This document shows positions 1-59,626 of a DNA stretch of 59,626 nucleotides, in pieces. Source of the stretch: Oscillospiraceae bacterium (lineage in GTDB: Bacteria > Bacillota > Clostridia > Oscillospirales > Oscillospiraceae); contig JAFSCD010000009.1 of NCBI GenBank assembly GCA_017436955.1, positions 1 through 59,626 on the forward strand. Reading direction: 5' to 3'. Every line of letters begins with the position of its first letter. Within the stretch, counting starts at the first letter, position 1. The position numbers were made by a program, and so were the translations under genes. Under the pieces are notes generated by a model, which had not been told where the DNA came from, did no database searches, and was given only the letters and a program-made list of their open reading frames with translations.

Positions 1-1
1 C

Positions 2-241
2 ATCTTCGGCGCCGGCACAGTTCTGCTGAAGCCCGCTCCCGAAGGCACCGGCGTTATCGCCGGCGGCGCTGTCCGTGCAGTTATGGAAGCTGTTGGCATC
101 CGTAACATCTGCGCAAAGTGCCTGCGCTCCAATAACCCCCAGAACGTGGTCAAGGCTACCATGGAAGGCCTGAAGACCCTGCGTTCTCCTGAGCAGATTG
201 CTGCGATCCGGGGCAAGAGCGTTGAAGAAATCGTTGGTTAA
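2..241 (+). CDS. rpsE: 30S ribosomal protein S5, C-terminal part (partial)
   Basis: Only the last 79 codons are in the window; the start lies to the left. The visible protein reads [20 protein letters not shown] and then a segment with [13 protein letters not shown], which is the typical C-terminal domain of S5. S5 is a small-subunit protein that lines the mRNA entry channel and helps decoding accuracy. The gene ends with TAA and is followed after 14 bp by rpmD, with an AGGAGGG ribosome binding site between them. This is the standard spc operon order. Confidence 0.95.
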
Positions 242-255
242 GGAGGGCAATTAAC

Positions 256-438
256 ATGGCAAACCTGAAAATTAAGCTTGTTAAGAGCCTGAACGGCCGT
301 CTGGAAAAGCACATCGCAACTGCGAAGAGCCTGGGTCTGCGTAAGATCGGCCAGGTTACCATCCAGCCCGACAACACTCAGACTCGCGGTAAGATCGCCA
401 AGATCGGCTATCTGCTGCAGGTCACCGAAGTAGAATAA
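256..438 (+). CDS. rpmD: 50S ribosomal protein L30
   Basis: A 60-residue protein of normal length for bacterial L30. It has the [11 protein letters not shown] start, a central segment with SLGLRKIGQ, and the [10 protein letters not shown] end seen in the family. L30 is a large-subunit protein found in most but not all bacteria. It sits between rpsE and rplO, preceded by AAGGAGGGCAA, as expected for the spc operon. No unusual features. Confidence 0.96.
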
Positions 439-452
439 GGAGGAGACAGAAT

Positions 453-893
453 ATGAATCTGCATGAACTCTCTCCTGTCGCTGGTTCTACCCAGGTAGGT
501 AAGCGTAAGGGTCGCGGTCACGGTTCCGGCAACGGCAAGACCGGCGGTCGCGGTCACAAGGGCCAGAAGGCTCGCTCCGGCGGCAAGGTCCGCGCCGGCT
601 TCGAAGGCGGCCAGATGCCTCTGGTTCGCCGCGTTCCCAAGCGTGGTTTCATTAACATTTTCGCAAAGCCCCTGACCGCTATCAACGTCGCTGTGCTGAA
701 CCGTTTTGAGGACGGTGCAGTTGTCGACGCTGCTGCGCTGATCGAAATGGGCATCCTCTCTGATTGCCCCAACGGTCTGAAGGTGCTGTCTAATGGTACT
801 CTTACCAAGAAGCTGACCGTAAAGGCTGCGGCTTTCTCTGAGTCTGCAAAGGAAAAGATCGAGCAGGCAGGCGGAAAGGCCGAGGTGGTTTAA
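453..893 (+). CDS. rplO: 50S ribosomal protein L15
   Basis: A 146-residue protein with the glycine- and lysine-rich N-terminal tail of L15 ([20 protein letters not shown]), the [18 protein letters not shown] segment near residue 50, and a globular C-terminal domain. L15 is a late-assembly large-subunit protein. AGGAGG lies 9 bp before the ATG. Its stop codon TAA directly abuts the GTG start of secY, so the two are probably translationally coupled. Confidence 0.97.
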
Positions 894-2168
894 GTGTTTA
901 CTACACTGCGTAATGCTTGGGCTATCCCCGAACTGCGTAAGAAGCTGATCTTTACGATCCTCATCATGTTGCTGTACCGGATCGGCAACGTCATTCCGGT
1001 ACCCTACATTGATGTAGCGACTCTGGGCGCTTACTTTGAAAGCGTCCTGTCCAACACGATCCTGGGCCTGTACAACGCCATGTCCGGTTCCGCATTTTCT
1101 TCGGCAACCATCCTGGCGCTGTCCATTCAGCCCTACATCAACGCCAGCATCATCATCCAGCTGCTGACCATTGCTATCCCCGCTCTGGAGCGGCTGAGCA
1201 AGGACGGCGGCGAGGAAGGCAAGAAGAAGCTCAACACCATTACCCGCTTCACCACTGTTGGTCTGGGTCTGCTGATGGGCTGGGCCTACTATATGATGCT
1301 GAAGAATGCCGGCGGTATCATCATTGATGATTCCTTCCTGGCAGCCATCGTGATCATTCTGTCCTTCACGGCCGGCTCCACCGCAGTTATGTGGCTGGGC
1401 GAGCAGATCACCGAGCATGGTATTGGAAACGGTATCTCCATGATCCTGTTTGCCAACATCGTCTCCCGTCTGCCCTCCATGGGCGGCAGTGTGATCGATA
1501 TGATCAATCCCACCCAGTGGTGGCAGGCTATCCTTGTCGTTGTCGGCATGGCAGCACTGATCATCCTGATCGTATTTGTCAATGATGCCGAGCGCCGTAT
1601 CCCCGTCCAGTACGCCAAGCGCGTGGTTGGCCGTAAGGTCTACGGTGGTCAGAGCACCAATCTGCCCATCAAGGTCAGTATGACCGGCGTTATGCCCATC
1701 ATCTTTGCACAGTCCATCGCTTCTCTGCCCGCAACTATTTGCGCATTCGGCGGCTGGACCAACAACTGGGCATACAAGAATATGTTTGATTCCTCCAGCT
1801 GGATCTACGCTGGTGCCTACTTCCTGCTGATCTTCTTCTTCAGCTGGTTCTATGCCACCATCCAGTACGATCCCGTGGAGATCGCAAACAATATGAAGAA
1901 GAACGGCGGCTTTGTTCCCGGCTTCCGTCCCGGCAAGCCCACCGCTGACTTCATCAAGAAGGTCATCAATAAGATCGTCGTCTTTGGCGCGATCTACCTG
2001 GGCATCGTTGCACTGCTTCCCATTGTTGCAGGCAACCTGCTTCCCGCAGTGAAGAATCTTGCTATCGGTGGTACCTCCGTCATCATCGTTGTCAGTGTTG
2101 CACTGGAAACGGTTCAGGCGCTGGAAGCACAGATGCTGATGCGTCACTACAAGGGCTTCCTGGACTGA
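894..2168 (+). CDS. secY: Protein translocase subunit SecY
   Basis: A 424-residue integral membrane protein, normal for SecY, with ten hydrophobic segments. Recognisable features are the RIGNVIPVPYID plug/TM1 region, the GIGNGISMILFANI segment, the RRIPVQYAKR loop, and the PVEIANNMKKNGGFVPGFRPG cytoplasmic loop. SecY forms the protein-conducting channel with SecE and SecG. The start is GTG, immediately after the rplO stop (TAAGTG), with no separate spacer. This suggests reinitiation by ribosomes leaving rplO. Confidence 0.97.
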   Translation: MFTTLRNAWAIPELRKKLIFTILIMLLYRIGNVIPVPYIDVATLGAYFESVLSNTILGLYNAMSGSAFSSATILALSIQPYINASIIIQLLTIAIPALERLSKDGGEEGKKKLNTITRFTTVGLGLLMGWAYYMMLKNAGGIIIDDSFLAAIVIILSFTAGSTAVMWLGEQITEHGIGNGISMILFANIVSRLPSMGGSVIDMINPTQWWQAILVVVGMAALIILIVFVNDAERRIPVQYAKRVVGRKVYGGQSTNLPIKVSMTGVMPIIFAQSIASLPATICAFGGWTNNWAYKNMFDSSSWIYAGAYFLLIFFFSWFYATIQYDPVEIANNMKKNGGFVPGFRPGKPTADFIKKVINKIVVFGAIYLGIVALLPIVAGNLLPAVKNLAIGGTSVIIVVSVALETVQALEAQMLMRHYKGFLD

Positions 2169-2186
2169 TCTGGGAGGTTTGGCAGG

Positions 2187-2825
2187 ATGAATATGATCCT
2201 ACTGGGCGCGCCCGGCGCTGGAAAGGGGACACAAGCAGAGCTGCTTACTGCTAAGCTCTCCATCCCCGCCATTTCTACCGGGAATATGCTCCGCGAAGCC
2301 ATGAGAAATGGCTCCGAGCTGGGGCAGAAAGTCAAGAAGATCATGGAAGAAGGTTCCCTGGTACCCGACGATGTCATCCTTGACATCGTTGCGGACCGGG
2401 TGGCCCAGCCCGATTGCGAAAAGGGCTTCATTCTGGATGGCGTGCCCCGCACGCTGGCTCAGGCGGAAGCGCTGGAAGCAAGAGGCATCAAGATCGACCA
2501 TGTTGTTTCTATCGAGATTGACGATGCGGTGATCGCAAGCCGAATGACCGGCAGACGCGTCTGCGGCAAATGCGGTGCCAGCTATCACATCGTCGCCAAT
2601 CCCCCTAAAACCGAAGGCATTTGCGACGCCTGCCAGGGCGAACTGGTGATCCGCAAGGACGACGCACCGGAAACGGTGCAGCACCGTCTGGACGTTTACC
2701 ACGAGCTTACGGAGGTGCTCAAGGACTTTTATGCCGCACGCGGCAAGCTCCGGCTTGTTGAAGGCAACCAGTCCATCGAAAATGCGTTTCAGGAAATCCT
2801 GAAGGCAATAGGGGAGAATGTATGA
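2187..2825 (+). CDS. adk: Adenylate kinase (zinc-lid type)
   Basis: A 212-residue long-form adenylate kinase, which converts ATP + AMP to 2 ADP. The P-loop GAPGAGKGTQ is at residues 7-16, the AMP-binding TGNMLRE segment follows, and FILDGVPRT is near residue 82. The lid carries four cysteines at about 126, 129, 146 and 149, the zinc-binding type common in Gram-positive bacteria. GGGAGG precedes the ATG. The stop overlaps the map start (ATGA), so adk and map are coupled. Confidence 0.97.
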   Translation: MNMILLGAPGAGKGTQAELLTAKLSIPAISTGNMLREAMRNGSELGQKVKKIMEEGSLVPDDVILDIVADRVAQPDCEKGFILDGVPRTLAQAEALEARGIKIDHVVSIEIDDAVIASRMTGRRVCGKCGASYHIVANPPKTEGICDACQGELVIRKDDAPETVQHRLDVYHELTEVLKDFYAARGKLRLVEGNQSIENAFQEILKAIGENV

Positions 2826-3577
2826 TCGCAGTCAAGAATGCAAGAGAGCTTAGCTTGATGCGTCAGGCCTGTAAGATTACCGCGGCAGCCCGTGCTTTGG
2901 CAGGGGAAATGGTAAGACCTGGCGTAACAACGAAGCAAATTGACAAAGCCGTTTATGATTTTATCGTAAGTCAGGGCGCGAAACCGTCGTTCCTGAATTA
3001 CCACGGCTTTCCTGCAAGCGCCTGCATTTCTGTCAACAATACGGTGATTCACGGAATTCCGGGCGGTTACGTCCTGAAAGAAGGCGACATCGTATCCGTT
3101 GACGTAGGCGCGCTCTATGGAGGTTTTCATGGCGACTGCGCGGCAACCTTCCCTTGCGGTGCTGTCAGTACCCAAGCCCAAAGGCTGATTGATGTAACGA
3201 AGCAAAGCTTCTATGAGGGTATTCGCTTCGCGACCAAAGGACACAGAGTGTCCGATATCTCCCACGCCATCCAGACGTATGTGGAGTCTAACGGTTTTTC
3301 AGTTGTACGCACCTTCGTAGGTCACGGCGTAGGCGCACAGCTGCATGAGGAGCCGGAGGTGCCGAATTTCGGTGCAGCCGGTCGGGGACCCAGGCTGATC
3401 CCCGGCATGACCCTGGCCATCGAGCCTATGGTGAACGAGGGCGTTTATGACGTACGCGTTCTCAAGGACGGATGGACAACGGTCACTGCCGACGGAAAGC
3501 TCTCGGCCCACTATGAAAATACTGTACTCATCACCGACGGCGAGCCGGAAATACTCACCGTCGCCGAAGGACTTTAA
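2822..3577 (+). CDS. map: Type I methionine aminopeptidase
   Basis: A 251-residue type I methionine aminopeptidase, which removes the initiator methionine from nascent proteins. The pita-bread metal ligands are visible as the Asp of VSVDVGALYGGFHGD, the second Asp of the same stretch, the His of GHGVG, the Glu of IEPMVNEG, and the Glu of HYENTVLI. No SH3-like or zinc-finger N-terminal extension is present. It overlaps adk by 4 bp and is followed within 2 bp by a KOW-domain gene. Confidence 0.97.
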   Translation: MIAVKNARELSLMRQACKITAAARALAGEMVRPGVTTKQIDKAVYDFIVSQGAKPSFLNYHGFPASACISVNNTVIHGIPGGYVLKEGDIVSVDVGALYGGFHGDCAATFPCGAVSTQAQRLIDVTKQSFYEGIRFATKGHRVSDISHAIQTYVESNGFSVVRTFVGHGVGAQLHEEPEVPNFGAAGRGPRLIPGMTLAIEPMVNEGVYDVRVLKDGWTTVTADGKLSAHYENTVLITDGEPEILTVAEGL

Positions 3578-3579
3578 CT

Positions 3580-3873
3580 ATGGACCCAGAACGAATATCG
3601 GATTTCAACATTTCGGATGTGGTAAGATCCACAGCCGGCAGGGATCAGGGAGAACTGTTCTATGTGATCGAAACTGACCCGGTTTTCCTGTATCTGGCAA
3701 ATGGAAAGGACCGAACACTGGAAAAGCCAAAGCGCAAAAAGCGCCGGCACATACAAAAGGTCCTTCGCTCTGAGACGAGAGTCGCCGAAAGGCTTCGGCT
3801 TGGCGACAAAGTGCTCAACAGCGAATTACGAAGAGACCTGGATGAAATAAGCCAGGATATGCAAAGTCAATAA
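3580..3873 (+). CDS. KOW-domain RNA-binding protein (L14e-like)
   Basis: A 97-residue basic protein, MDPERISDFNISDVVRSTAG at the start, with a KOW-like N-terminal half (GELFYVIETD, then FLYLANGKDRT) and a lysine-rich middle (KPKRKKRRH). Similar small proteins annotated as L14e/L6e/L27e-like or KOW-domain proteins are found at this exact site, between map and infA, in many Clostridia. Its role is not established; ribosome or rRNA binding is likely from the domain and context. The start is 2 bp after the map stop without a strong ribosome binding site, so translation is probably coupled to map. Confidence 0.88.
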   Translation: MDPERISDFNISDVVRSTAGRDQGELFYVIETDPVFLYLANGKDRTLEKPKRKKRRHIQKVLRSETRVAERLRLGDKVLNSELRRDLDEISQDMQSQ

Positions 3874-3890
3874 CCTAGGAGGTTTCTAAC

Positions 3891-4109
3891 TTGGCAAAAG
3901 ACGACGTAATCGAGATTGAGGGCATCGTAGTAGATGCACTGCCGAATGCAATGTTCACCGTCGATATCGGCAACGGACACACCATTCTGGCACACATTTC
4001 CGGCAAACTCCGGATGAATTTCATCAAGATTTTGCCCGGTGATAAGGTAACTGTTCAAATGTCTCCCTACGATCTGACTCAGGGTCGGATCACCTGGAGA
4101 AGCAAGTAA
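3891..4109 (+). CDS. infA: Translation initiation factor IF-1
   Basis: A 72-residue OB-fold protein, the normal length of IF-1, with [20 protein letters not shown] at the start and IKILPGDKV in the C-terminal half. IF-1 occupies the A site of the 30S subunit during initiation. The start is TTG, chosen because AGGAGG lies 7 bp upstream and the reading matches the canonical MAKDD N-terminus. It is followed by rpmJ, the usual order. Confidence 0.96.
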
Positions 4110-4146
4110 AACTAGAGACAATGTTCTCATATGGAGGTTAAACAGT

Positions 4147-4260
4147 ATGAAGGTAAGACCGTCCGTTAAGCCCATGTGCGAGAAGTGCAAGATCATTAAG
4201 CGCAAGGGCCGCGTAATGGTAATTTGCGAAAACCCCAAACACAAGCAGAGACAAGGCTAA
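4147..4260 (+). CDS. rpmJ: 50S ribosomal protein L36 (zinc-binding form)
   Basis: A 37-residue protein beginning [15 protein letters not shown] and ending NPKHKQRQG. It has the Cys11, Cys14, Cys27 and His32 zinc ligands of the C+ form of L36. It lies between infA and rpsM, as in nearly all bacteria. ATGGAGG precedes the ATG at a normal distance. It is short enough to be missed by ORF length cut-offs. Confidence 0.96.
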
Positions 4261-4279
4261 TAGGAGGTGCTGAAAGAAT

Positions 4280-4648
4280 ATGGCACGTATTTCTGGTATT
4301 GACCTGCCCCGCGAAAAGCGAATTGAGGTCGCGTTGACTTATATCTACGGCATCGGCCCCGCCCGTGCCGCAAAGGTTTTGGAAACCACCGGTATCAACC
4401 CCGACACCCGCGTTAAGGACCTGACTGAGGAACAGGAGTCCCAGCTGCGCGACGCCATCGAGCATAACTATATCATCGAAGGCGACCTGCGCCGTGAGAC
4501 CGCGCTGAACATCAAGCGTCTGTCCGAAATCGGCTGCTATCGTGGTCTGCGTCACCGCCGTGGTCTGCCCGTTCACGGTCAGAGAACCAAGACCAATGCA
4601 AGAACCCGCAAGGGTCCCAAGAAGACCATTGCCAACAAGAAGAAGTAA
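4280..4648 (+). CDS. rpsM: 30S ribosomal protein S13
   Basis: A 122-residue protein with the S13 helix-hairpin start [19 protein letters not shown], the YIYGIG motif, [18 protein letters not shown], and a basic tail ending in [10 protein letters not shown]13 sits in the head of the 30S subunit and contacts the P-site tRNA and the large subunit. AGGAGG precedes the ATG. First of the alpha-operon genes rpsM-rpsK-rpsD-rpoA-rplQ. Confidence 0.97.
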
Positions 4649-4663
4649 AAGGAGGGATATGTA

Positions 4664-5065
4664 ATGGCTGCAAAAGCTGCTAAGAAAGTAATCAAGCGCC
4701 GTCGCGAGCGCAAGAATATTGAAAAGGGCGCGGCACATATCCGCTCCTCTTTCAACAACACCATGGTCACCATCACCGACCTGAACGGTAACGCCCTGAG
4801 CTGGGCTTCCTCCGGCGGTCTGGGTTTCCGTGGCTCCCGTAAGTCCACTCCCTTCGCCGCCCAGACTGCGGCTGAGACTGCTGCCAAGGCTGCCATCGAC
4901 AGCTGCGGTCTGAAGACAGTTGAAGTCTACGTCAAGGGCCCCGGCCAGGGACGTGAGGCTGCCATCCGTGCCCTGCAGACTGCAGGTCTGGAAGTCGTAA
5001 TGATCAAGGACGTCACCCCCATTCCTCACAATGGCTGCCGTCCCCCCAAGAGACGTCGTGTCTGA
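4664..5065 (+). CDS. rpsK: 30S ribosomal protein S11
   Basis: A 133-residue protein with the conserved S11 core: [20 protein letters not shown], the [16 protein letters not shown] segment, [17 protein letters not shown], and the [16 protein letters not shown] end. S11 is in the 30S platform near the mRNA exit channel. It is preceded by AAGGAGGG 15 bp downstream of rpsM. No unusual features. Confidence 0.97.
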
Positions 5066-5090
5066 TTAAGGATAGGAGGAATTTTGCGAT

Positions 5091-5687
5091 ATGGCTAAGA
5101 ATATGCAGCCCGTATTGAAGCGTTGCAGAACGCTGGGCGTTTCTCCTGCCGCGATGGGTTATTCTAAGACTTCCAACAAGAATCCCGGCGGCCAGAGAAG
5201 AGCTAAGAAGTCTGAGTATGCAACTCAGCTGACTGAGAAGCAGAAGGTTAAGTTTGTTTACGGCATTCAGGAGAAGCAGTTCCGTAACTACTATGAAAAG
5301 GCAGCCCGTGCAGAGGGCAACACCGGTGAGGTGCTGCTGTCTCTGGTTGAGCGCCGTCTGGACAACGTAGTTTACCGTCTGGGCTTTGCCAACTCCCGCC
5401 GTCAGGCTCGCCAGCTGGTTAACCATGCTCATTTTACTGTTAACGGCAACCGCGTCAACATCCCCAGCTACCTGGTTAAGGTCGGCGATGTTGTTGCAGT
5501 CTGCGAGAAGAGCGCTTCCAATGCTTTCTTCAAGAAGCTGAAGGAAGATGACGCTTTTGTTGCTGCTCCCAAGTGGCTGGACCGTGACAAGAACACCCTT
5601 ACTGGTAAGGTCGTTGCTATGCCCACCAAGGCGGACATCGACTTCGACATCGCAGAGCACCTGATCGTCGAGTTGTACTCCAAGTAA
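5091..5687 (+). CDS. rpsD: 30S ribosomal protein S4
   Basis: A 198-residue S4, the primary 16S rRNA-binding assembly protein and, in many bacteria, a regulator of the alpha operon. The S4 RNA-binding domain is around residues 90-155 (ERRLDNVVYRLGFANSRRQA, then NHAHFTVNGNRVNIPSY). The N-terminus has only one Cys, so it is not the four-cysteine zinc form. A 74-bp spacer with a hairpin separates it from rpoA. Confidence 0.96.
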   Translation: MAKNMQPVLKRCRTLGVSPAAMGYSKTSNKNPGGQRRAKKSEYATQLTEKQKVKFVYGIQEKQFRNYYEKAARAEGNTGEVLLSLVERRLDNVVYRLGFANSRRQARQLVNHAHFTVNGNRVNIPSYLVKVGDVVAVCEKSASNAFFKKLKEDDAFVAAPKWLDRDKNTLTGKVVAMPTKADIDFDIAEHLIVELYSK

Positions 5688-5716
5688 TCGACCCGATTCG
5701 TCCGTATTGTCAATTG

Positions 5717-5737
5717 TGGGGTGCATTCTACACCCCA
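5717..5737 (+). promoter_or_regulatory. Hairpin in the rpsD-rpoA spacer
   Basis: TGGGGTG and CACCCCA form a perfect 7-bp stem with a 7-nt loop in the only longish spacer inside the alpha operon, about 20 bp before the rpoA ribosome binding site AAGGAGGG. It has no U-tract, so it is not a typical terminator. It could tune rpoA expression or mark an RNA processing site; this is inference. Confidence 0.35.
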
Positions 5738-5761
5738 TACTCTTGAAAAGGAGGGTTTATC

Positions 5762-6718
5762 ATGGTTGAAATTGAAAAGCCTCGTATCACCTGTTTAGAT
5801 TCTGAAGATGTCTCCTACGGCAAGTATGTCGTGGAGCCCCTGGAGCGCGGCTACGGTATGACTCTGGGTAACTCCCTGCGTCGTATCCTGCTGTCCAGCC
5901 TGCCCGGTTATGCGGCAACCTCTATCAAGATTGCCGGCGTTCAGCATGAGTTCTCCACCATCCCCGGTGTCAAGGAGGATGTTACCGAGATCGTCCTGAA
6001 TGTTAAGCGCATGATCGTCAAGCTGCACTGCGCCGGCGTCAAGACAGTTTACATTGACGCTGTGGGTCCCTGCGAAGTGACTGCCGCCGACATCAAGGCT
6101 GACGGTGAAGTCGAGATTCTGAACCCCGAGCTGCACATCTGCACTCTGGGTGAAAATGCCACATTTAATATGGAGATCACCCTGTCCGGCGGTCGCGGAT
6201 ATGTTTCTTCCGACCGTAACAAGACAGCACAGACCGTTATCGGTGTGATTCCCATTGACTCCATCTATTCTCCTGTTAAAAAGGTGAATTACACTGTGGA
6301 GCCCACCCGAGTCGGCGATAAGACCGATTTCGACAAACTGACCCTTGAGGTCTGGACTGATTCCACCATCTGTGCCAAGGATGCAGTTTCCCTGGGTGCA
6401 AAGATCCTGTCCGATCATCTGACCGTGTTTACCAATCTGTCTGACGCTGTCAGCAGTGGTTCCACCATCGTTGAGAAGACCGCCGATCTCCCGGACGCAA
6501 AGCTGTCCATGACCATTGATGAGCTGGATCTGTCTGTCCGGAGCTTCAACTGCCTGAAGCGCGCCAACATCAACACGGTTGCTGACCTGATCAGCAGAAC
6601 CTGTGAGGATATGATGAAGGTTCGCAATATGGGCAAGAAGTCCCTGGATGAGGTACAGAAGAAGCTGGAGATGCTGGGTCTGTCCCTGGCCAGCTCCGAT
6701 TCTGGCAGCAACAACTAA
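5762..6718 (+). CDS. rpoA: DNA-directed RNA polymerase subunit alpha
   Basis: A 318-residue alpha subunit. The N-terminal dimerisation domain shows [20 protein letters not shown], and the C-terminal domain (from about residue 245) shows [17 protein letters not shown] and [18 protein letters not shown], the DNA- and activator-binding part. Alpha nucleates RNA polymerase assembly. AAGGAGGG lies before the ATG. It stands between rpsD and rplQ as expected. Confidence 0.98.
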
Positions 6719-6751
6719 GTAAGTGTCAACCTTTTAGAGGAGGAAACGTTT

Positions 6752-7093
6752 ATGTTCGGAACTCGTAAGCTGGGCAAGACCAGCACGCAGAGAAAGGCCC
6801 TGCTGCGTCAGCAGGTTACCGATCTGCTGGAGAACGGCAAGATGGAGACCACCTTCTACCGTGCGAAGGAAGTACAGCCTGTTGTTGAGAAGATGATCAC
6901 CCTGGGTAAGAAGGGTGGCCTGTTCAACTACCGCAGAGCGCTGGCTTTCATTACCAAGGAGAGTGTGGCAAACAAGCTGTTTAAGGAGATCGCTCCCAAG
7001 TATGCTGACCGTAACGGCGGCTACACCCGCGTGATCCGTACCGGCGCTCGCCGTGGCGATGCTGCCGAGATGGCTATCATCGAGCTGGTTTAA
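6752..7093 (+). CDS. rplQ: 50S ribosomal protein L17
   Basis: A 113-residue L17 with the typical [21 protein letters not shown]-terminal region, [18 protein letters not shown], and the C-terminal [21 protein letters not shown]17 lies near the polypeptide exit tunnel. It is the last gene of the alpha operon here and is followed 20 bp later by a strong terminator. The ecfA/ecfT/truA genes often found downstream are absent. Confidence 0.97.
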
Positions 7094-7113
7094 TCGAAAG
7101 CGAAATAAAATGG

Positions 7114-7147
7114 AAATGCCTGCCGCATTAAACGGCAGGCATTTTTT
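7114..7147 (+). terminator. Terminator of the spc/alpha operon
   Basis: A 12-bp perfect stem, AAATGCCTGCCG with CGGCAGGCATTT, a 7-nt loop, followed by a run of T. It ends the ribosomal operon and reaches the stop codon of the convergent minus-strand gene. Confidence 0.93.
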
Positions 7148-7655
7148 ATGATATTTGATTTCCCGAAGCATCGTAAGTGATAATTGTGTTCCCGACTCCC
7201 TCACCAGACCAAAGGGGGACGACGGAAAGCTGACCGTCGAGAGTAAAGTGGTCTCGGTGGAGTTCTTCATTGGTATGGAGATCGTAGTATACAACATCAA
7301 AGGATCTGGCGTTTTCCCGGAAGTTTGTATAAATTAAGTAGGTTTGTCCGTTTTGCTCAAGATAGCCCTTGGCACCTCCGATATTGCTGTGGCTAGCGTG
7401 GTCAAACCGGATTTTGCCAAGTGTCTTCTTGAAAAGATGATATCCTTCATGCGCACCGTTTTTACTGATGCATATTACGTGATCGCCAAAGGTTTCCTCG
7501 TAAAGGATAACGTTGTTGGGGTCTTGCTGTTTCACAAATGCCTCCCGGGCTTCCGGCGTATCGTAGCTGGGAATTTGCGAATAGACAACGAATAGTGCCA
7601 GTAGCACGACGATAATCAGGGCAACACCGATCGCCAACTTGTAGCGTATTTTCAT
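7146..7655 (-). CDS. Membrane-anchored secreted protein of unknown function
   Basis: A 169-residue protein that I do not recognise. It begins MKIRYKLAIG followed by one hydrophobic helix (about residues 7-26), then a soluble, probably extracellular domain rich in aromatic and charged residues with no cysteine pairs. The helix has no clear signal peptidase site, so it is probably an anchor. AAAGGTGG lies before the ATG. It is convergent with rplQ and divergent from the tRNA-Thr gene. A monocistronic accessory gene. Confidence 0.75.
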   Translation of the reverse strand: MKIRYKLAIGVALIIVVLLALFVVYSQIPSYDTPEAREAFVKQQDPNNVILYEETFGDHVICISKNGAHEGYHLFKKTLGKIRFDHASHSNIGGAKGYLEQNGQTYLIYTNFRENARSFDVVYYDLHTNEELHRDHFTLDGQLSVVPLWSGEGVGNTIITYDASGNQIS

Positions 7656-7747
7656 AAGACACCACCTTTCTTTGCCGTCATTTTATTTATATCACGGTGA
7701 CGGTCATAAAGCAAGGAAAAATGTTTTTTGGAATTTGAAAAAAGGGA

Positions 7748-7776
7748 TTGACAAACTCTGAACTCTGTAGTATAAT
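7748..7776 (+). promoter_or_regulatory. Sigma-A promoter of tRNA-Thr
   Basis: TTGACA and TATAAT, both perfect consensus, separated by 17 bp and ending 18 bp before the mature tRNA 5' end. A very strong housekeeping promoter. Confidence 0.93.
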
Positions 7777-7794
7777 GGCGAAGCTGTCCGAAAT

Positions 7795-7870
<76 letters not shown>

Positions 7871-7908
7871 AAAAATCAGTCATCCCATTCGGGATGGCTG
7901 ATTTTTTT
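7871..7908 (+). terminator. Terminator of tRNA-Thr
   Basis: AAAAATCAGTCATCCC pairs with GGGATGGCTGATTTTT around a short loop (one G-T pair), followed by more T. It starts directly after the CCA end of the tRNA. Confidence 0.92.
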
Positions 7909-7940
7909 GTTCGCCGTTAGCTGATTTTAATTGACGCTCC

Positions 7941-8078
7941 AGTTCAAATTTGGGGAACGAGGGGAGCGCCGCCGGGGGCGGGAGGAGCGACCCGAGTGAG
8001 TGGCAGCGGTCGGCAAGATGCAAGCCTGCTTCGTCAGGCGCCGCATCTGCCGGGCACCGCAACAGGGGAGCAGCTCCA
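7941..8078 (+). repeat. Degenerate copy of the tRNA-Thr T-arm and 3' end around a GC-rich hairpin
   Basis: Positions 7941-7955 repeat the tRNA-Thr T-arm with one mismatch (CCAGTTCAAATTTGG against CCAGTTCAAATCTGG). Positions 8069-8078 repeat its 3' end (AGCAGCTCCA). Between them is a GC-rich stretch with a strong nested hairpin at about 8012-8053 (CGGCA-A-GATGC pairing with GCATC-TGCCG, and GCCTG/CAGGC inside). A separate terminator follows. No gene is seen here. It looks like a tRNA-associated repeat or insertion scar, not a functional tRNA. Confidence 0.6.
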
Positions 8079-8079
8079 G

Positions 8080-8113
8080 AAAAAAGTCCTGTTCGAAAGA
8101 ACAGGACTTTTTT
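8080..8113 (+). terminator. Second terminator-like hairpin after the tRNA locus
   Basis: AAAAAAGTCCTGTTC and GAACAGGACTTTTTT form a perfect 15-bp stem closed by a GAAA tetraloop. It can act in both directions. It closes the degenerate tRNA-derived repeat, just as the authentic tRNA is closed by its own terminator. Confidence 0.88.
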
Positions 8114-8181
8114 CAATGAAATTCGCCTTGCGGCGAGTGAGATATTGCATGGCGATATTTCATTAAACACAACGCTCCGTA

Positions 8182-8210
8182 TTGATTTATTTCCGCTTTT
8201 ATGCTACAAT
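8182..8210 (+). promoter_or_regulatory. Promoter of the lipoprotein gene
   Basis: TTGATT - 17 bp - TACAAT, ending 20 bp before the lipoprotein start codon. Reasonable match to sigma-A consensus. Confidence 0.65.
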
Positions 8211-8230
8211 CCCCGCAAGGAGGCGGTGGT

Positions 8231-8785
8231 ATGCGAAAGAGTATCCCTATCCTTTTATGCGTTGTTTTGATATTCTCCCTGTGCGGTTGCGAGGGGTTGA
8301 CGTTCGAACATAAGACCTTCACGCAGGCGGATGACTATTCCGGGATCTTTGAATTGACCGAGCTGCGGTATTCCGAGGTGGCGATGGAGCTGTTTCCGGA
8401 AACCGTTTCGGAGCTGACGGTTTGTGAATTCTATTGCGAGTGGGAGCGGGGCATCGTCGGCAGTGCAAAGGTGGAGCTTCTTCTGTCGGTTCAGTATGAA
8501 GCTGCGGCTTTTACCGCCGAAACAGATCGGCTGAAGGCCCTTGCCGATGGTAAAATCGTCTATGATACGCAGCATTTTCAATATCCTGCCTACGTTTCCG
8601 TTTTGGGGAACATGAATACCAATTACTATGCGCTGGTGGATGAAGAAAACCAGACGGTGCATTACCTGCTTCTGCAGCTGGTCAATGCGGAGAATGTTGA
8701 TTTTGACCAGGCTTATTTGCCGGCTGGCTACGGGGAATTTGGCGCGAATCAGGAATTGGACTTCAATGTGTACTACGATGCATAA
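8231..8785 (+). CDS. Putative lipoprotein of unknown function
   Basis: A 184-residue lipoprotein. The start MRKSIPILLCVVLIFSLCGC carries a lipobox (LCGC), so it should be exported and lipid-anchored. I chose this ATG, 30 bp inside the longest reading frame, because AAGGAGG sits just upstream and the signal peptide begins here. The mature part is acidic with no domain I can name. The phrase NYYALVDEENQTVHYLLLQ suggests a beta-rich fold. It precedes a PrsW-like protease gene by 78 bp. Confidence 0.78.
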   Translation: MRKSIPILLCVVLIFSLCGCEGLTFEHKTFTQADDYSGIFELTELRYSEVAMELFPETVSELTVCEFYCEWERGIVGSAKVELLLSVQYEAAAFTAETDRLKALADGKIVYDTQHFQYPAYVSVLGNMNTNYYALVDEENQTVHYLLLQLVNAENVDFDQAYLPAGYGEFGANQELDFNVYYDA

Positions 8786-8793
8786 GTTGCCCC

Positions 8794-8822
8794 TTGTCTG
8801 CCGGAAAGAATTATGATAAAAT
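8794..8822 (+). promoter_or_regulatory. Possible promoter of the PrsW-like gene
   Basis: TTGTCT - 17 bp - TAAAAT, in the spacer between the lipoprotein and the protease, 41 bp before the ATG. A moderate match. Confidence 0.45.
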
Positions 8823-8863
8823 AGCCACAAGTTACCAAATTTCGACATAGAAGGGGACAGAAA

Positions 8864-9754
8864 ATGGAGTGGAATGAAATTTTGCTGGTGTGCGCGGCGC
8901 TGCTGCCTGCAATCGCACTGTGCATCTATGTGTACAAGAAAGACCGGGTGGAGAAAGAGCCCATCGGGCTGCTGATGGGTCTGCTGGTGCTTGGTGCGTT
9001 GAGCTGCTATCCTGCCGGTGAGCTGGAAAGTGTGGCGTTTGACTGGATCCGGGAGATTTTCAAACCGTTTGGACAGGAGTCCGAGGGCGTTCTCTATTTG
9101 AGCGACACGACCTACAAAATCTACAACGCCGTCAAATATGTTTTCGGCGTGGCGCTGATCGAGGAGGGAATCAAGTTCCTGATCCTCTTTACGGTCACCA
9201 AGGACAACAAGAACTTCAACAGCCTTTTTGACGGCTTGATCTACGCGATTTTCGTTTCCCTGGGCTTTGCGGCGCTGGAAAATGTGTTTTACGTGCTGCG
9301 CTACGGCTGGCAAACTGCCATCGCCCGGGCGATCTATTCCGTTCCGGGACATATGTTCTTCTCGGTGCTGATGGGCTACGGCTACAGCATGTGGCATATG
9401 TACAAGCTGGCGGCAAGGCAGGAGAAGGAGCTGAAAAAGCTGGCTTTGATTCCCCATAATGTGAAGGAATACTCCGGTACAGCCAGTATTGTTTGGGCGC
9501 TGGTGCTGCCCATCGCTGCCCACGGTCTTTACGACTACTGCTGCACCATCGAATCGGTGGTTGGCGACGTGGTGCTGTATCTGCTGATGCTGTTCATTTA
9601 TTTCCATTGTTTCAGCCGTATCCACAAAATGTCCAGAAACGATATGAAGGATTCCACCTTCGTCGGCGCGCTGATCGTGAAGAAATATCCGTATCTGCTG
9701 GACCTTTTCACAAAAAAGCAGGATGTTGAGCAGCCTGCCGCAACAGAGGAATAA
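8864..9754 (+). CDS. PrsW-family intramembrane metalloprotease
   Basis: A 296-residue polytopic membrane protein. It carries the hallmarks of the PrsW family: paired glutamates in LIEEGIKFLIL (Glu100-Glu101), FDGLIYAIFVSLGFAALENV in the next helix, His163 in PGHMFFSVLMGYG, and His220 and Asp224 in AHGLYDY. In Bacillus subtilis PrsW makes the site-1 cut in an anti-sigma factor; other members have other substrates. No sigma/anti-sigma pair lies next to it here, so the substrate is unknown. The upstream lipoprotein is a possible partner (inference). Confidence 0.85.
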   Translation: MEWNEILLVCAALLPAIALCIYVYKKDRVEKEPIGLLMGLLVLGALSCYPAGELESVAFDWIREIFKPFGQESEGVLYLSDTTYKIYNAVKYVFGVALIEEGIKFLILFTVTKDNKNFNSLFDGLIYAIFVSLGFAALENVFYVLRYGWQTAIARAIYSVPGHMFFSVLMGYGYSMWHMYKLAARQEKELKKLALIPHNVKEYSGTASIVWALVLPIAAHGLYDYCCTIESVVGDVVLYLLMLFIYFHCFSRIHKMSRNDMKDSTFVGALIVKKYPYLLDLFTKKQDVEQPAATEE

Positions 9755-9758
9755 TCGC

Positions 9759-9934
9759 AAACGCCCCATCCTTTTTAGGTGCAAAGCAGTTTTGAAATGG
9801 TAACTTTTTGATTAACAAATAACAAAATTCCCGGAATGCTGACGCATTTCGGGAATTTTTTGCGCAGTTAAGCGGAAAAGGGACCGTTCAAAACCATTTT
9901 CTCACTATGGTGCGCTGCCCTTGGATGGGCGTTT
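9759..9934 (+). repeat. Dispersed repeat, short copy, with terminator hairpin
   Basis: The core 9764-9924 matches 14975-15136 with about six substitutions and one indel. This copy is bounded by AAACGCCCCATCC and GGATGGGCGTTT, an inverted pair of about 12 bp. Inside, 9824-9861 is a terminator-like hairpin (AAAATTCCCGGAATGC with GCATTTCGGGAATTTT, then T's). It lies between the PrsW-like gene and the convergent XRE gene and probably ends transcription of the former. Compared with the other copy it lacks the left third. Confidence 0.85.
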
Positions 9935-9938
9935 TTGT

Positions 9939-10175
9939 TTATTCTACGTCAAATATGTGTTCAAATTCGGTGTTCAGGATCTGCTTGATGAGGATCACCT
10001 CATCGGGATAAAGATGCCGCTGTCCGACCTCGATTTTGGCAACGGCGCTGCGAGTAATGTCACAGCCGGCAAGCTGCAGTTTGGCGGCAAGCTGGTCTTG
10101 TGTCATCCCTGCCTTTTCGCGCAAATCACGGATATTTCTGCCCACACGCTTTTCAATTTCAACGTTCAATGTCAA
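9939..10175 (-). CDS. XRE-family transcriptional regulator
   Basis: A 78-residue protein that is little more than one helix-turn-helix of the Cro/CI type: RNIRDLREKAGMTQDQLAAK, then ITRSAVAKIEVGQRH. The start is TTG, supported by AGAGGTG just upstream; no ATG fits. It is divergent from two zinc-ribbon membrane protein genes. Near-palindromic sites with TTGCACCTAT occur both just upstream of its own start and over the facing promoter, so it probably represses itself and the neighbours (inference). Confidence 0.88.
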   Translation of the reverse strand: MTLNVEIEKRVGRNIRDLREKAGMTQDQLAAKLQLAGCDITRSAVAKIEVGQRHLYPDEVILIKQILNTEFEHIFDVE

Positions 10176-10182
10176 TCACCTC

Positions 10183-10203
10183 TTGCACCTATTTAAGAAC
10201 AAA
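10183..10203. promoter_or_regulatory. Candidate operator O2 (XRE side)
   Basis: TTGCACCTATTTAAG followed by AACAAA. It matches the reverse complement of the site at 10240-10261 in about 18 of 22 positions. It lies 8 bp upstream of the XRE start codon. Confidence 0.55.
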
Positions 10204-10207
10204 AGTC

Positions 10208-10236
10208 TTGACATTATTATAAGGTGGTGTTATGAT
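10208..10236 (+). promoter_or_regulatory. Promoter of the zinc-ribbon membrane protein pair
   Basis: TTGACA - 17 bp - TATGAT, a near-consensus sigma-A promoter. The palindrome at 10240-10261 covers the expected start of transcription, so binding there should block this promoter. Confidence 0.85.
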
Positions 10237-10239
10237 TTC

Positions 10240-10261
10240 TTTGCACTTATATAGGTGCAAA
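10240..10261. promoter_or_regulatory. Candidate operator O1 (palindrome)
   Basis: A 22-bp near-perfect palindrome with half-sites TTTGCAC and GTGCAAA around a TATATA centre. It begins 4 bp after the -10 box of the promoter of 10285-11197. Its position and its second copy near the XRE gene suggest it is the XRE binding site. Confidence 0.7.
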
Positions 10262-10284
10262 GAAACAAAGAAAGAGGTATGGTT

Positions 10285-10713
10285 ATGAAGTATTGTAGCA
10301 AATGCGGTAAGGAATTACTGGACGATGCAGTTGTTTGTCCGGGTTGTGGCTGCGCAATTAAGCAGCAGAGTGTCAAAAAGGACGTTTCCTATGATGACTG
10401 TGTGAAAAATGCGGCAACCACCAATATCGTTGCAGCTGTCATTCTGGCGGTTGGTGTTCTGTGCGGATTGTTTGTCAGCGTTTTGATTGGCTGTATTCTG
10501 TGCCTGGTCGCAGAGCTCGTTGTGCTTGCACCGAATTCGAAGGTGCAGAAAGCACTGAAGGCAAATGTCAAAACAACGGACAAGAAGGAATATAAGATGA
10601 TTGCAAAGCAGGTGACAAAGGATCTGAAGTCCAATTATTCTGCGTACAAGTGGTCTTTCATTTTGGCGTATATTGCTTTGGCTGGCGTGATCGTCTTTGC
10701 CGTTATGATCTAA
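10285..10713 (+). CDS. Zinc-ribbon membrane protein (copy 1)
   Basis: A 142-residue protein: an N-terminal zinc ribbon (MKYCSKCGKELLDDAVVCPG, with CxxC pairs at about residues 4-7 and 18-21), a linker, two adjacent hydrophobic segments at about 45-85, a lysine-rich stretch, and one more hydrophobic helix at the C-terminus. I chose the ATG that follows GAAAGAGGT at good spacing and matches the start of the paralog downstream. The function is unknown; such zinc-ribbon/TM proteins are common in Clostridia. It is 19 bp upstream of copy 2 and shares its promoter. Confidence 0.82.
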   Translation: MKYCSKCGKELLDDAVVCPGCGCAIKQQSVKKDVSYDDCVKNAATTNIVAAVILAVGVLCGLFVSVLIGCILCLVAELVVLAPNSKVQKALKANVKTTDKKEYKMIAKQVTKDLKSNYSAYKWSFILAYIALAGVIVFAVMI

Positions 10714-10732
10714 TAGGAGCTGGCAGCAAATT

Positions 10733-11197
10733 ATGAAATACTGTACACATTGCGGAAAAGAACTGCTGGACGAGGCAGTTGTATGTCCGGGCTGCGGCTG
10801 CGCAGCAGATGCGCAGGCAAATAGAGCGTATGGCGCTGCGGATTGCAGCAGCCTGATCAACACCCTGGCGCAAAGAGTGAATGTTAACGGCATTATTTGG
10901 CTTGTGATCGGCATTTTGCAGGTCATTGGCGGGTTGGCGATCAACTGGTTTTTGCTTATCGTCGGTGCGCTGAACATCATTTCTTCCGTTCAGGATATGA
11001 ATTACAGCAAGGCACTGCCCAATAACCCTACCGGTATCGTCGCAAAATTTGAGCCGCTGACAGGCCCCATTATCACGTTGATCTACAATCTGATCTTCGG
11101 CGGTGTGATCGGTGTTGTAGGCTCTATTTACTATTTTGTCGCCATTCGCAATTACGTTATGGAGAACAAGCAGGCATTTGCCAGCCTGGATACATAA
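10733..11197 (+). CDS. Zinc-ribbon membrane protein (copy 2)
   Basis: A 154-residue paralog of the preceding protein. The first 23 residues are nearly identical (MKYCTHCGKELLDEAVVCPG, then CGC), but the membrane part differs: hydrophobic segments near residues 55-90 and 105-135. So the cytosolic zinc ribbon is conserved and the membrane region has diverged. TAGGAG precedes the ATG. The gene ends at a terminator 8 bp downstream. Probably co-transcribed with copy 1 from the promoter at 10208. Confidence 0.82.
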   Translation: MKYCTHCGKELLDEAVVCPGCGCAADAQANRAYGAADCSSLINTLAQRVNVNGIIWLVIGILQVIGGLAINWFLLIVGALNIISSVQDMNYSKALPNNPTGIVAKFEPLTGPIITLIYNLIFGGVIGVVGSIYYFVAIRNYVMENKQAFASLDT

Positions 11198-11205
11198 ATA
11201 ACAAG

Positions 11206-11236
11206 CCAGCCATTCCAAACGGAATGGCTGGTTTTA
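11206..11236 (+). terminator. Terminator of the zinc-ribbon gene pair
   Basis: CCAGCCATTCC pairs with GGAATGGCTGG, loop AAAC, followed by TTTTATTT. Confidence 0.9.
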
Positions 11237-11245
11237 TTTGATAAA

Positions 11246-11274
11246 TTGACTTTCTTTTCCAATCGTGGTATCAT
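11246..11274 (+). promoter_or_regulatory. Promoter of the SGNH hydrolase gene
   Basis: TTGACT - 17 bp - TATCAT, ending 18 bp before the start codon. Confidence 0.7.
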
Positions 11275-11292
11275 AAACCAGAGGTGATTATT

Positions 11293-12351
11293 ATGCGCAA
11301 TATTGCAGATGTTGACGTTAATTTTAAGACAGCTACCACCATCGACAAGGATGACATAGTATTCTATGACATCGAGAATGAGCCCTTTAAGGTCTACGGC
11401 GTGTTCCACGAAAACGGCCGTTACCGCAGAATGCCCGAGGCTACTGCCAAGGGTGTCAGCGATGCGCTGGATTTTCTCCATTCCCAGACCTCCGGCGGTC
11501 GTGTCTGCTTCAAGACAGACAGCCCCTACATCGCCATCCACGCGGAAATGCCCTACATCGGCAAGATGCCCCATTTTGCCCTGACCGGCGCCGCAGGCTT
11601 TGATATGTATATGCGCAAGGACGGCACCTATACCTATCTCAAGACCTTCGTGCCGCCTTACGAGCTGAATGACGGCTATGAGTCCATCCAGGATCTGCGT
11701 ACAGCCGAGATGCGTGAGATCACCATCAATTTCCCGCTGTACAGCGATGTGGGCAAGCTATACATTGGCTTAAGCGACAAGGCGCAGCTGCTGCCTGCGG
11801 ATGACTATGCCTACGAAAAGCCCATCGTGTTCTACGGCAACTCCGTGACCCAGGGAGGCTGCGCTTCCCGTCCCGGCAATTCCTATGTCAACCGCATTTC
11901 CCGCAGATTCCACACCGATGTGGTAAATCTGGGCTTCTCCGGCAGCGGCAGAGGTGAGCAGGCGATTGCCGACTACATTGCCGATCTGGATATGCGCATT
12001 TTCGTATGCGATTACGATCACAACGCGCCGGATATCGACCACCTGCGTGCCACCCACGAAAATCTTTTCAAGACCGTGCGTGCGGCGCAGCCTGACCTGC
12101 CCATTATTTTGATCACCTCTATGTCCCAGCACTACTGCACCGACGATAAGAAGGGCAGACGGGATGTGATTTATCAGACCTACCGGAATGCGATCGCTGC
12201 CGGTGACAAGAACGTGTATTTCATCGACGGCTACGACGTGATGGACGAATTCTGCTACGATGATACTGTAGACGGCGCCCACGCCAGCGACTGGGGCTTC
12301 TACAATATGGCAAAGTATATTGGCGATGTAATTGAAAAGATTTTGAAGTAA
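11293..12351 (+). CDS. SGNH/GDSL-family hydrolase
   Basis: A 352-residue cytosolic protein in two parts. Residues 1-170 form a beta-rich N-terminal domain. From about residue 175 a GDSL/SGNH esterase domain begins: block I IVFYGNSVTQGG with the nucleophile Ser, block II Gly in NLGFSGSGRGEQ, the block III position CDYDHNAP (Asn replaced by His or supplied nearby), and block V DGAHASDWGF with the catalytic Asp and His. Such proteins often deacetylate sugars; the substrate is unknown. The ATG follows GAGGTG; a GTG 9 bp earlier lies inside that site and is less likely. Confidence 0.85.
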   Translation: MRNIADVDVNFKTATTIDKDDIVFYDIENEPFKVYGVFHENGRYRRMPEATAKGVSDALDFLHSQTSGGRVCFKTDSPYIAIHAEMPYIGKMPHFALTGAAGFDMYMRKDGTYTYLKTFVPPYELNDGYESIQDLRTAEMREITINFPLYSDVGKLYIGLSDKAQLLPADDYAYEKPIVFYGNSVTQGGCASRPGNSYVNRISRRFHTDVVNLGFSGSGRGEQAIADYIADLDMRIFVCDYDHNAPDIDHLRATHENLFKTVRAAQPDLPIILITSMSQHYCTDDKKGRRDVIYQTYRNAIAAGDKNVYFIDGYDVMDEFCYDDTVDGAHASDWGFYNMAKYIGDVIEKILK

Positions 12352-12356
12352 ACGAG

Positions 12357-12388
12357 AAAACCGGCGTCGATTGACGCCGGTTTTTTAT
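12357..12388. terminator. Bidirectional terminator
   Basis: AAAACCGGCGTC pairs with GACGCCGGTTTT around GATT, followed by T's on the plus strand. It separates the convergent SGNH hydrolase and pseudouridine synthase genes and can serve both. Confidence 0.9.
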
Positions 12389-12969
12389 GCCCAGTCGGGC
12401 GTGGCTTCGAATGTAAGCGGTTTTCCCTTGAAAGGGAAGGAGAGCTTGCAGGAGAACAAATAGGGGGCTGTGAAGCCGTCACGGGCGCCGTACTTGTGGT
12501 CGCCCAGCAAGGGAAAGCTCCGGCTGGCGAATTGCACCCGGATCTGATGGGAGCGCCCGGTGTGCAGGCGGATGCGCACAAGGGAATCTTCGCCTTGATG
12601 CAGGGTTTTGTACTCTAAAACGGCTTTTTTGACGCCCTTTCGCTCTCTTTTAACGACAAAGACCTTATTCTTGCTGCTGTCTTTCCACAGAAGGTCCTCC
12701 AGAAGCCCGGATTCCGGCGGTGTGCCGTGTACCATGGCGAGATACTCCTTCACCATTTCGCCGCTCTGGATGGCACGGGAGAGCTCTGCGGCGGCAGCCT
12801 TATTCCGGGCGTAGACCATCACGCCACCCACATTTTTATCCAAACGGTGAACGGTATACAATTCGCCGCCCAGGGCGTCTTTCAATGCGGCAGGAACATC
12901 CTTTTCGGCATCCAGCCCCACCGGCTTGACGCAAACCGCCAGATCGGCGTCCGAATACAGTATTTCCAT
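12385..12969 (-). CDS. RluA-family pseudouridine synthase
   Basis: A 194-residue RNA pseudouridine synthase. Motif II is VHRLDKNVGG with the catalytic Asp44, and the HTGRSHQIRVQFAS motif follows near residue 140. There is no S4 domain, so it belongs with short RluA-type enzymes (RluA/TruC-like); the exact rRNA or tRNA site cannot be told from sequence alone. The start chosen (MEILYSD) follows GAAGGAGGTG; the reading frame extends 11 codons further upstream without support. Confidence 0.88.
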   Translation of the reverse strand: MEILYSDADLAVCVKPVGLDAEKDVPAALKDALGGELYTVHRLDKNVGGVMVYARNKAAAAELSRAIQSGEMVKEYLAMVHGTPPESGLLEDLLWKDSSKNKVFVVKRERKGVKKAVLEYKTLHQGEDSLVRIRLHTGRSHQIRVQFASRSFPLLGDHKYGARDGFTAPYLFSCKLSFPFKGKPLTFEATPDWA

Positions 12970-13027
12970 AGCGCACCTCCTTCTGCCGCCATTATACCAC
13001 ACGGCGCAAGAATTTCAATCGTTGCGC

Positions 13028-13055
13028 TTGCAACTTGGTGCAAAATGTGTATAAT
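13028..13055 (+). promoter_or_regulatory. Promoter of the ABC exporter gene
   Basis: TTGCAA - 16 bp - TATAAT with a TGTG extension before the -10 box, 25 bp before the ATG. Confidence 0.75.
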
Positions 13056-13080
13056 ATAAGCAAAGACAGGAGGAACGCGT

Positions 13081-14835
13081 ATGAAGACCAAGGATTTTGA
13101 CAAAAAAAGTCCGCTTTTGATCTTTCTTGGGTATTTCAAGAACCACAAGAAGCTCTTTGCGGTGGATATTTTGTGCGCCTGCGGCATCGCCGGTATCGAC
13201 CTGGCGTTTCCGCTGATCACACGCAGCGCCCTTTACGATATGCTGCCCAACCAGATGTACAAGACTTTCTTTGTCATTATGGTGACGGTGCTGCTGTGCT
13301 ATGTGCTGCGCAGTGTGCTGAATTTCGTTGTGGCGTATTTTGGACATATCTTCGGCGTCCGGGTGGAGGCGGATATCCGCAAGGATCTGTTTGCCCACAT
13401 GCAGGAGATGAGCTTCGATTTTTATGATCAGAACCGCACCGGTCAGCTGATGAGCCGGCTGACCTCCGATCTTTTTGAGCTGACAGAGCTTGCCCACCAC
13501 GGTCCGGAGGATCTGCTGACCTCGGTGCTGACCATTATCGGCGCGCTGATCGTTATGGTGAGTGTTCGCTGGGAGCTGGCGTTGATCGTGGGTCTTACGA
13601 TCCCCGTTTTCCTGACGGTGGTGATGATGATGCGCCGCAGTATGGGCAAGGCATCCCGCATCGCCAAGGAAAAGACCGGCTATATCAATCAGGAGATCGA
13701 ATCCAGCCTAAGCGGCTTCCGCACTGCCAAGGCATTTGCCAACGAGCCGGTGGAAAATGCCCGGTTCAATGCCGCAAACGATCAGTTCAAAACGGCGAAA
13801 AAGGGCTTCTATAAGGCTATGGGTCGCTTCCACAGCTCCATTGAATTCTTCCTTTGCAGCCTGAACGTGATCGTGATCGGCGTGGGCGGCTTCTTCGTGA
13901 TGAAGGGGGATATGGACTACCGTGACCTTTTGACCTTTACACTGTACATTTCCTCCTTCGTAGGACCGATGCGCAAGCTCTCCGGCTTTTCCGAGATGTT
14001 TGCCAACGGCTTCGCAGGCTTAAACCGCTTCGTTACCATTATGCGTACCAAGCCCACACTGCAGGATCCGGAAAATGCGCCTGATCTTGAAAATGTCAAG
14101 GGCGAGATCAAGGTGGAGAACGTGTCCTTCGCCTATGACGGTGAGCTGGATGTGCTGCGGGACGTGAGCCTGCATATTCAGCCCGGTGAGACGGTGGCGA
14201 TCGTTGGACCCTCCGGTGGCGGCAAGACTACGCTGTGCCAGCTGATCCCCCGGTTTTACGATGTGTCCAGCGGCAGCATCTCCATTGACGGAATGGACGT
14301 GCGGTCGGTGACCCAGCGGTCCATCCACAAGAATATCGGCATTGTGCAGCAGGATGTGTTCCTCTTTGCCGATACGATCTTTGAGAATATCCGCTACGGT
14401 AAGCCCGATGCCACGATGGAGGAGGTCATCGAGGCTGCCAAGAAGGGCGAGATCTACGATGATATTATGGCGATGCCCAACGGCTTTGATACCTATGTGG
14501 GCGAGCGCGGCACCCTGCTGTCCGGCGGACAGAAGCAGCGCGTTGCTATCGCCCGGGTGTTCCTGAAAAATCCGCCCATTTTGATTTTGGACGAGGCCAC
14601 CTCGGCACTGGATTCTATGACGGAAGCCAAGATCCAGAAGGCGTTTGATGCCCTGGCTGTGGGCAGAACCACCCTTATTATTGCCCACCGGCTGTCCACC
14701 ATCCGCAACGCCGGCAGGATCATTTCCATCGCCGACGGCATTATCACCGAATCCGGCACCCACGAGGAGCTGGTTAGCGCCGGCGGCGTTTACGCCGACC
14801 TGTACAACACCCAGAACGCACAGAACTGGAGATAA
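13081..14835 (+). CDS. ABC exporter half-transporter (membrane domain fused to ATPase)
   Basis: A 584-residue protein with six membrane helices in residues 1-310 and an ATPase domain after about 340. The ATPase has Walker A GPSGGGKTT near 376, the Q-loop IVQQDVFLF, signature LSGGQKQR near 480, Walker B ILILDEATSALD and the H-loop IIAHRLST. This is the type IV exporter fold of MsbA/LmrA/MdlB. It should work as a homodimer, exporting lipids, drugs or peptides; the substrate is unknown. It is monocistronic, with AGGAGG before the ATG and a repeat element right after the stop. Confidence 0.92.
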   Translation: MKTKDFDKKSPLLIFLGYFKNHKKLFAVDILCACGIAGIDLAFPLITRSALYDMLPNQMYKTFFVIMVTVLLCYVLRSVLNFVVAYFGHIFGVRVEADIRKDLFAHMQEMSFDFYDQNRTGQLMSRLTSDLFELTELAHHGPEDLLTSVLTIIGALIVMVSVRWELALIVGLTIPVFLTVVMMMRRSMGKASRIAKEKTGYINQEIESSLSGFRTAKAFANEPVENARFNAANDQFKTAKKGFYKAMGRFHSSIEFFLCSLNVIVIGVGGFFVMKGDMDYRDLLTFTLYISSFVGPMRKLSGFSEMFANGFAGLNRFVTIMRTKPTLQDPENAPDLENVKGEIKVENVSFAYDGELDVLRDVSLHIQPGETVAIVGPSGGGKTTLCQLIPRFYDVSSGSISIDGMDVRSVTQRSIHKNIGIVQQDVFLFADTIFENIRYGKPDATMEEVIEAAKKGEIYDDIMAMPNGFDTYVGERGTLLSGGQKQRVAIARVFLKNPPILILDEATSALDSMTEAKIQKAFDALAVGRTTLIIAHRLSTIRNAGRIISIADGIITESGTHEELVSAGGVYADLYNTQNAQNWR

Positions 14836-14841
14836 AATGAA

Positions 14842-15145
14842 AACCGCCTGCCGATTGGGCAGCGCACCATAGTGATAAATTGCCTGAAAAGGCGTGGATT
14901 CCCCTGATATTGCGCCAAAAAATCTTGAAATCCACAAAGGATTTCTGCGATCTTTTGTCTTATCTCAAGAAAATCCCCATCCTTTTCAGGTGCAAAGCAG
15001 TTTTGAAGTGGTAACTTTTTTGCTTAACAAATAACAAAATTCCCGGAATGCTGACGCATTTCGGGAATTTTTTGTGCAGTTAAGCGGAAAAGGGATCGTT
15101 CAAAACCATTTTCTCACTATGGCGCGCTGCCCTTGGCAGGCGGTT
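14842..15145. mobile_element. MITE-like element with terminal inverted repeats (long copy)
   Basis: The left end (14842-14879) and right end (15110-15145) are imperfect inverted repeats: AACCGCCTGCC, a short divergent spacer, then GGGCAGCGC-A/G-CCATAGTGA. The element contains no coding region. Its right two-thirds (14975-15136) match the repeat at 9764-9924 at about 96 percent. It contains a terminator hairpin (15036-15073) and fills the space between the ABC exporter and argS. This is the whole of the 315-bp gap between those two genes. Confidence 0.72.
15036..15073. terminator. Terminator hairpin inside the MITE-like element
   Basis: AAAATTCCCGGAATGC with GCATTTCGGGAATTTT around TGAC, one G-T pair, T's on the plus side and A's on the minus side. 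It can terminate the ABC exporter transcript and possibly that of argS. Confidence 0.8.
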
Positions 15146-15150
15146 CATTT

Positions 15151-16902
15151 TTACATCTTCTCCGGGGCGGAGAAGCCCAGGATGTGGATGCAGGCTTCGA
15201 GGATCCGTTTGGCAAGACCGATCAGTGCGATGTAGCCGTTTTTCAGGTTTCCATCTTCTTCGCCGAGGATACGGGTCTCGTGGTAGAACTTGTTGACACA
15301 GCCTGCCAGATCGTAGATATAGGCGCAGATCTGGTTGGGGGAGGAGGTGTTCAGCGCCGCTTCCAGCGTGGGACCCAGCTTGGTGATGGACAGCATCAGA
15401 TCCTTGGCAGACGCGTTGGTGGGCGCCTGAATGCTCAGATGCTCCCAGGCACCGAACTTTGCCAGAATACTCTTGATGCGCACGATGGTGTAGAGGATAT
15501 ACGGACCGGTGTTACCCTCAAAGGCGGCAAACCGCTCCAGGTCAAAATTGTAGTCCTTGGTGGGCTGATTGCTCAGGTCGCCGTATTTCAGGGCTGCCAG
15601 AGCGATCTTCGCCGTGGTTTCATCCACCTCGTCATCGCTGACGATCTTGTTTTCCACAACCTTGCCGCGGACAAAGTCGGTCATATCGGAAATCAGCTGC
15701 TCCAACCGCAGAACACCGCCGTCGCGGGTCTTGAAGGGCTTGCCGTCCTTGCCGTTCATAGTGCCGTGACCGACGTGACCAAGCTCCGTTTCAGGGCGTA
15801 CGATGCCGCCCTTTTTGGCAGCGCGGAATACCTGCTCAAAGTGCAGATTCTGCCGCTTGTCGGTAACGTAGAGCATCTTGTCCGGTGCCCAATCCTGCAT
15901 GCGCTGCACCATAGTTGCCAGGTCGGTGGTGGCGTAAATGGCAGCGCCGTCGGACTTGACCAGAATACAGGGAGGAACCTCTTTCTTGTCGCCTTCTTCG
16001 GCAACGGGGAATACCAGCGCGCCTTCGCTCATAACGGCGTGACCTTCGTCCTTCAGCCGCTGGATCATAGCAGGAATATAGGGATCGGCGTCGCTTTCGC
16101 CCAGCCACTTTTCAAAGTGGACATCCAAAAGGTCGTAAATGCGGTGCAGATCCTCCAGAGATACGCGCATAATGTGCTGCCAGATCGCCCGGTAGCCGGG
16201 GTGACCCTGCTGCAGCTCGAAGGTGGCGACGTGTGCTTTTTCGGCAAATTCCGCATCCTCTTTCTTTTTGGCAGAGGCGGTGGGGTAGATCTCTTCCAGC
16301 TCCGAGAGGGTAAAGGGCGCTTCCTTGGGATATTCGCCGGTAAAATCGGGATCGAAGTAGGGCAGATCCGGCTTCCGTACCTGCAGCTCTGCCACGATCA
16401 GACCTATCTGCAGACCCCAGTCACCCAGGTGTACGTCGCCGATGGTGTTATAGCCCATAAATTTATGCAGCCGCTTCAGCGCCTCGCCAATGATGGCAGG
16501 GCGCAGGTGACCGATGTGCAGGGGCTTTGCCACATTCGCGCCGCCGTAGTCTACGACCGCGGTCTTGCCGGCGCCGGTCTTTTCAACGCCGAAATCCTCT
16601 GCAAGGCGCATTTCCTCCAGATACCGCTGCAGGAAGCTGCCGGACAGCTTCAGATTGATGAAGCCGGGCATTACTGCCTCCACCATATCGTAATCGTTGG
16701 CGTCCAGCTTGGCGACCACAGCGCTGGCGATCTGGATGGGCGCGCACTTGTACTGCTTGGCGGCAGCCAGTGCGCCGTTGCACTGATATTCACACAGGTC
16801 AGGCCGGTTGGATACGGTTACTGTGCCGAAGGCGGCGTCATAACCGGCATCGGCAAATGCCTGCTGCATATTGGCAGTGATGATATCCAGGATTCTTTTC
16901 AT
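15151..16902 (-). CDS. argS: Arginyl-tRNA synthetase
   Basis: A 583-residue class I aminoacyl-tRNA synthetase that charges tRNA-Arg. The N-terminal additional domain covers residues 1-110; GGANVAKPLHIGHLRPAIIG contains the HIGH motif at about 129-132; the C-terminal part has the DALR anticodon-binding domain ending in HILGFSAPEKM. The KMSK motif is not obvious, as in many ArgRS proteins. The start chosen (MKRILDII) follows AAAGGAAACTGAAA; it is 2 bp after the stop of the upstream ABC-F gene, so the two are co-transcribed. Confidence 0.95.
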   Translation of the reverse strand: MKRILDIITANMQQAFADAGYDAAFGTVTVSNRPDLCEYQCNGALAAAKQYKCAPIQIASAVVAKLDANDYDMVEAVMPGFINLKLSGSFLQRYLEEMRLAEDFGVEKTGAGKTAVVDYGGANVAKPLHIGHLRPAIIGEALKRLHKFMGYNTIGDVHLGDWGLQIGLIVAELQVRKPDLPYFDPDFTGEYPKEAPFTLSELEEIYPTASAKKKEDAEFAEKAHVATFELQQGHPGYRAIWQHIMRVSLEDLHRIYDLLDVHFEKWLGESDADPYIPAMIQRLKDEGHAVMSEGALVFPVAEEGDKKEVPPCILVKSDGAAIYATTDLATMVQRMQDWAPDKMLYVTDKRQNLHFEQVFRAAKKGGIVRPETELGHVGHGTMNGKDGKPFKTRDGGVLRLEQLISDMTDFVRGKVVENKIVSDDEVDETTAKIALAALKYGDLSNQPTKDYNFDLERFAAFEGNTGPYILYTIVRIKSILAKFGAWEHLSIQAPTNASAKDLMLSITKLGPTLEAALNTSSPNQICAYIYDLAGCVNKFYHETRILGEEDGNLKNGYIALIGLAKRILEACIHILGFSAPEKM

Positions 16903-16904
16903 TT

Positions 16905-18509
16905 TCAGTTTCCTTTCTGCTGGCTGAGCCATTCCAGATACTCGTCATAGGTGCCGTAGCGGTCAACGATGGTGCCGTCGGGCAGGAACGCGATCACGCG
17001 GTTGCAAGTGGACTGCAGCAGTTCGTGGTCGTGGCTTGCCAGCAGTACCACACCGGTAAAGGCCTCAAGTCCCTTGTTCACAGCCTGAATGGACTCCATA
17101 TCCAGGTGGTTGGTAGGCTGATCCAGCAGCACCACATTGGCGCCGGAGAGCATCATCTTCGACAGCATACAGCGTACCTTTTCGCCGCCGGACAGCACGT
17201 TAACGCTCTTGAAAACGTCCTCGTTGGAGAACAACATTCTGCCCAGGAAGCCACGCAGGTACACGTCGTCCTTCTTGGCGGAGAATTCCCGGAGCCAATC
17301 CACAAGCTGGCAGGTATTGCCCTCAAAATAAGCGGAGTTATCCTTGGGCAGGTAGCTGCGCACGGTGGACACGCCCCACTTGATGGAGCCTTCGTCCGGC
17401 TCCAGCTCGCCCATCAGGATCTGCATCAGGGCGGTCTGTGCTTTCTCGTTTTCGCCCACGAAGGCGATTTTGTCGGTGCGGCCTACGGAGAAATAGACGT
17501 TGTTCAGCAGCTTTTCACCGTCAACGGTGACGGATACGTCCTTGACGGTCAGCACATCCTTACCCAGCTCCCGTTCCGGCATAAAGCCCACGAAGGGATA
17601 GCGACGGGTAGAGCAGGGCATTTCCTCCACTGTCAGCTTGTCCAGCAGCTTGCGGCGTGCGGTGGCCTGCTTTGCCTTGGATTTGTTGGCGGAGAAGCGC
17701 TGGATGAACAGCTGCAGTTCTTCGATCTTTTCCTGATTGCGCTTGTTCTTGTTGCGGATCATCGCCTGGATCATCTGGGAGGATTCGTACCAGAAATCGT
17801 AGTTGCCTACGTACATCTTGATCTTGCCGTAGTCGATATCCACCGTGTGGGTGCAGACGGTGTTGAGGAAGTGACGGTCGTGGGAAACGGCGATGACCAT
17901 ACCGGGGAAGTCCAGCAGGAAATCCTCCAGCCAGTTGATGGCCTCGATATCCAGGTTATTGGTGGGCTCGTCCAGCATAACGATGTCGGGGTTGCCGAAC
18001 AGCGCCTGGGCAAGCAGGATCTTCACCTTGAGTCTGGGGTCAACGGTGGCCATAATGTCATAGTGCATATCGGTGCCGATGCCCAAGCCCTGCAGCAGAC
18101 GGGATGCGTCGGATTCCGCTTCCCAGCCGCCCAGTTCTGCGAATTCCGCTTCCAGCTCGGCGGCACGGATGCCGTCGTTATCGTCAAAGTCGGGCTTTTC
18201 GTAGATGGCGTCCTTTTCCTTCATCACATCGTAAAGATGCTGGTTACCCATAATGACGGTGTCCATAACGGAAAATTCGTCATAGGCGTTCTGATTCTGC
18301 TTCAGAACGGACACACGCTTGTCGGGGTCGATGCTGATGGCGCCGGTGGTGGAATCCAGTTCACCGGTGAGGATGCGAAGGAAGGTGGACTTGCCGGCGC
18401 CGTTGGCGCCGATGATGCCGTAGCAGTTGCCCGGCAGAAACTGCAGGTCAACGTGCTGGAACAGCCATTGACCGCCAAATTGCATACCCAAATTGCTGAC
18501 AGTAATCAT
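16905..18509 (-). CDS. ABC-F family ATPase (YbiT/YkpA-like)
   Basis: A 534-residue soluble protein with two ATPase domains and no membrane segments. The first has CYGIIGANGAGKSTFLRILT and signature-like sequences near residue 150 with MLDEPTNNLD; the second starts near 320, has a degenerate Walker A (FVGENEKAQTAL), and LSGGEKVRCMLSKMML with LLDQPTNHLD. The linker between them is charged and helical (KNKRNQEKIEELQLFIQR). ABC-F proteins act on ribosomes. The altered second Walker A (GENEKAQT, lacking GKT) is shared by the YbiT/YkpA branch as I remember it. AAGGAGTTAGAA precedes the ATG. Operon with argS. Confidence 0.92.
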   Translation of the reverse strand: MITVSNLGMQFGGQWLFQHVDLQFLPGNCYGIIGANGAGKSTFLRILTGELDSTTGAISIDPDKRVSVLKQNQNAYDEFSVMDTVIMGNQHLYDVMKEKDAIYEKPDFDDNDGIRAAELEAEFAELGGWEAESDASRLLQGLGIGTDMHYDIMATVDPRLKVKILLAQALFGNPDIVMLDEPTNNLDIEAINWLEDFLLDFPGMVIAVSHDRHFLNTVCTHTVDIDYGKIKMYVGNYDFWYESSQMIQAMIRNKNKRNQEKIEELQLFIQRFSANKSKAKQATARRKLLDKLTVEEMPCSTRRYPFVGFMPERELGKDVLTVKDVSVTVDGEKLLNNVYFSVGRTDKIAFVGENEKAQTALMQILMGELEPDEGSIKWGVSTVRSYLPKDNSAYFEGNTCQLVDWLREFSAKKDDVYLRGFLGRMLFSNEDVFKSVNVLSGGEKVRCMLSKMMLSGANVVLLDQPTNHLDMESIQAVNKGLEAFTGVVLLASHDHELLQSTCNRVIAFLPDGTIVDRYGTYDEYLEWLSQQKGN

Positions 18510-18598
18510 TTCTAACTCCTTATTTTTGGCTCATAATCGTTCATCTTATACCATATCACAAATATGCAGAAAAAGGAAGCACTTTTTTGGGAAAATGC

Positions 18599-18630
18599 GT
18601 AAAAAACCGCCTTCCGGTAAGGAAGGCGGT
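18599..18630 (-). terminator. Terminator of ribU
   Basis: On the minus strand ACCGCCTTCC pairs with GGAAGGCGGT, followed by TTTTTT. It lies just after the ribU stop codon. Confidence 0.9.
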
Positions 18631-18635
18631 AGAAT

Positions 18636-19355
18636 TTAGTCCATACGAAGGGAGAAGACCTTGGCAGTTCGCTTGTATAACAGCAATGTAAGTACAGAAA
18701 CGACTGAGCCCTTGATAAGATTCAGCGGCGCAACACACAGCATAACGAAGGTAGTAATGTTGCTGACATTGCCGTTGATCTTACTGCCCATGGAAATGAT
18801 GACATCCAAGGGCAGACCGAACAGCTGGGAGAACTTGGGCAGCAGATAGACTGCATTAAATGCAGAGCCGAAAACAGTCAGGATGACCGTACCCGTAATC
18901 AGACCGAGGATAGCGGTCTTCTTGGTTTTGCGGATATGATAGATAATTGCGGCAGGAAGAACCAGGCTGCAGCCTACGGCAAAGTTTGCAAAGTCGCCGA
19001 CAAATGCGGTGGTAGTGCCCTTCAGCAGAAGCTTCAGCAGAATTTTGACACCCTCGCAGGCGACGGTAGCCGAGGGTCCAAGATAGAAGCCGCAGAGAAG
19101 AACAGGAATTTCTGAGAAGTCCAGCTTATAGAATTCCGGAGCCAGGAACAGCAGCGGGAAGTCTAGAATGTGCAATACTGTGGCGATGGCTGCGCAGATG
19201 CCAATAATACTGACACGGCGGGCAGCAGAGAGCTTTCTCTTGGCAGGAAGGAGAAAAAGTTCAGAAATCCGGGCCAGCAGATACAAACCGGCAATGATCG
19301 CAGCGCAAACAAGGACAAAGACGAGATTTTCCTGTAAGGTTTTCCATAGTTCCAT
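18636..19355 (-). CDS. ribU: Riboflavin ECF transporter S component RibU
   Basis: A 239-residue membrane protein with about six helices. The signature EFYKLDFSEIPVLLCGFYLG, followed by GPSATVACEGVKILLKLLLKG, and FVGDFANFAVG are typical of RibU, the substrate-binding subunit that takes up riboflavin with the ECF energising module. It has an extra N-terminal helix (residues 8-32) with a basic loop. TGAGGTG precedes the ATG. An FMN riboswitch and a terminator directly upstream support the assignment. The ecfA1/A2/T genes are not in this window. Confidence 0.94.
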   Translation of the reverse strand: MELWKTLQENLVFVLVCAAIIAGLYLLARISELFLLPAKRKLSAARRVSIIGICAAIATVLHILDFPLLFLAPEFYKLDFSEIPVLLCGFYLGPSATVACEGVKILLKLLLKGTTTAFVGDFANFAVGCSLVLPAAIIYHIRKTKKTAILGLITGTVILTVFGSAFNAVYLLPKFSQLFGLPLDVIISMGSKINGNVSNITTFVMLCVAPLNLIKGSVVSVLTLLLYKRTAKVFSLRMD

Positions 19356-19372
19356 AGCGTTTCACCTCAATA

Positions 19373-19402
19373 AAAAATGCCCCGAGTATACACTCAGGGC
19401 AT
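19373..19402 (-). terminator. Riboswitch-controlled terminator before ribU
   Basis: On the minus strand ATGCCCTGAGT pairs with ACTCGGGGCAT (one G-T pair), followed by TTTTTTA, 18 bp before the ribU start codon. It is the expression platform of the FMN riboswitch, which should switch off ribU when FMN is plentiful. Confidence 0.88.
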
Positions 19403-19420
19403 AAAAATTGCGCATAAGAG

Positions 19421-19695
19421 ATCTTCTTCCATCCAGACTTTACTGTCGGTATTGGAGTTTCACCAATTCAACGCCGAAGCGCTCGCGGACTGTTTTGGGC
19501 AACTTCTGCAATACACTCGCCGCCGGAATAACGGTCCTTTTGCCGCAACTCTTCGCTTTGAAAACCTTGAAATACGCAAAGTATTCCTACGGCTTCAAAG
19601 CTCGATTTGCTACAAAAATCCTCGTTATCCGCCTGACGATCGCATTACAGAATTTGCCCACCGCCGGTCGGGAATTGCACCCTGCCCTGAAGATG
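19421..19695 (-). promoter_or_regulatory. FMN riboswitch (RFN element) with a greatly extended P3 arm
   Basis: Reading the minus strand, the RFN core is clear: P1 start CATCTTC, P2 GGGCAGGGTGCAATTCCCGA, then CCGGCGGT, AGTCCGCGAGC, P5 TTGGTGAAACTCCAA, P6 CCGACAGTAAAGTCTGG and P1 end GGAAGAAGAT. Between CGGCGGT and AGTCCGCGAGC, where P3 normally has a loop of a few to some twenty bases, there are about 160 nt. The insert begins with GGGCAAATTCTGTAAT and ends with ATTGCAGAAGTTGCCC, which pair and so prolong P3. The core aptamer appears intact. Confidence 0.93.
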
Positions 19696-19710
19696 TATTC
19701 GATTGACTCA

Positions 19711-19739
19711 AGTATAGCATCGCTTATGTGCCTTGTCAA
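19711..19739 (-). promoter_or_regulatory. Promoter of the ribU transcript
   Basis: On the minus strand TTGACA - 17 bp - TATACT, ending about 16 bp before the riboswitch P1 helix. Confidence 0.9.
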
Positions 19740-19760
19740 GACGGGGTTTTTGTGATATGA

Positions 19761-20282
19761 TCACTCTGTAACCGCGGTGGGATCGGTGGCGTCTGTTGCG
19801 GGCGTGGTTGCCTGCTGCAGCTGCTCCGGCTTCCGGAAGCCGTGGATGTGTCCCTTTGCCGCGGTATCGGTCACGTCGCCGCCGATGACCTGATTTTTAT
19901 ACACCAGAAGCGTGGCATATACCGGCTCCACCGCACCGGGATAATTGTTGATCTTGTAGACGTAGCGCATGACGGTCTTGCCGGCGTACTGGCTCAAGTC
20001 ATAGCCCTGCTGCTTCTGCAGCGTATTGTAGCGGTCAAAGACCTCGCTGGTCTGTTCCGGGATCCGCACCTGACTGCTCTCCACGGGGGACGTAGTAACG
20101 TCCCAGCCGAAGCCTCTGAGAAATTCCACCCGGGCATCGTTATTGGAAATGTTGGTGGTGGCGGTGGGTGAGGCGTTGTTGCCACCGCCCAGCAGCATCA
20201 CCAGCGCGGCAATGGCTACGACGACTGCTGCAAAAATTATGGCGATCTTTTTCTTATCGACCTTTGCGGTCATTACCAGCAT
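19761..20282 (-). CDS. DUF4830-type membrane-anchored protein
   Basis: A 173-residue protein with a short basic N-terminus, one hydrophobic helix (about residues 10-30, IAIIFAAVVVAIAALVMLL), a Ser/Thr/Asn linker, a compact extracellular domain with VEFLRGFGWDV and QQGYDLSQYAGKTVMRYVY, then a Thr/Ala-rich tail. The domain resembles DUF4830 of Firmicutes, whose function is unknown. The start follows GGAGGG at 8 bp; a second ATG three codons on is also possible. Divergent from the rsuA-type gene. Confidence 0.8.
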   Translation of the reverse strand: MLVMTAKVDKKKIAIIFAAVVVAIAALVMLLGGGNNASPTATTNISNNDARVEFLRGFGWDVTTSPVESSQVRIPEQTSEVFDRYNTLQKQQGYDLSQYAGKTVMRYVYKINNYPGAVEPVYATLLVYKNQVIGGDVTDTAAKGHIHGFRKPEQLQQATTPATDATDPTAVTE

Positions 20283-20353
20283 AGAAAATCCCTCCAATTT
20301 TGAATTCGCATTACACACTATTCACGGTTGGACGAGGTTAGAACGGAGGCACT

Positions 20354-21061
20354 ATGGAGCGGTTGGACAAATTTTTGGTGGAATGTGGCATCGGCAGCCG
20401 CAGCCAGGTGAAGAATATTCTCAAATCCGGTGCGGTTACGGTAGACGGCGTTGTACAGAAAGACGGCGCAGTGAAGATCGACCCCGGCAAGCAGGAGATC
20501 CTGTATGCCGGAGAGGCTCTGCAGGGGAAACGCAGAGTGGTTGCGATGCTCCACAAGCCGGCTGGCTTTGTGACCGCTACGGAGGACAAGCAGGAACGGA
20601 CGGTTATGGAGCTGCTGCCGCCGGAGCTTGCGCGGCAGGACATAAAGCCCGTGGGCCGGCTGGATAAGGAGACCGAAGGACTTTTGCTGTTTACCAATGA
20701 CGGCGACCTGTTGCACCGGCTGATCTCTCCGAAAAAGGAAGTGCCCAAGGTGTATTACGCCCGGCACGAGGGTCAGGCGACCCAAGACGATGTAAAGGCC
20801 TTTGCCGACGGTCTTACCCTGCGCGACGGTACTGTGTGCCGCAGCGCTGCGCTGGAGCCCATAGGGGCAGGGGAGAGCCGAATCACGGTTTGCGAGGGGA
20901 AATATCATCAGGTCCGCCGGATGATGGCGTCCCGTGGGATGACCGTACTGTACCTGAAGCGGGAGCGCGAGGGCTGCCTGGAATTGGGCGCGCTTGCCCT
21001 GGGCGAGGTGCGGGAACTGACGGCGCGGGAGATCACGGAGCTGGACAATGAGTGCCGTTAA
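20354..21061 (+). CDS. RsuA/RluB-family pseudouridine synthase
   Basis: A 235-residue rRNA pseudouridine synthase. An S4 RNA-binding domain fills residues 1-60 (MERLDKFLVECGIGSRSQVK), followed by the catalytic domain with VGRLDKETEGLLLFTNDG; Asp104 is the catalytic residue. EGKYHQVRRMMA follows near residue 185. Length and domain order fit RsuA (16S U516) better than RluB, but the target is not certain. GGAGG precedes the ATG. A hairpin terminator follows. Confidence 0.9.
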   Translation: MERLDKFLVECGIGSRSQVKNILKSGAVTVDGVVQKDGAVKIDPGKQEILYAGEALQGKRRVVAMLHKPAGFVTATEDKQERTVMELLPPELARQDIKPVGRLDKETEGLLLFTNDGDLLHRLISPKKEVPKVYYARHEGQATQDDVKAFADGLTLRDGTVCRSAALEPIGAGESRITVCEGKYHQVRRMMASRGMTVLYLKREREGCLELGALALGEVRELTAREITELDNECR

Positions 21062-21076
21062 TATGACGATACTTTT

Positions 21077-21108
21077 GGGCGCTGCGCTGCAGCGCCCTGT
21101 CATTTTTA
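21077..21108 (+). terminator. Terminator after the rsuA-type gene
   Basis: GGGCGCTGC pairs with GCAGCGCCC across a 3-nt loop, followed after 5 bases by TTTTT. Slightly imperfect U-tract placement. Confidence 0.7.
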
Positions 21109-21162
21109 GGGAATAATACATAAAAATCGCATATGATTTTGCAATAAAATGACAAAAGGTAC

Positions 21163-21191
21163 TTGCAATATGCGCAAAAAGGGTGTATACT
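21163..21191 (+). promoter_or_regulatory. Promoter of the PucR/CdaR-type regulator gene
   Basis: TTGCAA - 17 bp - TATACT, 57 bp before the start codon. Confidence 0.8.
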
Positions 21192-21247
21192 AATCGTGCA
21201 ATTTTGTGAAAACCGTGTTTGTGCTTAATTTTAGGGAGGATTGTAAA

Positions 21248-22336
21248 ATGTCTAACAGCGTTTTTCAAGGTGTTATTTCCCAACTGAAAGAAATTTCCGA
21301 CCGCACCTTTGGCGTGATCGATACCGACGGCTATGTGGTTTCCAGCACCGACGCAGCCCTTCTGGGTGAGCGGTGGCAGGATGCGGCTGTAAAGACGGCC
21401 GGCTGCTATGAGGGTGTTGTAACCTTTAATCAAAAAACCTTCAAGCCCATTTTCGGCAACAACAATGCGCTGGACTATGCCGTGTTCTGCTCCGGTGATG
21501 ACGAGAGCGCAAAGCTGTCGTGCCAGATGGCCTTTATTGCCCTGAACGATGCCAAGACCTTCTACGAGGAGAAGCACGACCGCAGCACCTTCGTAAAGAA
21601 TATCATCATGGACAATATCCTGCCCGGTGACATTTACATCCGTGCCAAGGAGCTGCATTTTGCCACCGAGGCACACAGAGCCGTATTCCTGGTGCGTCAG
21701 CTGGGTCACGGTGACGTGGCTACCGTGGACGTGATCTCCGGTCTGTTCCAGGATAAGACGCAGGACTTTGTGTTAAGCGTCAATGAGACCGACGTTGCCG
21801 TTATCAAGCAGATCGGCAACAATACCACCGCCGCAGAGCTGGAGCAGATCGCCCAGAACATTGCCGATACGCTGAAAAATGAGCTGTTCGTCAAGTCCGT
21901 TATCGGTATCGGTACCGTGGCGGAGCATCTGCGCAATCTGGCGGATTCCTACAAGGAAGCACAGACCGCCATTGACGTGGGCAAGGTGTTCGACACCGAG
22001 CGCAGCATCATCAACTACGAAAATCTGGGCATCGGCCGGCTGATCTACCAGCTGCCTACCACCCTTTGCGACATTTTCCTGGACGAGGTATTCAAGAAGA
22101 ACTCCATTGACTCTCTGGATCAGGAAACGCTGTTTACCATCAACAAATTCTTTGAAAACAACCTGAATGTTTCCGAGACATCCCGTAAGCTGTTCGTACA
22201 CCGCAACACCCTGGTCTACCGCCTGGAGAAGATCAAGAAGCTGACGGGTCTGGATCTGCGTGAATTCGACCACGCCATCGTGTTCAAGGTGGCGCTGATG
22301 GTGCGCAAGTATCTGTCCTCCCGGGACGCTCGCTGA
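21248..22336 (+). CDS. PucR/CdaR-type transcriptional regulator
   Basis: A 362-residue protein with an N-terminal sensor-like domain (residues 1-130, containing GVIDTDGYVVSSTDA), a middle GGDEF-like/CdaR domain, and a C-terminal PucR-type helix-turn-helix: FFENNLNVSETSRKLFVHRN followed by TLVYRLEKIKKLTGLDLREF. Relatives include sugar-diacid and purine-catabolism regulators, but no such pathway genes lie nearby; its target is unknown. The ATG is chosen because GGGAGGATTGTAAA precedes it; the frame extends 14 codons upstream without support. It has its own promoter and terminator and precedes ftsEX. Confidence 0.85.
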   Translation: MSNSVFQGVISQLKEISDRTFGVIDTDGYVVSSTDAALLGERWQDAAVKTAGCYEGVVTFNQKTFKPIFGNNNALDYAVFCSGDDESAKLSCQMAFIALNDAKTFYEEKHDRSTFVKNIIMDNILPGDIYIRAKELHFATEAHRAVFLVRQLGHGDVATVDVISGLFQDKTQDFVLSVNETDVAVIKQIGNNTTAAELEQIAQNIADTLKNELFVKSVIGIGTVAEHLRNLADSYKEAQTAIDVGKVFDTERSIINYENLGIGRLIYQLPTTLCDIFLDEVFKKNSIDSLDQETLFTINKFFENNLNVSETSRKLFVHRNTLVYRLEKIKKLTGLDLREFDHAIVFKVALMVRKYLSSRDAR

Positions 22337-22347
22337 CACTTTTTTCG

Positions 22348-22381
22348 GCAGGGCTGCAGTTTATTGCAGCCCTGCTTTTTT
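22348..22381 (+). terminator. Terminator of the PucR/CdaR-type gene
   Basis: GCAGGGCTGCA pairs with TGCAGCCCTGC around a 6-nt loop, followed by TTTTTT. Confidence 0.93.
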
Positions 22382-22463
22382 CGCTGTAAAATTTTGCCGG
22401 TATATTGACACAAATGTTACAATATGTTACAATTTTACCATACTGATTCTGGAGCTGTTCAAT

Positions 22464-23153
22464 ATGATTGAATTTACCAATGTTACCATGTCGTACTCTG
22501 TCGGCACAAAAGCTCTCAAGGGCGTTTCCATGCAGATCGAGGACGGCGAATTTGCATTTTTGGTGGGACCTTCCGGTTCCGGCAAGTCCACCATTATCAA
22601 GCTGATCACCGGTGAGCTGAAGCCCACTTCCGGCACAGTTCACGTTAACGGTTATTCTTTGGAGCGGATCCGCAAGCGTGAGATCCCCTATATGCGCCGT
22701 ACCGTCGGCGTTGTGTTTCAGGATTTCCGCCTGATCGAAAATAAGACGGTATATGACAATGTGGCGTTTGCCATGCGTGTCATCGGCGCAAAAGAGCGGG
22801 AGATCCGTGAGCGCGTGCCTTACGTGCTGGAGCTGGTTGGTCTGGAGACCAAGAGCCGCCGCCATCCCGGTGAGCTGTCCGGCGGTGAGCAGCAGCGTCT
22901 GGCCATCGCCCGTGCGCTGGTGAACAACCCCTCCACCATTATTGCCGACGAGCCTACCGGCAACCTGGATCCTGCAAGAAGCCTGGAAATTATGAGCCTG
23001 CTGCAGGAGATCAATAATTTGGGTACGACGATGCTGGTGGTCACCCACGAGCACGATCTGGTGGAGCGCTTCCCCAAGCGCGTGATTGTAATCGACAACG
23101 GTCTGGTTGTCAGCGACGGAATGGACGGGTATTATCGTTATGAAGATCAATAA
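22464..23153 (+). CDS. ftsE: Cell division ATP-binding protein FtsE
   Basis: A 229-residue ABC ATPase. It has Walker A GPSGSGKST near residue 35, the Q-loop VVFQDFRLIENKTVYDNVAF typical of FtsE, signature LSGGEQQRLAIARA, Walker B TIIADEPTGNLD and the H-loop VTHEHD. With FtsX it forms a complex that transmits ATP-driven changes to a murein hydrolase activator. The ftsX gene overlaps its 3' end by 14 bp. Confidence 0.96.
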   Translation: MIEFTNVTMSYSVGTKALKGVSMQIEDGEFAFLVGPSGSGKSTIIKLITGELKPTSGTVHVNGYSLERIRKREIPYMRRTVGVVFQDFRLIENKTVYDNVAFAMRVIGAKEREIRERVPYVLELVGLETKSRRHPGELSGGEQQRLAIARALVNNPSTIIADEPTGNLDPARSLEIMSLLQEINNLGTTMLVVTHEHDLVERFPKRVIVIDNGLVVSDGMDGYYRYEDQ

Positions 23154-24030
23154 TTTGGGATATTTGATCAAAGAGGGCATCCGGGGCATTTTCCTCCACG
23201 GATTTATGTCCTTTGCGGCTGTGATCGTTACGATCGCCTGCCTTTTGATCGTGGGCAGCTTTTCCAGCCTGGCCTATAACTTCAACGTCATCGTGGAGGA
23301 TCTGAACAAGACCAACGAGGTCATGGTCTATGTGGACGAGACATTGTCCGATGCCCAGGCGCGCAGCGTGGGCACGCGGATCAATCAGATCGAGAATATT
23401 TACAATGCGCAATTTGTTTCCCGGGAAGAGGCGCTGGAAAACTTTATCGCTGACCACGAGGGTGACGAAGCCTTTGTGGGCGTGGATGCCAAGGATCTGC
23501 GCCACCGCTATGTGGTGACCCTGGAGGACAATAACCTGATCCACGAGACCGTGGAAAAGCTCCGGGACGTGGAGGGCGTTGCCAAGGTCAATGCGAATTT
23601 CGAGCTGGCAGAGGGCTTCTCTGCGATGCAGAATGTACTGCGCGTGGCATCTGCCGTGGTGATCGTCGTCTTGCTGATGGTCAGCCTGCTGATCATCTCC
23701 AATACCGTCAAGCTGGCAATGTATGACCGCCGGGATGAGATCGCCATTATGAAAATGGTGGGCGCCACCAACGGCTTTATCCGGCTGCCCTTCGTTGTGG
23801 AAGGCTTCACGCTGGGTATGGTATCGGCCGCGGTGTCCTTTGGTCTGATGTGGATGCTGTATGACTGGGTGGTTGTGCAGCTGGATGCTGTAAGCACTTT
23901 GAAGCTGCTGTTCCATTTCGTTCCCTTTACGGAGCTGCTGGCACCGATGGCGATTACCTTTGCCGTTTTCGGCTTTGTTGTGGGCATCAGCGGCAGCTGG
24001 ACGTCTATCCGCAGATTTATGGATGTGTAA
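23140..24030 (+). CDS. ftsX: Cell division protein FtsX
   Basis: A 296-residue membrane protein. One helix near residues 20-45 is followed by a large extracellular domain (about 50-165) and three C-terminal helices, the FtsX topology. The segment LAMYDRRDEIAIMKMVGATN after the second helix is the conserved coupling region. The start chosen is MKINNLGYLIKEGIRGIF, overlapping ftsE by 14 bp; the frame is open further upstream inside ftsE but that part is not FtsX-like. Confidence 0.95.
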   Translation: MKINNLGYLIKEGIRGIFLHGFMSFAAVIVTIACLLIVGSFSSLAYNFNVIVEDLNKTNEVMVYVDETLSDAQARSVGTRINQIENIYNAQFVSREEALENFIADHEGDEAFVGVDAKDLRHRYVVTLEDNNLIHETVEKLRDVEGVAKVNANFELAEGFSAMQNVLRVASAVVIVVLLMVSLLIISNTVKLAMYDRRDEIAIMKMVGATNGFIRLPFVVEGFTLGMVSAAVSFGLMWMLYDWVVVQLDAVSTLKLLFHFVPFTELLAPMAITFAVFGFVVGISGSWTSIRRFMDV

Positions 24031-24039
24031 GGAGCCAAT

Positions 24040-25305
24040 ATGAAAAATAGAAGCAAACGGTTTTCTGCGATCGTCCTGGTGCTGGTGCTGGGATTGATCC
24101 TGAGCACCTTCTCCCAGTTTGTTCCCACCAATGCCAAGGCAGCCAGCTCCAGCGCCATCAAGGAGCAGATCGAGGAGCTGGAAAAGGAGCAGGCCGCGCT
24201 GGAGGACAAGCTGGATGACCTGCGTGATCAGCAGGATGAGAATGCCAGCGAGATCAGGGAAATGATGGAGCAGAAGAACCTGATCGATCAGCAGGTTGGT
24301 CTGCTGTATACCCAGATCAGCAATATCAATGAGCAGATCTCTGCTTACAGCGTGCTGATCGCGGACAAGCAGGAAGAGCTGGACGATGCCGAAAAGCGGC
24401 TGAAGGTCCTCAATGAAAAGCACAAAGAGCGTATTCGCGCTATGGAAGAAAACGGCGAGCTGTCCTACTGGTCGGTGCTGTTTGAAGCCAACAGTTTCTC
24501 CGATTTCCTGGACCGGCTGACGATGATGGAAGAAATTGCCGCCGCTGACAGCCGCCGCTTGAAGGAGATCCGGGAAGCTGCCGAGGAAGTGGAAGCGGCA
24601 AAGGCTGTGCTGCTGCAGGAGCGCGATGAGCTGAAAAAAGCCAAGGATGATCTGGCAGACGCCCAGGCAGAGCTGGAAAAGAAGTCGGAAGAAGCCCAGC
24701 GCCTGCTGGACGAGCTGATCGCCAAGGGCAAGGAATTTGAAGCCCTGATGGAGGAGCTTGAGGAAGAGCAGGAAGCCAACGCGGACGAGCTGGCCAACAA
24801 GAAGGTTGAGTACGATGAGGCCAAGTACCGCGAGCATATGGCAACGGCGCCCAAGCCCACAAAGCCTGCCGGCAGCGGCAACGGCGGTACGCCCACCAAG
24901 GATGAGCTGGGTAAGACCTGGGTCATTCCCTGCGACTACACGCAGGTCAGCAGTCCCTTCGGCTGGCGTATCCATCCCATTTCCGGCGTGGAAAAATTCC
25001 ACAACGGTGTAGACCTTTGGTGCTCCGGCATTTACGGCAAGCCCATCTATGCTACCCGTGAAGGCGTTGTTTCCTACACCGGCTGGTACGGCTCCGGCGG
25101 CTGGACGGTCATGATCGACCATCTGGACGGCTTCAAGTCCATCTATATGCATATGACCAATTTCATCGTTGCCGACGGCGATTTCGTAACGGCAGGTCAG
25201 GTGATCGGCTACGTCGGCTCCACCGGCGGCTCCACCGGACCGCACCTGCATTTTGAGATCCGCTACAACGGCGCAGCGGTGAATCCCATGAATTACATCG
25301 GATAA
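24040..25305 (+). CDS. Secreted murein hydrolase activator, coiled coil plus M23 domain (EnvC/PcsB-like)
   Basis: A 421-residue exported protein. A signal peptide (residues 1-33) is followed by a long coiled coil (about 35-260, rich in Glu, Lys and Ala) and a C-terminal LytM/M23 peptidase domain. The zinc ligands are present: His321 and Asp325 in FHNGVDLW, and His402 and His404 in GPHLHFEIRYNG. In other species FtsEX controls such proteins to split septal peptidoglycan. The gene follows ftsX by 9 bp, which supports that role. Because all metal ligands are kept, it may itself cut peptidoglycan, unlike E. coli EnvC. Confidence 0.92.
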   Translation: MKNRSKRFSAIVLVLVLGLILSTFSQFVPTNAKAASSSAIKEQIEELEKEQAALEDKLDDLRDQQDENASEIREMMEQKNLIDQQVGLLYTQISNINEQISAYSVLIADKQEELDDAEKRLKVLNEKHKERIRAMEENGELSYWSVLFEANSFSDFLDRLTMMEEIAAADSRRLKEIREAAEEVEAAKAVLLQERDELKKAKDDLADAQAELEKKSEEAQRLLDELIAKGKEFEALMEELEEEQEANADELANKKVEYDEAKYREHMATAPKPTKPAGSGNGGTPTKDELGKTWVIPCDYTQVSSPFGWRIHPISGVEKFHNGVDLWCSGIYGKPIYATREGVVSYTGWYGSGGWTVMIDHLDGFKSIYMHMTNFIVADGDFVTAGQVIGYVGSTGGSTGPHLHFEIRYNGAAVNPMNYIG

Positions 25306-25314
25306 TTGCAATTT

Positions 25315-25349
25315 CCCACAGCCCAAGCCCGGGCTGTGGGATGCTTTTA
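25315..25349 (+). terminator. Terminator of ftsE-ftsX-M23 operon
   Basis: CCCACAGCCC pairs with GGGCTGTGGG around AAGCCC, followed after a few bases by TTTTATT. The U-tract is short. Confidence 0.75.
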
Positions 25350-25372
25350 TTGTAAAAAGATCGCAAAATACC

Positions 25373-25401
25373 TTGACGGACTGGAATAAATCCTCTATAA
25401 T
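25373..25401 (+). promoter_or_regulatory. Promoter of greA
   Basis: TTGACG - 17 bp - TATAAT, 44 bp before the ATG. Confidence 0.88.
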
Positions 25402-25445
25402 GTAGAAGCTAATTTGTAAGACCAACATCAGAAAGGATATTTGAT

Positions 25446-25925
25446 ATGGCAAAGGAATATAAGATTACCAGCCTGCGCCTTGCAGACCTGGAGAAGGAAC
25501 TGAATTATCTGAAGACCACCCGTGAGCGTGAGATCGCTGCAATGATCGCGGAAGCCCGCTCCTACGGCGACCTGTCCGAAAACTCTGAGTACGATGCTGC
25601 CAAGAACGAGCAGGCGAAGCTGTACGGCCGTATTGCTGAGATCGAGGACATCCTGGCGCACGCGGTTATCATTGAGGACGAGAACGAAGCCACCGGCCGT
25701 GTGGGTCTGGGCTGCACCGTTGTCGTTGAGGATGTAAAGACCGGTAAGCAGACCACCTACCACATCACCGGCTCCCAGGAAGCCAATCCTATGGAGTTCA
25801 AGCTGTCTGACGATTCTCCCTTCGGTCGTGCCATCGTTGGCAAGTCCGCCGGCGACCTTTTCACTGTCATAGCACCTGCCGGCAACTACGATATGAAGGT
25901 CATCAGCGTTTCCCGTGAGGGCTAA
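25446..25925 (+). CDS. greA: Transcription elongation factor GreA
   Basis: A 159-residue GreA. The N-terminal antiparallel coiled coil includes EARSYGDLSENSEYDAAKNE, whose acidic tip residues (Asp and Glu of GDLSENSEY) enter the RNA polymerase secondary channel and stimulate cleavage of backtracked RNA. The C-terminal FKBP-like domain ends with VISVSREG. It is monocistronic with its own promoter and terminator. AAAGGATATTTGAT precedes the ATG. Confidence 0.96.
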   Translation: MAKEYKITSLRLADLEKELNYLKTTREREIAAMIAEARSYGDLSENSEYDAAKNEQAKLYGRIAEIEDILAHAVIIEDENEATGRVGLGCTVVVEDVKTGKQTTYHITGSQEANPMEFKLSDDSPFGRAIVGKSAGDLFTVIAPAGNYDMKVISVSREG

Positions 25926-25935
25926 TTGAAACCGG

Positions 25936-25963
25936 AAAAACCACCGCTATGCGGTGGTTTTTT
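25936..25963 (+). terminator. Terminator of greA
   Basis: AAAACCACCGC pairs with GCGGTGGTTTT around TAT, followed by T's. Confidence 0.93.
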
Positions 25964-25983
25964 ATTGCAAAATTAAAAAGCGC

Positions 25984-26011
25984 TTGCATTGATGACATTA
26001 TTTGCTATAAT
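25984..26011 (+). promoter_or_regulatory. Promoter of the TrmH-dprA-topA operon
   Basis: TTGCAT - 16 bp - TATAAT with TGC just before the -10 box (extended -10), 47 bp before the first start codon. Confidence 0.78.
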
Positions 26012-26057
26012 ATAATGTATCATCCAAAAGTATGCCTTTTTGGGAGGGCTACGGAAT

Positions 26058-26810
26058 ATGACAGAAATTCGAATTACAGCCCGGAAAAATCCCCTGCTGC
26101 AGCAGGTAAAAAAGCTGCTTTCTTCCAGAAAAGCGCGGGAGGAAGCCGGTCTTTTCGTGGCGGACGGCACCAAGCTTCTGAAGGAAGCTGTGGCGTATTG
26201 GCCGGGGCTTGATACGGTGATCCTTTCCGACGGCGTGGAGGCACAGGTGCCGGAAAATGTACGCGTCGTCCGTGTGCCGGAGGATGTGATGGCATCCGTT
26301 TCGCCGATGCAATCGCCCCAGGGCGCTCTGTTCCTCTGCCGTTTGCCGGAAAAGACGGTGTTTACGCCGATGCCCGGTATGCTGCTGCTGGACGGTATTC
26401 AGGATCCGGGAAATCTGGGTACGATCCTGCGCACGGCAGATGCGCTGCAGATTCCCGTGGCGCTGCTGGAAGGCTGCGCTGACCCCTACAGCCACAAGGT
26501 GGTGCGCGCTTCTATGGGTGCTGTTTTCCGCACGCCTGCCGTAAGCGTAAGCTGGGAGCAGGCACAGCTTGCCTGCAGAGAAGCCGGTATCCCCATCGGC
26601 GTGACCGCGCTTTGCGCCCGGGCAAAGGATATTCGCAGTGCGGATGTGGGTAAAATGGCTGTTGTGATCGGCAGCGAAGGGCAGGGCGTGCGCCCACAGA
26701 TCCTTGACAGCGCCGATGCCCGGCTGATCATTCCTATGAATGAAAAATGCGAATCGCTGAACGCAGCGGTAGCCGCCACCATCGTGATGTGGCAGATGAC
26801 CAAATTATAA
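26058..26810 (+). CDS. TrmH/SpoU-family RNA 2'-O-methyltransferase
   Basis: A 250-residue SPOUT methyltransferase. The N-terminal part resembles the L30e-like substrate-binding domain (KKLLSSRKAREEAGLFVADG); the C-terminal trefoil-knot domain has LLLDGIQDPGNLGTILRTAD (motif 1), VVIGSEGQGV (motif 2) and IPMNEKCESLNAAVAATIVM (motif 3). It methylates the ribose of rRNA or tRNA; RlmB-like is the best guess. The start follows GGGAGGG; the frame is open 6 codons upstream without support. First gene of a six-gene plus-strand operon ending at rnc. Confidence 0.9.
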   Translation: MTEIRITARKNPLLQQVKKLLSSRKAREEAGLFVADGTKLLKEAVAYWPGLDTVILSDGVEAQVPENVRVVRVPEDVMASVSPMQSPQGALFLCRLPEKTVFTPMPGMLLLDGIQDPGNLGTILRTADALQIPVALLEGCADPYSHKVVRASMGAVFRTPAVSVSWEQAQLACREAGIPIGVTALCARAKDIRSADVGKMAVVIGSEGQGVRPQILDSADARLIIPMNEKCESLNAAVAATIVMWQMTKL

Positions 26811-26832
26811 AGACAGAGAGAAGGAAACCGAA

Positions 26833-28056
26833 ATGCTGATACATTGGATATGGCTGTCTACCCGACCCCATATGAATGACAGAGACCGTCTGTCCGTACT
26901 GTCGCATTTTGGCTCTCCCGAGGATATCTATTTCGCTGACAGCGCCGCCTATGCCGACGTGGAAGGTATGACGAAGCAGATCGCGGAGTCCTTGCAGGAG
27001 AAGGATCTGCACGAAGCAGGCGCGATCCTGCAGCAGTGCGTGGATCTGGGTATCCACATCTGCACTTACAATGACGGCGCGTATCCGGCAAGACTGAAGA
27101 ATATTGCAGATCCGCCGATGGTACTGTATTATGTAGGACATCTGCCGGATCTGGACGGTACGCCGGTGATCGCTGCCGTTGGCACACGCAAGGCATCGGC
27201 CTACGGTCTGAATGTGGCAAAGCGCATCGGCGGTCAGCTTGCGCGGTGCGGCGCAATCGTGGTGACCGGTATGGCAGAGGGCAACGACGGCGCGGCGGCT
27301 GCCGGCGCACTGACAGCCGGCGGTACGGTAGTGGGTGTTCTTGGCAGCGGTGTGGACATCGTGTATCCTGCCTGCAACCGTGGCTTGTTTGCGGATGTGG
27401 AACGGCACGGCTGCCTGATTTCCGAGTTTCCTCCCGGCACAGAGCCGTTTAGGTGGAACTTTCCCCGGAGAAACCGCATTATCAGCGGCTTGTCCAACGG
27501 CGTTCTTGTGGTGGAAGCGCCGCAGACCAGCGGTGCGCTGATCACTGCGCGTCAGGCTGCCGATCAGGGCAGAGATGTGTTCGTAGTACCCGGAAACGTG
27601 GACGTGCCCAGCTGTATCGGCAGCAACGCGTTGCTGCGTGAGGGTGCGATCCCGGTACGCAACGGCTGGGATATCGTCAGTGAATATCTGAGCCTATATC
27701 CGGAAAAGATTCGTAAGGATGCCGGATTTGTGCAGCCTGCAGGCTATATGGGCGTGGAAAGAACAGAGCCTATGGTGGCGCAAAAGCCGAAAAAACCCAC
27801 CGTAACGGCGAAAACTGCCGAAAATATGCCGAAAGATGGCATTGACAAGCAGCCGTCGCAACCGTATTATGACATTCAGACGCTAACGGGAGATCAGAAG
27901 ACCATCGCACAGCTTCTTGTGAACGGAGAAATGCTGGTGGATGATGTGATCGCGGCGTCCGGAATGCCGGCGGCAGACGTGCTTTCCCAGTTGACATTGA
28001 TGGAGATCCAGGGCATTGTGGTAAGAAAACCCGGCAAACGGGTCGCCCTCAAATAG
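26833..28056 (+). CDS. dprA: DNA-processing protein DprA
   Basis: A 407-residue DprA/Smf. After an N-terminal helical region (1-100) comes the Rossmann-like DNA-binding domain: PVIAAVGTRKASAYG, VVTGMAEGNDGAAAAGAL (more usually SGGARGID, so somewhat divergent), VGVLGSGVDIVYP, ISEFPPGTEPFRWNFPRRNR and VVEAPQTSGALITA. A C-terminal winged-helix domain (about 345-407) follows a Lys/Pro/Thr linker. DprA loads RecA onto incoming single-stranded DNA in natural transformation and is widespread even where competence is unproven. 14 bp before topA, a frequent arrangement. Confidence 0.94.
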   Translation: MLIHWIWLSTRPHMNDRDRLSVLSHFGSPEDIYFADSAAYADVEGMTKQIAESLQEKDLHEAGAILQQCVDLGIHICTYNDGAYPARLKNIADPPMVLYYVGHLPDLDGTPVIAAVGTRKASAYGLNVAKRIGGQLARCGAIVVTGMAEGNDGAAAAGALTAGGTVVGVLGSGVDIVYPACNRGLFADVERHGCLISEFPPGTEPFRWNFPRRNRIISGLSNGVLVVEAPQTSGALITARQAADQGRDVFVVPGNVDVPSCIGSNALLREGAIPVRNGWDIVSEYLSLYPEKIRKDAGFVQPAGYMGVERTEPMVAQKPKKPTVTAKTAENMPKDGIDKQPSQPYYDIQTLTGDQKTIAQLLVNGEMLVDDVIAASGMPAADVLSQLTLMEIQGIVVRKPGKRVALK

Positions 28057-28070
28057 GAAAGGAAGATAAA

Positions 28071-30248
28071 ATGGAAAACCTTGTTATCGTAGAGTCGCCT
28101 TCCAAGGCTAAGACCATTGGCAAATATCTGGGTGCCGGCTATGTTGTAAAAGCCAGTATGGGTCACCTGCGTGATCTGCCCAGAAGCACCATGGGCGTAG
28201 ATTTGGAACACGACTTTACGCCGAAATACGTGCCGGTCGCCGGCAAGGAAGATCTGATCAAAGAGCTGAAAAAAGCGGCTGCCCAGGCGGATACCGTATA
28301 TCTGGCAACCGACCCGGACCGTGAGGGTGAAGCCATCTCCTGGCACTTAAAGGAGCTGCTGGGCTTGAGCGACAGCAAGGCACGCCGGGTGACCTTTAAC
28401 GAGATCACCGAGCGTGTTGTCAGAGCGTCCATCAGCACGCCCAGAGACATTGACTATTCTCTGGTGGATGCCCAGCAGGCACGCCGTATTCTGGACCGGA
28501 TCGTGGGCTATGAGCTGTCTCCGCTGCTGTGGAAGAAGGTGCGCCGCGGTCTGTCCGCAGGCCGTGTGCAATCCGTTGCCACCCGGCTGGTGGTGGATCG
28601 GGAAAATGAGATCCGCGCCTTTATTCCCAGGGAGTATTGGTCGCTGGATGTGAAGCTGGACCGCATTGGCAAGCCCGGCTCTTTCGTTGCCCATTATTTT
28701 GGCACCGATAAGAAGATCGAGCTGCAAACGAAAGAGCAGACCGACGCCGTTATCCGTGATATTACCGGCAGGGAATTTGTGGTAACCAATGTGAAAAAGG
28801 CGGAAAAGAAGCGCTCTGCGGCACCTCCGTTTACTACCTCCACCTTGCAGCAGGAGGCATCCCGGAAGCTGAATATGACCCCCAAGCGCACCATGGCTAT
28901 CGCGCAGCAGCTCTACGAAGGCGTGGATGTGGCAGGCGAAGGCACTCTGGGTCTTATCACCTATATGCGTACCGACTCGCTGCGGATCTCCGATGAAGCC
29001 CTGGCAGCAGCGGCAAGCTATATCAAAAATCGCTACGGCAGTGCCTATTACTACGGCAAGCCCCACGTATTCAAGACCAAGGCCGGCGCCCAGGACGCCC
29101 ACGAAGCCATCCGCCCCACCCACGTGGAGCTGGATCCGGAGCGTGTGCAGGGCAGCCTGACGAAGGAGCAGTTTAAGCTTTACAGCCTGATCTGGAGCCG
29201 CTTTGTAGCATCGCAGATGGCAAACGCTGTATATGATACCGTGTCTATCGACACCGAATGTGCCGGTCATACCTTCCGCAGCAACAATCAGAGTCTGAAA
29301 TTCTCCGGCTTTATTGCGGTTTATGAAGAGGGCAGAGATGATGAGGAAGAGAGCCTCGGCTCCGCGCTGCCGGATCTGCAGATCGGCGACCGTGCCAATA
29401 TTGCCGACATTAAGAAGGAGCAGCATTTCACCCAGCCTCCGGCACGCTATACCGAAGCTACCCTCGTTAAGGCGATGGAAGAAAAGGGTGTGGGCAGACC
29501 TTCTACCTACGCATCCATTATTTCCACCATTCAGGATCGGGAGTATGTACTCAAGACCGATAAGCGCCTGGCACCTACACCGCTGGGAGAGGTCGTAAAC
29601 AGCCTGATGATGGAGCGCTTTGTGGATATCATCGACGTGGAATTTACCGCCAATATGGAGACCCGGCTGGACGAAGTGGAAGCCGGAAAGCGCAACTGGA
29701 AGGATGTGCTTGCGGATTTCTATGCCGGCTTCCATAAAGAGCTGACGGATGCGGAAGCAGCCCTTGAGGGCACACGGCTGAAGGTACCGGATGAAGAATC
29801 CGAGGAGACCTGCGATATTTGCGGCAGAAAGATGGTTATCAAGGTGGGTCGCTTCGGCAAATTCCTGGCTTGTCCGGGATACCCGGAGTGTAAGAGCACC
29901 AAGCCCATCGTGGAAAAGATGCCCGGCCGCTGCCCCAACTGCGGCGGTACCATCCTCAAGCGCAAGTCCAAGCGCGGCTATGCCTACTACGGCTGTGAAA
30001 AGGGCGCACAGTGCGGCTTTATGAGCTGGGATGTGCCCACGGAGCTGAATTGCCCCGAGTGTGGCAATACCATGTTCAAGAAATCCGGCAGAGGTCGTAT
30101 GAAGGCCTTCTGCATCAATGAAAAGTGCCCCAATTTCCTTCCCGAGGATAAGCGTGGCTACTATCAAAAAAAGACCGATGATGCCCAGCCCAAGGGCAGG
30201 AAAAAGACTGCGAGAAAGTCTGCGAAGAAAACGGAGGCCGGCGCATGA
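28071..30248 (+). CDS. topA: DNA topoisomerase I
   Basis: A 725-residue type IA topoisomerase. The Toprim domain starts at residue 3 ([18 protein letters not shown]) and includes [17 protein letters not shown]. The catalytic tyrosine is Tyr298 in [14 protein letters not shown]. The C-terminal part (about 580-705) holds three four-cysteine zinc fingers (CDICG..CPGYPEC; CPNCGG; CPECGN..C). It relaxes negative supercoils behind RNA polymerase. A Lys-rich tail follows. Its stop overlaps the trmFO start (ATGA). Confidence 0.97.
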
Positions 30249-31549
30249 CGAAGGTAACCGTAATCGGCGCCGGGCTTGCCGGCTCGGAGGCCGCCTGGCA
30301 GCTTGCGCAGCGCGGCATTGCGGTGGAGCTGCTGGAAATGAAGCCCCACAAGATGACCCCTGCCCATCACAGTGCGGACTTTGCGGAGCTGGTTTGCTCC
30401 AATTCCCTGCGCGGTGACCGGCTGGAAAACGCGGTGGGACTCCTCAAAGAGGAGCTTCGCCGCTGCGGAAGCCTGATCCTTTCCTGCGCGGAGCAGACCC
30501 GGGTGGAAGCCGGCGGCTGTCTGGCGGTTGACCGTGAGGGCTTCGCAAAGGCGGTGACGGAAAAGCTGTGCAATCACCCCAATATCACCGTCATTTCCCG
30601 GGAAATCACCGAAGTTCCCAAAGGACCGGTGATCATCGCCACAGGTCCGCTGACTTCCGACGCGCTGTCGAAGGCCATTGGCGAATATTTCGGTGCGGAG
30701 TATCTGCATTTCTTCGATGCGGCGGCGCCGCTGGTAACGGCAGAGTCCATTGATATGGACAAGGCCTGGTGGCAGAGCCGCTATGACCGCGGCACGCCGG
30801 ACTATATCAACTGCGCGATGAACCGGGAGGAATATGAGGCGTTCATCACGGAGCTGGTGGCGGCGGAGGAAGCGCCCGTCCACGGCTTTGAGGATCGCAA
30901 CGTGTTTGAAGGCTGTATGCCGGTGGAGGTCATGGCGCGCCGGGGCTTTGATACCCTGCGCTACGGTCCGCTGAAGCCGGTGGGTCTTACTGATCCCAGG
31001 ACCGGGAAGGAGCCCTATGCGGTGGTCCAGCTGCGGCAGGACAATGCCGCCAAGAGCATTTTCAACCTGGTTGGCTTCCAGACCCATCTGAAATTCGGCG
31101 AGCAGAAGCGGGTGTTCTCGATGATCCCTGCCCTTGCCAATGCCGAGTTCGTCCGCTACGGCGTGATGCACCAAAATACCTTCCTGCAAAGCCCCAGGCT
31201 GCTGGATCGCTACTATGCGGATCGCCGGGATCCTCTGGTGGCCTTCGCCGGTCAGATGACCGGTGTGGAGGGCTATGTGGAGTCGGCAGCCTCCGGCTTC
31301 CTGGCAGCCGTTGCTATGGCTGCGAAGGTGACCGGCAGGGAATTGCCCGATTTCCCCAAGACCACCGCCATCGGTGCGCTGGGCTGGTACATCAGCGATG
31401 AAAGCATCGAAAATTTCCAGCCGATGAACATCAATTTCAGCATTATTTCTCCGCTGGAGCAGCGGATCCGTAAGAAGGCAGAAAAGAATCTTGCCATAGC
31501 CAACCGTTCCTTGGCGATCATTGACGAAATGATTGCGAAGGGGCTGTAA
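30245..31549 (+). CDS. trmFO: tRNA uridine-54 methyltransferase, folate- and FAD-dependent (TrmFO)
   Basis: A 434-residue flavoprotein. It starts with the FAD-binding motif [20 protein letters not shown] and has the TrmFO markers [33 protein letters not shown] and [18 protein letters not shown]. It makes the T54 of tRNAs from methylene-tetrahydrofolate, as in most Gram-positive bacteria instead of SAM-dependent TrmA. The topA-trmFO order is common in Firmicutes. Overlaps topA by 4 bp. Confidence 0.97.
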
Positions 31550-31565
31550 AAGAAAGAGGTGCGCT

Positions 31566-32606
31566 ATGAAAATTATTCTCGACGCAATGGGCGGCGACCA
31601 CGCCCCCGAAGCAACTGTACTGGGCGCGAGCATGGCAGCGCAGAAATTCGGTTCCCACATCACACTGGTGGGTCGCGGAGAAGAGATTTTGAATGTGCTG
31701 CGCAAAAATAACATTCCCAACCTGCCCGAAGGGCTGGAGATCGCCAATGCGGACGATGTGGTGGATATGCACGACGATCCTGCACAGGTCATCCGCAAGA
31801 AGAAGGATTCCTCCATGGTGGTGGGTCTGCGTATGCTGGCGGAGGAGCAGGGCGATGCCTTTGTTTCTGCCGGCAGCACCGGTGCGCTGTTGAGCGGTGC
31901 TACACTGGTGGTCAAGCGTGTCAAGGGCGTGCGCCGCGCGGCGATGGGACCTGCTATGCCCAATAAGGCCGGCGGCAAGACCGTGATCCTGGATTGCGGC
32001 GCCAACGCCGAGTGTACGCCGGAATTTCTGCTGCAGTTCGGTCTGATGGGATCGCTGCACGCAAAGAAATCTCTGGGCGTGGAGGATCCCAAGGTCGGTC
32101 TTTTGAACATCGGCACCGAGGACTCCAAGGGTACGCCCCTGCAGAAGGAAGCCTATGCCTTGCTGAAGGCTGCTTCTGACCGTGGAATTTTGAATTTCGT
32201 GGGCAACGTGGAAGCCCGTGATGTGCCGCTGGGCGCTGTGGATGTGGTGGTTTGTGACGGCTTCAGCGGCAACGTGCTGCTCAAGTCCATCGAGGGTACC
32301 GCTATGTTTATGGGCAGCCTGATGAAGCGGATGTTCAAGAAGAACATATTTACCATGATCGGCTATCTGTTCAGCAAATCCGGCGTGAAGGATCTGGTGA
32401 AGATGCTGGATTACCGGGAGATCGGCGGCACCCAGTTTCTGGGCATCCGCAAGCCGGTCATCAAGGCGCACGGCTCATCCGACGCGCTGGCATTCTGCAA
32501 CGCCATCCGGCAGGCAGAGGCTGCAGCCGGCAGTAATGTGGCGGCAGAGCTGGAGCAGGGCTTGGCTGCGCTGACCGCACAGGAGGAAACTGACAATGCT
32601 GAATGA
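31566..32606 (+). CDS. plsX: Phosphate acyltransferase PlsX
   Basis: A 346-residue PlsX, which makes acyl-phosphate from acyl-ACP for phospholipid synthesis. The start MKIILDAMGGDHAPEATVLG is diagnostic, as are SAGSTGALLSGATLVVKR, ILDCGANAECTPEFLLQF and VVCDGFSGNVLLKSIEG. The ATG follows AAAGAGGTG; an upstream in-frame stretch overlapping trmFO is not part of it. It is followed directly by rnc with an 11-bp overlap; acpP and fab genes are not between them, unlike in many Firmicutes. Confidence 0.96.
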   Translation: MKIILDAMGGDHAPEATVLGASMAAQKFGSHITLVGRGEEILNVLRKNNIPNLPEGLEIANADDVVDMHDDPAQVIRKKKDSSMVVGLRMLAEEQGDAFVSAGSTGALLSGATLVVKRVKGVRRAAMGPAMPNKAGGKTVILDCGANAECTPEFLLQFGLMGSLHAKKSLGVEDPKVGLLNIGTEDSKGTPLQKEAYALLKAASDRGILNFVGNVEARDVPLGAVDVVVCDGFSGNVLLKSIEGTAMFMGSLMKRMFKKNIFTMIGYLFSKSGVKDLVKMLDYREIGGTQFLGIRKPVIKAHGSSDALAFCNAIRQAEAAAGSNVAAELEQGLAALTAQEETDNAE

Positions 32607-33285
32607 TTTGGAGGCGGCAATCGGCTATCGGTTCCGGAATATCAGCCTCCTGCAAAATGCCCTTTCCCACTCGTCCTACGCCAACGAGCGCTGGCACAAC
32701 AGCCTGATGAGCAACGAGCGGCTGGAATTTCTGGGCGACTCGGTGCTGGGTATGCTGGTGGCAGAGTTTCTGTACCGCAATTTCCCGGATCGTCCGGAAG
32801 GCGAGCTTACCAGAATGCGTGCGGATATGGTCTGCGAGACCACGCTGGCGCAGATCGCTGACCGGCTGAAGCTGGGGGAATACCTGCTGCTGGGCAACGG
32901 CGAGGAGCTGGGCGGCGGTCGCACGCGCCATTCCATTCTGGCGGATGCGGTGGAGTCTGTCATTGCAGCCTGCTATCTGGACGGCGGTATGGAAGCGGCT
33001 TCCGCGTTTGTGGAGAAGTTCGTTCTCGTCAACGTTCCCACCAAGCGGATGCACAATGCCGACTATAAGACGGCGCTGCAGGAGCTGGTGCAGCAGAAGA
33101 AAAATCAGGTGCTTGCCTACCGGCTGGTAGGGGAGTCCGGTCCCGATCACGATAAGCAGTTTACCGTAGAGCTTATGCTTAACGGCGAGGTAGTTGGTAC
33201 CGGCGTGGGCAGCAGCAAGAAGCGCGCCGAGCAGGCAGCCGCCTGCGCAGCCATCGAAAAGCTGTTCCCGGAAGCTGAAAATTAA
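32596..33285 (+). CDS. rnc: Ribonuclease III
   Basis: A 229-residue RNase III. The signature NERLEFLGDSVLGMLVAEFL near residue 40 holds the catalytic Glu and Asp; LADAVESVIAACYLDGG has the second acidic pair. The double-stranded RNA-binding domain is at about residues 155-225 (ALQELVQQKKNQ to KRAEQAAACAAIEKLF). It processes rRNA precursors and structured RNAs. It is the last gene of the operon and is followed by a terminator; smc, its frequent neighbour, is absent. Confidence 0.97.
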   Translation: MLNDLEAAIGYRFRNISLLQNALSHSSYANERWHNSLMSNERLEFLGDSVLGMLVAEFLYRNFPDRPEGELTRMRADMVCETTLAQIADRLKLGEYLLLGNGEELGGGRTRHSILADAVESVIAACYLDGGMEAASAFVEKFVLVNVPTKRMHNADYKTALQELVQQKKNQVLAYRLVGESGPDHDKQFTVELMLNGEVVGTGVGSSKKRAEQAAACAAIEKLFPEAEN

Positions 33286-33289
33286 ATGA

Positions 33290-33318
33290 AAAAGCTCCCT
33301 CAATGGAGGGAGCCTTTT
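33290..33318 (+). terminator. Terminator after rnc
   Basis: AAAGCTCCCTC pairs with GAGGGAGC around a short loop, followed by CTTTTT. Confidence 0.88.
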
Positions 33319-33367
33319 TATGGGTAAAATCCGCATTTTCGGATATCCTAATGCAGGAGGGATGGAA

Positions 33368-33805
33368 ATGACGGAACGGGAATATGGCAGATTGGTGGGG
33401 AAATTGAGCCCCAAATCGCCCTGCAGGAAGAACTGCCTCAATGCGTTTTTGGTAGGCGGCTTTATCTGTATGCTGGGTCAGCTGGCAACCGACGGCTATC
33501 TGGCGCTGGGGCTGGCGCAGAAGGATGCCGCAACGGCGGCTTCGTGTACTTTGGTGGCGCTTTCGGCACTGCTGACGGGGTTGAGCCTATACGATAATAT
33601 TGCAAAATTCGCCGGCGCAGGCACACTGGTACCCATCACGGGCTTTGCCAATGCCATCGCCGCCCCGGCTGTGGATTTCAAGACCGAGGGCTTCGTCCTC
33701 GGCGTCGGCGCAAAGATGTTTACCATCGCCGGCCCTGTCATCGTCTACGGCGTATCGGCAAGCGTAGTCTATGGCTTGATTTATTGGATAACGACATTGT
33801 TTTGA
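33368..33805 (+). CDS. spoVAC: Stage V sporulation protein AC (SpoVAC)
   Basis: A 145-residue membrane protein. It matches SpoVAC throughout: CRKNCLNAFLVGGFICMLGQ, LLTGLSLYDNIAKFAGAGTL, VPITGFANAIAAPAVDFKTE and GFVLGVGAKMFTIAGPVIVY. SpoVAC is part of the inner-membrane channel that moves dipicolinic acid into and out of spores. GGAGGG at 6 bp decides the ATG; the ATG 6 bp earlier is too close. SpoVAD and SpoVAEb, normally adjacent, are not here, so this may be an isolated paralog. A decayed second copy of its 3' end lies at 35011-35088. Confidence 0.94.
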   Translation: MTEREYGRLVGKLSPKSPCRKNCLNAFLVGGFICMLGQLATDGYLALGLAQKDAATAASCTLVALSALLTGLSLYDNIAKFAGAGTLVPITGFANAIAAPAVDFKTEGFVLGVGAKMFTIAGPVIVYGVSASVVYGLIYWITTLF

Positions 33806-33837
33806 ATGTGAATAATCTGTACTAATTTTTAGTAAAA

Positions 33838-33870
33838 CAAAAAGCAGACGGCAAAGTGCTGTCTGCTTTA
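33838..33870. terminator. Terminator between spoVAC and the XRE gene
   Basis: AAAGCAGAC-G-GCA pairs with TGC-T-GTCTGCTTT around AAG; nearly symmetric, so usable from both sides. Confidence 0.7.
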
Positions 33871-33876
33871 TCTACG

Positions 33877-34107
33877 TCATTCAGTCCTAAAGTCGAAAAG
33901 TGTGGATGGCTTTACGTTTAGTGCATCACAAATATCAAATACAACATCCAAAGAAACAGCGCAATCTGCGGTTTCAATGCGGCTCATATGTGTGCGGCTA
34001 ATATTGATTAGTTCAGCCAGCTGCATCTGAGATAGCCCCCGTTCTTTTCGATAGTATGCAATATTTAATCCCAGATGTTTGTAGTTCTTTTGCTGCTTTT
34101 GTTTCAC
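33877..34107 (-). CDS. XRE-family transcriptional regulator (small)
   Basis: A protein of 76 residues with one Cro/CI-type helix-turn-helix: NIAYYRKERGLSQMQLAELI and ISRTHMSRIETADCAVSLDV. I chose the GTG at 34107 because AGGGGTG lies 6 bp upstream; another GTG three codons earlier overlaps that site. The coding sequence is AT-rich compared with the flanking genes. Divergent from a strong promoter at 34179, which it may control (inference). Confidence 0.82.
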   Translation of the reverse strand: MKQKQQKNYKHLGLNIAYYRKERGLSQMQLAELINISRTHMSRIETADCAVSLDVVFDICDALNVKPSTLFDFRTE

Positions 34108-34178
34108 TTGTATCACCCCTATTAAGTATATCCCCTAAATAGTATGAGTGCGACAACGCCAAACAAAACAAAAGCAAC

Positions 34179-34207
34179 TTGACAAGTTACAAAAATGTGT
34201 TTATAAT
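34179..34207 (+). promoter_or_regulatory. Promoter of the Cys-protein/lipoprotein pair
   Basis: TTGACA and TATAAT, both perfect consensus, 17 bp apart. Unusually strong for two small accessory genes, which fits a need for repression by the divergent XRE regulator. Confidence 0.9.
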
Positions 34208-34237
34208 ACAATTATTCTACAATTGGAGGTAATAATT

Positions 34238-34423
34238 TTGGAATATAAATATGCATTTAACGAAAGGAGAAATACACTACATATTATTGGGTTATGTTGC
34301 CATACAAAACCTAACCCAGTTGGAATGAAATTGTTTATTACGGAGAATGAAGCGCTTGCTTACGGGGGCCGTGCCGTAGGAATGTGTAAAATATGCCAAA
34401 AGAAAAGGGAGGAAAAGCAATGA
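34238..34423 (+). CDS. Small cysteine-containing protein of unknown function
   Basis: A 61-residue protein, MEYKYAFNERRNTLHIIGLC at the start, then CHTKPNPVGMKLFITENEAL and AYGGRAVGMCKICQKKREEK. I do not recognise it. It starts with TTG, chosen because TTGGAGGT lies 7 bp upstream; the longer frame to the left lacks a ribosome binding site and would cross the promoter. Cys-Cys-His near residue 19 and CxxC near residue 50 could bind a metal. The last codons overlap the lipoprotein start by 4 bp, so translation is coupled. Confidence 0.68.
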   Translation: MEYKYAFNERRNTLHIIGLCCHTKPNPVGMKLFITENEALAYGGRAVGMCKICQKKREEKQ

Positions 34424-34917
34424 AAAGAGCGGTTGCCATCCTAGTGCTGATTGTAATGTTACTATCAATGACTGCTTGTGAAAGCGGAACAACACAACCA
34501 TCAGCGAAGGAGATTAAGCTTGGGGAAAAAATTACAGTAGGAGAAAAAGCATTCACAATAACAAAGTTTGAGTGGAAAGAAGAACTCCTGGTTGGGAAAA
34601 AGTGGTCTGCGGACAGAGGCAATGTTTTTGGTCGTATAAAAATCTCGTTTTATAATGAAGGCCGTAAAGAAATGAATCTTAGCGTTAAGTGTCATATGAA
34701 TTATGATAACGGCTATGAGATTGTTTCCTTCTTTGGCGAAAATGGATATTTCAATACCAGTTATCCTATTGATATGGAACTGGCTTCCGGGAGTTCCTAT
34801 GACCTTAATTTCGCCGCTGCAGAGGTTTCTGAATATGCGAAAACCGATACGGACTCACCTTTGTGGATTGAAATTGAATTTGAGGGTGAACAGTACATTT
34901 ATTACATCAGAAAGTAA
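34420..34917 (+). CDS. Putative lipoprotein (DUF4352-like)
   Basis: A 165-residue lipoprotein. The signal MKRAVAILVLIVMLLSMTAC ends in a lipobox (MTAC). The mature domain has KLGEKITVGEKAFTITKFEW and a later GSSYDLNFAAAEVSEYAKTD, a beta-sandwich pattern like DUF4352-type immunoglobulin-like lipoproteins; the assignment to a family is tentative. GGGAGG precedes the ATG. AT-rich codon use. Co-transcribed with the 61-aa gene and ended by a terminator at 34943. Confidence 0.8.
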   Translation: MKRAVAILVLIVMLLSMTACESGTTQPSAKEIKLGEKITVGEKAFTITKFEWKEELLVGKKWSADRGNVFGRIKISFYNEGRKEMNLSVKCHMNYDNGYEIVSFFGENGYFNTSYPIDMELASGSSYDLNFAAAEVSEYAKTDTDSPLWIEIEFEGEQYIYYIRK

Positions 34918-34942
34918 TTTTTTAGAATACTGTACTCAGAGA

Positions 34943-34980
34943 AAAAGAGTGTTTCAAATTGAGTTGAAACACTCTTTTTA
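34943..34980 (+). terminator. Terminator of the lipoprotein gene
   Basis: GAGTGTTTCAA pairs with TTGAAACACTC around a short loop, followed by TTTTTATT. Confidence 0.9.
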
Positions 34981-35010
34981 TTGCCTTAACCGCATCCTAA
35001 GTTGTCACAC

Positions 35011-35088
35011 GCAGAGGGCTTCATCCTGGGTGTGGGCGCCAGCGTGATTTATTGCTTGATTTATTGGATAACCACATTGTTCAAATAA
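35011..35088 (+). pseudogene. spoVAC 3'-end remnant
   Basis: Read from 35011, the translation is AEGFILGVGA then SVIYCLIYWITTLFK and a stop. The end of SpoVAC (33368-33805) reads TEGFVLGVGA, a 16-residue stretch KMFTIAGPVIVYGVSA, then SVVYGLIYWITTLF. So this is a second, diverged copy of the spoVAC C-terminus with a clean 16-codon deletion and no start. It is followed by a terminator. It marks the far edge of the AT-rich island, so the island either split a tandem spoVAC duplication or arrived with the fragment. Confidence 0.82.
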
Positions 35089-35089
35089 G

Positions 35090-35119
35090 AAAAGGCTTGA
35101 CCAATCGGTCAAGCCTTTT
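35090..35119. terminator. Bidirectional terminator
   Basis: AAAAGGCTTGACC pairs perfectly with GGTCAAGCCTTTT around AATC. It separates the spoVAC remnant from the convergent UPF0340 gene. Confidence 0.92.
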
Positions 35120-35123
35120 GCGT

Positions 35124-35669
35124 TTATAGCATTTCCTCGTTATAAACGGCTCTTATGCCGCCGATGAATTTGGGGCGTGTCCGTGCCGCCAGCACCATAG
35201 CCTCGCCGATGGCGCTATGCTCCAGCCGCAGAGGAACGGCAACCTTTTTCAGGTGCATACCGATCATTGTAAAACCGATGTCCAAGCCGGCATCTGCCTT
35301 GATTTCTTCCACAACTACGGGATCGTCAAACTCCGCGTATGCCCTGGCAGCCAGAGAGCCGCCGGCTTTGGGCTGGGGAATGACATTCACGACCTCGGCG
35401 AAGGGCACAGCCTGCCGCTGGGTAACGATCGCACGGTTCAAATGCTCGCAGCATTGGATGGCAAGCAGCAGCCCGTTTTCCTTTGCGTAATCGTTCAGGG
35501 CAGCAAAAATCTCACCTGCCACATCGGGATTGGAATTGGTACCGATCCTGCAGCCCACAACCTCGCTGGTGGAGCAGCCCACAACCACAATATTACCGGG
35601 CTGGAGATTGGCTTTTACGCACAGCTCATCAATGGCTGCCCGGGTCTGTTGGTAGATCATTGTATCCAT
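35124..35669 (-). CDS. UPF0340/DUF436 family protein (YwlG-like)
   Basis: A 181-residue cytosolic protein of the UPF0340 family (TIGR01440). Typical segments are VVVGCSTSEVVGCRIGTNSN, AIQCCEHLNRAIVTQR and LDIGFTMIGMHLKKVAVPLR. The function is unknown; members are widespread single-copy genes in Firmicutes. AAAAGGAGT precedes the ATG. The TIR-domain gene ends 62 bp upstream on the same strand with no evident terminator between, so read-through is possible. Confidence 0.92.
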   Translation of the reverse strand: MDTMIYQQTRAAIDELCVKANLQPGNIVVVGCSTSEVVGCRIGTNSNPDVAGEIFAALNDYAKENGLLLAIQCCEHLNRAIVTQRQAVPFAEVVNVIPQPKAGGSLAARAYAEFDDPVVVEEIKADAGLDIGFTMIGMHLKKVAVPLRLEHSAIGEAMVLAARTRPKFIGGIRAVYNEEML

Positions 35670-35731
35670 AAATACTCCTTTTGCTTCCGTCCGGCAGACG
35701 GTCTGTTCCCCGGTGTGAAGCGTTGCTGGAT

Positions 35732-36571
35732 TCAGTTATCCAGGGGCGTCAAATGGTCGAATTTCTTCTGGCAGCGGTTGCAGCGGTAGAAGGCGGAGGA
35801 GAAGCCCTTGCGCAGACGGCTGCGCTTGATCTTATTCCGGGCGATGGCTGCGCCCCAGAAGCCGCCGCCAACAAGACCGGCTGCGAAAACAAGGAAAAGG
35901 AGATCGATCCTGTCGTAGGGAATGAAGAAGCTGGAAACTGTACCGAGCAAAAGCATCGTGACAACAGACATCAAAGGGATCAGCAGCTTGGTAAGGAACT
36001 CCGTTGCGTTCTGGCACTTGACCTTGTTTTTCATTTCCCTGAGGTCATCACTGCCGCAGGCAGGACACTTTGCTTCGCAGAAAATGTCCACAACGGTCTT
36101 GCTTTCTTCCTTCTTTTCCGCCGGCTTCGGTGCGACCTCGGGAGCCGCTTCGGGCGGTACCACCTTGGCAGGCTCGGCATCCAGAATACCGCGGATACGG
36201 GCGATCAGGGTCTCCATCGCCTCTGCCTTTTTCTGATAGGCGGAGTAGCGCTGCGCGCCGGTCAGCAGGAAATTGAATTCGTCATTGAGGGCGCAATCCT
36301 CCAGCATAAAGGGCAAAATCACTTTGCCGTTGTTCACGGCGGCATCCAGCTCTTTCAGCACCCATTGGGAATTTTGCGCATTGTCGGAAAGGATCAGCAG
36401 AAAGATCTTGCAGTTGCGGATGGCGGTGGGGATCTCCTTGGTATAGTTGGAGCCGCCGGGGATGTCCCGGGGTGCCATCCAGCAGGAAAGCCCGTTCTTT
36501 TCCAATACGTTGCGCACCGTTTCCGCCTGCGCCTGATCAACGGTACTGTAGCTGACAAAAATCTCTTTCAT
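35732..36571 (-). CDS. TIR-domain protein with membrane segment and split CxxC pairs
   Basis: A 279-residue protein. Residues 1-130 are a TIR domain: MKEIFVSYSTVDQAQAETVR, LSCWMAPRDIPGG, and SQWVLKELDAAVNNGKVILP, where Glu74 matches the catalytic Glu of NAD-cleaving TIR domains. A Pro/Ala/Lys linker (about 135-158) follows, then CPAC (169-172), two hydrophobic helices (about 194-216 and 223-245), and CNRC (264-267). The two CxxC pairs could form one zinc ribbon interrupted by the membrane hairpin. Cytoplasmic TIR is likely. Its role, possibly in defence or signalling, is unknown; no other defence gene is adjacent. Confidence 0.87.
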   Translation of the reverse strand: MKEIFVSYSTVDQAQAETVRNVLEKNGLSCWMAPRDIPGGSNYTKEIPTAIRNCKIFLLILSDNAQNSQWVLKELDAAVNNGKVILPFMLEDCALNDEFNFLLTGAQRYSAYQKKAEAMETLIARIRGILDAEPAKVVPPEAAPEVAPKPAEKKEESKTVVDIFCEAKCPACGSDDLREMKNKVKCQNATEFLTKLLIPLMSVVTMLLLGTVSSFFIPYDRIDLLFLVFAAGLVGGGFWGAAIARNKIKRSRLRKGFSSAFYRCNRCQKKFDHLTPLDN

Positions 36572-36634
36572 ACGAATTCCTCCCGAGAAGCGATATACAA
36601 AATCTTACCATATCTGACAAACGGTGTCAAATAG

Positions 36635-36668
36635 AAAAGGCCTGACCCGGTGGGGGTCAAGCCTTTTG
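36635..36668 (-). terminator. Terminator of the zinc-ribbon membrane protein gene
   Basis: On the minus strand AAAAGGCTTGACCC pairs with GGGTCAGGCCTTTT (one G-T pair). Its sequence resembles the terminator at 35090-35119. Confidence 0.88.
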
Positions 36669-36673
36669 TTGCA

Positions 36674-37261
36674 TTAAGATCTAAATTTGCCGCATTTCTT
36701 GCACTGACTGTAGTTGGTGCTGTTATTTGTTCCGCAGTGCTTGCATGCCCACGTGCCGGGTGTGGGCGGTGTGTTAGGCTTATTAGTGTGCGTTTGGGGG
36801 TGGCTGCTAGATGCTGTAGCGACTTCATCGGGGGTGATAGTGGCGTTTGCCGTTGCGCAATGTGATGCCTCATACAGTGCTACATTGGCAGAAATGATGG
36901 TGTTTTGCGTAATTAAGGCAAGTGAACTTACCAACAGAGCCAGTACGTGATATGCACAATACTCAAGAAATGCATACAGTACAGTTTCAGCAATCGATGT
37001 AAGAAATATAACAAAGTTAAAGGTTGTTTCGGTTTCTGTCCATTGATAGTATGTTCCATGAACGACTTCTTCGGTGATTATTGACGTAGTAATAGCCGTT
37101 AAAACTCCATAAATAATTAGAAACCAGAAAAGGATTTTTCCCCATTTTTCCAATCTTTCAGACCAGATGTGAAGATTTGTTGCGGTAGCGTCTCGTTCTG
37201 TGCATTCTTCTAATGTTTTGGGGATGTACTTGTCACTTTTGCCTGAAAACATATTTGCCAT
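36674..37261 (-). CDS. Membrane protein with C-terminal zinc ribbon, behind a structured leader
   Basis: A 195-residue protein that I cannot name. A polar N-terminus is followed by hydrophobic segments at about residues 42-62, 80-100 and 104-125, a Thr/Ser/Pro-rich linker (about 140-170) and a C-terminal zinc ribbon, WACKHCGTNNSTNYSQCKKC. The layout mirrors the zinc-ribbon proteins at 10285-11197 but with the ribbon at the other end. AAAGGAG lies 8 bp before the ATG. A terminator hairpin only 24 bp upstream of the start and a folded leader before it suggest control by transcription attenuation. Codon use is more AT-rich than neighbours. Confidence 0.8.
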   Translation of the reverse strand: MANMFSGKSDKYIPKTLEECTERDATATNLHIWSERLEKWGKILFWFLIIYGVLTAITTSIITEEVVHGTYYQWTETETTFNFVIFLTSIAETVLYAFLEYCAYHVLALLVSSLALITQNTIISANVALYEASHCATANATITPDEVATASSSHPQTHTNKPNTPPTPGTWACKHCGTNNSTNYSQCKKCGKFRS

Positions 37262-37280
37262 TTTTCTCTCTCCTTTAGAT

Positions 37281-37311
37281 AAATAAAAAGTGCGCAGCCG
37301 AAGCTGCGCAC
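37281..37311 (-). terminator. Intrinsic terminator in the leader of the zinc-ribbon gene
   Basis: On the minus strand GTGCGCAGC pairs with GCTGCGCAC around a TTCG tetraloop, followed by TTTTTATTT. It stands between the structured leader and the coding region, where only a conditional or partial terminator makes sense, or it ends a separate small RNA. Confidence 0.88.
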
Positions 37312-37332
37312 GAAAAATGCAGCCTCATCCTG

Positions 37333-37432
37333 CTGCGACACAGTTCACTCCCGTAAATAGGCAATGGTGATTTGGCATACATTTTTACACAAAAAGTATG
37401 CCTACCTACGAGAATATTAAACTGTGTCGCAG
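37333..37432 (-). ncRNA. Candidate structured leader RNA or small RNA (three stacked helices)
   Basis: On the minus strand this 100-nt stretch folds as P1 CTGCGACACAGTT with AACTGTGTCGCAG (13 bp, perfect), an internal loop, P2 CGTAGGTAG with CTATTTACG (9 bp, two G-U), a one-sided bulge of about 13 nt (AAATCACCATTGC), and P3 GGCATAC-TTTTT with AAAAA-T-GTATGCC around GTGT. A promoter begins just upstream so that transcription would start at the P1 5' strand, and a terminator follows 22 nt after P1. GCAGC at the end of P1 can instead pair with the later GCTGC. I do not recognise the family. Confidence 0.6.
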
Positions 37433-37439
37433 GAGTATT

Positions 37440-37468
37440 TTACCACGGTTTGACAGATATTGCAACAA
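37440..37468 (-). promoter_or_regulatory. Promoter of the structured leader
   Basis: On the minus strand TTGCAA - 17 bp - TAAAAT. The predicted start of transcription falls at or next to the first base of helix P1 of the leader. Confidence 0.75.
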
Positions 37469-37504
37469 CATTATTTTGCAATCCCAATAGTTGCCACAAT
37501 CTCG

Positions 37505-37622
37505 GCCCCTTCTATGAGGGGGCTGTCAGCCGAACAGGCTGACTGGGGGAGTGTCCTATCGAATTAGCGACACTCCCTCCGTCTTTTGCTTCGCAAAAGC
37601 CACCTCCCTCAAAGAGGGAGGC
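37505..37622. repeat. Cluster of palindromes (probable dispersed intergenic repeat)
   Basis: Successive hairpins without coding content: GTCAGCC/GGCTGAC, GGGAGTGTC/GACACTCCC, CTTTTGC/GCAAAAG and CCTCCCTC/GAGGGAGG. GC-rich, unlike the AT-rich flanks. It occupies most of the gap between the leader promoter and the promoter of the isomerase-like gene. Repeats with CCTCCCTC-AAAGAGGGAGG are, from memory, frequent between genes in related gut Clostridia. Confidence 0.65.
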
Positions 37623-37658
37623 GAAGCAACACGACGCACAAGACAAGTCTTTTGTTTA

Positions 37659-37687
37659 TTGCAATTTGAAAACAACCGTGGTATACT
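37659..37687 (+). promoter_or_regulatory. Promoter of the isomerase-like/M28 operon
   Basis: TTGCAA - 17 bp - TATACT, 31 bp before the start codon. Confidence 0.82.
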
Positions 37688-37718
37688 GTTTGCAAGAAAT
37701 GCAGAAGGAGGGAAGCCT

Positions 37719-38555
37719 ATGCCCTGGAAAAAGTCGCTGAATATTACCACCGGCAGATGCCTGGAGCCGGATTTTCTGAAAATGCTGCGCGCAAGCGGCT
37801 TTGACGGCATTGACCTGAACTTCTCCGGTGATTTCTTTGAGAAGGATCAACTGGCGGAAATCTGCGGCAATCTGGATGCCGCCGGTCTTGTCTGTGCCCA
37901 GGTGCATCTGCCAACCTATGGTCTGTTTGCCGACAGCGGCAAGGATGACCCGGAAATGGAAAAACGGATCGAAACGGCGCTGGCGGTCATGCCGGCTTTG
38001 GGTGCCAAATGGGGCGCCATCCACGTGCGCAGCGCTGTAGAAAGCGGTTTTGACCGTGACCGCGCTATGCAGGATAATATCCGCTGGCTCAACCGCTTGT
38101 GCGGCATCGCAGAACGCTATGGCGTGGGTATCGCCGTTGAAAATCTGCCCACCTTCCCGGATCGACCGGACGCGCCGTTTTTCTCCTCCCGGATCGAGGA
38201 TCAGTGCCAGCTGATCGACGCGGCAGGGCATCCGCTGCTGGGTGCGTGCTGGGATTTTGGACACGCGCACCTGAACATTCAGCACAAGGATAAGCCCCAG
38301 AGCGAGCTGCTGCGGATGCTGGGAAAACGGCTGAAGCTGGTTCACGCCCACAGCAATTACGCCACCCGGGATTCCCATTTGCCGCCGGCAATCGGCTCGG
38401 TGGATTGGGAGGATGCCCTGATCGGGCTGAAGGTCATCGGCTTTGAGGGCTTCTTCTCGCTGGAGTGCGGCTGCGGCGGCAGCGATCCCAGGATCGTGGA
38501 AGCCTATTGCGAATTTTGCGGCAGATCTACAGACGCCCTTTTGGAGAAAATATAG
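37719..38555 (+). CDS. Sugar phosphate isomerase/epimerase-like TIM-barrel protein
   Basis: A 278-residue AP-endonuclease-2/xylose-isomerase-like TIM barrel. Visible features are GFDGIDLNFSGDFF, VCAQVHLPTYG, GIAVENLPTFPDRP with the metal-ligand Glu, CWDFGHAHLNIQ with Asp and His ligands, KLVHAHSNYA, and EGFFSLECG near the end. The exact sugar is unknown. The ATG is set by AAGGAGGG; the longer open frame to the left runs into the promoter and palindromes. An M28 peptidase gene follows 12 bp later. Confidence 0.87.
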   Translation: MPWKKSLNITTGRCLEPDFLKMLRASGFDGIDLNFSGDFFEKDQLAEICGNLDAAGLVCAQVHLPTYGLFADSGKDDPEMEKRIETALAVMPALGAKWGAIHVRSAVESGFDRDRAMQDNIRWLNRLCGIAERYGVGIAVENLPTFPDRPDAPFFSSRIEDQCQLIDAAGHPLLGACWDFGHAHLNIQHKDKPQSELLRMLGKRLKLVHAHSNYATRDSHLPPAIGSVDWEDALIGLKVIGFEGFFSLECGCGGSDPRIVEAYCEFCGRSTDALLEKI

Positions 38556-38567
38556 GAGGAACTGACT

Positions 38568-39791
38568 ATGAATAAAGAAAAAATGATGCAGATTTTACAG
38601 GACACCGCCTATGTCCGGCTCACCGGCACGGATGCGGTTTTGAAGGCGGCAAAGTATATCCAGGCGCAGTGCGCCGAGATGGGTCTGAACGCCACGCTGG
38701 AGCCCTTTGCGGTTGCCCTGGCGAAGATCAAAAAGGCACAGCTGTTTGCCGACGGCATCGAGCTGCCCTGCAAGGGCTATTTCCTGGCAGGCTCCGGTCA
38801 GGTGGAAGCGCCGCTTTACTACCTGCGGTCTATGGAGGACTGCAACCTGGCAAAGTGCAAGGGCAAGATCGTGCTGGTGGACTGCTATATGGACTACTGG
38901 TGCTATCACGATCTGCTGGAAAACGGCGCAGTTGGCTTTATTACATACGACGGCAATCCCTACTACAAGGATGCGGATATCGACCAGCGTGAGCTGCGCC
39001 CCTTCGTCAGCGGCGGCGTGAAGATCCCCGGCGTCCACGTCAATGCCCGGACGGCTGTGGAGCTGGCACGGATGGGTGAGCCGACGGTGAAGATCGTGCT
39101 GGAGCAGGATGAATTTATGGGCGAAGCCCACAACGTGGTGCTGGATATGCCTGGCGAGACCGACGAGTATATCGTGCTTTCCGCGCACTACGATTCCATC
39201 GCCATTTCCGTTGGCGTGTACGATAATATGTCCGGCGCTGTGGGTCTGCTGGCGATGGCAGAGTACTTTTCCAAGCATCCGCACCGCTACGGTCTGCGCT
39301 TTGTCTGGACCGGTGCGGAGGAGCAGGGCGAAAACGGATCCAAGGCATACTGCGCCGCCCACGCGGATGAGCTTTCCAAGTTCGTGCTGAATATCAATCT
39401 GGATATGATCGGCTGCATTATGGGCAGATTTATCGCCTGTGTTACGGCGGAAGAAGGTCTTGTCAACTACGTCAAGTATATGGGTCTGGAGCGGGGTATG
39501 CCCGTTCACGCCTATCAGGATACTTACTACAGCGACTCCACCTCCTTTGCGGATAAGGGCGTACCGGCGCTGTCGCTGGCGCGTATCGCACCCAATAACA
39601 CCGCACCGATCCACAACCGCTATGACACCATGGACATTATGAAGGCGGAGCAGATGGAAGCGGATATTGCGTTTATTACCGCCTTTACGGACCGTATGGC
39701 AAATGCAAAGTGCTGCCCGGTGGGTCGTGAGATCCCGGACAATGTGAAGGAAATGCTGGATTACTACTACGCCAGAAAGAGAAAGAAATAA
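38568..39791 (+). CDS. M28-family zinc aminopeptidase
   Basis: A 407-residue peptidase without signal peptide. An inserted PA-like domain occupies about residues 75-190. The M28 zinc ligands and catalytic residues follow: VLSAHYDSIAIS (His, Asp), VYDNMSGAVGLLAMAE (Asp), WTGAEEQGENGSKAYCA (the two Glu), INLDMIGC (Asp) and NTAPIHNRYDTMD (His). It probably trims N-terminal residues from peptides in the cytoplasm. Co-transcribed with the isomerase-like gene and ended by a strong terminator. Confidence 0.9.
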   Translation: MNKEKMMQILQDTAYVRLTGTDAVLKAAKYIQAQCAEMGLNATLEPFAVALAKIKKAQLFADGIELPCKGYFLAGSGQVEAPLYYLRSMEDCNLAKCKGKIVLVDCYMDYWCYHDLLENGAVGFITYDGNPYYKDADIDQRELRPFVSGGVKIPGVHVNARTAVELARMGEPTVKIVLEQDEFMGEAHNVVLDMPGETDEYIVLSAHYDSIAISVGVYDNMSGAVGLLAMAEYFSKHPHRYGLRFVWTGAEEQGENGSKAYCAAHADELSKFVLNINLDMIGCIMGRFIACVTAEEGLVNYVKYMGLERGMPVHAYQDTYYSDSTSFADKGVPALSLARIAPNNTAPIHNRYDTMDIMKAEQMEADIAFITAFTDRMANAKCCPVGREIPDNVKEMLDYYYARKRKK

Positions 39792-39797
39792 GACCAT

Positions 39798-39832
39798 AAA
39801 AAACCGGCTGTCCAATGGACAGCCGGTTTTTT
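39798..39832. terminator. Bidirectional terminator
   Basis: AAAAAACCGGCTGTCC pairs perfectly with GGACAGCCGGTTTTTT around AAT. It serves the M28 gene and the convergent RND gene. Confidence 0.95.
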
Positions 39833-39833
39833 G

Positions 39834-42800
39834 TTATTCGGTTACCTCTTTTGCTTCCTCTGCTGCCAATGCCTTGGCGATGAATTCCGCGGCGTCGTCG
39901 GGAACATCGTCCAGATTTTCACTGCCGATATCCACAACCCGGGGCGCGCGCTTGAAGAAGATGTCGTACAGCACCGGCACAACGATCAGGGTCATCAGCG
40001 TCGCGTACAGCAGACCGCCTACGATGACGATCGCCATACCGCCGCCCATCTGACCCATCATATCGTCGGAGAAGATCATCATCGCCATCGCGAGAATGGT
40101 GGTGAGGGTGGTCATCAGAATGGGACGCATACGGGTCTTGCCGGTGGCGATCAGCGCGCTGCGCCGATCCATACCGCCGATGCGAAGCTGATTGACGTAG
40201 TCAACGAATACGATGCCGTTGTTGACAACAGTACCCATCAAAATGGAGAAGCCCATCAGCGACAGCAGGCTCAACTGCTCGCCTGCGATCAAAAGACCGA
40301 GCATACCGCCGGTGAACGCCAGGGGGATCGTGAACATAACGATAAAGGGTGATTTGAGGCTCTGGAACTGCGCCACCATTACCAGGTAGATGAAGATGAA
40401 ACCCAGCAGAAGCAGCAGTGCCATTTGAACTACCATTTCGTTTACCGTTTCGCTTTCGCCGCCCAGACCCAGGGTGTAGCCGTAGGGCAGGGTCTTCTCA
40501 AATTCCGCTAATTTTTCATCCAGCTCACGGGAAAGCAGGGTGGCGTTGTAGCCGTCCTCCACACCGGCAGATACGGTGACGTACCGGGTCTGATTTTCAC
40601 GGCTGATAGAGCCGACGGAGGTGGTCTGCTGGGTGGTCGCGAAGTCGGACAGCTTGTAGGTGGTGGTTACCGTGGCGCCTGTGGCGTCCATGGAGGAGCC
40701 CTCCAGCTCCAAATCCAGCAGGTTTTCCACCTGCAGCGGATCGGAATTGTCGGAAATGGAAACGTTCAGCGTGGCGCCGTTTACGGTGATGGTAGTGGCG
40801 TTGGCAGAGGTGGTCATCTTCTCGGTGATTGCCATATAGATCTGCGCAACGGTAAGTCCGGCGGCCATCGCCTTGTCTTTGTCAATCTGCAGCTGGATGG
40901 TGGGCTCACCTTCGGAGAAGCCGGTGGAAATGTCCTTGTAGCCGGGCACCGTTTCCACAACCTTCACCACATCCTCGGCGATGGTTTTCAGCACGTCCAG
41001 ATCGTTGCCGTAAATATTCAGGCTCAGACCGCTACCCAGCAGGGAAACCAGATCTCCCATACCGCCGGCAGAGGCGTCAATGGTACACTGCAGATCCGAG
41101 CAGCTTTCGTTGATGTCCGCCGTGATGCGCTGGATCTTGCTGGCAGGCGTGCCTTCTTTCGTGATGACATAGAAGGAGTAGCTGCCGAAGGAATCGCTGG
41201 TACCGCCCATACCGCTGAGCATACCGGAAGCGGAATTGCTGGTGATAACACCGACATTTTCCACGCCTTCAATGGTCAGCAAGCGGTCGATCACCTGGTC
41301 GGCAACGGCGTAGGATTCCTCCCGGGGCATATCCTCCGGCGTAGTAACACTGACCTGGATCTGGTCACCGGTCATTTCCGGCAGCAGCACGATGCCCATA
41401 TTCACAACGGCAACGATACTGCCAATCAGCAGCGCAACGGATACCAGAATGGGAACCAGCTTGCGGTTTAGGCACCAGTCAAGGAAGCGACCGTAGACAT
41501 TTAAGAACTTATCATACAGCGGATGCGCCCTGGGCTTGGAATTGCGCAGCATCGTGGATGCGGCAGCCGGCACTACGGTCAGCGCCACGATCAGCGATGC
41601 CATCAGGCAGAAGCCGATGCAAAGTCCCAGCGGCAACAGCAGATCCCGCACCATACCCTGGGTAAAGACCATAGGCAGGAAAACGCAGACGGTGGTCAGG
41701 GTAGAGGAGATGATGGGGCCTGCCACCTGCCGGGCACCCTGCACCGCGGCCCGGGGTGCGCTGATACCGCGACCGCGGAGGCGGTAAATATTCTCAATGA
41801 CAACCACCGAGTTATCTACCAGCATACCGATGCCCAGCGAAAGACCGGATAGGGTCATCATATTCAGCGAAATGCCCGTGAAATACATCAGCACCAGGGT
41901 AAACAGCACGGAAAGCGGAATACTGATGGCAACTACCAAAGTGGGCTTTACATCCTTCAAAAACAGAGCCAGAATGATAACCGCCAGCAGCGCGCCCAGC
42001 GCCATACTGGTGACGATGGATTCAATAATCAGTTCGATATAGCTGCCCTGATTCATCAGTGTCAGGATCTTGGTGCCGTCATATTTGCTTTCCAGCTCCC
42101 CGAAGGCTTCCAGACAGTTGTTGGAGGTCTCGTTGGTGCCGGTCGTGCTGTTTTTGAAAATGCTGAGGATGACGGATTGTTCGCCATTGAGACGGGCATA
42201 GGTGGTGGCGGCGTTGTCGATGACCGAAACGGTGGCAACGTCTTTGATGCGCACTTGCCCGATGCCGTTCATAGATACCAGCAGGGTGTCGGCGATGTCA
42301 TCCGCGCCGGTGTAGCTTTCGCCGACCTTCAGCAGCCAGCTGTTGTCATTGGCGTCGTCAATGTAGCCGGCAGGCATAGAGAAGTTTTGGGCGTAGATCA
42401 GCTGGGAGAGAGTGCTGATATTCAGCAGCTGATCCAGATTTGCCTTGGAGAGAGCGTCCTCCCGGGCGGTCTCATACTGGGCTCTGGCGGTAGCCAGCTG
42501 ACTTTCCGCAGCGGTAAGCTGGGCGCTGGCGGTCGCAAAGCCAACGGCTGCCTCAAGCTGCGCCTGGGTAAGACCGGCATAGGCATCCTGCAGACCGGCG
42601 AGAATATCGGGCACGGCGTCCAGTAAGCCGTTCAGGTCATTCAGAATATCGTCAATGCTCTGAATACTGTCCAGCAGCGCGGTGATGCCGGGCAGCGTGG
42701 TATTAGCGGGAAGGGATTGCTCGAGCTGCCGCAGCAGGGTCTCCAGATTTTTCGTAACGGATTGCAGATTGCCGGAAAGCTGCAGAAGCTGCTCTACTGT

Positions 42801-43709
42801 AAGATTGCCCTTGGAAAGCTGTGCGGAAATTTCATTTAGCTCTGCGATCACCGCATCCAGCGCTTTGAGGATCTCGCTGTCGGTGATCTGGGTGCGCATA
42901 GCCTGCAGCTGTGCCAGCAGGTCATTTACCTGCGCCCGGATCTGATTTGCGGAATTCTCCACGGCGGCATTGACCTGGTCGAAGATACCGCTTGCCATGG
43001 TGGCACCAAAGCTGGACTGGGCTTTGGAAAGCTCCGCCTTACCGGCGGCAACCTCGGCCTCGGCTTTGTCCAGCTCCTGCAGTGCAGCGGCAAGCTGATC
43101 GCTGACATTGGTGAGGATCTTGTCATTCAGCGATTGGATCAGCGAAGGATCCAGCTCCACGTGGACATTCTTTTCGATAAGACCCATGGAGGAAACACTG
43201 GCAACGCCTTCCTGCCGCTCCAGATAGGGCTGGACGGTATCCTTGACAAAGGACGACAGCTCGTAAATATCGTTACCCTCGCGGCTGACGGAAATGTACA
43301 TCGTTGCCATCATATCCATACTGATCTCGATGATGGACGGTGTGCCGCACATCTCCGGCAAAGAGGCATCCATCTCCTGCAGCGTGCTGGATACCTTTAC
43401 AAGGGTGGATTCCATATCTGTACCGTCGGCAAACTCCAGCTGTACCATACCGTAGTTTTCCGAGGAAGTGGAGTAGACGTTTTCCACGCCGCTGACCGTA
43501 CCCAACGCGCTTTCCAGCGGTCTTACCACCTCTGCTTCCACCTTCTCCGGACTTGCGCCGGGATAGGTGGTTACTACGATTAGATAGGGCATACTCATAT
43601 TGGGCAGCAGGTCAGCGGTCATCCGTGTGACGGCGACGACGCCCAGCACCAATACCATTATGACAGCCACCAATACGGTAAACGGCTTTTTGACACTCAG
43701 TTTTACCAT
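39834..43709 (-). CDS. RND-family efflux permease with coiled-coil insertion
   Basis: A 1291-residue HAE1/AcrB-type RND permease. The start MVKLSVKKPFTVLVAVIMVL is TM1, followed by the porter domain with TYPGASPEKVEAEVVRPLES. TM4 has GIGMLVDNSVVVIENIYRLR with only one Asp where AcrB has two. The family is usually near 1,040 residues; the excess is mainly at about 195-420, a long Ala/Leu/Gln/Glu-rich coiled-coil hairpin in the first porter loop. No membrane-fusion protein or outer-membrane channel gene is adjacent, as expected for a single-membrane cell. It may export lipids, drugs or signals. Tail is acidic. Confidence 0.92.
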   Translation of the reverse strand: MVKLSVKKPFTVLVAVIMVLVLGVVAVTRMTADLLPNMSMPYLIVVTTYPGASPEKVEAEVVRPLESALGTVSGVENVYSTSSENYGMVQLEFADGTDMESTLVKVSSTLQEMDASLPEMCGTPSIIEISMDMMATMYISVSREGNDIYELSSFVKDTVQPYLERQEGVASVSSMGLIEKNVHVELDPSLIQSLNDKILTNVSDQLAAALQELDKAEAEVAAGKAELSKAQSSFGATMASGIFDQVNAAVENSANQIRAQVNDLLAQLQAMRTQITDSEILKALDAVIAELNEISAQLSKGNLTVEQLLQLSGNLQSVTKNLETLLRQLEQSLPANTTLPGITALLDSIQSIDDILNDLNGLLDAVPDILAGLQDAYAGLTQAQLEAAVGFATASAQLTAAESQLATARAQYETAREDALSKANLDQLLNISTLSQLIYAQNFSMPAGYIDDANDNSWLLKVGESYTGADDIADTLLVSMNGIGQVRIKDVATVSVIDNAATTYARLNGEQSVILSIFKNSTTGTNETSNNCLEAFGELESKYDGTKILTLMNQGSYIELIIESIVTSMALGALLAVIILALFLKDVKPTLVVAISIPLSVLFTLVLMYFTGISLNMMTLSGLSLGIGMLVDNSVVVIENIYRLRGRGISAPRAAVQGARQVAGPIISSTLTTVCVFLPMVFTQGMVRDLLLPLGLCIGFCLMASLIVALTVVPAAASTMLRNSKPRAHPLYDKFLNVYGRFLDWCLNRKLVPILVSVALLIGSIVAVVNMGIVLLPEMTGDQIQVSVTTPEDMPREESYAVADQVIDRLLTIEGVENVGVITSNSASGMLSGMGGTSDSFGSYSFYVITKEGTPASKIQRITADINESCSDLQCTIDASAGGMGDLVSLLGSGLSLNIYGNDLDVLKTIAEDVVKVVETVPGYKDISTGFSEGEPTIQLQIDKDKAMAAGLTVAQIYMAITEKMTTSANATTITVNGATLNVSISDNSDPLQVENLLDLELEGSSMDATGATVTTTYKLSDFATTQQTTSVGSISRENQTRYVTVSAGVEDGYNATLLSRELDEKLAEFEKTLPYGYTLGLGGESETVNEMVVQMALLLLLGFIFIYLVMVAQFQSLKSPFIVMFTIPLAFTGGMLGLLIAGEQLSLLSLMGFSILMGTVVNNGIVFVDYVNQLRIGGMDRRSALIATGKTRMRPILMTTLTTILAMAMMIFSDDMMGQMGGGMAIVIVGGLLYATLMTLIVVPVLYDIFFKRAPRVVDIGSENLDDVPDDAAEFIAKALAAEEAKEVTE

Positions 43710-43809
43710 AATGCAAACAGATCCTTTGACAATAATTACTAATTTACATTATAACACAGTTTGAAGCAATAATATATAAACATTTAATGAATTCTATAAA
43801 TATTTGCCG

Positions 43810-43838
43810 TTGAAATCAAAGAAAATTTCGCCTATAAT
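43810..43838 (+). promoter_or_regulatory. Promoter of the MBL-fold gene
   Basis: TTGAAA - 17 bp - TATAAT, 30 bp before the start codon. Confidence 0.85.
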
Positions 43839-43868
43839 GAAGAAAACCGGGAAGGAGGTCGCACCGCG

Positions 43869-44540
43869 GTGAATGTTCAGGTAACCTTAAGCGCCAATGC
43901 AGGTGTTTCCATACAGCTTGGCAGCCGCCGCATTTGGGTGGACGCGCTGCACGAAATCAAGCAGCCCGGCTTCTCGGCGGTATCGGCTGCGCTGTTTGAG
44001 AAGCTGCTGGCGAGCGATGCCTTTCAGGCGCCGGATTACATTTGCGTGACCCACGATCATCCCGATCATTATTCGCGGCGTATGGTGAGCCGGGCGTGCG
44101 GCATTTGGCCTGAAGCGAAGCTGTGTATCCCGCAGCCGGGCAAGGTGCGAGATGGGGATCTGACGATGGAGTTCATTCGTCTGCCCCACGAGGGCGCTCG
44201 GTATGCAAATGTGGAGCATTACGGCATTTTCATTACCGCCGGCGGTAAGCATATCCTGCTCCCCGGCGATTGTGAGGTGGCAGCTCCGGCTTTGCTGCAG
44301 GCGGCAGGGGAGCGGCAGATCGATCTGGCGATCCTGAATTTCCCCTGGGTGACCCTTGCCAGAGGCAGAGCATTTCTGCAAAAGCTGAAGCCCGGGCACA
44401 TCCTTTTGTGCCATCTGCCCTTTGCAGCAGACGATGTAAACGGCTTCCGGGAATCTGCCGGAAGAAACGCGCACCTTTTGCCGGATATGGATGTCCGGCT
44501 GCTGTGCGACCCGATGCAAACGGAAACCGTAAATATTTAA
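43869..44540 (+). CDS. MBL-fold metallo-hydrolase
   Basis: A 223-residue metallo-beta-lactamase-fold protein. The metal-binding motif is VTHDHPDHY near residue 60, followed by HILLPGDCEVAAP (Asp ligand) and HILLCHLPF (His). It resembles small UlaG-like or RomA-like hydrolases; the substrate is unknown. The start is GTG, selected because AAGGAGG is 10 bp upstream and no ATG lies between. Convergent with the lipoate-protein ligase gene. Confidence 0.85.
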   Translation: MNVQVTLSANAGVSIQLGSRRIWVDALHEIKQPGFSAVSAALFEKLLASDAFQAPDYICVTHDHPDHYSRRMVSRACGIWPEAKLCIPQPGKVRDGDLTMEFIRLPHEGARYANVEHYGIFITAGGKHILLPGDCEVAAPALLQAAGERQIDLAILNFPWVTLARGRAFLQKLKPGHILLCHLPFAADDVNGFRESAGRNAHLLPDMDVRLLCDPMQTETVNI

Positions 44541-44564
44541 GGCGTGCCAATCGGCACGCCTTTT
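44539..44564. terminator. Bidirectional terminator
   Basis: AAGGCGTGCC pairs with GGCACGCCTT around AATC, followed by TTG. Between convergent genes. Confidence 0.85.
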
Positions 44565-44565
44565 G

Positions 44566-45555
44566 TTATGCGAACAGAGTTTCCAGGAATTCGTGTTTTT
44601 CGATGCTGCCCAGCATTTCCGGCAGGTTGAAGGTGTCCAAAACTGCAGCAACAGCATCCTCCCGGTAGGGACAGTCTGTCAGTGCGGCAACCAGCGGCTC
44701 AACGCCGGTAAGCCCCAGAAAATCACCCAGAATACGGATCGCCCGGATATTGCCGTCGGCTACGGACAGCTGGATCTCGATGGAGCCGCCGGCATAGCGG
44801 TTTCTGACCGCGCGCTGGAATTTGGGCGACAGACCGAAATTCCAATCCCAGGTGTCATACTTTTCCGCCTTCAGCCTTTCGACCTGGGCAAGCTCTTCGG
44901 CGGAAAGGGAGGCAGGGAGAATGCCGTCTGCGGCAAGAGCGCCTTTCAGATAATCCCAGAAGCCTTGCAGCGACATATCCGCAGGCAGGAACGCGCGGAT
45001 ATTACCCACCCGGCTGCGGACGGATTTGACACTTTTGGAAATGAACTTTTCCGGGTCGGGATTCAGCGCGCCGGCGATCATATCCGGATTGGACTCAAAC
45101 AGCAGTGTACCGTGGTGCAGGATACGTCCGCGGATGATATGCTGCGCCGTACCGGAGACCTTTCGCCCGGAAATGAGAATATCATTTCTCCCGGAGGCTT
45201 CCGCATCCAGCCCCAAAGCCCGCAGAGCCCCTACCACCGGCGCTGTAAATGCCTGGGCAGACCGCTGGGCGATGTCGCCGGCATCGGTGATAAAGGAATA
45301 ATTCAGATTGCCCAGATCGTGATACACAGCGCCGCCGCCGGTATTGCGGCGGATCACCTTGATGCCGTGCTCCTTCACGAATGTGGCGTTGATCTCCTCC
45401 CGGGCGTTCTGATTTCTGCCGATGATGACGGCGTTTTGGTTTTGCCAAAGGATCAGATAGTCGCCGTCACGGCGATGGGTCTGCACAAATTCCTCGAATG
45501 CCAGATTGTAAGCAGGGTCTGCAGACCCGGTCTCCAGATAAAAAGTCTTGTTCAT
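44566..45555 (-). CDS. lplA: Lipoate-protein ligase A
   Basis: A 329-residue lipoate-protein ligase that attaches free lipoate or octanoate to lipoyl domains. Conserved parts are VIIGRNQNAREEINATFVKE, IRRNTGGGAVYHDLGNLNYS and NDILISGRKVSGTAQHI (with the catalytic Lys), plus a C-terminal accessory domain (about 245-329). The start MNKTFYLETG follows GCGAGGCTGC; the frame is open 18 codons further without support. No lipoylated dehydrogenase or glycine cleavage gene is nearby. Confidence 0.93.
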   Translation of the reverse strand: MNKTFYLETGSADPAYNLAFEEFVQTHRRDGDYLILWQNQNAVIIGRNQNAREEINATFVKEHGIKVIRRNTGGGAVYHDLGNLNYSFITDAGDIAQRSAQAFTAPVVGALRALGLDAEASGRNDILISGRKVSGTAQHIIRGRILHHGTLLFESNPDMIAGALNPDPEKFISKSVKSVRSRVGNIRAFLPADMSLQGFWDYLKGALAADGILPASLSAEELAQVERLKAEKYDTWDWNFGLSPKFQRAVRNRYAGGSIEIQLSVADGNIRAIRILGDFLGLTGVEPLVAALTDCPYREDAVAAVLDTFNLPEMLGSIEKHEFLETLFA

Positions 45556-45717
45556 AGCAGCCTCGCAAAATGAAATTCCGATCGTCTTTCTATGCTTTAT
45601 GATACCCAAAATCGGGTAGTTGTCAAGTTGTATCGAAGCATAACGTAAGTGTCAATTTGTTATGTCTACCACCCGTGGAAAAATTTTAAGAAATGTGTCG
45701 TTTTTTCATTTTTGAGG

Positions 45718-45746
45718 TTGCTTTTGTCCGTAGGCGGTGATATAAT
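45718..45746 (+). promoter_or_regulatory. Promoter of the nucleotidase-kinase operon
   Basis: TTGCTT - 17 bp - TATAAT, about 100 bp before the first start codon, leaving an untranslated leader with two overlapping hairpins. Confidence 0.75.
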
Positions 45747-45780
45747 ACAATCAACATATTATCGGAAAGTGGGGCATTAT

Positions 45781-45811
45781 TTCCACAGCTTCCTGTGGAA
45801 GGATTTTCCAC
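45781..45811 (+). promoter_or_regulatory. Overlapping alternative hairpins in the leader
   Basis: TTCCACAG-CTTC-CTGTGGAA is a perfect 8-bp hairpin. GTGGAA within it can instead pair with the TTCCAC a few bases later (GTGGAA-GGATT-TTCCAC). The two folds exclude each other. No U-tract follows. A regulatory role is only a possibility. Confidence 0.4.
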
Positions 45812-45850
45812 CTTCGGAACGATTGCATTTTTAGGCGGTGAAGCAAAGCG

Positions 45851-46984
45851 ATGGATCGAAAATTCAGGCTGTCCACAGCCTTGGATATTGACGATGTGCT
45901 GATGGAGTGCGTGCCCTACGCGATCCGTCTTGCCAATGAGAAATATAAGTTTGATCCGCCGCTGAGCATCTATGAGGTGGATCGCTGGGGCAAGCTGGGT
46001 ACCCGTGCGGATGTGATCTTTGAGATCTTCCAGGATCCGGATTTCTACCGCAACCAGCCCGTATTCAAGGGCGCGCGCCAGTTCGTCAAGAAGCTGTCCC
46101 AGCTTACGGAGGTTTTTGTATCCACCTCCGTGTATCCCCAGTTTATGAGTATTCGGGCAGAGCGCATCGCCCAGGAGTTCCCCGAGATCCCGGTGGACCA
46201 TATTTATATGGGCTCTAGAAAAGATAAGATCGATGTGGATATCCTCTTTGATGACGGTATGCACAACGTTACCCGCTCCAATGCCGCCTATCCCATTTTG
46301 ATGCGGCGTCCCTGGAATCAGGATGCCACCGGTATCCTGGCGGTCAATACCTACGATGAATTCCTGAAGCTGGTGGAGATCATCTCCGACAGCTACAGCA
46401 CCAAGACCCCCGGCTTCAATCCGGATGAGCCCGGCATCGTGGTTCTGGTCGGTCCCTCTGGCAGCGGCAAGACCGATATTGCCAAGCGCCTGGTAAGACG
46501 CGGCAAGCGGTTTGAAAAGCTGATCAGCTATACCACCGACGCAACGGTTGGATTGCACGGCGGTGAATGGTATCACTACATTTCCCTGGAAGCCTTCCGG
46601 GAAATGCAGGAAAACGGTGAGCTGTTTGAATCCACTATGTACGCAGGTCACTGCTACGGCTCCTGCAAGAAGGATGTGGAACAGATCCTGGCCTCTGGCA
46701 AGCATGTGCTGACGGTTATGGATATCTGCGGTGCTATGTCCCTCAAGACAAATTTCCCCAATGTGGCTACGGTATACATCAAGCGCCCCAAGCGGGATCT
46801 GGTTGCCGCAGTGCTGGAAAAGAACCTGAGCAACAAGGAAAAAACCAGCCGCATCCTGGCGCTGGATTCGGAGACCCAAAACGCGGCCATCTGCGATTAT
46901 GTGGTGCCCGGTGACGATTACGACCTGGCAGCCAGGGAGATCATCAAGGGCTTGTTTAAGACGGGTGGCCGAAAGAAGGGGTAA
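45851..46984 (+). CDS. Fusion of 5'(3')-deoxyribonucleotidase-like HAD domain and guanylate-kinase-like domain
   Basis: A 377-residue two-domain protein. Residues 1-185 are a NT5C-type HAD phosphatase: STALDIDDVLMECVP (motif I), VFVSTSVYP (motif II), MGSRKDKIDVDILFDDGMHN (Lys and acidic motif IV). Residues 195-370 are guanylate-kinase-like: VVLVGPSGSGKTDIAKRLV (P-loop), ISYTTDATVGLHGGEWYHYI, ELFESTMYAGHCYGS and GKHVLTVMDICGAMSLK. The usual TTRxxR GMP-binding arginines are missing (TTDATV), so the substrate may not be GMP. Start ATG after a GGCGGTGAAGCAAAGCG stretch. The PHP gene follows 3 bp after its stop. Confidence 0.85.
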   Translation: MDRKFRLSTALDIDDVLMECVPYAIRLANEKYKFDPPLSIYEVDRWGKLGTRADVIFEIFQDPDFYRNQPVFKGARQFVKKLSQLTEVFVSTSVYPQFMSIRAERIAQEFPEIPVDHIYMGSRKDKIDVDILFDDGMHNVTRSNAAYPILMRRPWNQDATGILAVNTYDEFLKLVEIISDSYSTKTPGFNPDEPGIVVLVGPSGSGKTDIAKRLVRRGKRFEKLISYTTDATVGLHGGEWYHYISLEAFREMQENGELFESTMYAGHCYGSCKKDVEQILASGKHVLTVMDICGAMSLKTNFPNVATVYIKRPKRDLVAAVLEKNLSNKEKTSRILALDSETQNAAICDYVVPGDDYDLAAREIIKGLFKTGGRKKG

Positions 46985-46987
46985 ACA

Positions 46988-47833
46988 ATGGCATACTGTG
47001 ATCTGCATACCCATTCCACAGCCTCCGACGGCACCTTGACCCCGGAGCAGATCATCCGGGAGGCAGAAAAGATCGGGCTTTCCGCTGTGGTACTCAGTGA
47101 CCACAATACGGTGGACGGTCTTGCCGCGTTTCTGGCGGCAGGGGAAGGAAGCTGCGTGGAAGCTGTTCCGGCGGTGGAATTTTCCACCCAGTACGGCGAA
47201 AAGGAACTGCACATCCTGGGTATGTTTATCTGCCCGGAGGTTTACGGGCAGATCGCCGCTTTGCTGGAGCTACAGCTGCTGAATAAAGAAAAGAGCAATA
47301 TCGACCTGATCCAGAGGTTGGCAGGCGTTGGCGTGGTGCTGGACTACGGGAAGATCAAAGCCCAGGCCGGCAGCTACGTCAACCGCGCGGTGATCGGCGC
47401 GGAGATGGTGCGGCTGGGATATGTAGCTTCGGTACCGGAAGCCTTTGACCGGTATCTGGATGAAAAGATCGGGCTGTATGTGCCTGCCCCACGGCTGGAC
47501 TCCTATGAAGCGATCCGCTTTATCAAATCCATCGGTGCGGTGGCGGTGCTGGCGCATCCGCTGCTGGGCTGGGACGGGAAGAGCCTGCGCGGCTTTTTGC
47601 CGAAGGCGGTCGAAGCCGGTCTTGACGGTATGGAAGTGTACTATTCCAAGTACAGCCCCGAAACAACGGCGCTGGCAGAGAAGATTGCCGGGGAGTTTCA
47701 GCTGCTGCCCAGCGGCGGCAGTGATTTCCACGGTGACAATAAGCCCGGTATTTATCTGGGCGTGGGCAGGGGAGACCTGAAGATTCCCGATACCTGGCTG
47801 GATGCTTTGCGCAGCCGTGCCAAGATTATATAA
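46988..47833 (+). CDS. PHP-domain phosphoesterase (RNase AM/TrpH-like)
   Basis: A 281-residue PHP phosphoesterase. Metal-binding motifs are CDLHTHSTASDGTLTPEQII, VVLSDHNTVDGL, PAVEFSTQYGEKELHILG, VAVLAHPLLGW, and SGGSDFHGDNKPG near the C-terminus. Length and motifs match the YciV/RNase AM/TrpH group, which acts on 5' RNA ends or on 3',5'-bisphosphate nucleotides. It is almost contiguous with the nucleotidase-kinase fusion gene, suggesting a shared role in nucleotide turnover. Followed by an RDD gene after 14 bp. Confidence 0.9.
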   Translation: MAYCDLHTHSTASDGTLTPEQIIREAEKIGLSAVVLSDHNTVDGLAAFLAAGEGSCVEAVPAVEFSTQYGEKELHILGMFICPEVYGQIAALLELQLLNKEKSNIDLIQRLAGVGVVLDYGKIKAQAGSYVNRAVIGAEMVRLGYVASVPEAFDRYLDEKIGLYVPAPRLDSYEAIRFIKSIGAVAVLAHPLLGWDGKSLRGFLPKAVEAGLDGMEVYYSKYSPETTALAEKIAGEFQLLPSGGSDFHGDNKPGIYLGVGRGDLKIPDTWLDALRSRAKII

Positions 47834-47847
47834 TGTATAGGATGTAA

Positions 47848-48618
47848 ATGATGGATCTGCAAAGAGCAAACGGCTGGAAAAGAATAGCCGCCTGGGTTTT
47901 GGATATCATGCTGTTGTGCGTACTCACCGTTGGCGTGGCATACGGCTTCTCCGCCGCGCTGGGTTACGATGCCCATATGCAAACGGTGCAGGAGGGCTAC
48001 GAAAAGTATTCCGCACAGCAGGGCATTGATCTTAACATGGATCAGGAAACATACGACGCTATGTCCGATGCCGAGAAGGCGGACTACCAGGCAAAGATCG
48101 CCGAGGTGGAAAAAGCGCTGAATGAGGATGAAGCGGTCAAATATGCCTACAATATGTGTGTAAGCTATTCCGTGCTGATCATTACCTTCAGCCTTCTGCT
48201 GGCAACGGTGCTGCTGGAATTCGTGCTGCCGCTGATTCTGAAAAACGGACAGACCGTTGGCAAGAAATGCTTCAGCCTGGGCGTTGTCCGGGTGGACGGC
48301 GTCAAGGTCTCGGCGGTGCAGATGTTCGCAAGAACTGTGCTGGGCAAGTATGCCGTTGAAACGATGATCCCGGTGTATGTGATCATTATGATCTACTGGG
48401 GTCTGATGGGCATCGGAGGCACCATCGCGCTGCTGATCCTGCTGGTGATCCAGATCGTATGTATCGCCATCAACCGTGACCGTCTTGCCATTCACGACCG
48501 CTTTGCCGGCACCGTGGTGGTGGACATCGCCAGCCAAAAGATTTTTGAAAATACAGAGGAACTGATCGCTTACACCAACCGGATCCACGCCGAGCGGGCA
48601 AAGCATCAGCCGTATTAA
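47848..48618 (+). CDS. RDD-family membrane protein
   Basis: A 256-residue membrane protein with the RDD features: LQRANGWKRIAAWVLDIMLL (Arg and Asp of the first helix), a long charged extracellular loop (about 50-105), a second helix near 110-130, GQTVGKKCFSLGVVRVDG and a C-terminal AINRDRLAIHDRFAGTVVVD. The function of RDD proteins is not well defined; transport roles are proposed. The ribosome binding site is weak (AGGATG). Probably in one operon with the two upstream genes. Confidence 0.87.
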   Translation: MMDLQRANGWKRIAAWVLDIMLLCVLTVGVAYGFSAALGYDAHMQTVQEGYEKYSAQQGIDLNMDQETYDAMSDAEKADYQAKIAEVEKALNEDEAVKYAYNMCVSYSVLIITFSLLLATVLLEFVLPLILKNGQTVGKKCFSLGVVRVDGVKVSAVQMFARTVLGKYAVETMIPVYVIIMIYWGLMGIGGTIALLILLVIQIVCIAINRDRLAIHDRFAGTVVVDIASQKIFENTEELIAYTNRIHAERAKHQPY

Positions 48619-48661
48619 CATAGTCCAATATTAAAAATTAACATATTTGGAAGGGGTTCTT

Positions 48662-49765
48662 ATGAAAGTTACATTGCAGAATCTTACAAAAATCTTCCCC
48701 AGCCGTGACAAGAAGTCCGGCAAAGAGGTAGTCGCTGTCAACGATTTCACCTTTGAAATCCCCGACGGCAAGCTGATCGGTCTGTTGGGACCCTCCGGCT
48801 GCGGCAAGTCCACTACGCTGTATATGATCAGCGGCTTGCAGAAGCCTACCGCAGGCAGGATCTTCTTCGGTGACGATGATGTGACCGAGCTGTCTACCGA
48901 AAACCGCGGTATCGGTCTGGTGTTCCAGAACTACGCACTGTATCCCCACATGTCTGTTAAGCAGAACATCCTGTTCCCCCTGCAGAACCTGAAGGGCAAG
49001 GACAAGATGACCAAGAACGAGATGCTGGAGCGCGCCTATGAGGCTGCAAGACTGGTGCAGATCGACGAACTGATGGACCGCAAGCCCAGCGAGCTGTCCG
49101 GCGGTCAGCAGCAGCGTGTTGCCATCGCCCGCGCGCTGGTCAAGATGCCCAGAGTTCTGCTGCTGGACGAGCCCCTTTCCAACCTGGATGCCCGTCTGAG
49201 ACTGCAGACCCGTGAGGAGATCCGCCGTATTCAGAAGGAAACCGGCATCACCACCGTGTTCGTTACCCACGACCAGGAAGAGGCGATGAGCATCTCCGAT
49301 ATGATCGTGGTTATGAAGCTGGGCGTTGTCCAGCAGATCGGTAAGCCCCAGGAGGTTTACGACAACCCCACCAACCTGTTCGTTGCCAAGTTCCTGGGCA
49401 CACCTCCCATCAACGTTTTCAACGGCAACATTACCGGCGGCAAGCTGTATATCGGCGAGGAAGCCGTTATGGATGTGCCCGGTGTTGAGGATCAGGCAGT
49501 TACTGTTGGCATTCGTCCCGAAGGCTTTGAGCTGGCTGACGATGGCAAGCTGACCTGCAACCTGAGCAACGTGGAGGTTATGGGCCGTGACGTCAGTGTG
49601 GTTTCCACCAACGACGCATCCGTAAACCCCGTGATCCGCTCCATCATCAACGCCGACAACAAGATCGACCTGAGCCAAACGACTGTCCGTTTCAATCTGA
49701 AGCCGCACAAGGTCTTTATCTTCAATGCCGAGACCGAGGAGCGTCTGTACGTTGAGGTGAAGTAA
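48662..49765 (+). CDS. ABC transporter ATP-binding protein (MalK/UgpC/MsmK type)
   Basis: A 367-residue CUT1-type ATPase. Walker A GPSGCGKSTT is at about residue 43, followed by IGLVFQNYALYPHMSVKQNI, signature LSGGQQQRVAIARAL and Walker B LLLDEPLSNLD. The C-terminal OB-like regulatory domain (about 240-367) is present. It powers uptake by the two permeases directly downstream. AAGGGG precedes the ATG. First gene of a four-gene importer set; no clear promoter seen in the 43-bp spacer upstream. Confidence 0.93.
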   Translation: MKVTLQNLTKIFPSRDKKSGKEVVAVNDFTFEIPDGKLIGLLGPSGCGKSTTLYMISGLQKPTAGRIFFGDDDVTELSTENRGIGLVFQNYALYPHMSVKQNILFPLQNLKGKDKMTKNEMLERAYEAARLVQIDELMDRKPSELSGGQQQRVAIARALVKMPRVLLLDEPLSNLDARLRLQTREEIRRIQKETGITTVFVTHDQEEAMSISDMIVVMKLGVVQQIGKPQEVYDNPTNLFVAKFLGTPPINVFNGNITGGKLYIGEEAVMDVPGVEDQAVTVGIRPEGFELADDGKLTCNLSNVEVMGRDVSVVSTNDASVNPVIRSIINADNKIDLSQTTVRFNLKPHKVFIFNAETEERLYVEVK

Positions 49766-49766
49766 T

Positions 49767-50705
49767 ATGGTAGATAACAAGCAACAATGGAAGGCGTGGC
49801 TGTACCTGTCGCCGGCGATTGTACTTCTGCTGGTGTTTACCGTATGGCCCATCTTCAACACTGTGCGTATGTCTCTGCTGGAGAATTACTCCGGTCTGAA
49901 GGCTGCGGGCGGTGCGGTTTTCGAATTTGGCTTCGGAAACTTTGAAAAGGTAGTTCAGTACAAGCGGTTTAAGGAATGCCTGACCAATACGGTGCTGCTT
50001 TGTGTTCTGACGGTGCCGATCTCTACGCTGCTGGCACTGCTGATCGCCGTTACGCTGAACTCCATCAAGCCTCTGCAGAAGCTGCTGCAGACCATCTTCT
50101 TCCTGCCCTATGTTACCAACTCCATCGCCATCGGCATGGTGTTCGCCGCAATGTTCAACATTATCGGCCTGCGCCCGGATGGTATCAACGCGGATACCTG
50201 GGGTATTATCAACAATGTGATCCAATTCTTCGGCGGAAAGCCGGTGAACTGGATCAACCAGGGCTCACAGTACTGGGCGAATATGACGGTTATGGTGGTC
50301 TACATCGTGTGGAACGCGCTGCCCTTCAAGATCCTGGTCCTGCTGGGCGGTCTGCAGAGCATCAACAAGCAGTACTATGACGCAGCCAAGGTGGACGGAA
50401 CATCCCGCAGAAGAGTGTTCAGCCGCATCACTGTGCCGCTGCTGTCCCCGATGCTGGCCTACGTTATCATCACCGGCTTTATCGGCGGCTTCAAGGAGTA
50501 TACCAGCATCGTCGGTATCTTCGGCGAAACCATGGGACCTCCGGATGCTGCGAACAGACTCAATACCATGGTCGGCTTCATTTACGACGCCCTGAGCAGC
50601 AACAGCCAGGGCCGCGCAAGTGCTGCAGCTCTGATCCTTTTTGCAATCATTCTTGCTGTTACCCTGTTTAACAACATGGTCATCAAGAAGCATACCCATT
50701 ATTGA
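49767..50705 (+). CDS. ABC sugar-type permease (MalF/UgpA type)
   Basis: A 312-residue permease with six predicted helices. The start KAWLYLSPAIVLLLVFTVWP is TM1; the EAA-loop motif is YYDAAKVDGTSRRRVFSRIT, followed by VPLLSPMLAY. It is one base after the ATPase stop, so translation is coupled. Substrate class is CUT1 (oligosaccharides, glycerol-phosphodiesters or similar), not resolvable further from sequence. Confidence 0.93.
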   Translation: MVDNKQQWKAWLYLSPAIVLLLVFTVWPIFNTVRMSLLENYSGLKAAGGAVFEFGFGNFEKVVQYKRFKECLTNTVLLCVLTVPISTLLALLIAVTLNSIKPLQKLLQTIFFLPYVTNSIAIGMVFAAMFNIIGLRPDGINADTWGIINNVIQFFGGKPVNWINQGSQYWANMTVMVVYIVWNALPFKILVLLGGLQSINKQYYDAAKVDGTSRRRVFSRITVPLLSPMLAYVIITGFIGGFKEYTSIVGIFGETMGPPDAANRLNTMVGFIYDALSSNSQGRASAAALILFAIILAVTLFNNMVIKKHTHY

Positions 50706-50719
50706 TAGGAGGGCTGTTC

Positions 50720-51604
50720 ATGGATAAGAATGTTATGCACGCAAAAGACCTGCAACAGACCTCCGTGCAACAGAAGATCGTTAAGTTTGGTGTAAAGTTC
50801 TTCGCGTATTTGTTCCTTTGCACCATGGCACTGATCGTTCTGTTCCCGTTCTATTGGATGATCATCTCCTCCCTGAAGAGCCTGGCGGAGTATCGTCTGA
50901 ACGTTCCTACCTTCTGGCCCCAGAAGATCATTTGGTTCAACTATGTAGAGGCGTTTAACACCGCCAATCTGGGCAGCCTGTTCGTCAATACGATGATCGT
51001 CGGTGTGGCATCCACGCTGCTGTCTTTGGTGATTACGGTGCTGTCCGCTTTCGCCTTCGCGCGGCTGGAGTTCAAGGGCAGAGATACCCTGTTTACGCTG
51101 CTGCTGGCGACCATGATGATCCCCGGCGAGCTGTTCACCATCACCAACTACACTACCGTTACCCAGCTGAACTGGATGAACACCTACACGGTTCTGATCG
51201 TCCCGTTCCTGGTCAGCGTGTTCTATATCTTCCTGCTGCGCCAGAATTTCCTGCAAATCCCCAACGAGCTGTATCTGGCGGCAAAGGTGGACGGAACGTC
51301 TGACCTGAAGTATCTGTGGAAGGTCATGGTGCCTCTGGCACTGCCCACCCTGATCTCCATCACCATTTTGAAGATGATGGGCGCATGGAACTCCTATATG
51401 TGGCCCAGACTGGTTGCCAACGATGAGGCACACCGCCTGATCACCAACGGTCTGCGCAACGCCTTTACCACCACCTCCGGTGATGTGAATTACCCCGTAC
51501 AGATGGCTGCGGTCGCACTGGTCTCCGCGCCGCTGTTCCTGGTGTTCATCTTCCTGCGTAAGTACATTATGGCAGGTGTCAGCCGCAGTGGTATCAAGGG
51601 CTAA
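50720..51604 (+). CDS. ABC sugar-type permease (MalG/UgpE type)
   Basis: A 294-residue permease. TM1 is FLCTMALIVLFPFYWMIISS; the EAA-loop motif is YLAAKVDGTSDLKYLWKVMV followed by PLALPTLISI. It pairs with the preceding permease. The start MDKNVMHAKD is set by AGGAGGG 6 bp upstream; an in-frame ATG 18 bp earlier overlaps the previous stop and lacks a binding site. A 109-bp spacer with an AT-rich inverted repeat separates it from the binding protein gene. Confidence 0.92.
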   Translation: MDKNVMHAKDLQQTSVQQKIVKFGVKFFAYLFLCTMALIVLFPFYWMIISSLKSLAEYRLNVPTFWPQKIIWFNYVEAFNTANLGSLFVNTMIVGVASTLLSLVITVLSAFAFARLEFKGRDTLFTLLLATMMIPGELFTITNYTTVTQLNWMNTYTVLIVPFLVSVFYIFLLRQNFLQIPNELYLAAKVDGTSDLKYLWKVMVPLALPTLISITILKMMGAWNSYMWPRLVANDEAHRLITNGLRNAFTTTSGDVNYPVQMAAVALVSAPLFLVFIFLRKYIMAGVSRSGIKG

Positions 51605-51624
51605 CCCTTTCCATTATTTCTGCG

Positions 51625-51691
51625 ATAAAATTTATATCTATATACAGACCCGCGCATACGCAACGGCCTGATAAAGAAAATCAAATTTTAT
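51625..51691 (+). promoter_or_regulatory. AT-rich inverted repeat before the binding-protein gene
   Basis: ATAAAATTT at 51625 and AAATTTTAT at 51683 are 9-bp inverted arms separated by 49 bp in the only spacer of the importer operon. It may be a processing or differential-expression site. Weak evidence. Confidence 0.3.
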
Positions 51692-51713
51692 ATATAGAAA
51701 GGAACGAACAAAC

Positions 51714-53135
51714 ATGAAAAGAATCCTGGCATTGCTTCTGCTGGCAGTCATGGTCATCGGCCTGGTAGCCTGCAGCAGCACAAAGACCCCCGGCAGCACC
51801 CCCAACGCAGGCACTGTCAACTTCACTGTCCCTGACGGCGGCTACGATGGCAGTGCGGTAGAAATCAAGTTCTACCACACCATGGGCGCAAACCTGCGTG
51901 AAGTTCTGGATGCATACATCGTTGAGTTCAACGAGCTGTATCCCAACATCACCATCGTGCACGAGCAGGTAGGTAGCTATGATGACGTCCGCGATCAGAT
52001 CAGCACCGAAATCCCTGCCGGCAACCAGCCCCACATCGCATACTGCTATCCCGACCACGTTGCTCTGTACAACCTGGCTGGCGCAGTAACCACCCTGGAC
52101 AGCCTGATCGACAGCACCATCGAGATCACCCGTGCTGACGGCTCCACCGAGACCCTTGGCCTGACTGCTGAGCAGAAGGCTGACTTCATTGAAGGCTACT
52201 ACAATGAAGGTAAGGAATACGGCGACGGTCTGATGTACTCCATGCCTCTGAGTAAGTCCACCGAGGTTCTGTACTACAACAAGACCTTCTTCGATGCCAA
52301 CAACCTGACCGTTCCCAGCACCTGGGACGAGCTGGAGGCTCTGTGCGCACAGATCAAGGCGATCGATCCCGAATGCATTCCTCTGGGCTACGACTCCGAG
52401 GCAAACTGGTTCATCACCATGTGTGAGCAGTACGGCTCCGACTACACCAGTGCTTCCGGCGATCACTTCCTGTTCGACAACGATCAGAACCATGCTTTCG
52501 TCAAGAAGTTCAATGAGTGGTACCAGAAGGGCTACCTGACCACCCAGACCCTGTACGGTGCTTACACCTCCGGCCTGTTCACTGCACAGACCGGCACCAA
52601 GAGCTATATGTCCATCGGTTCTTCCGCAGGTGCAACCCACCAGCGTCCCGATATGGTTGACGGCGCTTACCCCTTCGAGGTAGGCATCGCTACCATTCCT
52701 CAGGTTGATGCAAACAACAAGAAGGTTATTTCCCAGGGCCCCAGCCTTTGCATCTTCCAGAAGAATAATCCTCAGGAAGTTATCGCTTCCTGGCTGTTTG
52801 TTAAGTTCCTGACCACCACCGTCGAATTCCAGGCTGAATTCGGTATGGCTTCCGGCTACGTTCCCGTGCTGAAGTCCGTTGGTGAGAACCCTGTTTACAA
52901 GGAATACCTGGACAGCGCTGACGGCGGTGACTTCATCGCTGCTCTGTCCGCTAAGGTATGTCTGGAGCAGGAGAGCGCATACTACACCTCTCCCGCATTT
53001 AACGGCTCCTCCACTGCCCGTGACCAGGTTGGCGCGCTGATGGCGAAGTGCCTGACCCTGACCGGCGATGTGGACGGCCAGATCGCTTCCGCATTCCAGG
53101 ATGCAATCGACGAGTGTGAATATCACAACGGTTGA
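51714..53135 (+). CDS. ABC transporter extracellular substrate-binding lipoprotein
   Basis: A 473-residue lipoprotein of the extracellular solute-binding family 1. The signal MKRILALLLLAVMVIGLVAC ends with a lipobox. The mature protein has AVEIKFYHTMGANLREVLDA, GNQPHIAYCYPDHVALYNLA, MPLSKSTEVLYYNKTFFDAN and a C-terminal SWLFVKFLTTTVEFQAEFGM. It captures the ligand for the adjacent permease pair. GAAAGGAACGAACAAAC precedes the ATG. High use of frequent codons suggests strong expression. Confidence 0.94.
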   Translation: MKRILALLLLAVMVIGLVACSSTKTPGSTPNAGTVNFTVPDGGYDGSAVEIKFYHTMGANLREVLDAYIVEFNELYPNITIVHEQVGSYDDVRDQISTEIPAGNQPHIAYCYPDHVALYNLAGAVTTLDSLIDSTIEITRADGSTETLGLTAEQKADFIEGYYNEGKEYGDGLMYSMPLSKSTEVLYYNKTFFDANNLTVPSTWDELEALCAQIKAIDPECIPLGYDSEANWFITMCEQYGSDYTSASGDHFLFDNDQNHAFVKKFNEWYQKGYLTTQTLYGAYTSGLFTAQTGTKSYMSIGSSAGATHQRPDMVDGAYPFEVGIATIPQVDANNKKVISQGPSLCIFQKNNPQEVIASWLFVKFLTTTVEFQAEFGMASGYVPVLKSVGENPVYKEYLDSADGGDFIAALSAKVCLEQESAYYTSPAFNGSSTARDQVGALMAKCLTLTGDVDGQIASAFQDAIDECEYHNG

Positions 53136-53141
53136 TTTTGA

Positions 53142-54500
53142 ATGCGTATGCTGAAGAAATTACTTTGTTTACTGATGGCTCTGTGCCTCGCAGCCGGCGT
53201 TCTCGCCGGCTGTGGGGAGCCGACTAATGAGCCGGCAGCAACAGATCCCACAACAGTTACGAATCCCCCCACGGAAAATGTGGACTATGCGGCGTCTTTA
53301 AAGCTGGATATGAACTCTGCCACTGCCAAGCAGGAAGTGACCGTAAAGCAGTTCATTGACGGCGATACCACCCATTTCCACGTTCCGTCCTCTCTGATGC
53401 CCGGCGGCGTGCTGAAGGCCCGGTATCTGGCAGTCAACACCCCCGAGTCCACCGGTAAGATCGAAGAATACGGCAAGAAGGCGTCCTCCTTTACCAAGGA
53501 AAAGCTGACCAGCGCTGTTTCTATCGTGATCGAGAGCGACACCGAATCCTGGGAAGCCGACTCCACCGGTGACCGGTATCTGTCCTGGATCTGGTACAAA
53601 ACCGAGGAAAACGGCGAGTACCGCAACCTGAACATCGAGCTTCTGCAGAACGGTCTGGCCATCGCCAGCAACTCTGCCAACAACCAGTACGGCACCACCT
53701 GTATGGCTGCCATCAATCAGGCAAAGGCACAGAAGCTGAACGTCTACTCCGGACAGAAGGATCCCGACTTCTACTACGGTGATGCCGTAGAGCTGACACT
53801 GAAGGAGCTGCGCACCAATATTGAGCAGTATGCCAATATGAAGGTGGCCTTCAACGGTGTTGTTACTGTCAATGACAGCCAGAGCGTTTATGTGGAAGCC
53901 TACGATGCAGAAACCGATATGTACTACGGTATGGCTGTTTACTATGGCTACAATCTTAACGGCAAGGGTATGGAGATCCTGACAGTGGGCAACGAAGTGC
54001 GCATCGTCGGCTCTGTCCAGTACTACGAAGCCGGCGGCACCTGGCAGGTATCCGACCTGAACTACCGCCTGATGAAGCCCGATGATCCCAGCAATATCCA
54101 AAAGATCAGCGAAGGAAACGATCCCGCGTTCTTTGCTACCACGGCAGACCGTTTCCTGAACGGTCAGGTTACCGTCACCGATGATGAGGGTAACGAAACT
54201 ACGAATAAATATGCTGCAATGGCAATGAGCACCTCCATTGAAATGAAGGGACTGACCGTTGTGGATTCCTACACTACCAAGACCGAAGGCAGTGCATCCA
54301 AGGGCGCATTCACCCTGACCTGCGTTGTTGACGGCCAGTATGTGGACGTCCGCACCACTGTTCTGACCGACAAGGACGGCAATCTTGTCAAAGCAGATGT
54401 TTATGAAGGTAAGACCATTGACGTAAAGGGTATTGTCGATTACTACAACGGCACTTACCAGATCAAAGTATTCTCCGCAGATAATATTACAATTCATTGA
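53142..54500 (+). CDS. Secreted thermonuclease-like lipoprotein with OB-fold-like C-terminus
   Basis: A 452-residue lipoprotein. A signal peptide with lipobox LAGC (Cys24) is followed by a Thr/Pro linker and an SNase domain (about 64-195). Active-site positions of staphylococcal nuclease can be matched: DGDT (73-76), Arg94 in ARYLAVNTPES, Glu102, and Arg145 in GDRYLSWIW; the usual calcium-binding Asp of DTPE is Asn99. The rest (about 205-452) holds two OB-fold-like segments, one with VGNEVRIVGSVQYYEAGGTW, one with KTIDVKGIVDYYNGTYQIKV. It starts 6 bp after the binding-protein stop, so it belongs to the importer operon. Confidence 0.87.
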   Translation: MRMLKKLLCLLMALCLAAGVLAGCGEPTNEPAATDPTTVTNPPTENVDYAASLKLDMNSATAKQEVTVKQFIDGDTTHFHVPSSLMPGGVLKARYLAVNTPESTGKIEEYGKKASSFTKEKLTSAVSIVIESDTESWEADSTGDRYLSWIWYKTEENGEYRNLNIELLQNGLAIASNSANNQYGTTCMAAINQAKAQKLNVYSGQKDPDFYYGDAVELTLKELRTNIEQYANMKVAFNGVVTVNDSQSVYVEAYDAETDMYYGMAVYYGYNLNGKGMEILTVGNEVRIVGSVQYYEAGGTWQVSDLNYRLMKPDDPSNIQKISEGNDPAFFATTADRFLNGQVTVTDDEGNETTNKYAAMAMSTSIEMKGLTVVDSYTTKTEGSASKGAFTLTCVVDGQYVDVRTTVLTDKDGNLVKADVYEGKTIDVKGIVDYYNGTYQIKVFSADNITIH

Positions 54501-54517
54501 TATCAAAGGAGTAAGCT

Positions 54518-57500
54518 ATGAAGAAGATAATCATTTGGGGTCTTATTATAGCTCTGCTGCTGGGTATCGGCGTTGGCGCATTCCTGTACTTTAACAATAA
54601 TGAGCCTAGCGAAACGCCCAGCACCAACAGTGGTGTAACTAAGGCCGACCTGGAGGCCGCGCTTGCGTATATCAAGACGGTCTACAAGAACCCCAGCGAA
54701 AAGACACCTCGCGATTTCCAGCGTATTGGAACTGTCCCCGTTAACGGCCAGAATATCGAAGTCGTTTGGTCCGTTGACGTAGGTGAGGAGCATGTCAAGG
54801 TCGTCAAGGGCGACGATGGCATGGTCACCATTGATGTGAACGAGCAGTCTGCCGTGGATGTCAAGTACGTCCTGACAGCTACCGTTACAAATGGCACCGA
54901 CAGCGTTTCCTTTAGCTGGAACCACCTGCTGCCCATGGTCAACAATGACATGGCTGCTATCGTTGAGGAGGCTTATCAGCTGGAGGTTGGCGCTTCCATG
55001 GATTATGAAGTCACGCTGACCGGTGTTATCACCCGTGTCAACACGGCTTATGATCCCAACTATGGCAACATCACCGTCACCATCGAGGTTGCCGGTGCTG
55101 AAGGCAAGCCCATCGAGTGCTACCGTCTGAAGGGTGACGGCGTTGAAGATCTGCAGATCGGTGACACCATTACCGTTACCGGTACTCTGAAGAACTACAA
55201 CGGCAAGATCGAGTTCGACCAGGGCTGTATCCTGGATGCTGTCGTCAAGGGCGAAGCCGTTGACGCTCCCACCGACATTCTGCAGATCCTGCAGGAAGCC
55301 TACGCTCTGGAAGACGGCAAGGCATTGCCCTACGTGGCTACCCTGACCGGTAAGATCACCACCATCAACACCGTTTACAACCCCGCTTACGGCAACGTTT
55401 CCGTTACCATCGTTGTGGACGGCTACACTGACTATCCCATTCTGTGCTACCGTATTGCCGGTGAAGGCGCGGACAGCCTGCTGATTGGCGACACCATCAC
55501 CGTCAAGGGCTACATCTGCAACTATGCTGGCAAGATCGAGTTCGAGCAGGGAAGCCAGCTGACCCATGTGGAAAAGACCGGCACCGAGATCGAGGCTCCC
55601 ACGGATGTCAATGAGATCCTGAATGCCGCATTCGGTCTGGCTGACGGCGAGAGCCTGCCCTACAAGGCAACTCTGACCGGCGTTATCACCAAGATCAAGA
55701 CGCCTTATGACCCCGGTTATAAGAACGTCACCGTTGCTATCAAGGTCAACGGCAAGACCATCGAGTGCTACCGCCTGGCAGGCGACGGCGCTGACAAGAT
55801 CGGCGTGGATGACACCATTACTGTCACCGGCTATCTGATGAACTACCACGATACCATCCAGTTCGCACAGGGTTGTACTCTGGACAGCTGGAAGGATACC
55901 GGCTCCGATATTCCTCCCGCGGATGAGAACATCTCCGCTTCCACTGTTGTAGCCGAGATCGTTACCAATCCCAAGGCCGGCACCGCTTACAAGTTCTTCC
56001 TGCACCAGAAGACTCTGGGCAAGAACCTGTACCTGACAGGCAATATGGACGGTTTCTATTATGAGACCTCTGATAATCACGAGGATGCTATCGACGTTTT
56101 CGTTGAGGAAGTTTCCGGTGGTTACCGCCTGTACTTCATGAAGGGCGGCGCAAAGAACTACATCGAGGTTCTCAGACAGTACTCCGAGTCCACCGGCAAG
56201 TACCACAACAACGTTATCTTTACCACCAATCCCACCAAGACCCTGAAGTGGAACAGCACCATCAAGTCCTTCACTATTGATCTGGATGTTGACGGTACCA
56301 TGACCACCTTCTATCTGGGTACATACAGCTCCTACCAGACCATGAGCGCTTCCGATATCGCCAAGGTTACCGGCGAGAACGCATCTACTCTGGAAGAGAC
56401 CAACTTTGTCGCACACCTGGCCACCTTGAAGGAGACAAAGGTCAGCGCAGAGGAGAAGGCTTTTGAAGAGCTGAAGTCTGACTATCCCGGCACCACCAAG
56501 CCCACCAATGTTACCGAGAGCTTCACCCGCAGAGCTTACTACACTGTTGAGGGCAAGCAGGTCAACATTAAGTGGACTACCGACAACAAGTCCGTCAAGA
56601 TCGTTGACAACGGCAACGGCACCGTTACCGTTAAGATCACCCGTGGCGATAAGGCTGTCAACTTCAAGCTGACCGCTACCATCACCGGCGATGAGACCTA
56701 CACCACCTCCTGGGATTACACGATCCCTGCCAAGCCCAGTGAGGACGTACCCGAGCTGCCCACCACTGATGGCGCAACCATCACCATCGAGCAGGCTCTG
56801 ACCTTCGGCGCAGAGCTGGAGGAGTACACCACCATCAAGTACAAGGTTACCGGCAAGATCCACAGTGTTTATAACACTGTTTACGGCAATATGTACATTA
56901 TGGATGAGGATGGCAGAACTCTGACCATCTATGGCACCTACAACGAGGACGGCACCGTTCGTTACGACGAGCTGGAGGTCAAGCCCGTTGCCGGCGATAC
57001 CGTTACCATTTACGGCAGCCTGGGTCAGTACAACGGCGTTGCACAGATCAAGAACGGCTGGATCATTGAGCATATTCCCGGCACCGGCGAGGATGAGCCT
57101 GTAGTCGATATGACTATGCAGGAGATCGTCGATGCTGCCTATGAGCTGGATAACGGCGGTATGCTGCCGAACAAGCACACCCTGACCGGTGTGATCACCA
57201 GTGTTGACACTCCCTACAGCGATCAGTACGGCAATGTTACCGTTACCATCGTTGTGGATGGCCGCGAGAGCAAGCCCATCAAGTGCTACCGTCTGGCCGG
57301 CGATGGCGCTGACGAGATCAATGTCGGCTACACCATTACCGTTACCGGCTTCCTGAAGAACTACAATGGCACCATTGAGTTTGACCAGGGCTGCACTCTG
57401 GATTCTTATGTCAAGGGCGAGGCTCCTGACGTTCCTGTGATCCCCACCACTCCCGCAACCCAGCCCACCACTCCCTCCGGCGGTATTCTGGTTCCCGAGA

Positions 57501-59626
57501 CCGTTACCAATCCCAAGACCGGCAAGGCTTACAAGTTCTACCTGACCCAGAAGAACCTGGGCAAGACCCTGTACCTGACCGGCGAGATGAACGGCTTCTA
57601 CTTTGCTACTACCGAGAACCCCGCAGAAGCAGTGGATGTCTATGTGGAGAAGGTTTCCGGCGGCTACCGTCTGTACTTTATGAACGACGGCGAGAAGACC
57701 TACATTGAGATGACCCGTTCCGGAACCCATAACAATGTTATCTTCACCACCGAGCCTGCCAAGACCCTGAAGTGGAATGCTGATATCAACTCCTACACCT
57801 GCGATCTGGATGTAGACGGCGAGATTACCACCTTCTATTTCGGTACCTACGGCACCTACAGCACCTTCAGCGCTTCCAAGATCTCCTACGTTACCGGCGA
57901 TAAGGCCGATACGATGGATGTCTCCAACTTCGTTGCCCACCTGGCAACCATGAAGGAAGTTGCCGAGGTTCCCACTGAACCCACCACCCCTGCAACCACT
58001 CCCTCTACCACTAATCCTTCTGCAACTACGCCTTCCACCACCACTCCCACTACCCAGCCCACTGAACCCGCTCCCGGTACTCCTACCTACGAGTTGATCG
58101 GCCAGCCCAGCACCGGCGTTGCATACAAGTGGGCAGTCGATACCGGCGATGCTGAAGGCGTTCTGGCCTTTATCGGCACCACCGCCAATAAGGACTACTA
58201 CCTGTCCACCTCTGCCACTATGGCTGAAGGCGTTGACGTTTATGTCGAGGCCGTCACCGGTGGCTATCGGATGTATTTCATGGCCGGCACCACCAAGACC
58301 TACATTGACATTTACCAGAATGGCACTTATGTCAATGCCCGTCTGACCGAGGAGCCCACCGCAGTATACACCTGGAACAGCACCTACAACACCTTTGTTG
58401 CTGACATCGGTGGCACACCCTACTACCTGGGTACTTACACCAGCAGCAGCACCGGCGCTACCTACACCACTCTGAGTGCATCCAAGCTGAGCTACATGAA
58501 CGAGAGCAACGTGAACGTTACCCAGTTCCCGGCTCGCTTCTATGTGCTGACCGGTTCTGTAGAGCCGCAGCCCACCACTCCCACCCAGGCTCCCACTGTT
58601 GCTCCCACCGAGCCCACCCAGGCTCCCACCGCAGCTCCCACCGAGGAGCCCACTGTTGCTCCCACCGAGCCCACTGAAGAGCCCACCGAGGAGCCAACTG
58701 TCGCTCCCACCGAGCCTACTCCCGGCATGACTATGCAGGAGATCGTGGACGCAGCTTACGAGCTGGAAAGCGGCGCTTCTATGAACGAGGCCGTTACCCT
58801 GACCGGTGTTATTACCAGAGTCAACACTCCCTACGACACCGGCTGGCAGAACGTCACCGTTACCATCACTGTTGAGGGTCGCGAGGATAAGCCCATTATG
58901 TGCTACCGCCTGAGCGGCGAAGGCGCGGATGTCATCGCTGTTGGCGATACCATCACCGTCACCGGCACCATCAAGAACTACAACGGCACCATCGAGTTTG
59001 CACAGGGCTGCACTCTGGATTCCTATGTCAAGGGCGAAGCTCCCGAGGATCCCTACGAGGGTCTGACTATGCAGGAGCTGGTCGATGCTGCTTACGCTCT
59101 GGAAGCTGGCGGCTACATTGACGGCAAGACCCTGACCGGCGTGATCATCGAGGTCAACACTGCCTACAGCGAGCAGCACGACAACGTTACCGTTACCATC
59201 GTTGTGGAAGGCCGCGAGGACAAGCCCATCGAGTGCTACCGCCTGAAGGGCGAGGGCGCTGATGTGATCGCTGTTGGCGACACCATCACGGTTACCGGTA
59301 ACCTGACCAACTACCGTGGCGAGAAGATCGAGTTCGATCAGGGTTGTACGCTGGACGATTATGTCAAGGCTGAAACTCCCACCGATCCCACCGATCCCAC
59401 CGAAGAGCCCACGGAAGAGCCCACCGAGGAGCCCACTGTCGCTCCCACCGAGCCTCCCGTAGAGCCCACCAAGCAGAAGGTCGACCTGACCGGTACTGTT
59501 GTTGGCGCTTGCAGTGGCAACGCCGCAACTGCTAACAGCTATGCTGACTTTACCTGGTGGTCTGATGGCAGACCCGACTGGAAGCCTCTGGGCAACTTCG
59601 TCGATGGTGACCTGACTACCTACTTC
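54518..59626 (+). CDS. Giant surface protein with seven OB-fold-like repeats (partial)
   Basis: At least 1,703 residues, open at the right edge. After MKKIIIWGLIIALLLGIGVG (anchor helix) comes an Ig-like region (about 30-140). Seven OB-fold-like repeats follow near residues 144-247, 252-358, 363-460, 755-853 (divergent), 864-970, 1403-1508 and 1515-1618, with the consensus LTGVITxVNTxY, GNVTVTI, CYRLxGxGAD, GDTITVTG, NYNGxIEF and QGCTLDSY. Three copies of another beta domain (about 478-640, 991-1150, 1190-1347; NPKxGxAYKF, VSGGYRLYFM, TLKWN) and a second Ig-like unit (645-742) lie between. Thr/Pro/Glu linkers (PTEEPT) separate blocks. The last visible part ends VDGDLTTYF, perhaps a discoidin-like domain. 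CAAAGGAG precedes the ATG. Confidence 0.9.
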   Translation, partial: MKKIIIWGLIIALLLGIGVGAFLYFNNNEPSETPSTNSGVTKADLEAALAYIKTVYKNPSEKTPRDFQRIGTVPVNGQNIEVVWSVDVGEEHVKVVKGDDGMVTIDVNEQSAVDVKYVLTATVTNGTDSVSFSWNHLLPMVNNDMAAIVEEAYQLEVGASMDYEVTLTGVITRVNTAYDPNYGNITVTIEVAGAEGKPIECYRLKGDGVEDLQIGDTITVTGTLKNYNGKIEFDQGCILDAVVKGEAVDAPTDILQILQEAYALEDGKALPYVATLTGKITTINTVYNPAYGNVSVTIVVDGYTDYPILCYRIAGEGADSLLIGDTITVKGYICNYAGKIEFEQGSQLTHVEKTGTEIEAPTDVNEILNAAFGLADGESLPYKATLTGVITKIKTPYDPGYKNVTVAIKVNGKTIECYRLAGDGADKIGVDDTITVTGYLMNYHDTIQFAQGCTLDSWKDTGSDIPPADENISASTVVAEIVTNPKAGTAYKFFLHQKTLGKNLYLTGNMDGFYYETSDNHEDAIDVFVEEVSGGYRLYFMKGGAKNYIEVLRQYSESTGKYHNNVIFTTNPTKTLKWNSTIKSFTIDLDVDGTMTTFYLGTYSSYQTMSASDIAKVTGENASTLEETNFVAHLATLKETKVSAEEKAFEELKSDYPGTTKPTNVTESFTRRAYYTVEGKQVNIKWTTDNKSVKIVDNGNGTVTVKITRGDKAVNFKLTATITGDETYTTSWDYTIPAKPSEDVPELPTTDGATITIEQALTFGAELEEYTTIKYKVTGKIHSVYNTVYGNMYIMDEDGRTLTIYGTYNEDGTVRYDELEVKPVAGDTVTIYGSLGQYNGVAQIKNGWIIEHIPGTGEDEPVVDMTMQEIVDAAYELDNGGMLPNKHTLTGVITSVDTPYSDQYGNVTVTIVVDGRESKPIKCYRLAGDGADEINVGYTITVTGFLKNYNGTIEFDQGCTLDSYVKGEAPDVPVIPTTPATQPTTPSGGILVPETVTNPKTGKAYKFYLTQKNLGKTLYLTGEMNGFYFATTENPAEAVDVYVEKVSGGYRLYFMNDGEKTYIEMTRSGTHNNVIFTTEPAKTLKWNADINSYTCDLDVDGEITTFYFGTYGTYSTFSASKISYVTGDKADTMDVSNFVAHLATMKEVAEVPTEPTTPATTPSTTNPSATTPSTTTPTTQPTEPAPGTPTYELIGQPSTGVAYKWAVDTGDAEGVLAFIGTTANKDYYLSTSATMAEGVDVYVEAVTGGYRMYFMAGTTKTYIDIYQNGTYVNARLTEEPTAVYTWNSTYNTFVADIGGTPYYLGTYTSSSTGATYTTLSASKLSYMNESNVNVTQFPARFYVLTGSVEPQPTTPTQAPTVAPTEPTQAPTAAPTEEPTVAPTEPTEEPTEEPTVAPTEPTPGMTMQEIVDAAYELESGASMNEAVTLTGVITRVNTPYDTGWQNVTVTITVEGREDKPIMCYRLSGEGADVIAVGDTITVTGTIKNYNGTIEFAQGCTLDSYVKGEAPEDPYEGLTMQELVDAAYALEAGGYIDGKTLTGVIIEVNTAYSEQHDNVTVTIVVEGREDKPIECYRLKGEGADVIAVGDTITVTGNLTNYRGEKIEFDQGCTLDDYVKAETPTDPTDPTEEPTEEPTEEPTVAPTEPPVEPTKQKVDLTGTVVGACSGNAATANSYADFTWWSDGRPDWKPLGNFVDGDLTTYF

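What the first reader, a model, noticed from the sequence alone, without database searches (positions are those of the whole stretch)
37281..37468. Unrecognised structured leader or small RNA before a zinc-ribbon membrane protein
On the minus strand a near-consensus promoter (TTGCAA-17-TAAAAT) is followed at once by a 100-nt fold of three stacked helices (13 bp perfect, 9 bp with two G-U, 12 bp with one bulge), with an internal loop and a 13-nt one-sided bulge where conserved bases could sit. After 22 nt comes an intrinsic terminator with a TTCG loop and U-tract, then the ribosome binding site and the gene at 37261-36674. The last bases of P1 (GCAGC) can pair with a downstream GCTGC, giving a mutually exclusive fold. 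This is the layout of a transcription-attenuating riboswitch or of an sRNA that shares a promoter with the gene. It matches none of the riboswitch consensus sequences I know (FMN, TPP, SAM, cobalamin, purine, glycine, lysine, c-di-GMP, ZTP, THF, fluoride, guanidine).
Basis: partly seen in the sequence, partly recalled or inferred. Interest (0 to 1): 0.75.

Follow-up and report, generated by a model that had tools for sequence, protein, structure and literature searches.

The report
Widespread unnamed RNA attenuator in Clostridia
The hairpin before this gene is one copy of a large RNA family, not found in Rfam or in my paper searches, that many gut-type Clostridia carry just after promoters of surface, lipoprotein, zinc-ribbon and regulator genes; conserved competing pairings indicate that it switches a built-in transcription terminator on or off.

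Summary
In detail: promoter, three-helix fold, linker, TTCG terminator, ribosome site and gene are there (fold z -7.0). It is one copy of a family. Covariance models find it in 143 of 394 sampled genomes of the order, 98 of 391 of the class and 1 of 398 (the window's own) at phylum level, with up to 15 matches per genome. Rfam 15 lacks it. P1, P2, P3 and terminator covary heavily. The strand chain Y-A'-L-T5-T3 is the logic of an attenuator. The -10 box lies 11 nt before P1 in 126 of 136 units; 76 of 136 have an RBS-preceded ORF start 14-30 nt after the terminator (3.9 expected). Targets are enriched for secreted and lipoproteins. The effector is unknown; c-di-GMP, ANTAR and BglG-type proteins are not general candidates. 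New family of a known kind: an orphan riboswitch-like attenuator.

The parts
37460..37465 (-). -35 box TTGCAA
   Evidence: sequence; TTG at matching spacing in 117 of 136 family units against 5.8 expected from mononucleotide shuffles
37437..37442 (-). -10 box TAAAAT with TGG just upstream
   Evidence: sequence; TANNNT starting 11 nt before P1 in 126 of 136 units, TGNTANNNT within 20 nt in 128 of 136
37419..37431 (-). P1 5' strand, at or next to the inferred transcription start
   Evidence: 13 perfect pairs; P1 97.1% of cells paired, 11 of 13 pairs change on both sides
37333..37345 (-). P1 3' strand
   Evidence: cis against trans z -20.7
37400..37412 (-). P2 5' strand
   Evidence: P2 cis against trans z -24.1
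37348..37362 (-). P2 3' strand
37391..37402 (-). Y: 5' strand of apical hairpin P3 (overlaps the top of P2 by 3 nt in this copy)
   Evidence: sequence; Y:A' cis against trans z -11.3
37374..37388 (-). A': 3' strand of P3, which can pair with Y or with linker L
   Evidence: Y:A' z -11.3, L:A' z -12.0; triplet table
37363..37373 (-). one-sided bulge after P3; most relatives have CUC at the P3/bulge border, which pairs with linker GAG; this copy does not
   Evidence: CUC:GAG helix 94.5% paired
37312..37330 (-). L: linker, either antiterminator 5' strand (pairs with T5) or partner of A'
   Evidence: L:T5 z -9.3, L:A' z -12.0
37303..37311 (-). T5: 5' strand of the terminator hairpin
   Evidence: T5:T3 z -12.0
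37299..37302 (-). TTCG terminator loop, partly used in L:T5 pairing
37285..37298 (-). T3 strand and T-tract of the intrinsic terminator
   Evidence: terminator helix 99.7% paired in the family
37267..37276 (-). ribosome binding site AAAGGAGAGA
   Evidence: sequence; start codon a median 22 nt after the T-tract in the 94 units with an RBS-like site
36674..37261 (-). controlled gene: 195-aa membrane protein with a C-terminal zinc-ribbon-like motif
   Evidence: weak Pfam matches below the curated cut-offs (DUF7577 19.2 bits, Zn_Ribbon_1 15.3 bits)

Best explanation
It is one copy of a class-wide family of cis-acting transcription attenuators. Transcription very probably starts at the first bases of P1, so the leader's 5' end is locked in a long P1-P2-P3 rod. 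The linker L after P1 has two competing partners. If L pairs with T5 (antiterminator), the terminator T5:T3 cannot form and RNA polymerase reads into the gene. If L is taken by A' (the 3' strand of P3 plus the CUC at the bulge, which must leave Y), T5 pairs with T3 and transcription stops about 147 nt from the start. The P1-P2-P3 domain probably reads a cellular signal by deciding whether A' stays with Y or goes to L. Shown by comparison: all the helices named here and that they exclude each other. Shown by folding only: L:T5 forms before T3 exists. Inferred: that A':L forms as a pseudoknot inside the same molecule, that an effector (small molecule or protein, unknown) stabilises it, and the polarity (read-through by default, effector binding gives OFF; polarity only about 55% likely).
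For: Counts on A6 (116 rows, 112 distinct). P1/P2/P3/terminator: 94.7% of cells paired, 685 cells changed on both sides against 197 in shuffles (A6 was fitted to this structure, so it leans that way). L:A' and L:T5 were not in the model. L:A': 92.3% paired, 85 both-side cells against 19.9, 0 of 500 shuffles. L:T5: 90.3%, 29 against 15.3, 1 of 500. Slid partners do much worse. An alignment-free cis-against-trans test on 56 units below 80% identity gives z -9 to -24 for every proposed helix, 0 of 5000 permutations each, and -0.8 to +1.8 for five non-partner controls. It holds among 19 units of 8 shared loci (L:A' p 0.0008, L:T5 p 0.02, P1 p 0.0001) and in the 34 units whose P1 does not begin TGCGACAC. 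A' keeps both partners through changes (Y-A'-L = A-U-A 31, G-C-G 26 of 110 rows). L:T5 has at least 5 expected pairs in 55 of 56 units when transcription stops before T3. Promoter at a fixed distance; RBS-preceded starts 14-30 nt after the T-tract in 76 of 136 against 3.9 expected. Distribution limited to the class in the samples searched.
Against: No expression data. L:T5 is the weakest helix: its number of pairs with both-side changes (5) is reached by 113 of 500 shuffles, and one pair is unformed in 34 of 101 cells; for L:A' the same measure (8) is reached by 29 of 500. Outer A' columns often keep only Y (34 of 88 in one). One unit (L094:5696) has hardly any L:T5 (-4.7 kcal/mol). In the full-length no-pseudoknot ensemble the median terminator probability is 0.38, but 0.99 for the window copy, so its read-through must be kinetic or assisted. 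The A':L pseudoknot must span P1 and P2, needing a bend or opening that I did not model. Of 136 units, 10 precede no detected gene or unit and 18 only an ORF without RBS match, which random positions also give. The window copy lacks the CUC, and its L:A' duplex (-13.8 kcal/mol) is weaker than the family mean (-15.8).
Confidence: 0.8

Rival explanations
1. Small-RNA gene: the roughly 147-nt terminated transcript is the product and acts in trans; the downstream gene is only read through now and then.
For: Own promoter and strong terminator; tandem arrays with a promoter and terminator in each unit read; 12 of 136 units are followed by another unit, 10 by nothing recognised.
Against: A covarying antiterminator and its competitor have no role in a pure sRNA; 94 of 136 units have an RBS-preceded ORF start within 110 nt against 18.5 expected; secreted and lipoprotein targets are enriched.
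Confidence: 0.1
2. Protein-controlled attenuator: the P1-P2-P3 rod binds an unidentified RNA-binding protein rather than a small molecule. Same switch as the best explanation, different effector, so the two odds overlap.
For: P1 sequence is often conserved beyond pairing (22 of 56 non-redundant units begin TGCGACAC), while few internal-loop bases are strongly conserved; many scattered targets with one leader suit a global regulator.
Against: ANTAR absent from 14 of 28 unit-bearing genomes, BglG-type CAT_RBD from 28 of 28; P1 can change widely if pairing is kept.
Confidence: 0.35
3. Mobile palindrome (MITE or REP-like) that carries a promoter and terminator.
For: Many copies, tandem copies, palindromic, also in contigs classed as viral.
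Against: No clear excess of 8-nt direct repeats between 60 nt upstream and 30 nt downstream (11 of 136 against 8.3 expected; a crude test); the window genome's two copies are 73% identical; fixed -10 placement; compensatory changes throughout.
Confidence: 0.03

Closest known systems
Riboswitches with transcription-terminator expression platforms (as a kind)
   Same: 5' leader, structured domain, mutually exclusive antiterminator and terminator, start codon shortly after the T-tract
   Different: No ligand known; no Rfam family matches; targets share no single pathway; fold starts at or near the inferred transcription start
T-box leaders (general features recalled)
   Same: Antiterminator against terminator choice in Firmicutes leaders
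   Different: No Rfam T-box match; no stem I or specifier seen by eye; aminoacyl-tRNA or amino-acid genes are not among the 25 commonest Pfam families of the targets
ANTAR-controlled leaders (PMC3369931, start of abstract seen in the listing)
   Same: Antitermination control of leaders in Firmicutes
   Different: ANTAR proteins absent from 14 of 28 genomes with the unit; the small paired-hairpin site (recalled) is not apparent
Type III toxin-antitoxin (ToxI-ToxN) layout
   Same: Promoter, structured RNA, terminator, then gene; repeated RNA units can precede one gene (recalled)
   Different: Units here are about 150 nt with their own promoters; downstream genes are many unrelated families, and ToxN is not among the 25 Pfam families shown
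Candidate structured RNAs of the human microbiome (Fremin and Bhatt 2021, PMC8040213; abstract and sections 7 and 8 read)
   Same: The set includes gut candidates directly upstream of genes, HTH_XRE the commonest downstream domain
   Different: The supplementary list could not be read here, so this family may be among its 3161 entries

Membership tests
cis-acting transcription attenuator | intrinsic terminator between promoter and start codon | tested here: met
   terminator helix 99.7% paired; RBS-preceded ORF start within 110 nt in 94 of 136 units against 18.5 expected
cis-acting transcription attenuator | conserved antiterminator that excludes the terminator | tested here: met
   L:T5 z -9.3; 90.3% paired, 0 of 500 shuffles as high, both-side cells 1 of 500, but pairs with both-side change 113 of 500; forms before T3 in 55 of 56
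cis-acting transcription attenuator | regulated read-through shown experimentally | not testable with these tools
   no expression data held
riboswitch | direct small-molecule binding | not testable with these tools
   needs in-line probing or similar
riboswitch | conserved aptamer core | tested here: inconclusive
   some unpaired bases are conserved (GG of the P3 loop, UC and a few U of the bulge, GCA after P1); part of this is explained by L:A' pairing
any Rfam 15 family | match at the gathering score | tested here: not met
   none over the element in the window or in 20 loci; permissive runs on two copies give only sub-threshold matches, the best MIR6217 at E 0.004
c-di-GMP riboswitch | c-di-GMP made in the host | tested here: not met
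   no GGDEF match in 15 of 28 unit-bearing genomes
c-di-AMP sensing leader | c-di-AMP synthase in the host | tested here: met
   DAC domain in 28 of 28; also in 11 of 14 control genomes, so only non-exclusion
ANTAR-controlled leader | ANTAR protein in the host | tested here: not met
   no match in 14 of 28 unit-bearing genomes
BglG/SacY antiterminator system | CAT_RBD protein in the host | tested here: not met
   0 of 28 genomes; the search control rings in 4 of 14 reference genomes
mobile palindrome (MITE/REP) | target-site duplications or near-identical dispersed copies | tested here: not met
   11 of 136 against 8.3 expected (crude test); window genome's two copies 73% identical; same-locus pairs 0.60-0.87 identical

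The most novel reading that the evidence does not exclude
A new riboswitch class for a general cellular signal (second messenger or stress metabolite; not c-di-GMP in 15 of 28 sampled hosts), used across the class and also present on contigs classed as viral, to set surface, lipoprotein and regulator genes. It works by strand exchange in which one linker is shared between a pseudoknot and an antiterminator.
Probability: 0.35. Interest if true: 0.85.

Novelty: new member of a known kind. Interest (0 to 1): 0.68.

Why it matters
If the reading is right, about a quarter of the sampled genomes of the class (98 of 391) use one undescribed RNA switch, with up to 15 matches per genome, to control surface and secreted proteins of bacteria known largely from metagenomes. 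It gives a concrete, testable orphan: a predicted start site, a defined terminator, compensatory mutants that can be read off the alignment, and a set of target genes from which to guess the signal. Copies on viral contigs suggest that phages may read the same host signal.

Tried and rejected

A second copy of the P2 3' strand next to P3 (X:X'1 competing with X:X2), which I suspected by eye: X:A' z -0.3; dropped.

Known families: Rfam at gathering and permissive thresholds; effectors c-di-GMP, ANTAR, BglG. Defence genes as the theme: among 108 target proteins the PADLOC models with the most matches look, by name, like HTH-type regulators (HTH_VI, RmrA, Control_protein, capH); a few single matches to other systems exist. 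Plasmids: blastn with the window element only, no match. Membrane helices outside the N-terminus are not enriched in targets (4 of 37 against 69 of 494). Literature: five paper searches, judged by listings, which were partial for (10 of 13; 15 of 23; 12 of 27), gave no description; a sixth failed. None of the 15 papers listed for the sequence strings looks, by title and abstract start, to concern bacterial leaders.

Rows dropped: from 148 model matches I removed 3 (one reverse-strand echo, two cut by locus ends) and 9 identical ones, leaving 136; 10 more lacked an anchor for the segment test, leaving 126, of which 56 are below 80% identity. The pair counts still include one echo and one cut row. 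Of 115 downstream ORFs I passed 108 to alignment A4, leaving out 7 that I judged doubtful; one of these (L086, 236 aa) had no strong reason. One search used 37 targets and 494 background ORFs from loci L072-L151 only, with rules of my own. My ORF rule without an RBS is loose: random positions give any ORF in 60.3 of 136 and an RBS-preceded one in 18.5 of 136. In some searches only 7 candidates per genome were scored, so copy numbers there are floors; some matches are reverse-strand echoes (for example the third match of the window's genome), so match counts can exceed copies. The models were trained on family members; one search's genomes were chosen because they had matches. Genome samples overlap between searches.

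Full report
What is there. The minus strand carries TTGCAA-17-TAAAAT. Then come a 13-bp P1, P2, an apical hairpin P3 and a one-sided bulge. After these follow a linker, a TTCG terminator, AAAGGAGAGA and the ORF 37261-36674. The 209-nt leader folds at -80.1 kcal/mol against -51.1 +/- 4.2 for 200 shuffles. The gene product is a 195-aa membrane protein whose zinc-ribbon matches lie below the Pfam cut-offs. The next gene (36571-35732) has a TIR domain.

Relatives. A second copy sits in the same genome before another membrane protein that, by eye, ends in zinc-ribbon-like Cys pairs. The two copies are 73% identical. Blastn found matches, mostly of the terminator half, in 35 of 149 relatives. A covariance model from 18 units (R1) found the unit at E <= 0.001 in 143 of 394 genomes of the order, 74 of 168 genera. 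A model with the full fold (R2) found it at E <= 0.0001 in 98 of 391 genomes of the class (57 of 223 genera), 53 of 121 of the genus (12 of 34 among the better assemblies), and 1 of 398 at phylum level, the window's own genome. The last search, mostly of other classes, doubles as a false-positive control. Thirty-nine genomes chosen because they had units hold 2 to 15 matches each. Four contigs of the viral collection carry it. With L028 as query, one fecal record labelled bacteriophage matches over its whole length (78.8%) and a second over 38%; the first also holds an ORF that looks bacterial by eye, so it may not be phage. Rfam 15 has no family over the unit.

Anatomy across the family. In 136 units TANNNT begins exactly 11 nt before P1 in 126, an extended TGN -10 is present in 128, and a TTG -35 at matching spacing in 117 against 5.8 expected from shuffles. 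Transcription therefore very probably starts at P1 base 1-2 (inference). After the T-tract, 94 units have an ORF with an RBS-like site (start codon a median 22 nt away, quartiles 19 and 24.75), 18 an ORF without one, 12 another unit, 2 a locus edge and 10 none of these. At random positions of the same loci the RBS rule would give 18.5 of 136. An RBS-preceded start 14-30 nt away is found in 76 of 136 against 3.9 expected. The 18 without an RBS are no more than chance. Tandem arrays of two to four units occur, and in those I read (L085, L087, L052) each unit has its own promoter and terminator.

Covariation. On the R2 alignment (112 distinct rows) P1, P2, P3 and terminator are 94.7% paired with 685 both-side changes against 197 in shuffles; the alignment was fitted to that structure. 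By eye I saw that the linker L could pair with T5 plus its loop, and with A' (P3 3' strand plus CUC at the bulge). These pairs are not in the model. L:A' is 92.3% paired with 85 both-side changes against 19.9 (0 of 500 shuffles). L:T5 is 90.3% with 29 against 15.3 (1 of 500). By the count of pairs with both-side changes the support is weaker: 8 (29 of 500 shuffles) and 5 (113 of 500). An alignment-free test compares duplex energy of segments from the same unit with that from different units, for 56 units below 80% identity. It gives P1 z -20.7, P2 -24.1, Y:A' -11.3, L:A' -12.0, L:T5 -9.3 and T5:T3 -12.0, each with 0 of 5000 permutations as good. Five non-partner controls lie between -0.8 and +1.8. 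The result holds among 19 units from 8 loci with more than one unit (L:A' cis better in 13, equal in 4; L:T5 better in 11, equal in 5), in the 34 units whose P1 does not begin TGCGACAC, and separately for the two halves of A':L. At individual columns A' keeps pairing with both Y and L through changes: in one column A-U-A 31 times and G-C-G 26 times, both partners in 86 rows, only L in 17, only Y in 2, neither in 2; the outermost columns are weaker.

Mechanism. Y, A', L, T5 and T3 form a chain in which each strand pairs with its neighbours, so two states alternate: Y:A' with L:T5 (read-through), and A':L with T5:T3 (stop). The competing duplexes have similar mean energies (Y:A' -14.4, L:A' -15.8, L:T5 -15.2; terminator -18.6). 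When transcripts are stopped before T3, L:T5 has at least 5 expected pairs in 55 of 56 units, and Y:A' at least 5 in 44 of 56 at full length; in full length the terminator's median probability is 0.38, but 0.99 for the window copy. I infer that read-through is the kinetic default and that an effector stabilises A':L, possibly as a pseudoknot made by bending at the P1/P2 internal loop, to stop transcription. The opposite polarity is possible.

Targets. Of 108 target proteins, 17 match BspA-type LRR_5 and 7 HTH_3; 70 Pfam families are hit in all, among them AMP-binding 3, Zn_Ribbon_1 3, SLH 2, M23 2 and YAcAr/SLOG 2. In one subset, signal-like N-termini occur in 17 of 37 targets against 73 of 494 other ORFs, lipoboxes in 8 of 37 against 15 of 494, and two or more CxxC motifs in 7 of 37 against 31 of 494; internal membrane helices are not enriched (simple rules of my own). 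This looks like a general signal for surface and regulatory genes rather than one pathway. Of 28 genomes with units, 15 have no GGDEF match, 14 no ANTAR and 28 no CAT_RBD, so none of these is the general effector. A c-di-AMP synthase is in all 28, which excludes nothing.

Literature. Five searches, seen as listings, gave no description. PMC8040213 (abstract and two sections read) reports 3161 candidates in human microbiomes; its tables could not be opened, so the family may be listed there.

Verdict. A real, widespread structured leader family with a conserved two-state terminator switch, effector unknown. It works like a transcription-attenuating riboswitch. Membership among riboswitches is untested, because no ligand could be tested.

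Noticed in passing
window 19417-19569, minus strand: FMN riboswitch, just over its Rfam gathering score (66.6 against 66.2 bits).
   Followed up: no
window 35732-36571, minus strand: Gene after the zinc-ribbon gene encodes a TIR domain (TIR_2, E 1e-23) with weak zinc-ribbon matches near its C-terminus.
   Followed up: no
window 37500-37640: GC-rich inverted repeats (CCTCCCTC...GAGGGAGG, AGTCAGCC...GGCTGAC) just upstream of the promoter; look like a separate repetitive palindrome, copy number not checked.
   Followed up: no
L213-L216 (viral collection), MT835845.1 (L217): Contigs classed as viral and one record labelled bacteriophage carry the same leader, each before an ORF; by eye L214 also has a terminase-like gene, while L217 has a bacterial-looking gene.
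   Followed up: partly
L033 1523-1736 and many of the roughly 190-220 nt hits: A seemingly longer subfamily in the window's genus, with an enlarged internal domain between a similar P1 and terminator.
   Followed up: no
L085 6629-7438, L087 4748-5370: Tandem arrays in which P1 sequences differ widely but still pair, before a SLOG-like and an XRE-like gene.
   Followed up: partly
L065 2217-2507; L002, L025, L041, L050: tRNA genes lie near units in 5 of the 20 loci scanned, and Gut-1 RNA (RF01706) beside the one in L065; not compared with chance.
   Followed up: no
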